A DNA stretch of 9,666 nucleotides from Clostridiales bacterium (lineage in GTDB: Bacteria > Bacillota_A > Clostridia > Oscillospirales > Oscillospiraceae). The notes under the pieces were generated by a model. The model saw only the letters and a list, made by a program, of their open reading frames with translations, had not been told where the DNA came from and did no database searches. The stretch covers positions 1 through 9,666 of the forward strand of contig DXUR01000075.1 of assembly GCA_019417795.1 (NCBI GenBank), given 5' to 3'. The position numbers and the translations under genes were made by a program. This document shows, one piece after another, positions 1 through 9,666 of this stretch (within the stretch, counting starts at the first letter, position 1; each line of letters begins with the position of its first letter).

Positions 1-149
1 GCGGTGTCCATACAAACCGCAAAAACCGGCGTGGGCAGCAGCCTATTTGCAGACAGCTCCTGCGCATAATCTTTTGCCCACATCCATCTCAAACTCTGCG
101 GATTTTTCGATGGGGACGGGGGGGTGCGCGGGGATAGCCGCCAATGCAT
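1..149 (-). CDS. Possible partial CDS, start uncertain, 3' end beyond left edge
   Basis: After the stop of the 84-residue gene the same minus-strand frame stays open to the window edge. Candidate starts are ATG at 147-149 or ATG at 81-83. The second would give a product beginning MWAKDYAQELSANRL. Neither start has a good ribosome site. A competing frame begins with a GTG at 190-192 that overlaps the upstream stop (GTGA) and closes at 43-45 after 49 codons. I do not recognise either product. In related elements a relaxase or other mobilization gene is expected here, but nothing visible identifies one. Confidence 0.25.
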   Translation of the reverse strand, partial: MHWRLSPRTPPSPSKNPQSLRWMWAKDYAQELSANRLLPTPVFAVCMDT

Positions 150-166
150 TGCCTTGTCTGCCAGCC

Positions 167-189
167 ACAGGAGCGTGGCACGCTCCTGT
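167..189. repeat. 23-bp near-perfect palindrome after the 84-residue gene
   Basis: Two 11-bp arms, 167-177 (ACAGGAGCGTG) and 179-189 (CACGCTCCTGT), are exact reverse complements around a single central base. The right arm ends on the stop codon of the 189-443 gene. No T-run follows on either strand, so it is not a standard intrinsic terminator. It could be a cruciform, an mRNA 3'-end hairpin or part of a transfer origin. Confidence 0.7.
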
Positions 190-443
190 CACAGCTCCCA
201 CGGAGGAACAGTCCAACGATAGCTCTGCGGAACGCCGCGCCGGTCAAGATATTCCTGCCGTGCCTGTTCGCGTTCTTCCTCAGTCGGTGCCGTTTTGTAC
301 CGGGAATAGAGTTGCCGGTTCAGCATGGCGTCGAGCTTCTGCTCCAAGCCCCGACAGATTTCATCTTCGTATTCATCCTCGCCCCGCAGATGGTACATGG
401 CGAGGTCGAGGAACAGACCATAGGGGATTTGCACAGTTTTCAT
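189..443 (-). CDS. 84-residue charged protein of mobilizable elements (complexin-2-like in databases)
   Basis: The product is 84 residues, mostly charged and helical. It begins MKTVQIPYGLFLDLAMYHL and has a motif TAPTEEEREQARQEYLDRRG at about residues 51-70. I recognise this small family from clostridial mobilizable elements, where automated annotation often uses the misleading name complexin-2. Its function is not established. The start is supported by AAAGGAG at 453-459, 9 nt upstream of the ATG. It lies 96 bp downstream of the ATPase gene, across the mirrored 9-bp arrays, and is probably the next gene of the same operon. There is no signal peptide or membrane segment. A DNA-binding or relaxosome accessory role is a guess from context only. 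Confidence 0.8.
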   Translation of the reverse strand: MKTVQIPYGLFLDLAMYHLRGEDEYEDEICRGLEQKLDAMLNRQLYSRYKTAPTEEEREQARQEYLDRRGVPQSYRWTVPPWEL

Positions 444-461
444 GTTACTTCGCTCCTTTCC

Positions 462-535
462 GCGACGGTCGCAACGATTGCGACGGTTGTTTTGGCGGTA
501 TCAGATTTACCGTTGCAACCGTTGCAGCCGTCGCG
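462..535. repeat. Mirrored arrays of 9-bp repeats after the first ATPase gene
   Basis: Left array 462-488 is three adjacent 9-mers (GCGACGGTC, GCAACGATT, GCGACGGTT). Right array 509-535 is three adjacent 9-mers of the opposite sense (ACCGTTGCA twice, then GCCGTCGCG). The arrays are imperfect reverse complements separated by a 20-bp spacer. They lie 4 bp past the ATPase stop codon and fill most of the gap before the next gene. An equivalent structure with different sequence follows the second ATPase at 8740-8823. They could be iterons, an origin, or a long RNA hairpin. Confidence 0.75.
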
Positions 536-539
536 CGGC

Positions 540-1712
540 TTATTTGCTTTCAGTATCATAGGTCAGCGTGATGCGCCGCCCCTCGTGCCGAACTTTGTTC
601 TCATAACGGATATGGTATTCATCCAGAAGTCTGCCGGACTTGACATTCAGATACTTGCTCAGGGCGTTTGCCGCCATACCGACATGGACGGCATCGGCAA
701 GCGCAGAGGGCGAGCCTGTCCATACCGGCTGTTCTGCGGACACCAGCCTTGAAACGGATTCCAGAACATGATCGGGCGGCTCTTTGTGCAGCTCGTTTTC
801 CACCTTTTCGAGATTCCAGATCTGCGTATCGGCATCCTTTTTCAGATAGAGAATCTGATCCTGCTGATCCCGTCCCACCACATCAATGGTAGCTTCCAGC
901 GCCGTGCGCTTTTTCTTCTGCATAAGTAGGGAGCCGTCGGCACAACCCAGCAATCCCGTCGTACCGGAGATCATTTCAAAGCTATCGCCTGCGGGCTGCT
1001 TTCTTGTGTGATGGACGGTCAGAACACAGATGCAGTGCTTGTCGGCAAACTGCTTGAGCTTGCCGATGATCTCATAATCACTGGCGTAGCTGTATGCCTC
1101 GCCGCCGATTTCCCGGATTTTCTGCATGGTGTCAATGATAATGAGTCTGGTGTCTGGATGTTCCCGCACGAAGTTCTCAAGCTGCTCGTCCAGCCCGTTT
1201 CCAATCTTGCCCGCAGCGGTTGCAAAGTGCAGCCGGTCGGTGTCGTTGACGCCGTACATCATGAACATACGGCTCTGGATGCGCTGAAAATCATCTTCCA
1301 AAGCGAGGTACAGCACCGTACCGGGATGGACTTCGCAGCCCCACAGAGCTTCGCCCGTGCTGACATGATAGGCGATCTGCGCCACCAGAAATGATTTGCC
1401 GATCTTCGGCGCGCCTGCGAGGATGTACGCGCCTGCGTAGAGCAAGCCGTCGATGATCGGCGGTCTGCTCTGATATGCGGTCTGGTACAGCTCGGTCATG
1501 GAGATCGTGTGCAGGTAATGCGGATCGGTCAACCGCTGCATCCTGTGGTAGATTTCGTCCAGACTTTCCGTGCTGTTTTGAAAATCACCGTTGATTTCTC
1601 CCTCAAAAGCGGATATACTGTTCTCAGTTGAATTGTGAAGCGGCTGCCCATCATCTGCGCCAACAGATGTGTCCGGGGCGGTCGTTTTCTTTTTGCAGAG
1701 TTCATTCTCCAT
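540..1712 (-). CDS. RepA-like P-loop ATPase (AAA_25/RecA-fold helicase family)
   Basis: This 390-residue protein has a Walker A motif GAPKIGKS at about residues 100-107, a Walker B LIIID at 190-194 and a VHHTRK motif at 233-238. That pattern matches RecA-fold ATPases of the AAA_25 group, including RSF1010 RepA-type hexameric helicases. The first 90 residues are polar and low in conservation signals. The last 80 look like a small winged-helix-type domain. I chose the ATG at 1710-1712 rather than the one at 1716-1718, because AAGGAGG (1722-1728) is 9 nt from the former and only 3 nt from the latter. The start overlaps the stop of the MobC-like gene by 11 bp, implying coupled translation. The homologue at 8819-9666 shares most motifs. 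The role is presumably DNA unwinding during element replication or mobilization. The family call is firm but the biological role is inferred. Confidence 0.88.
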   Translation of the reverse strand: MENELCKKKTTAPDTSVGADDGQPLHNSTENSISAFEGEINGDFQNSTESLDEIYHRMQRLTDPHYLHTISMTELYQTAYQSRPPIIDGLLYAGAYILAGAPKIGKSFLVAQIAYHVSTGEALWGCEVHPGTVLYLALEDDFQRIQSRMFMMYGVNDTDRLHFATAAGKIGNGLDEQLENFVREHPDTRLIIIDTMQKIREIGGEAYSYASDYEIIGKLKQFADKHCICVLTVHHTRKQPAGDSFEMISGTTGLLGCADGSLLMQKKKRTALEATIDVVGRDQQDQILYLKKDADTQIWNLEKVENELHKEPPDHVLESVSRLVSAEQPVWTGSPSALADAVHVGMAANALSKYLNVKSGRLLDEYHIRYENKVRHEGRRITLTYDTESK

Positions 1713-2034
1713 AGGCATTTTCCTCCTTCATGCCGTCCATGATGGCGGCGATCATTTCAATCACATCCAGCAGCTCGTCATTTATGCCGCCCGCTTCAAT
1801 GCGTCGCAGCTCGTCCAGCACGGCGGCAAGCTGGTCACGCAGTGCCTTGTAAACTCTCGGATTGCCCTGCACCACCACGTCCTTGCCAGTCAAACGGCGG
1901 GTGATGTAGTCCTGTTTGGTCAGCCCGGAAAGCTTGACAAAGGTTTCAATTTGCCGGTCCTCCTCCGGCGATACCCGGAAGGCAACAGTCTTGTTGCGCC
2001 AGCGGTTGTGGTTGTCTCGGTTTTTCAGTGACAT
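1702..2034 (-). CDS. MobC-like ribbon-helix-helix mobilization protein
   Basis: The product is 110 residues. Residues about 12-50 (RWRNKTVAFRVSPEEDRQIE and the following GLTKQDYITRRL) have the strand-helix-helix pattern of ribbon-helix-helix proteins, as in MobC-type relaxosome accessory factors that bind near oriT and help the relaxase. The remainder is helical and probably mediates oligomerization. The start is clear: AAAGGAG at 2043-2049 lies 8 nt upstream of the ATG, inside the integrase 3' end. Only one base separates the integrase TAA from this ATG, and its own 3' end overlaps the ATPase start. Its place between integrase and ATPase couples integration and mobilization genes in one transcript. 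It could instead be an autoregulator. Confidence 0.8.
   Translation of the reverse strand: MSLKNRDNHNRWRNKTVAFRVSPEEDRQIETFVKLSGLTKQDYITRRLTGKDVVVQGNPRVYKALRDQLAAVLDELRRIEAGGINDELLDVIEMIAAIMDGMKEENAYGE
1722..1728 (-). promoter_or_regulatory. Ribosome binding site for the first ATPase
   Basis: AAGGAGG lies within the last codons of the MobC-like gene. It sits 9 nt from the ATG at 1710-1712 and only 3 nt from the ATG at 1716-1718, which favours the downstream start and translational coupling. Confidence 0.7.
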
Positions 2035-2035
2035 T

Positions 2036-3109
2036 TTAATTGCTCCTTTCGACGTTCAATTTATCTGCCATTTCCTTCTGCACAGTTGGGAACAGATGCG
2101 CGTACCGATAGGTGATCTCCACACTTTCGTGTCCCACACGATTGCCGATGGCAACGGCGGAATAGCCCATGTTGATAAGTAAAGAAACGTGGCTGTGTCT
2201 CAAATCGTGGATTCTAATGACCTTGACACCAGACGCCTTGCATCCAAACGCCATCCCACGCTTTAAGGTGTGCTTGGTCAGAGGGAAGATGCGGCTGTCC
2301 GGTTCCAGTCCGTAAAGCTGCTTGAAATAGTCCTGCATCTCGTCACAGAGGAAGTCAGGCATCTGGATTACGCGATTGCTTTTCTTCGTTTTCGGCGTGG
2401 TGATAACGTCCTTACCCTGTAAGCGCTGATAGGATTTATTGATGCGGAGCGTTTTCTTCTCAAAATCGAAGTCCGCAGGCGTCAGTGCCAGCAGCTCGCC
2501 CTCGCGGATGCCACACCAGTACAGGATTTCAAAGGCGTAGTACAGCATGGGCTTGTCCATCATGGCGTCGATGAATTTGAGGTATTCTTCCTTCGTCCAG
2601 AACAGCATTTCCTTCGGCTGCTCGCTGCCCATATTTCCGGCCTTTGCAGCGGGATTGATCTGCAAGCCGTAATACTTGATGGCGTGGTTGAAAATACAGC
2701 TCAGTTGGGTATGGACGTTCTTGAGATAGTCCGGGGAATAGCTTTCGCCGCTTGACTTGGTGTGCTGCCGTATCTCGTTCTGCCAGTCGATCACATCACG
2801 GGCGGTGATTTCCGAGAGCTTGCGCTTTTTGAAATACGGCAGAATCTTTGTGCGGATGATATGCTCCTTGCTGAGCCATGTGTTGAGCTTCAGCTTGGGC
2901 TTGACGTCCTTTTCATAGAGCGCCACAAAGCTCTCGAAGCTCATATTGACATCAGCCTGCTTCTGCATCAGAAACTCGCGTTCCCATGCCTGAGCCTCTT
3001 TCTTGGTCGCAAAACCGCGCTTTAATTTCTGCTGGCGCTCACCGCGCCAGTCGGTATAGCGAAACTGCACATACCATGAGCCGTTCTTCTTGTCCTTAAA
3101 CGCTGCCAT
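2036..3109 (-). CDS. int: Tyrosine recombinase (phage/ICE-type integrase)
   Basis: The product is 357 residues from the ATG at 3107-3109 (beginning MAAFKDKKNGSWYVQF). Residues 1-50 resemble the arm-binding domain of Tn916/phage integrases, about 55-150 the SAM-like core-binding domain, and 165-350 the catalytic domain. Visible catalytic residues are Arg202 (CGIREGELLAL), a likely Lys near 242-244, His301 and Arg304 (HDLRHSHVSL), His327 (VGHESVE) and the nucleophile Tyr336 (ITYRYAHL). All are intact, so the enzyme should be active. It would insert and excise the element at an attachment site. An AAGGGA lies 5 nt before the chosen start. The frame is open further upstream, but that part overlaps xis. 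The first 14 bp overlap the end of xis, and the MobC-like gene starts 1 bp after its stop. Confidence 0.95.
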   Translation of the reverse strand: MAAFKDKKNGSWYVQFRYTDWRGERQQKLKRGFATKKEAQAWEREFLMQKQADVNMSFESFVALYEKDVKPKLKLNTWLSKEHIIRTKILPYFKKRKLSEITARDVIDWQNEIRQHTKSSGESYSPDYLKNVHTQLSCIFNHAIKYYGLQINPAAKAGNMGSEQPKEMLFWTKEEYLKFIDAMMDKPMLYYAFEILYWCGIREGELLALTPADFDFEKKTLRINKSYQRLQGKDVITTPKTKKSNRVIQMPDFLCDEMQDYFKQLYGLEPDSRIFPLTKHTLKRGMAFGCKASGVKVIRIHDLRHSHVSLLINMGYSAVAIGNRVGHESVEITYRYAHLFPTVQKEMADKLNVERSN

Positions 3110-3293
3110 TCGATTCCCTTCTTTCCTTCGGTTCTCTCGTTCCGTAGAACTTCTCATGGAAGAACTTGCGGTCGATCCTGCCTGCAATGGTGATGCAGCC
3201 GGTCTTTCGCAGCTCTTTGTTCAACTCACGAATGAGCTTATACGCATACGGAACCGATACGCCAAGCTCTTCCGCAACTTCATTTACTCTCAT
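3096..3293 (-). CDS. xis: Excisionase-like winged helix-turn-helix protein
   Basis: The product is 65 residues. It starts MRVNEVAEELGVSVPYAYKL, the N-terminal helix-turn-helix signature of MerR/AlpA-like excisionases and small DNA-binding proteins. The basic C-terminal half includes ITIAGRIDRKFFHEKFYG. Excisionases bend DNA at the element ends and steer the integrase toward excision. The ATG at 3291-3293 was chosen because AGGAGA (3301-3306) is 7 nt upstream, and because it forms an ATGA overlap with the stop of the preceding 69-residue ORF. An in-frame ATG at 3309-3311 is possible but has a poorer ribosome site. Its end overlaps the integrase start by 14 bp, consistent with coupled expression. 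Confidence 0.85.
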   Translation of the reverse strand: MRVNEVAEELGVSVPYAYKLIRELNKELRKTGCITIAGRIDRKFFHEKFYGTREPKERRESNGSV

Positions 3294-3499
3294 AAAAATT
3301 TCTCCTGCCATAGGCAAAATACCTTCCTTTCCTGATTTGTGGTTGATTGCTTCGCCGTTCTATCCGCAGGACTCTGACAGGCAACCCTTTTCGGCGCTGT
3401 GCCGTTTTCTTTTCTCCTTGGCACGCTCATTTCATCGCCTGCTTCCCCGGAGAAAGTATCCCTTGGACGGTCATTCAGTTTGGCTCTTTTGGATTTCAC
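3290..3499 (-). CDS. Small basic hypothetical protein upstream of xis
   Basis: This is a 69-codon ORF with a GTG start, beginning MKSKRAKLNDRPRDTFSGEA. It is rich in Lys, Arg and polar residues with no recognisable domain or membrane segment. Its stop overlaps the xis start as ATGA, the best argument that it is translated and coupled to xis. A purine-rich AAGGTGAGAGG stretch just upstream could serve as ribosome site. It lies first in the integrase operon, where small recombination directionality or leader proteins are often found. I do not recognise the family. It could also be a translated leader with only a regulatory role. Confidence 0.5.
   Translation of the reverse strand: MKSKRAKLNDRPRDTFSGEAGDEMSVPRRKENGTAPKRVACQSPADRTAKQSTTNQERKVFCLWQEKFL
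3301..3306 (-). promoter_or_regulatory. Ribosome binding site fixing the xis start
   Basis: AGGAGA lies 7 nt before the ATG at 3291-3293. It selects this start over the in-frame ATG 18 bp upstream, and it lies inside the coding end of the preceding small ORF. Confidence 0.65.
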
Positions 3500-3570
3500 C
3501 CCCCTCTCACCTTACAACGGACATTTTTTCTGCATTTGTTGACTATCCTAATTGTAAAATTTATATGAAT

Positions 3571-3586
3571 TAAGCTTATATGCTTA
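3571..3586. promoter_or_regulatory. Possible operator palindrome in the divergent intergenic region
   Basis: TAAGC-TTATAT-GCTTA is a 5-bp inverted repeat around an AT core. The sequence TGCTTAG at 3581-3587 recurs at 3656-3662, just upstream of the regulator promoter. The location between the regulator and the int operon fits an operator for the Cro/CI-type protein. Support is positional only. Confidence 0.3.
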
Positions 3587-3596
3587 GCTTGCAGAT

Positions 3597-3625
3597 GTTG
3601 TACTATACATATTAGTTTAAGTCAA
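3597..3625 (-). promoter_or_regulatory. Candidate promoter for the xis-int-mob operon
   Basis: On the minus strand TTGACT (3620-3625) and TACAAC (3597-3602) are separated by exactly 17 bp in an AT-rich stretch. It would leave a leader of roughly 90 nt before the 69-residue ORF. The -10 hexamer matches consensus at only four of six positions, so the call is tentative. Confidence 0.4.
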
Positions 3626-3669
3626 GCTGGTTTGCAGGAAAATATTAAATAAATTTGCTTAGGTTCTTC

Positions 3670-3698
3670 TTGACGGAATTAAACATATCTGCTATACT
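3670..3698 (+). promoter_or_regulatory. Sigma70-type promoter of the Cro/CI-type regulator
   Basis: TTGACG (3670-3675) and TATACT (3693-3698) are separated by 17 bp, a near-consensus vegetative promoter. Transcription would begin about 30 nt before the regulator start codon. Confidence 0.8.
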
Positions 3699-3720
3699 CA
3701 TTATCAAAGACAACCGACAC

Positions 3721-3725
3721 AGGAG
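3721..3725 (+). promoter_or_regulatory. Ribosome binding site deciding the regulator start
   Basis: AGGAG abuts the in-frame ATG at 3726 with no spacing, but sits 9 nt before the ATG at 3735. The latter is therefore the likely start. Confidence 0.7.
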
Positions 3726-3734
3726 ATGGCTATT

Positions 3735-4265
3735 ATGGCGATTGGTGAACGCATCCACTTTTTCCGCACGATGCGGGGCATGACGCAAAAATATCTTGGC
3801 ATGGCGCTGGGCTTCCCGGAGAAGTCTGCCGATGTGCGCCTTGCGCAGTACGAGAATGGCTCCAGAACGCCCAAAGCGGACGTGACCGCTGCGCTGGCAC
3901 AGGTGCTTGACGTTTCGCCCAAGGCGCTGGACGTACCGGACATTGACTCCTATACAGGGCTGATGCACACGCTGTTTACGCTGGAGGACCGCTACGGTCT
4001 TGAGGTCTGCGAGTGTGAGGATGAGGTACATCTGCGCGTTCATATCCACAAAGGGCGCGACGCAGCAGAACTTCACAGGATGCTTGCCGCATGGGGTGCA
4101 GTTGCCACCAAACTGAAAGCAGGCGAGATCACCAAAGAAGAATACGACCGCTGGCGCTACCGCTACCCTGAACTTGACACCTCCGGTCAGTGGCACAAGA
4201 TCACGCCGTCGCAGGAGCTGAGTGACCTGCTCCTTGCTGATCTCAAGGAACACACCGAAGAATAA
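3735..4265 (+). CDS. Cro/CI-type (XRE) helix-turn-helix transcriptional regulator
   Basis: The product is 176 residues. Residues about 3-60 form a Cro/CI helix-turn-helix domain: an ERIHFFRTMRGMTQKYLG opening, then LAQYENGSRTPK as recognition and flanking helix, and an ALAQVLDVSPKAL ending. The C-terminal 110 residues are charged and lack the S24 peptidase motif, so cleavage-type induction is unlikely. It is transcribed divergently from the small ORF-xis-int-mob operon and is the only convincing plus-strand gene, the usual layout of a repressor controlling excision and transfer. Its strong promoter is at 3670-3698 and a terminator follows at once. Its target operators are not proven. Confidence 0.9.
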   Translation: MAIGERIHFFRTMRGMTQKYLGMALGFPEKSADVRLAQYENGSRTPKADVTAALAQVLDVSPKALDVPDIDSYTGLMHTLFTLEDRYGLEVCECEDEVHLRVHIHKGRDAAELHRMLAAWGAVATKLKAGEITKEEYDRWRYRYPELDTSGQWHKITPSQELSDLLLADLKEHTEE

Positions 4266-4266
4266 C

Positions 4267-4314
4267 AAAAGGCTCTGCCGACCTTCTTTTACAGAAAGTC
4301 AGCAGAGCCTTTTT
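4267..4314. terminator. Bidirectional intrinsic terminator after the regulator
   Basis: Arms GGCTCTGC (4271-4278) and GCAGAGCC (4302-4309) form a GC-rich stem. TTTTT (4310-4314) follows on the plus strand, and an A-run at 4267-4270 gives a T-run on the minus strand. The stem can extend into the A/T flanks. It begins one base after the regulator stop codon and also insulates the regulator from minus-strand transcription out of the tet side. Confidence 0.9.
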
Positions 4315-4338
4315 CGCTCTCAATATAGGATTGAATGC

Positions 4339-4418
4339 GATAGCAAACCTGCAAACCATTCGCTCGCCAAAACAAGAACAAACAAAATGGCTTTAGTATC
4401 TGCTATCATTTTGCTATC
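4339..4418. repeat. Inverted and direct GCTATCA-type repeats near the element end
   Basis: GATAGCAAA (4339-4347) is the exact reverse complement of TTTGCTATC (4410-4418), and TGCTATCATT / TTGCTATCAA form a close direct pair at 4401-4420. Short spaced repeats like these are typical integrase arm-type sites close to an attachment site. The rest of 4315-4484 shows no credible gene. Confidence 0.45.
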
Positions 4419-4488
4419 AAACAGGAAATGAGATTTTCAAAAAGTAAGTGTTTTCAAGGCTTTGCAGCCCCTCATATTCACTTTTTTC

Positions 4489-4500
4489 TCATTCCCACTC
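4489..4500 (-). other. Possible attachment-site core (guaA 3'-end-like)
   Basis: On the minus strand GAGTGGGAATGA encodes Glu-Trp-Glu-stop, the C-terminal end typical of GMP synthase (GTIEWE). The 3' end of guaA is a known integration hotspot for genomic islands. The bases upstream do not encode the rest of guaA, so if this is an att core it is an internal element-element junction or attP-like remnant. No second copy is visible in the window. Confidence 0.35.
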
Positions 4501-4536
4501 GTTGTTGGGCATCATATTTAACGGATTTTGCTTCAT
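4489..4536 (-). CDS. Possible 15-codon mini-ORF downstream of tet(W)
   Basis: The ORF reads MKQNPLNMMPNNEWE. It overlaps as ATGA the stop of a 14-codon ORF (4533-4577, MDTSNNQKNEVSNL), with a GAGGT stretch 9 nt before its ATG. It ends exactly in the guaA-like core. It may be the truncated start of a gene cut at the junction, or chance. Nothing recognised. Confidence 0.2.
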   Translation of the reverse strand: MKQNPLNMMPNNEWE

Positions 4537-4583
4537 AAATTTGATACCTCATTTTTTTGATTATTTGATGTGTCCATATTATC

Positions 4584-4631
4584 CAGCCCTATACGATGGG
4601 CTGTTATCAAATTGTTATCGGTGGTGATAAC
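4584..4631. repeat. Two small hairpins downstream of tet(W)
   Basis: CAGCCC (4584-4589) pairs with GGGCTG (4598-4603), and GTTATC (4614-4619) pairs with GATAAC (4626-4631). Neither is followed by a T-run in the minus direction, so they are weak terminator candidates for tet(W). Apart from these, the mini-ORFs and the promoter-like pair at 4676-4704, the stretch 4501-4726 holds nothing I can support. Confidence 0.35.
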
Positions 4632-4675
4632 GGGGGGTAGCAGGGTTGTTGTTTTCTCTGGTGGTTTACAACTAC

Positions 4676-4704
4676 ATTTTACCACGAAAGGCAGGGAAAT
4701 GCAA
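4676..4704 (-). promoter_or_regulatory. Orphan promoter-like pair downstream of tet(W)
   Basis: On the minus strand TTGCAT (4699-4704) and TAAAAT (4676-4681) are spaced by 17 bp. It would drive transcription toward the mini-ORFs and the putative attachment core. No clear gene lies downstream, so it may belong to a gene removed at the junction. Confidence 0.45.
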
Positions 4705-4726
4705 TAACCATCCTTGCTGTGGCGTA

Positions 4727-6646
4727 TCAAGGAATCTTACTGAACATATGGCGCACCTTATCCAAACGGCTGTTTGGACGACGGGGCTGGATGATTGGCT
4801 CGCCGACAGTGGCCTGATACCCTTTCAGTTCCGTCAGGCACACACTCCGCCCGTTGGTGTAAAAGGCCAAATCAGTACGGTATGCCTGTATGCAACGGGC
4901 GGGAATCTCGCCAGTAAAGACAACTTCATCCTTTTTTATCTGGGCCGTTTCGATGGTGGCACAGTATTTCGGCGCATCATGATAAGCCCTGGAAAGGTAT
5001 TCCTGGGGCGCATAGAGGGTGAAGGAGAGATAAGGTTCCAGCAACTGCGTCCCAGATTTCTTCAATGCCTGTTCCAATACAATCGGGGCCAATGAGCGGA
5101 AGTCCGCCGGCGTACTGACCGGGCTATAGTAAAGTCCGTATTCAAAGCAAATCTTACAGTCCGTTACGTTCCAGCCACACAAGCCTTGCCCCAAACCGTA
5201 ACGGATACCATCCATGACAGCGTTTTGAAAACTCTGGTTCAGGTATCCCAGGGAAACCCGGCTCTCGTATTTTACACCGGAGCCAAGCGGGAGCGGTGTA
5301 ACAGACAGTCCGATAGATGCCCAAAACGGGTTAGGCGGCACCTCGATATGGATGGTGTGACTGGCCACTTTGAGCGGCCGCTCTAAATAAATGACGGTGG
5401 GTTCCTTCACTGCTGTTTCAATCTTGTATTTTTCCGTCAGCAAAGCGGAAACAACCTCCAACTGCATCCGACCCAAAAAAGAAAGAATGATCTCATGGGT
5501 GGTGGAATCCACCTCGTAGTGCAAAAGCGGGTCAGTATCCGCAATTTGCGTAAGAGCGTCCAGCAACCGGTCTCTTTGCTCTGCCGTTTTTGGCGTAATC
5601 GTCGTCCGCAGCATAGGGAAGGGAACATCACTCCACATTTCACGAGGAAGTTGGGTTTTGTCCCCCAATATATCGTTTAATCTCAAGCTGTCGCTGGGAA
5701 GGATGACAATTTCGCCCTTATGGGCGGTATCTGTCCGAACAATCTCCCCTTTGGATGGAATACGCATCTCTGTGATTTTCAGCTTTTCTCTCCCGGCCAG
5801 GGCCACCGTATCCCGCAGACGCAGCGTTCCGCTGTATAGCCGCAGATAGACAAGCCTCTGGCCGCAATCTGTATACTCCACCTTAAAAACTCTACCGCAC
5901 AGGGCGGCGCTCCCCTGTTCCTTGGTCGATTGGAACAGCCCTATCACCGCATCCATCAACTGTTGAATGCCAAGGCCGTTTTTGGCGCTACCATGATAGA
6001 CCGGGAGCAGGGAGGCGTCTTGAACTCGCCGCTGTTCTTCTTGCGCAAGTTCTTTCTGACTGATTGATTCTCCTGCGATATACTTTGCCAATAACTCATC
6101 GTTATTTTCGATGACCGAATCCCACACCTCTGCACTAGTGTTTTCTGTCAGAGTTATTTTCGAGGACAGCGACACTGTCTGCTTGATGATAATATCAGCG
6201 GAGAGCTTATCCCGAACAGACTGATATACGCTCTCCAAATCAATGCCAACCTGGTCGATCTTGTTGATAAAGATAATGGTGGGGATGTTCAATTTCCGTA
6301 GGGCATGGAACAGAACACGGGTCTGGGCCTGCACGCCATCTTTAGCGGAGAGCACCAAGATGGCCCCGTCCAAAACAGCCAGAGAGCGGTATACCTCTGC
6401 CAAGAAATCCATGTGGCCGGGAGTATCCACAATATTGACTTTACAACTGTGCCACTGGAAAGAAGTGACTGCCGTTTGAATGGTAATTCCACGCTGCCGC
6501 TCCAAAAACATAGTGTCCGTTCTCGTTGTCCCTTTTTCGACGCTCCCCGGCTCTGAAATGGTTCCGCTGGCATACAGCAGGCTTTCTGTCAGTGTCGTCT
6601 TGCCCGCATCTACATGGGCAAGAATCCCGATATTGATAATGTTCAT
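4727..6646 (-). CDS. tet(W): Tetracycline resistance ribosomal protection protein, Tet(W) type
   Basis: This is a 639-residue EF-G-like GTPase that binds the ribosome and releases tetracycline. The G-domain motifs are intact: AHVDAGKT (residues 10-17), DTPGH (about 74-78) and NKID (about 128-131). The domain IV loop [11 protein letters not shown], which in Tet(M)/Tet(O) reaches the drug site, is present at about 504-514. Length equals that of classical Tet(W). Compared with Tet(W) as I remember it, roughly one residue in eight to nine differs. Differences cluster around residues 132-237, and the C-terminus is FSKIP. Tet(W) is still the nearest class I can name. The ATG at 6644-6646 is chosen over an upstream in-frame start because GGAGG (6653-6657) is 6 nt away and the family begins MxIINIG. 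Expression is probably attenuated through the leader at 6679-6887. Confidence 0.95.
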
Positions 6647-6678
6647 GTCTATCCTCCATACAAGGCCCAAAAGGGCGC

Positions 6679-6716
6679 AAAAATCCCCAGCGGCAAATAC
6701 TTTTACCGCTGGGGAT
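6679..6716 (-). terminator. Second leader hairpin, terminator-like, just before tet(W)
   Basis: ATCCCCAGCGG (6683-6693) and CCGCTGGGGAT (6706-6716) are perfect 11-bp reverse complements around a 12-nt loop. TTTTT follows on the minus strand at 6679-6683. It lies between the leader ORFs and the tet(W) ribosome site, so transcripts must read through it. Confidence 0.8.
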
Positions 6717-6754
6717 CATGACTTCGGATACATAGAAACGCATTCAGCTAACAT
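6716..6754 (-). CDS. Possible second leader ORF, 12 codons
   Basis: MLAECVSMYPKS ends on the first base of the second terminator-like hairpin. The position suits ribosome-controlled folding of that hairpin, but the ribosome site (GGATAACGG) is poor, so translation is doubtful. Confidence 0.25.
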   Translation of the reverse strand: MLAECVSMYPKS

Positions 6755-6774
6755 GAGCCGTTATCCGTCACGAT

Positions 6775-6875
6775 ATTTGATAAAAAGGCAAAAGCATTCT
6801 TAAATTGGGTACAAAAACCAAGCCCCTGCAAGGGGCAATTATTTTTGTGCCCATTATCAAATTTTATTTAAGAAT
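6775..6875 (-). promoter_or_regulatory. Transcription attenuator in the tet(W) leader
   Basis: Nested arms are visible. 6866-6875 pairs with 6796-6805 (ATTTAAGAAT and ATTCTTAAAT on the plus strand). 6842-6852 pairs with 6807-6817 (one mismatch). An inner GCCCCT/AGGGGC hairpin spans 6822-6836. On the minus strand a T-rich run follows the outer arm. A competing pair, 6854-6862 with 6775-6783 (TTATCAAAT and ATTTGATAA), would use bases of that T-run and break the outer stem. The outer arm overlaps the leader peptide codons, so a ribosome stalled there would prevent terminator formation. Leader attenuation is established for tet(M). Here it is inferred from sequence. Confidence 0.75.
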
Positions 6876-6887
6876 ACCTTGCCGCAT
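6864..6887 (-). CDS. tet(W) leader peptide MRQGILK
   Basis: A 7-codon ORF lies 10 nt after GAGGAG (6898-6903) and about 25 nt after the expected transcription start. Its last codons form one arm (6866-6875) of the attenuator stem, which is the arrangement expected of a drug-sensing leader. Confidence 0.65.
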   Translation of the reverse strand: MRQGILK

Positions 6888-6919
6888 GTTGAATAGACTC
6901 CTCAAATCAGGATGACAGC

Positions 6920-6948
6920 AGTATAGCATAGCACACTCTAAAATGCAA
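6920..6948 (-). promoter_or_regulatory. Sigma70-type promoter of tet(W)
   Basis: On the minus strand TTGCAT (6943-6948) and TATACT (6920-6925) are separated by exactly 17 bp. Start of transcription near 6912 gives a leader of about 265 nt containing the leader peptide and both hairpins. Confidence 0.88.
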
Positions 6949-6973
6949 GAAGTTTTTACCCGCTGTCCCAAAT

Positions 6974-7010
6974 AAATCAGGAGGGCATTCACCGGGACAC
7001 CCTCCGATTT
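6974..7010. terminator. Terminator-like stem between tnpV remnant and tet(W) promoter
   Basis: AAATC-a-GGAGGG (6974-6985) pairs with CCCTCC-GATTT (7000-7010), with one bulged base. TGTCCC (6964-6969) and GGGACA (6994-6999) offer a competing pairing. The T-run on the minus side is short, so termination of mob transcripts here would be weak. Confidence 0.45.
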
Positions 7011-7016
7011 GGGGCC

Positions 7017-7131
7017 TCATGCGCAAATAATTTCTGTGTCCACGATTTCCGCCGCACACGCCCGAATATTGTTAGTCCCTCTGCAACTCATACCACAGAC
7101 CGTTGCCCTCGTCAAAGATGTACTTTTCCAT
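7017..7131 (-). pseudogene. tnpV: Internally deleted tnpV remnant
   Basis: The ATG at 7129-7131 follows GGAGG (7139-7143) at 7 nt spacing and encodes MEKYIFDEGNGLWYELQRD before a TAA at 7072-7074. This matches the N-terminus of TnpV, a small protein first described in Tn4451-type clostridial transposons, as I remember it. Shifted by one frame and starting inside that TAA, NNIRACAAEIVDTEIICA runs to a TGA at 7017-7019. It resembles the TnpV C-terminus. The middle of the gene, roughly 80-90 codons, is missing, and the two ends are joined out of frame. The remnant sits between the relaxase and tet(W), the usual place of tnpV beside cargo genes in such elements. A 19-residue peptide may still be made. 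Identification rests on memory of the family, not on a search. Confidence 0.75.
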
Positions 7132-7154
7132 GAAATTACCTCCATTTTTTGTGA

Positions 7155-8498
7155 TTATCGTGCGCCTACCCTTATTTTTGACCTTGCACCCCATTTCTGC
7201 TCCTTTTCGACCTGTTCCTGCTGGTAAGCTGCCTCCAGTATCCTGTCCGCCTGTTCCGGGCCAATGGCCCGTCTGACCCGCTCATAGTCCCTGACTTGCC
7301 CTTTCAAGCCGTCCCTCTCGGCACAAACCTCATAAATCCTGGCTGACAGGGAGCCGTTCTTACTGACCTCACGATCATAGGCGCTCTGCAACCGCTCAAA
7401 CTTGCTCTTGAGGTCGAAGTAGGCCCGGTAGACGGAGCGCAGCACCTTGACGATCTTCTCCCAAAGGGGCTTGGCCTTTTTCTCCCGGTAGGACTTGGCC
7501 GATTCCAGCGGCCCCGCCTCCGGCAGCGTCCGCTCCGGGTCGTCGGAGAAGTCCGCCGCCAGTTTCTCCATGCCCTTGAGCAAGGGCGCTACATCGTCCA
7601 GCTTAGCCCTGGCCTGGGCCGCTTTCTTCTCAGCTGATGCTGCCTCCTTATTCTTTTTGTCGGCCTCAACCTGGGCCAGCGCCGACACCTCTTGAAGCTG
7701 TGCAAGCCGTTCCTGCTCACGCTCCGTCTTGAACTGCGTAACAGTCAAATGTTCTTCGGAACTACCACGTTCCCCACGCTCTACATCGTCATAGCCAGCG
7801 GAGCGCATATGCTCAAAGAAATCATCTTGCAGGACACTGTACGACTTTCGTAGAACGGGTTTGCCCTTAGCTGTGCGTAACGGCTCCCCGGTAGTTTCGT
7901 CCAGAATGGGCTTGGACGCCCACTTCTTGCTCATGCTCACCTGCATGATCGTTTCCTTGACCTTGCCCACCAGGGACTTGTCCTTGCACCGCTTTGTCCA
8001 GCGTATCTCCTTCTCCACTACCGGGATATAAACCACATGGAGGTGGTAGTGGTACACGTCCTCCCCCAGCGCCTCGGACATGGCCCGGTTGCGCTCGTCA
8101 GCGTGCATGACCGCCGACAAAATATACTGCTCTCCGCCCACGATTTTGATTGCGGCTTTATAGGCTTCGGTGTAAAATTGTTTTGCGAAGTCATACCCGC
8201 CGTGATTGTAGAAGTAAGCGGAGTTTACATCAAAGACCAACTCACCGTATCGAAAGGCATCCTCCTTGATGCCACGGGTGGAGATCACGCCGTCGGCCTC
8301 CATTTGAGCAAACATCTCCCGATACCCGGCAGACGGGGTTTTGAAATGGACATTGAGCGGCGTCCGCTCCAGTACAATGTCCTGATTGACATAGGAATCC
8401 TTCTCACGCTCGTTGTGCTGCTGGGTGTTACCGATCTTGGTTTCGGTCAGCCTCATATTTCTTGCGTTGGTACGGTCAATACCGTCGCCTCTCGCCAT
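7155..8498 (-). CDS. MobV/Pre-type relaxase (plasmid recombination/mobilization protein)
   Basis: This is a 447-residue relaxase that would nick oriT and pilot the DNA strand during conjugative mobilization with help from another element's transfer machinery. It begins MARGDGIDRTNARNMRLTET. Motif I (HNERE, then YVNQDI) lies at about residues 28-41. The metal-binding/catalytic motif is split between HADE (132-135) and YHYHLHVVYIPV (149-160), with a longer spacer than in pMV158 MobM. Residues about 255-310 and 350-435 are charged and heptad-like, as in the coiled-coil tails of this family. The ATG at 8496-8498 has AGGAGG 10 nt upstream. A TTG two codons earlier is only 4 nt away and less likely. 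A matching oriT-like region lies about 75 bp upstream. It is related to the TnpZ mobilization proteins of Tn4451-type elements. Confidence 0.92.
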   Translation of the reverse strand: MARGDGIDRTNARNMRLTETKIGNTQQHNEREKDSYVNQDIVLERTPLNVHFKTPSAGYREMFAQMEADGVISTRGIKEDAFRYGELVFDVNSAYFYNHGGYDFAKQFYTEAYKAAIKIVGGEQYILSAVMHADERNRAMSEALGEDVYHYHLHVVYIPVVEKEIRWTKRCKDKSLVGKVKETIMQVSMSKKWASKPILDETTGEPLRTAKGKPVLRKSYSVLQDDFFEHMRSAGYDDVERGERGSSEEHLTVTQFKTEREQERLAQLQEVSALAQVEADKKNKEAASAEKKAAQARAKLDDVAPLLKGMEKLAADFSDDPERTLPEAGPLESAKSYREKKAKPLWEKIVKVLRSVYRAYFDLKSKFERLQSAYDREVSKNGSLSARIYEVCAERDGLKGQVRDYERVRRAIGPEQADRILEAAYQQEQVEKEQKWGARSKIRVGAR

Positions 8499-8508
8499 AG
8501 GCAAAAAT

Positions 8509-8514
8509 CCTCCT
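8509..8514 (-). promoter_or_regulatory. Ribosome binding site of the relaxase
   Basis: AGGAGG sits 10 nt from the ATG at 8498 and 4 nt from the alternative TTG at 8504, favouring the ATG. Confidence 0.7.
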
Positions 8515-8560
8515 GTTTCAGATGTTGGGTTGTTGAAAGAGGACGGGGGTTCGGGGGAGG

Positions 8561-8629
8561 CACTTCCTGCAGGAAGTGTAATAACCCACTATGACACTTT
8601 CATCCCTTCGGTCTGCAAAGTGTCGTGGG
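8561..8629 (-). other. MobV-type origin of transfer (oriT) with predicted nick region
   Basis: On the minus strand CATAGTGGGTTA (8582-8593) resembles the pMV158-type nick region, in which cleavage occurs in TAGTGTG/TTA. It is flanked by AAGTGT/ACACTT arms (8574-8579 and 8594-8599). A competing stem pairs 8585-8600 with 8617-8629 (13 bp, with a 3-nt bulge at 8590-8592). An 18-bp perfect palindrome CACTTCCTGCAGGAAGTG lies at 8561-8578. Overlapping inverted repeats sharing one arm are typical of MobV oriTs, and the site lies just upstream of the relaxase gene. The exact nick is a prediction. Confidence 0.75.
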
Positions 8630-8645
8630 CTCTCCGAGGGGGTGT

Positions 8646-8714
8646 GGGGGCTTTGCCCCCGGCAACTGCGGTTGCCTCCCCCAGCAGGGCCGCCCTTTGA
8701 AAAGGGCACCCTGC
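8646..8714. repeat. Cluster of three GC-rich hairpins between oriT and ATPase
   Basis: GGGGGC/GCCCCC (8646-8660, loop TTT), GGCAAC/GTTGCC (8661-8676, loop TGCG) and a nested stem are adjacent. The nested stem has outer arms 8684-8689 and 8709-8714 and an inner GCCCTTT/AAAGGGC at 8692-8707. None has a T-run. They may structure the intergenic mRNA or the single-stranded transfer DNA. The rest of 8520-8740 outside oriT has no convincing gene. Confidence 0.65.
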
Positions 8715-8739
8715 ACCCCGCCTAAACTTTGCTGCTCCC

Positions 8740-8823
8740 CGTGACAGCCGTGACGACCGTGACGATGTTTCAGACACCGCCGCCACTCTCAAAAAAGCCG
8801 TCACAGCCGTCACGGTCGTCACG
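8740..8823. repeat. Mirrored arrays of 9-bp repeats after the second ATPase gene
   Basis: Left array 8740-8766: CGTGACAGC, CGTGACGAC, CGTGACGAT. Right array 8797-8823: GCCGTCACA, GCCGTCACG, GTCGTCACG. CGTGACGACCGTGACG and CGTCACGGTCGTCACG are exact 16-bp reverse complements. The right array overlaps the ATPase stop codon. The spacer is 30 bp. This is the counterpart of 462-535. Confidence 0.8.
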
Positions 8824-9666
8824 CCTGGGACGGTTCCAGCGTCAGGCTGATACTTCTCCCGGCGTGGCTCCTGCTGTTCTCATAGCGGATGTGGTAGTCT
8901 ATCAGCAGCTTCCCGGCCCGGACGTTTAGCCGCATCGCCAGGGCGTTGGGCTTCATGTCGGTCTGGAGCGCCGCTACCAGCTCGGTGGCCGTACCACCCC
9001 AGGTCGGCTTCTCCGCCGTCACAAGGGCGGCTATGGCCTCCAGCACCGGGTCGGGCGGCTCTGTCCATGCCTCCGTTTCCGTACGCTCCAGCGTCCATAT
9101 CAGCCGTTCCTTGTCCCTGGTAAGATAGAATCGCTGGTCTTGCTGGTCACGCCCGGCCACGTCCAGAACGGCGCTGCCGTCTGTCCGCTTCTCCTTTTGA
9201 AGAAGAAAGGCCCCGTCCGCCGCTCCCAGCAGACCGTTGGTGCCGGAGATCATATCGAATTTGTCATCTGCCTGTTGCTTTCGAGTGTGGTGTACCAGCA
9301 GGAGGCAGACGCCGCAATCATCGGCAAGGCGTTTCAGCTTACCCACCACCTCGTAATCGTTGGCGTAGCTGTACTTATCCCCACCAGGCTCCCGGATTTT
9401 CTGGAGGGTGTCAATGATAATCAGCTTGGTGTTCGGGTGTTCCCGGACGAACTTCTTTAGCTGTTCCTCCAGGCCAACGCCAAGCTGTTTGGCGTAGACC
9501 GCAAAGAGCAGATTGTCGGTGCCCTCTGTGCCGAACATTCGGTATAGCCGCCCCTGCAAGCGGCGGTGGTCGTCCTCCAACGCCAGATAGAGGACAGTCC
9601 CCTTGTGGACAGGGTAGCCCCACAGGGGGAGGCCCATGCTGACATGGTAGGCAAGCTGGGCCATCA
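8819..9666 (-). CDS. RepA-like P-loop ATPase, 5' end beyond the right edge
   Basis: This partial protein of about 282 residues is a clear homologue of the ATPase at 540-1712, aligned throughout. It shares TVLYLALEDD, LIIIDTLQKIREPGG, a Walker B aspartate, LLVHHTRKQ, the MISGTNGLLG loop, GRDQQDQ and a C-terminal DYHIRYENSR region. The Met near the edge corresponds to residue 110 of the other copy, just after Walker A, so roughly 110 N-terminal residues including Walker A lie outside the window. It probably serves as a helicase-like replication or mobilization factor for the element carrying the relaxase and tet(W). Codons are more GC-rich than in the other copy, indicating divergent origin rather than recent duplication. 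The stop codon lies within the right 9-bp array and overlaps as GTGA a 77-codon ORF. Confidence 0.88.
   Translation of the reverse strand, partial: MAQLAYHVSMGLPLWGYPVHKGTVLYLALEDDHRRLQGRLYRMFGTEGTDNLLFAVYAKQLGVGLEEQLKKFVREHPNTKLIIIDTLQKIREPGGDKYSYANDYEVVGKLKRLADDCGVCLLLVHHTRKQQADDKFDMISGTNGLLGAADGAFLLQKEKRTDGSAVLDVAGRDQQDQRFYLTRDKERLIWTLERTETEAWTEPPDPVLEAIAALVTAEKPTWGGTATELVAALQTDMKPNALAMRLNVRAGKLLIDYHIRYENSRSHAGRSISLTLEPSQA

Follow-up and report, generated by a model that had tools for sequence, protein, structure and literature searches.

Mirrored arrays of 9-bp repeats beside RepA-like helicase genes as probable replication origins of mobile elements

The stretch of gut-bacterial DNA analysed here (9,666 nucleotides, hereafter the window) carries two mobile elements, each with six mirrored 9-bp repeats just 3' of its helicase gene. 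Each array is probably a cluster of iterons in double-stranded DNA, from which its element most likely starts replication, and the C-terminal domain of the helicase would read it. Among the observations that point this way, the same geometry recurs beside related helicase genes, and the repeat unit changes together with the winged helix of the adjoining helicase.

Arrays and helicases of the window

The features discussed below are as follows; spacers are measured between whole 9-bp units.

189-443, minus strand: ORF of 84 aa located 3' of array 1, without Pfam or NCBIfam match
462-534: array 1 as a whole, three plus-strand units, a spacer and three minus-strand units
462-488, plus strand: distal arm of array 1, units GCGACGGTC (462-470), GCAACGATT (471-479) and GCGACGGTT (480-488)
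489-507, no strand: spacer of array 1, 19 nt
508-534, minus strand: proximal arm of array 1, units 526-534, 517-525 and 508-516
540-1718, minus strand: W1, AAA_25 RepA-like helicase, 392 aa
1702-2034, minus strand: NikA-like (MobC type) protein, upstream neighbour of W1
7155-8504, minus strand: Mob_Pre / MobV-type relaxase, downstream of array 2
8741-8822: array 2 as a whole, three plus-strand units, a spacer and three minus-strand units
8741-8767, plus strand: distal arm of array 2, units GTGACAGCC (8741-8749), GTGACGACC (8750-8758) and GTGACGATG (8759-8767)
8768-8795, no strand: spacer of array 2, 28 nt
8796-8822, minus strand: proximal arm of array 2, units 8814-8822, 8805-8813 and 8796-8804
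8819-9664, minus strand: W2, second AAA_25 RepA-like helicase, C-terminal 281 aa, the gene extending beyond the window

The original prediction, that both RepA-like ATPase genes are followed by three units, a spacer and three more units of reversed orientation, was confirmed at 462-534 and 8741-8822. It had also described the two repeat sequences as different. They do differ, mainly at base 2 (GCGAC vs GTGAC), but they are not unrelated, being variants of one consensus. The first unit of array 1 begins 5 nt past the stop codon of W1 (540-542), and that of array 2 overlaps the TGA stop (8819-8821) of W2. The pattern GYRACGRYNGYRACGRY has seven exact matches in the window, all of them inside arrays 1 and 2, and none in 200 dinucleotide shuffles. 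Within the whole window, array 2 alone contains exact 6-mers that recur in chains of three with steps of 8-10 bp (the units of array 1 are too variable to be caught by this test), and any such chain was present in just 1 of 200 resampled windows. The best ungapped 26-nt inverted match reaches 22/26 and 23/26 in the two array regions, compared with at most 18/26 when the two 300-nt regions were resampled 60 times. A third array of the same type, sought in the window with both the pattern and the 6-mer chain, was not found.

For both W1 and W2, AAA_25 is the sole Pfam match above the cut-off, with neither a D5 nor a DUF927 helicase domain reaching it. The structural model of W1 shows a RecA-type helicase core followed by a winged-helix order; the C-terminal part has the helix-strand-helix-helix-wing arrangement in a confident model (pLDDT 88.3), and the winged helix is predicted at residues 317-387, or about 558-770 in the window. 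When this domain was compared with solved structures, MarR, PadR and CtsR were among the entries listed, and the P4 origin-binding domain (1ka8) appeared at rank 7 with a non-significant E-value of 0.3. A profile of divergent relatives (A2) has RSF1010 RepA as its best solved relative (E 5e-14), and the helicase type of the window is related to that protein in both sequence and fold; a scan with the single sequence L049 found no relatives. W2 is present at 100% identity in G001, and a longer relative of it is found in L043. In relatives, a Prim-Pol is fused to the AAA_25 helicase or encoded beside it, as in G163 (locus L271, judged actinobacterial), where the AAA_25 gene begins inside the Prim-Pol gene.

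Recurrence of the arrays beside related helicases

At least three copies of one 6-mer at an 8-10 bp step were found around the 3' end of the helicase gene in 68 of 109 relatives, each a non-redundant cluster, compared with 5/108 in-gene and 1/107 downstream control stretches (one in-gene and two downstream controls were unusable, and genes with less than 200 nt of downstream sequence, 3 of 226, had been dropped from the gene-end repeat tests). The original prediction had named absence of arrays after other homologues, or their random variation in number and spacing, as evidence against it; this check was run, and 41 of the 109 relatives fell below the threshold. A strict test for a 9-bp period gave 33/109 relatives vs 1/108 and 0/107 controls, and in a held-out set gene-end repeats were seen in 6/13 vs 0/13 and 0/13. 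A search for mirrored arrays, run on the relatives alone, identified at least 3+3 units in 40 of the 109 clusters and exactly 3+3 in 32. Their unit steps are mostly 9 bp (133 cases), with 26 of 8 bp and 17 of 10 bp. No gene-end array was found in Halfpint, Acosta or a Synechocystis plasmid.

In these comparisons the layout is found again next to helicases of the same kind in distant phages, plasmids and mobile elements. The letters of the unit change from lineage to lineage, and the geometry stays largely the same. Since the 9-bp step, the mirror symmetry and the position all recur despite different units, the original proposal that the architecture is under selection is strongly supported. 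Among the matches listed in our literature search, no title or abstract opening describes such arrays; the search covered open-licence papers, and this is therefore weak evidence that they are unpublished.

Mirrored arms might also be expected of an RNA hairpin in the transcript, controlling 3' end formation, translation or attenuation and maintained by compensatory change, which was the other example offered by the original prediction. Indeed, both arrays of the window fold much more stably than their shuffles (z -4.9 and -5.5), and in some arrays (L258) the mirror mates match in letters between the cores too. Across all 85 related arrays, with relatives counted repeatedly, the arm mismatches comprise 97 of the G-U vs 73 of the A-C type, 29 arrays leaning toward G-U, 15 toward A-C and 41 being tied. 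However, with one array per cluster the bias is no longer clear (48 G-U vs 41 A-C, p 0.53, along with 176 transversions; 15 clusters lean toward G-U, 11 toward A-C and 29 are tied). Moreover, the variant units of L029 and L030 occupy positions that are not mates, the unit follows the winged helix of the protein, and 30 of the 40 mirrored arrays begin before the helicase stop codon. The lack of a clear G-U bias, together with the start of most arrays inside the gene, leaves compensatory change in RNA unsupported, and we regard the hairpin as very unlikely. No Rfam family matched the window at gathering score. Of the two example readings in the original prediction, iterons or an origin for the helicase fit best.

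Joint change of the repeat unit and the winged helix

Base 2 of the unit matches the class of residue 375 (K/R vs other) in 43 of 43 rows. On the tree of the ATPase core the base-2 label switches five times, with at least three of the switches forced by well-supported branches, and in 5/5 independent pairs base 2 and residue 375 change in the same direction. The core-tree test omitted L033 (no clear label), rows with identical cores and L210, a long branch whose label (T, not K/R) would have agreed. Pairs of close relatives illustrate the same trend. L030 and L016 are 95% identical in the ATPase core and 50% in the winged helix, and their unit is switched; so it is for L020 and L008 (92% and 48%). 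L016 and L014, which have the same unit, are 94% identical in the core and 93% in the winged helix. In general, variable columns of the winged helix follow the unit more than core columns do (p 2e-5). In these alignments, then, the C-terminal winged helix co-varies with the array unit, as would be expected if it recognized the unit.

Could the arrays instead be operators, through which the winged helix or some other regulator controls transcription of the adjacent operon, and not origins at all? Such joint change is also compatible with this possibility, winged-helix domains often belong to repressors (MarR, PadR and CtsR being among the entries listed), and array 1 does sit between the helicase gene and the start of the next ORF. 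On the other hand, the arrays lie after or inside the gene end and not at a promoter, and the genes 3' of them vary: array 1 is followed by the 84-aa ORF, array 2 by the relaxase gene and the L271 array by a small ORF and then an integrase. That the domain is fused to a helicase core, and that a Prim-Pol accompanies this helicase type, also points to replication, and to our knowledge symmetric 3+3 arrays are unusual among operators. We therefore consider operators unlikely. By eye, ORFs resembling the 84-aa one also come after the array in Bacillota relatives, and the small ORF next to the L271 array resembles an excisionase.

The mobilization genes suggest a further alternative. The genes next to W1 encode a NikA-like MobC protein and an integrase that has an arm-binding domain, and a relaxase gene comes after array 2, so the arrays might be sites of a relaxosome protein or of the integrase arm domain, that is, an oriT accessory or recombination site. 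Yet the array still comes after the helicase gene where the neighbouring genes are different (L258), and a change in its unit goes together with change in the C-terminal domain of the helicase itself. This makes MobC, which the original prediction had named as a possible binder, less likely than the ATPase, as far as sequence comparison can tell, and we see only a slim chance that the arrays serve either protein.

Comparison with known origins and implications

Based on the above, we favour the iteron origin. Several RepA-like helicase subunits would bind the 9-bp units through the C-terminal winged helix, and a helicase ring would be loaded at each mirrored half, the two facing opposite ways across the spacer. 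The spacer would then be opened, so that an excised or transferred element could replicate. An AT-rich melting region next to the repeats was looked for: in 37 arrays the AT content of the spacer is 0.48, compared with 0.43 in the flank (p 1.5e-4) and 0.47 in the arms (p 0.99). Several short repeats lie directly beside the gene of the putative initiator helicase, as is characteristic of helicase-adjacent iteron origins. In our best reading the arrays would function as the origins of SaPI or P4 do, the helicase here being of RecA type. According to the excerpt of PMC7581432, the C-terminal domain of SaPI Rep, and likewise that of SCCmec Cch2, recognizes a cluster of short iterons just downstream of the helicase's own gene; the window resembles both systems in having short repeats at this position. 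Their helicases are described there as D5- or DUF927-related, whereas those of the window are AAA_25, of RecA type. The fixed 9-bp mirrored 3+3 geometry is not among the SaPI features given in that excerpt, and SaPI was compared by description alone. In P4 alpha, the winged-helix domain of the helicase-primase binds the origin repeats, but the primase is of a different type (excerpt of PMC4234260). RSF1010 (IncQ) has a separate iteron binder, RepC (same excerpt), whereas in the window the domain predicted to bind DNA is part of the helicase itself; no RepC-type binder was found among the nine window proteins scanned. In the IncQ1 plasmid pYR11, a 6-mer repeated three times at steps of 8-10 bp was found neither around repA nor anywhere else in the record.

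The archaeal plasmid pRN1 offers a further parallel. In the excerpt of PMC4234260, its origin lies immediately downstream of the replication gene, in 100 bp of inverted-repeat sequence that replication requires and that suffices for it together with the replication operon; a winged helix forms the C-terminal part of the replication protein, and the authors interpret the origin as a stem-loop without iteron structure. We find in its arms pairs of TGTCCA and TGGACA 9 bp apart, in mirror order, a repeat that arises in about 0.3% of shuffled pRN1 arms (one case). Here the helicase is of D5 type with 2+2 units, in contrast to AAA_25 with 3+3 in the window. Phage BIP-1/BPP-1 is cited in that excerpt as having a stem-loop similar to that of pRN1, and the 9-bp array expected after its primase gene is not there. 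The RepPP modules of actinomycete integrative elements (ICEs), composed of a Prim-Pol and an SCO4618-like gene, resemble L271, in which the Prim-Pol overlaps the AAA_25 gene start; the word iteron is absent from the main text of PMC3218068, which describes them. An identity of pATHE01 with the Caldicellulosiruptor plasmid pBAS2 was rejected on plasmid sizes (in the excerpt of PMC3643907, pBAL measures 8.3 kb and pBAS2 3.7 kb), and thus the replication data for pBAS2 are irrelevant to the arrays.

It is possible, if rather doubtful, that the mirrored array with a 9-bp step, mostly 3+3, is a general code for loading two opposed rings that is common to unrelated initiator helicases. These would include AAA_25 (in Bacillota, actinobacterial-type elements, phages and plasmids), L264 and, as 2+2, the D5-type helicase of pRN1, whose 'stem-loop' origin would then be a mirrored iteron pair. 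Under such a code, joint exchange of winged helix and array would switch specificity and create new compatible replicons. L264 is an uncharacterised phage primase-like family.

If the iteron origin is true, it would provide a sequence rule for locating replication origins in many mobile elements, phages and plasmids, including the tetracycline-resistance carriers of gut bacteria. Self-loading of a helicase without a separate loader would become testable, with half-site number, step and mirror symmetry predicting the number and polarity of the rings. Finally, the fact that domain and array are exchanged together suggests that replicon specificity and compatibility follow a natural code.

Arrays and gene content of the window

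The original prediction placed a mirrored set of 9-bp units after each of the two RepA-like ATPase genes. Both arrays were confirmed, with the following units.

Units of the two arrays (window positions)
462-470, 471-479, 480-488; plus strand; array 1
526-534, 517-525, 508-516; minus strand; array 1
8741-8749, 8750-8758, 8759-8767; plus strand; array 2
8814-8822, 8805-8813, 8796-8804; minus strand; array 2, with unit 8814-8822 overlapping the TGA stop codon of W2

The pattern GYRACGRYNGYRACGRY has seven matches in the window, all within these arrays, and none in 200 shuffles. The two repeat sequences, described earlier as different, do form two types, but they are not unrelated: both are variants of one consensus.

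Gene content of the window
189-443; minus; 84-aa ORF
540-1718; minus; AAA_25 ATPase (W1)
1702-2034; minus; NikA-like mobilisation protein
2036-3112; minus; integrase
3096-3290; minus; excisionase-like protein
3726-4265; plus; HTH protein
4727-6646; tet(M)/tet(W)-type ribosomal protection gene
7155-8504; Mob_Pre/MobV-type relaxase
8819-9664; second AAA_25 ATPase, C-terminal 281 residues (W2)

The top plasmid match (megablast) is a Subdoligranulum record with annotated tet(W), aligned to 76% of the window at 92.5%; in this record (L043), a W2-type helicase gene is flanked on both sides by tet(W), present in two copies. The closest genome compared, G001, has 82% of the window's sampled words in common with it and carries W2 at 100% identity. 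Pfam and NCBIfam scans of the 84-aa ORF gave no match; a small ORF with an MKxVQIPY-like start lies after the array in many Bacillota relatives, 189-443 being the window's copy. The stretch from array 2 to the relaxase gene contains an imperfect inverted repeat at 8684-8714 (GCAGGGCCGCCCTTT / AAAAGGGCACCCTGC), possibly part of an oriT.

Recurrence and layout beside helicase relatives

Scanning genome contigs with W1 yielded 36 loci, and in 28 of them (among these L027, truncated by its contig's end) an array was seen by eye directly after the printed stop codon. The reading frame continues beyond the array in six (L007, L009-L013), and the gene end is unusable in L033 and L037. When units were counted near the gene end, 47 of 48 distinct Bacillota-type proteins received a clear unit label. 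More distant relatives from plasmids, phages, viral contigs and genomes often have 9-bp-step repeats of different sequence at the same location.

For a controlled count we gathered 226 genes; the 223 that had 200 nt or more of downstream sequence were grouped at 70% identity, computed on their 250 C-terminal residues, into 109 clusters. We then compared 400 nt around the stop codon with in-gene and downstream stretches. Under a strict test, in which a base equals the base p positions further on at 16 of 20 positions, period 9 was found in 33/109 clusters versus 1/108 in-gene and 0/107 downstream controls; periods 8 and 10 gave 4 and 5 clusters, and the remaining periods from 5 to 15 gave 0-1. 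A word test (one 6-mer chained at 8-10 nt), devised when some of the data were already known, found at least three copies in 68/109 clusters versus 5/108, 1/107 and, for mononucleotide shuffles, 0/109. On both strands it found 41/109 versus 2, 0 and 0, respectively. Other 3-nt spacing bins gave 0-9 clusters, the 9 being at 17-19 nt, double the step. Among 13 fresh clusters (<70% identity to all earlier ones), 6 passed the word test, 5 of 13 on both strands, versus 0/13 in either control. Conservation of such arrays after other homologues, proposed originally as a check, is borne out, in counts that depend on the relatives present and listed in the collections searched; a large minority of the relatives has no array at the word-test threshold.

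A mirrored-array search (one mismatch per 6-mer, gaps up to 80 nt), run on the 109 clusters without control stretches, found at least three units per side in 40, exactly 3+3 in 32. With one array per cluster, unit steps were 9 bp in 133 cases, 8 bp in 26 and 10 bp in 17. The innermost 6-mers of the 40 mirrored arrays lie 4 to 80 nt apart (16-35 nt in 25), and the spacer is not strikingly AT-rich. The array starts before the stop codon in 30 of 40 and after it in 10. In-gene arrays appear as three-residue repeats of the protein tail (GDTGDTGDS, GCTGCTGCT, VPSVP) in L083, L084, L055 and L110. In a Tsukamurella plasmid relative, a 3+3 array with an inverted match of 24/24 stands immediately 3' of a Prim-Pol/AAA_25 gene. 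The small plasmid pATHE01 has six direct 9-bp units (6502-6555) within the C-terminal coding part of such a gene, just after the segment encoding a Pfam winged-helix match (residues 515-558); they lie 384-437 nt before the gene end and hence outside the tested 400-nt stretch.

Viral contigs were also scanned with two DNA patterns for mirrored arrays. All five TGTCAC loci, two on contigs already in our set (L192, L201), have an AAA_25-type tblastn match touching the array or within about 420 nt. GTGACG gave two loci: L263, on the same contig as L066, where the array follows an AAA_25 gene, and L264, where no AAA_25-type match was found over 11.7 kb. The GGTGACGGT-type 3+3 array of L264 (10757-10848) follows a 669-aa ORF (8733-10742) whose PHROG match is a DNA primase family and which has no match in Pfam at 0.01. 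Because this array follows a primase-like gene, the mirrored layout may extend beyond AAA_25 helicases. The coding tail of the primase-like gene also carries GGTGACGGT-type units.

DNA or RNA recognition

Both window arrays fold well as RNA, but so would any inverted repeat. Conserved RNA pairing would be expected to leave more G-U than A-C mismatches between the arms. With one array per cluster (55 arrays), we counted 48 G-U type, 41 A-C type and 176 transversions (p 0.53); of the clusters, 15 lean toward G-U and 11 toward A-C, with 29 tied. All 85 arrays, in which close relatives count many times, gave 97 versus 73, with 29 arrays leaning to G-U, 15 to A-C and 41 tied. The weak G-U lean of the redundant set is therefore gone after thinning, and the suggested RNA hairpin kept by compensatory change finds no clear G-U excess in its favour. 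In L029 and L030, moreover, ATG and GTC variants occupy non-mate positions of the two arms. Together with the co-variation of units and winged helix, these patterns speak for protein-DNA recognition at the arrays; perfectly mirrored mates in some arrays, e.g. that of L258, count against this. In L047 and L073, the middle unit is GCGTCG, not GCGACG, in both arms, so that some variation is common to mirror mates.

Proposed function and known origins

Initiator-helicases reading iterons beside their own gene are described in PMC7581432 for staphylococcal SaPI Rep and probably Cch2, with helicase types other than AAA_25. For the archaeal plasmid pRN1, PMC4234260 places the tested origin in an inverted repeat of 100 bp that lies directly 3' of the replication gene; its authors do not speak of iterons there. 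Counting from the first base of the stop codon, we found in the pRN1 sequence TGTCCA at offsets 59 and 68, and TGGACA at 138 and 147, a 2+2 mirrored array with a 9-bp step, whereas 3+3 is most frequent here. Of 100000 shuffles of a pRN1 arm, 323 contained such a repeat. A similar 9-bp array was looked for and not found in the phage BIP-1/BPP-1 region cited by PMC4234260.

The best solved relative, by a profile of divergent relatives, is RSF1010 RepA. A Prim-Pol domain is fused to the AAA_25 helicase type in pATHE01 (L257) and L258, and is encoded by a gene overlapping the helicase gene in L271. The arrays might instead be operators, bound for transcription control of the neighbouring operon, which we consider rather improbable. 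Taken together with the array evidence, the RepA relationship and the Prim-Pol association are best explained by a replication initiator-helicase that would read iterons adjoining its own gene, a role predicted here from sequence comparison.
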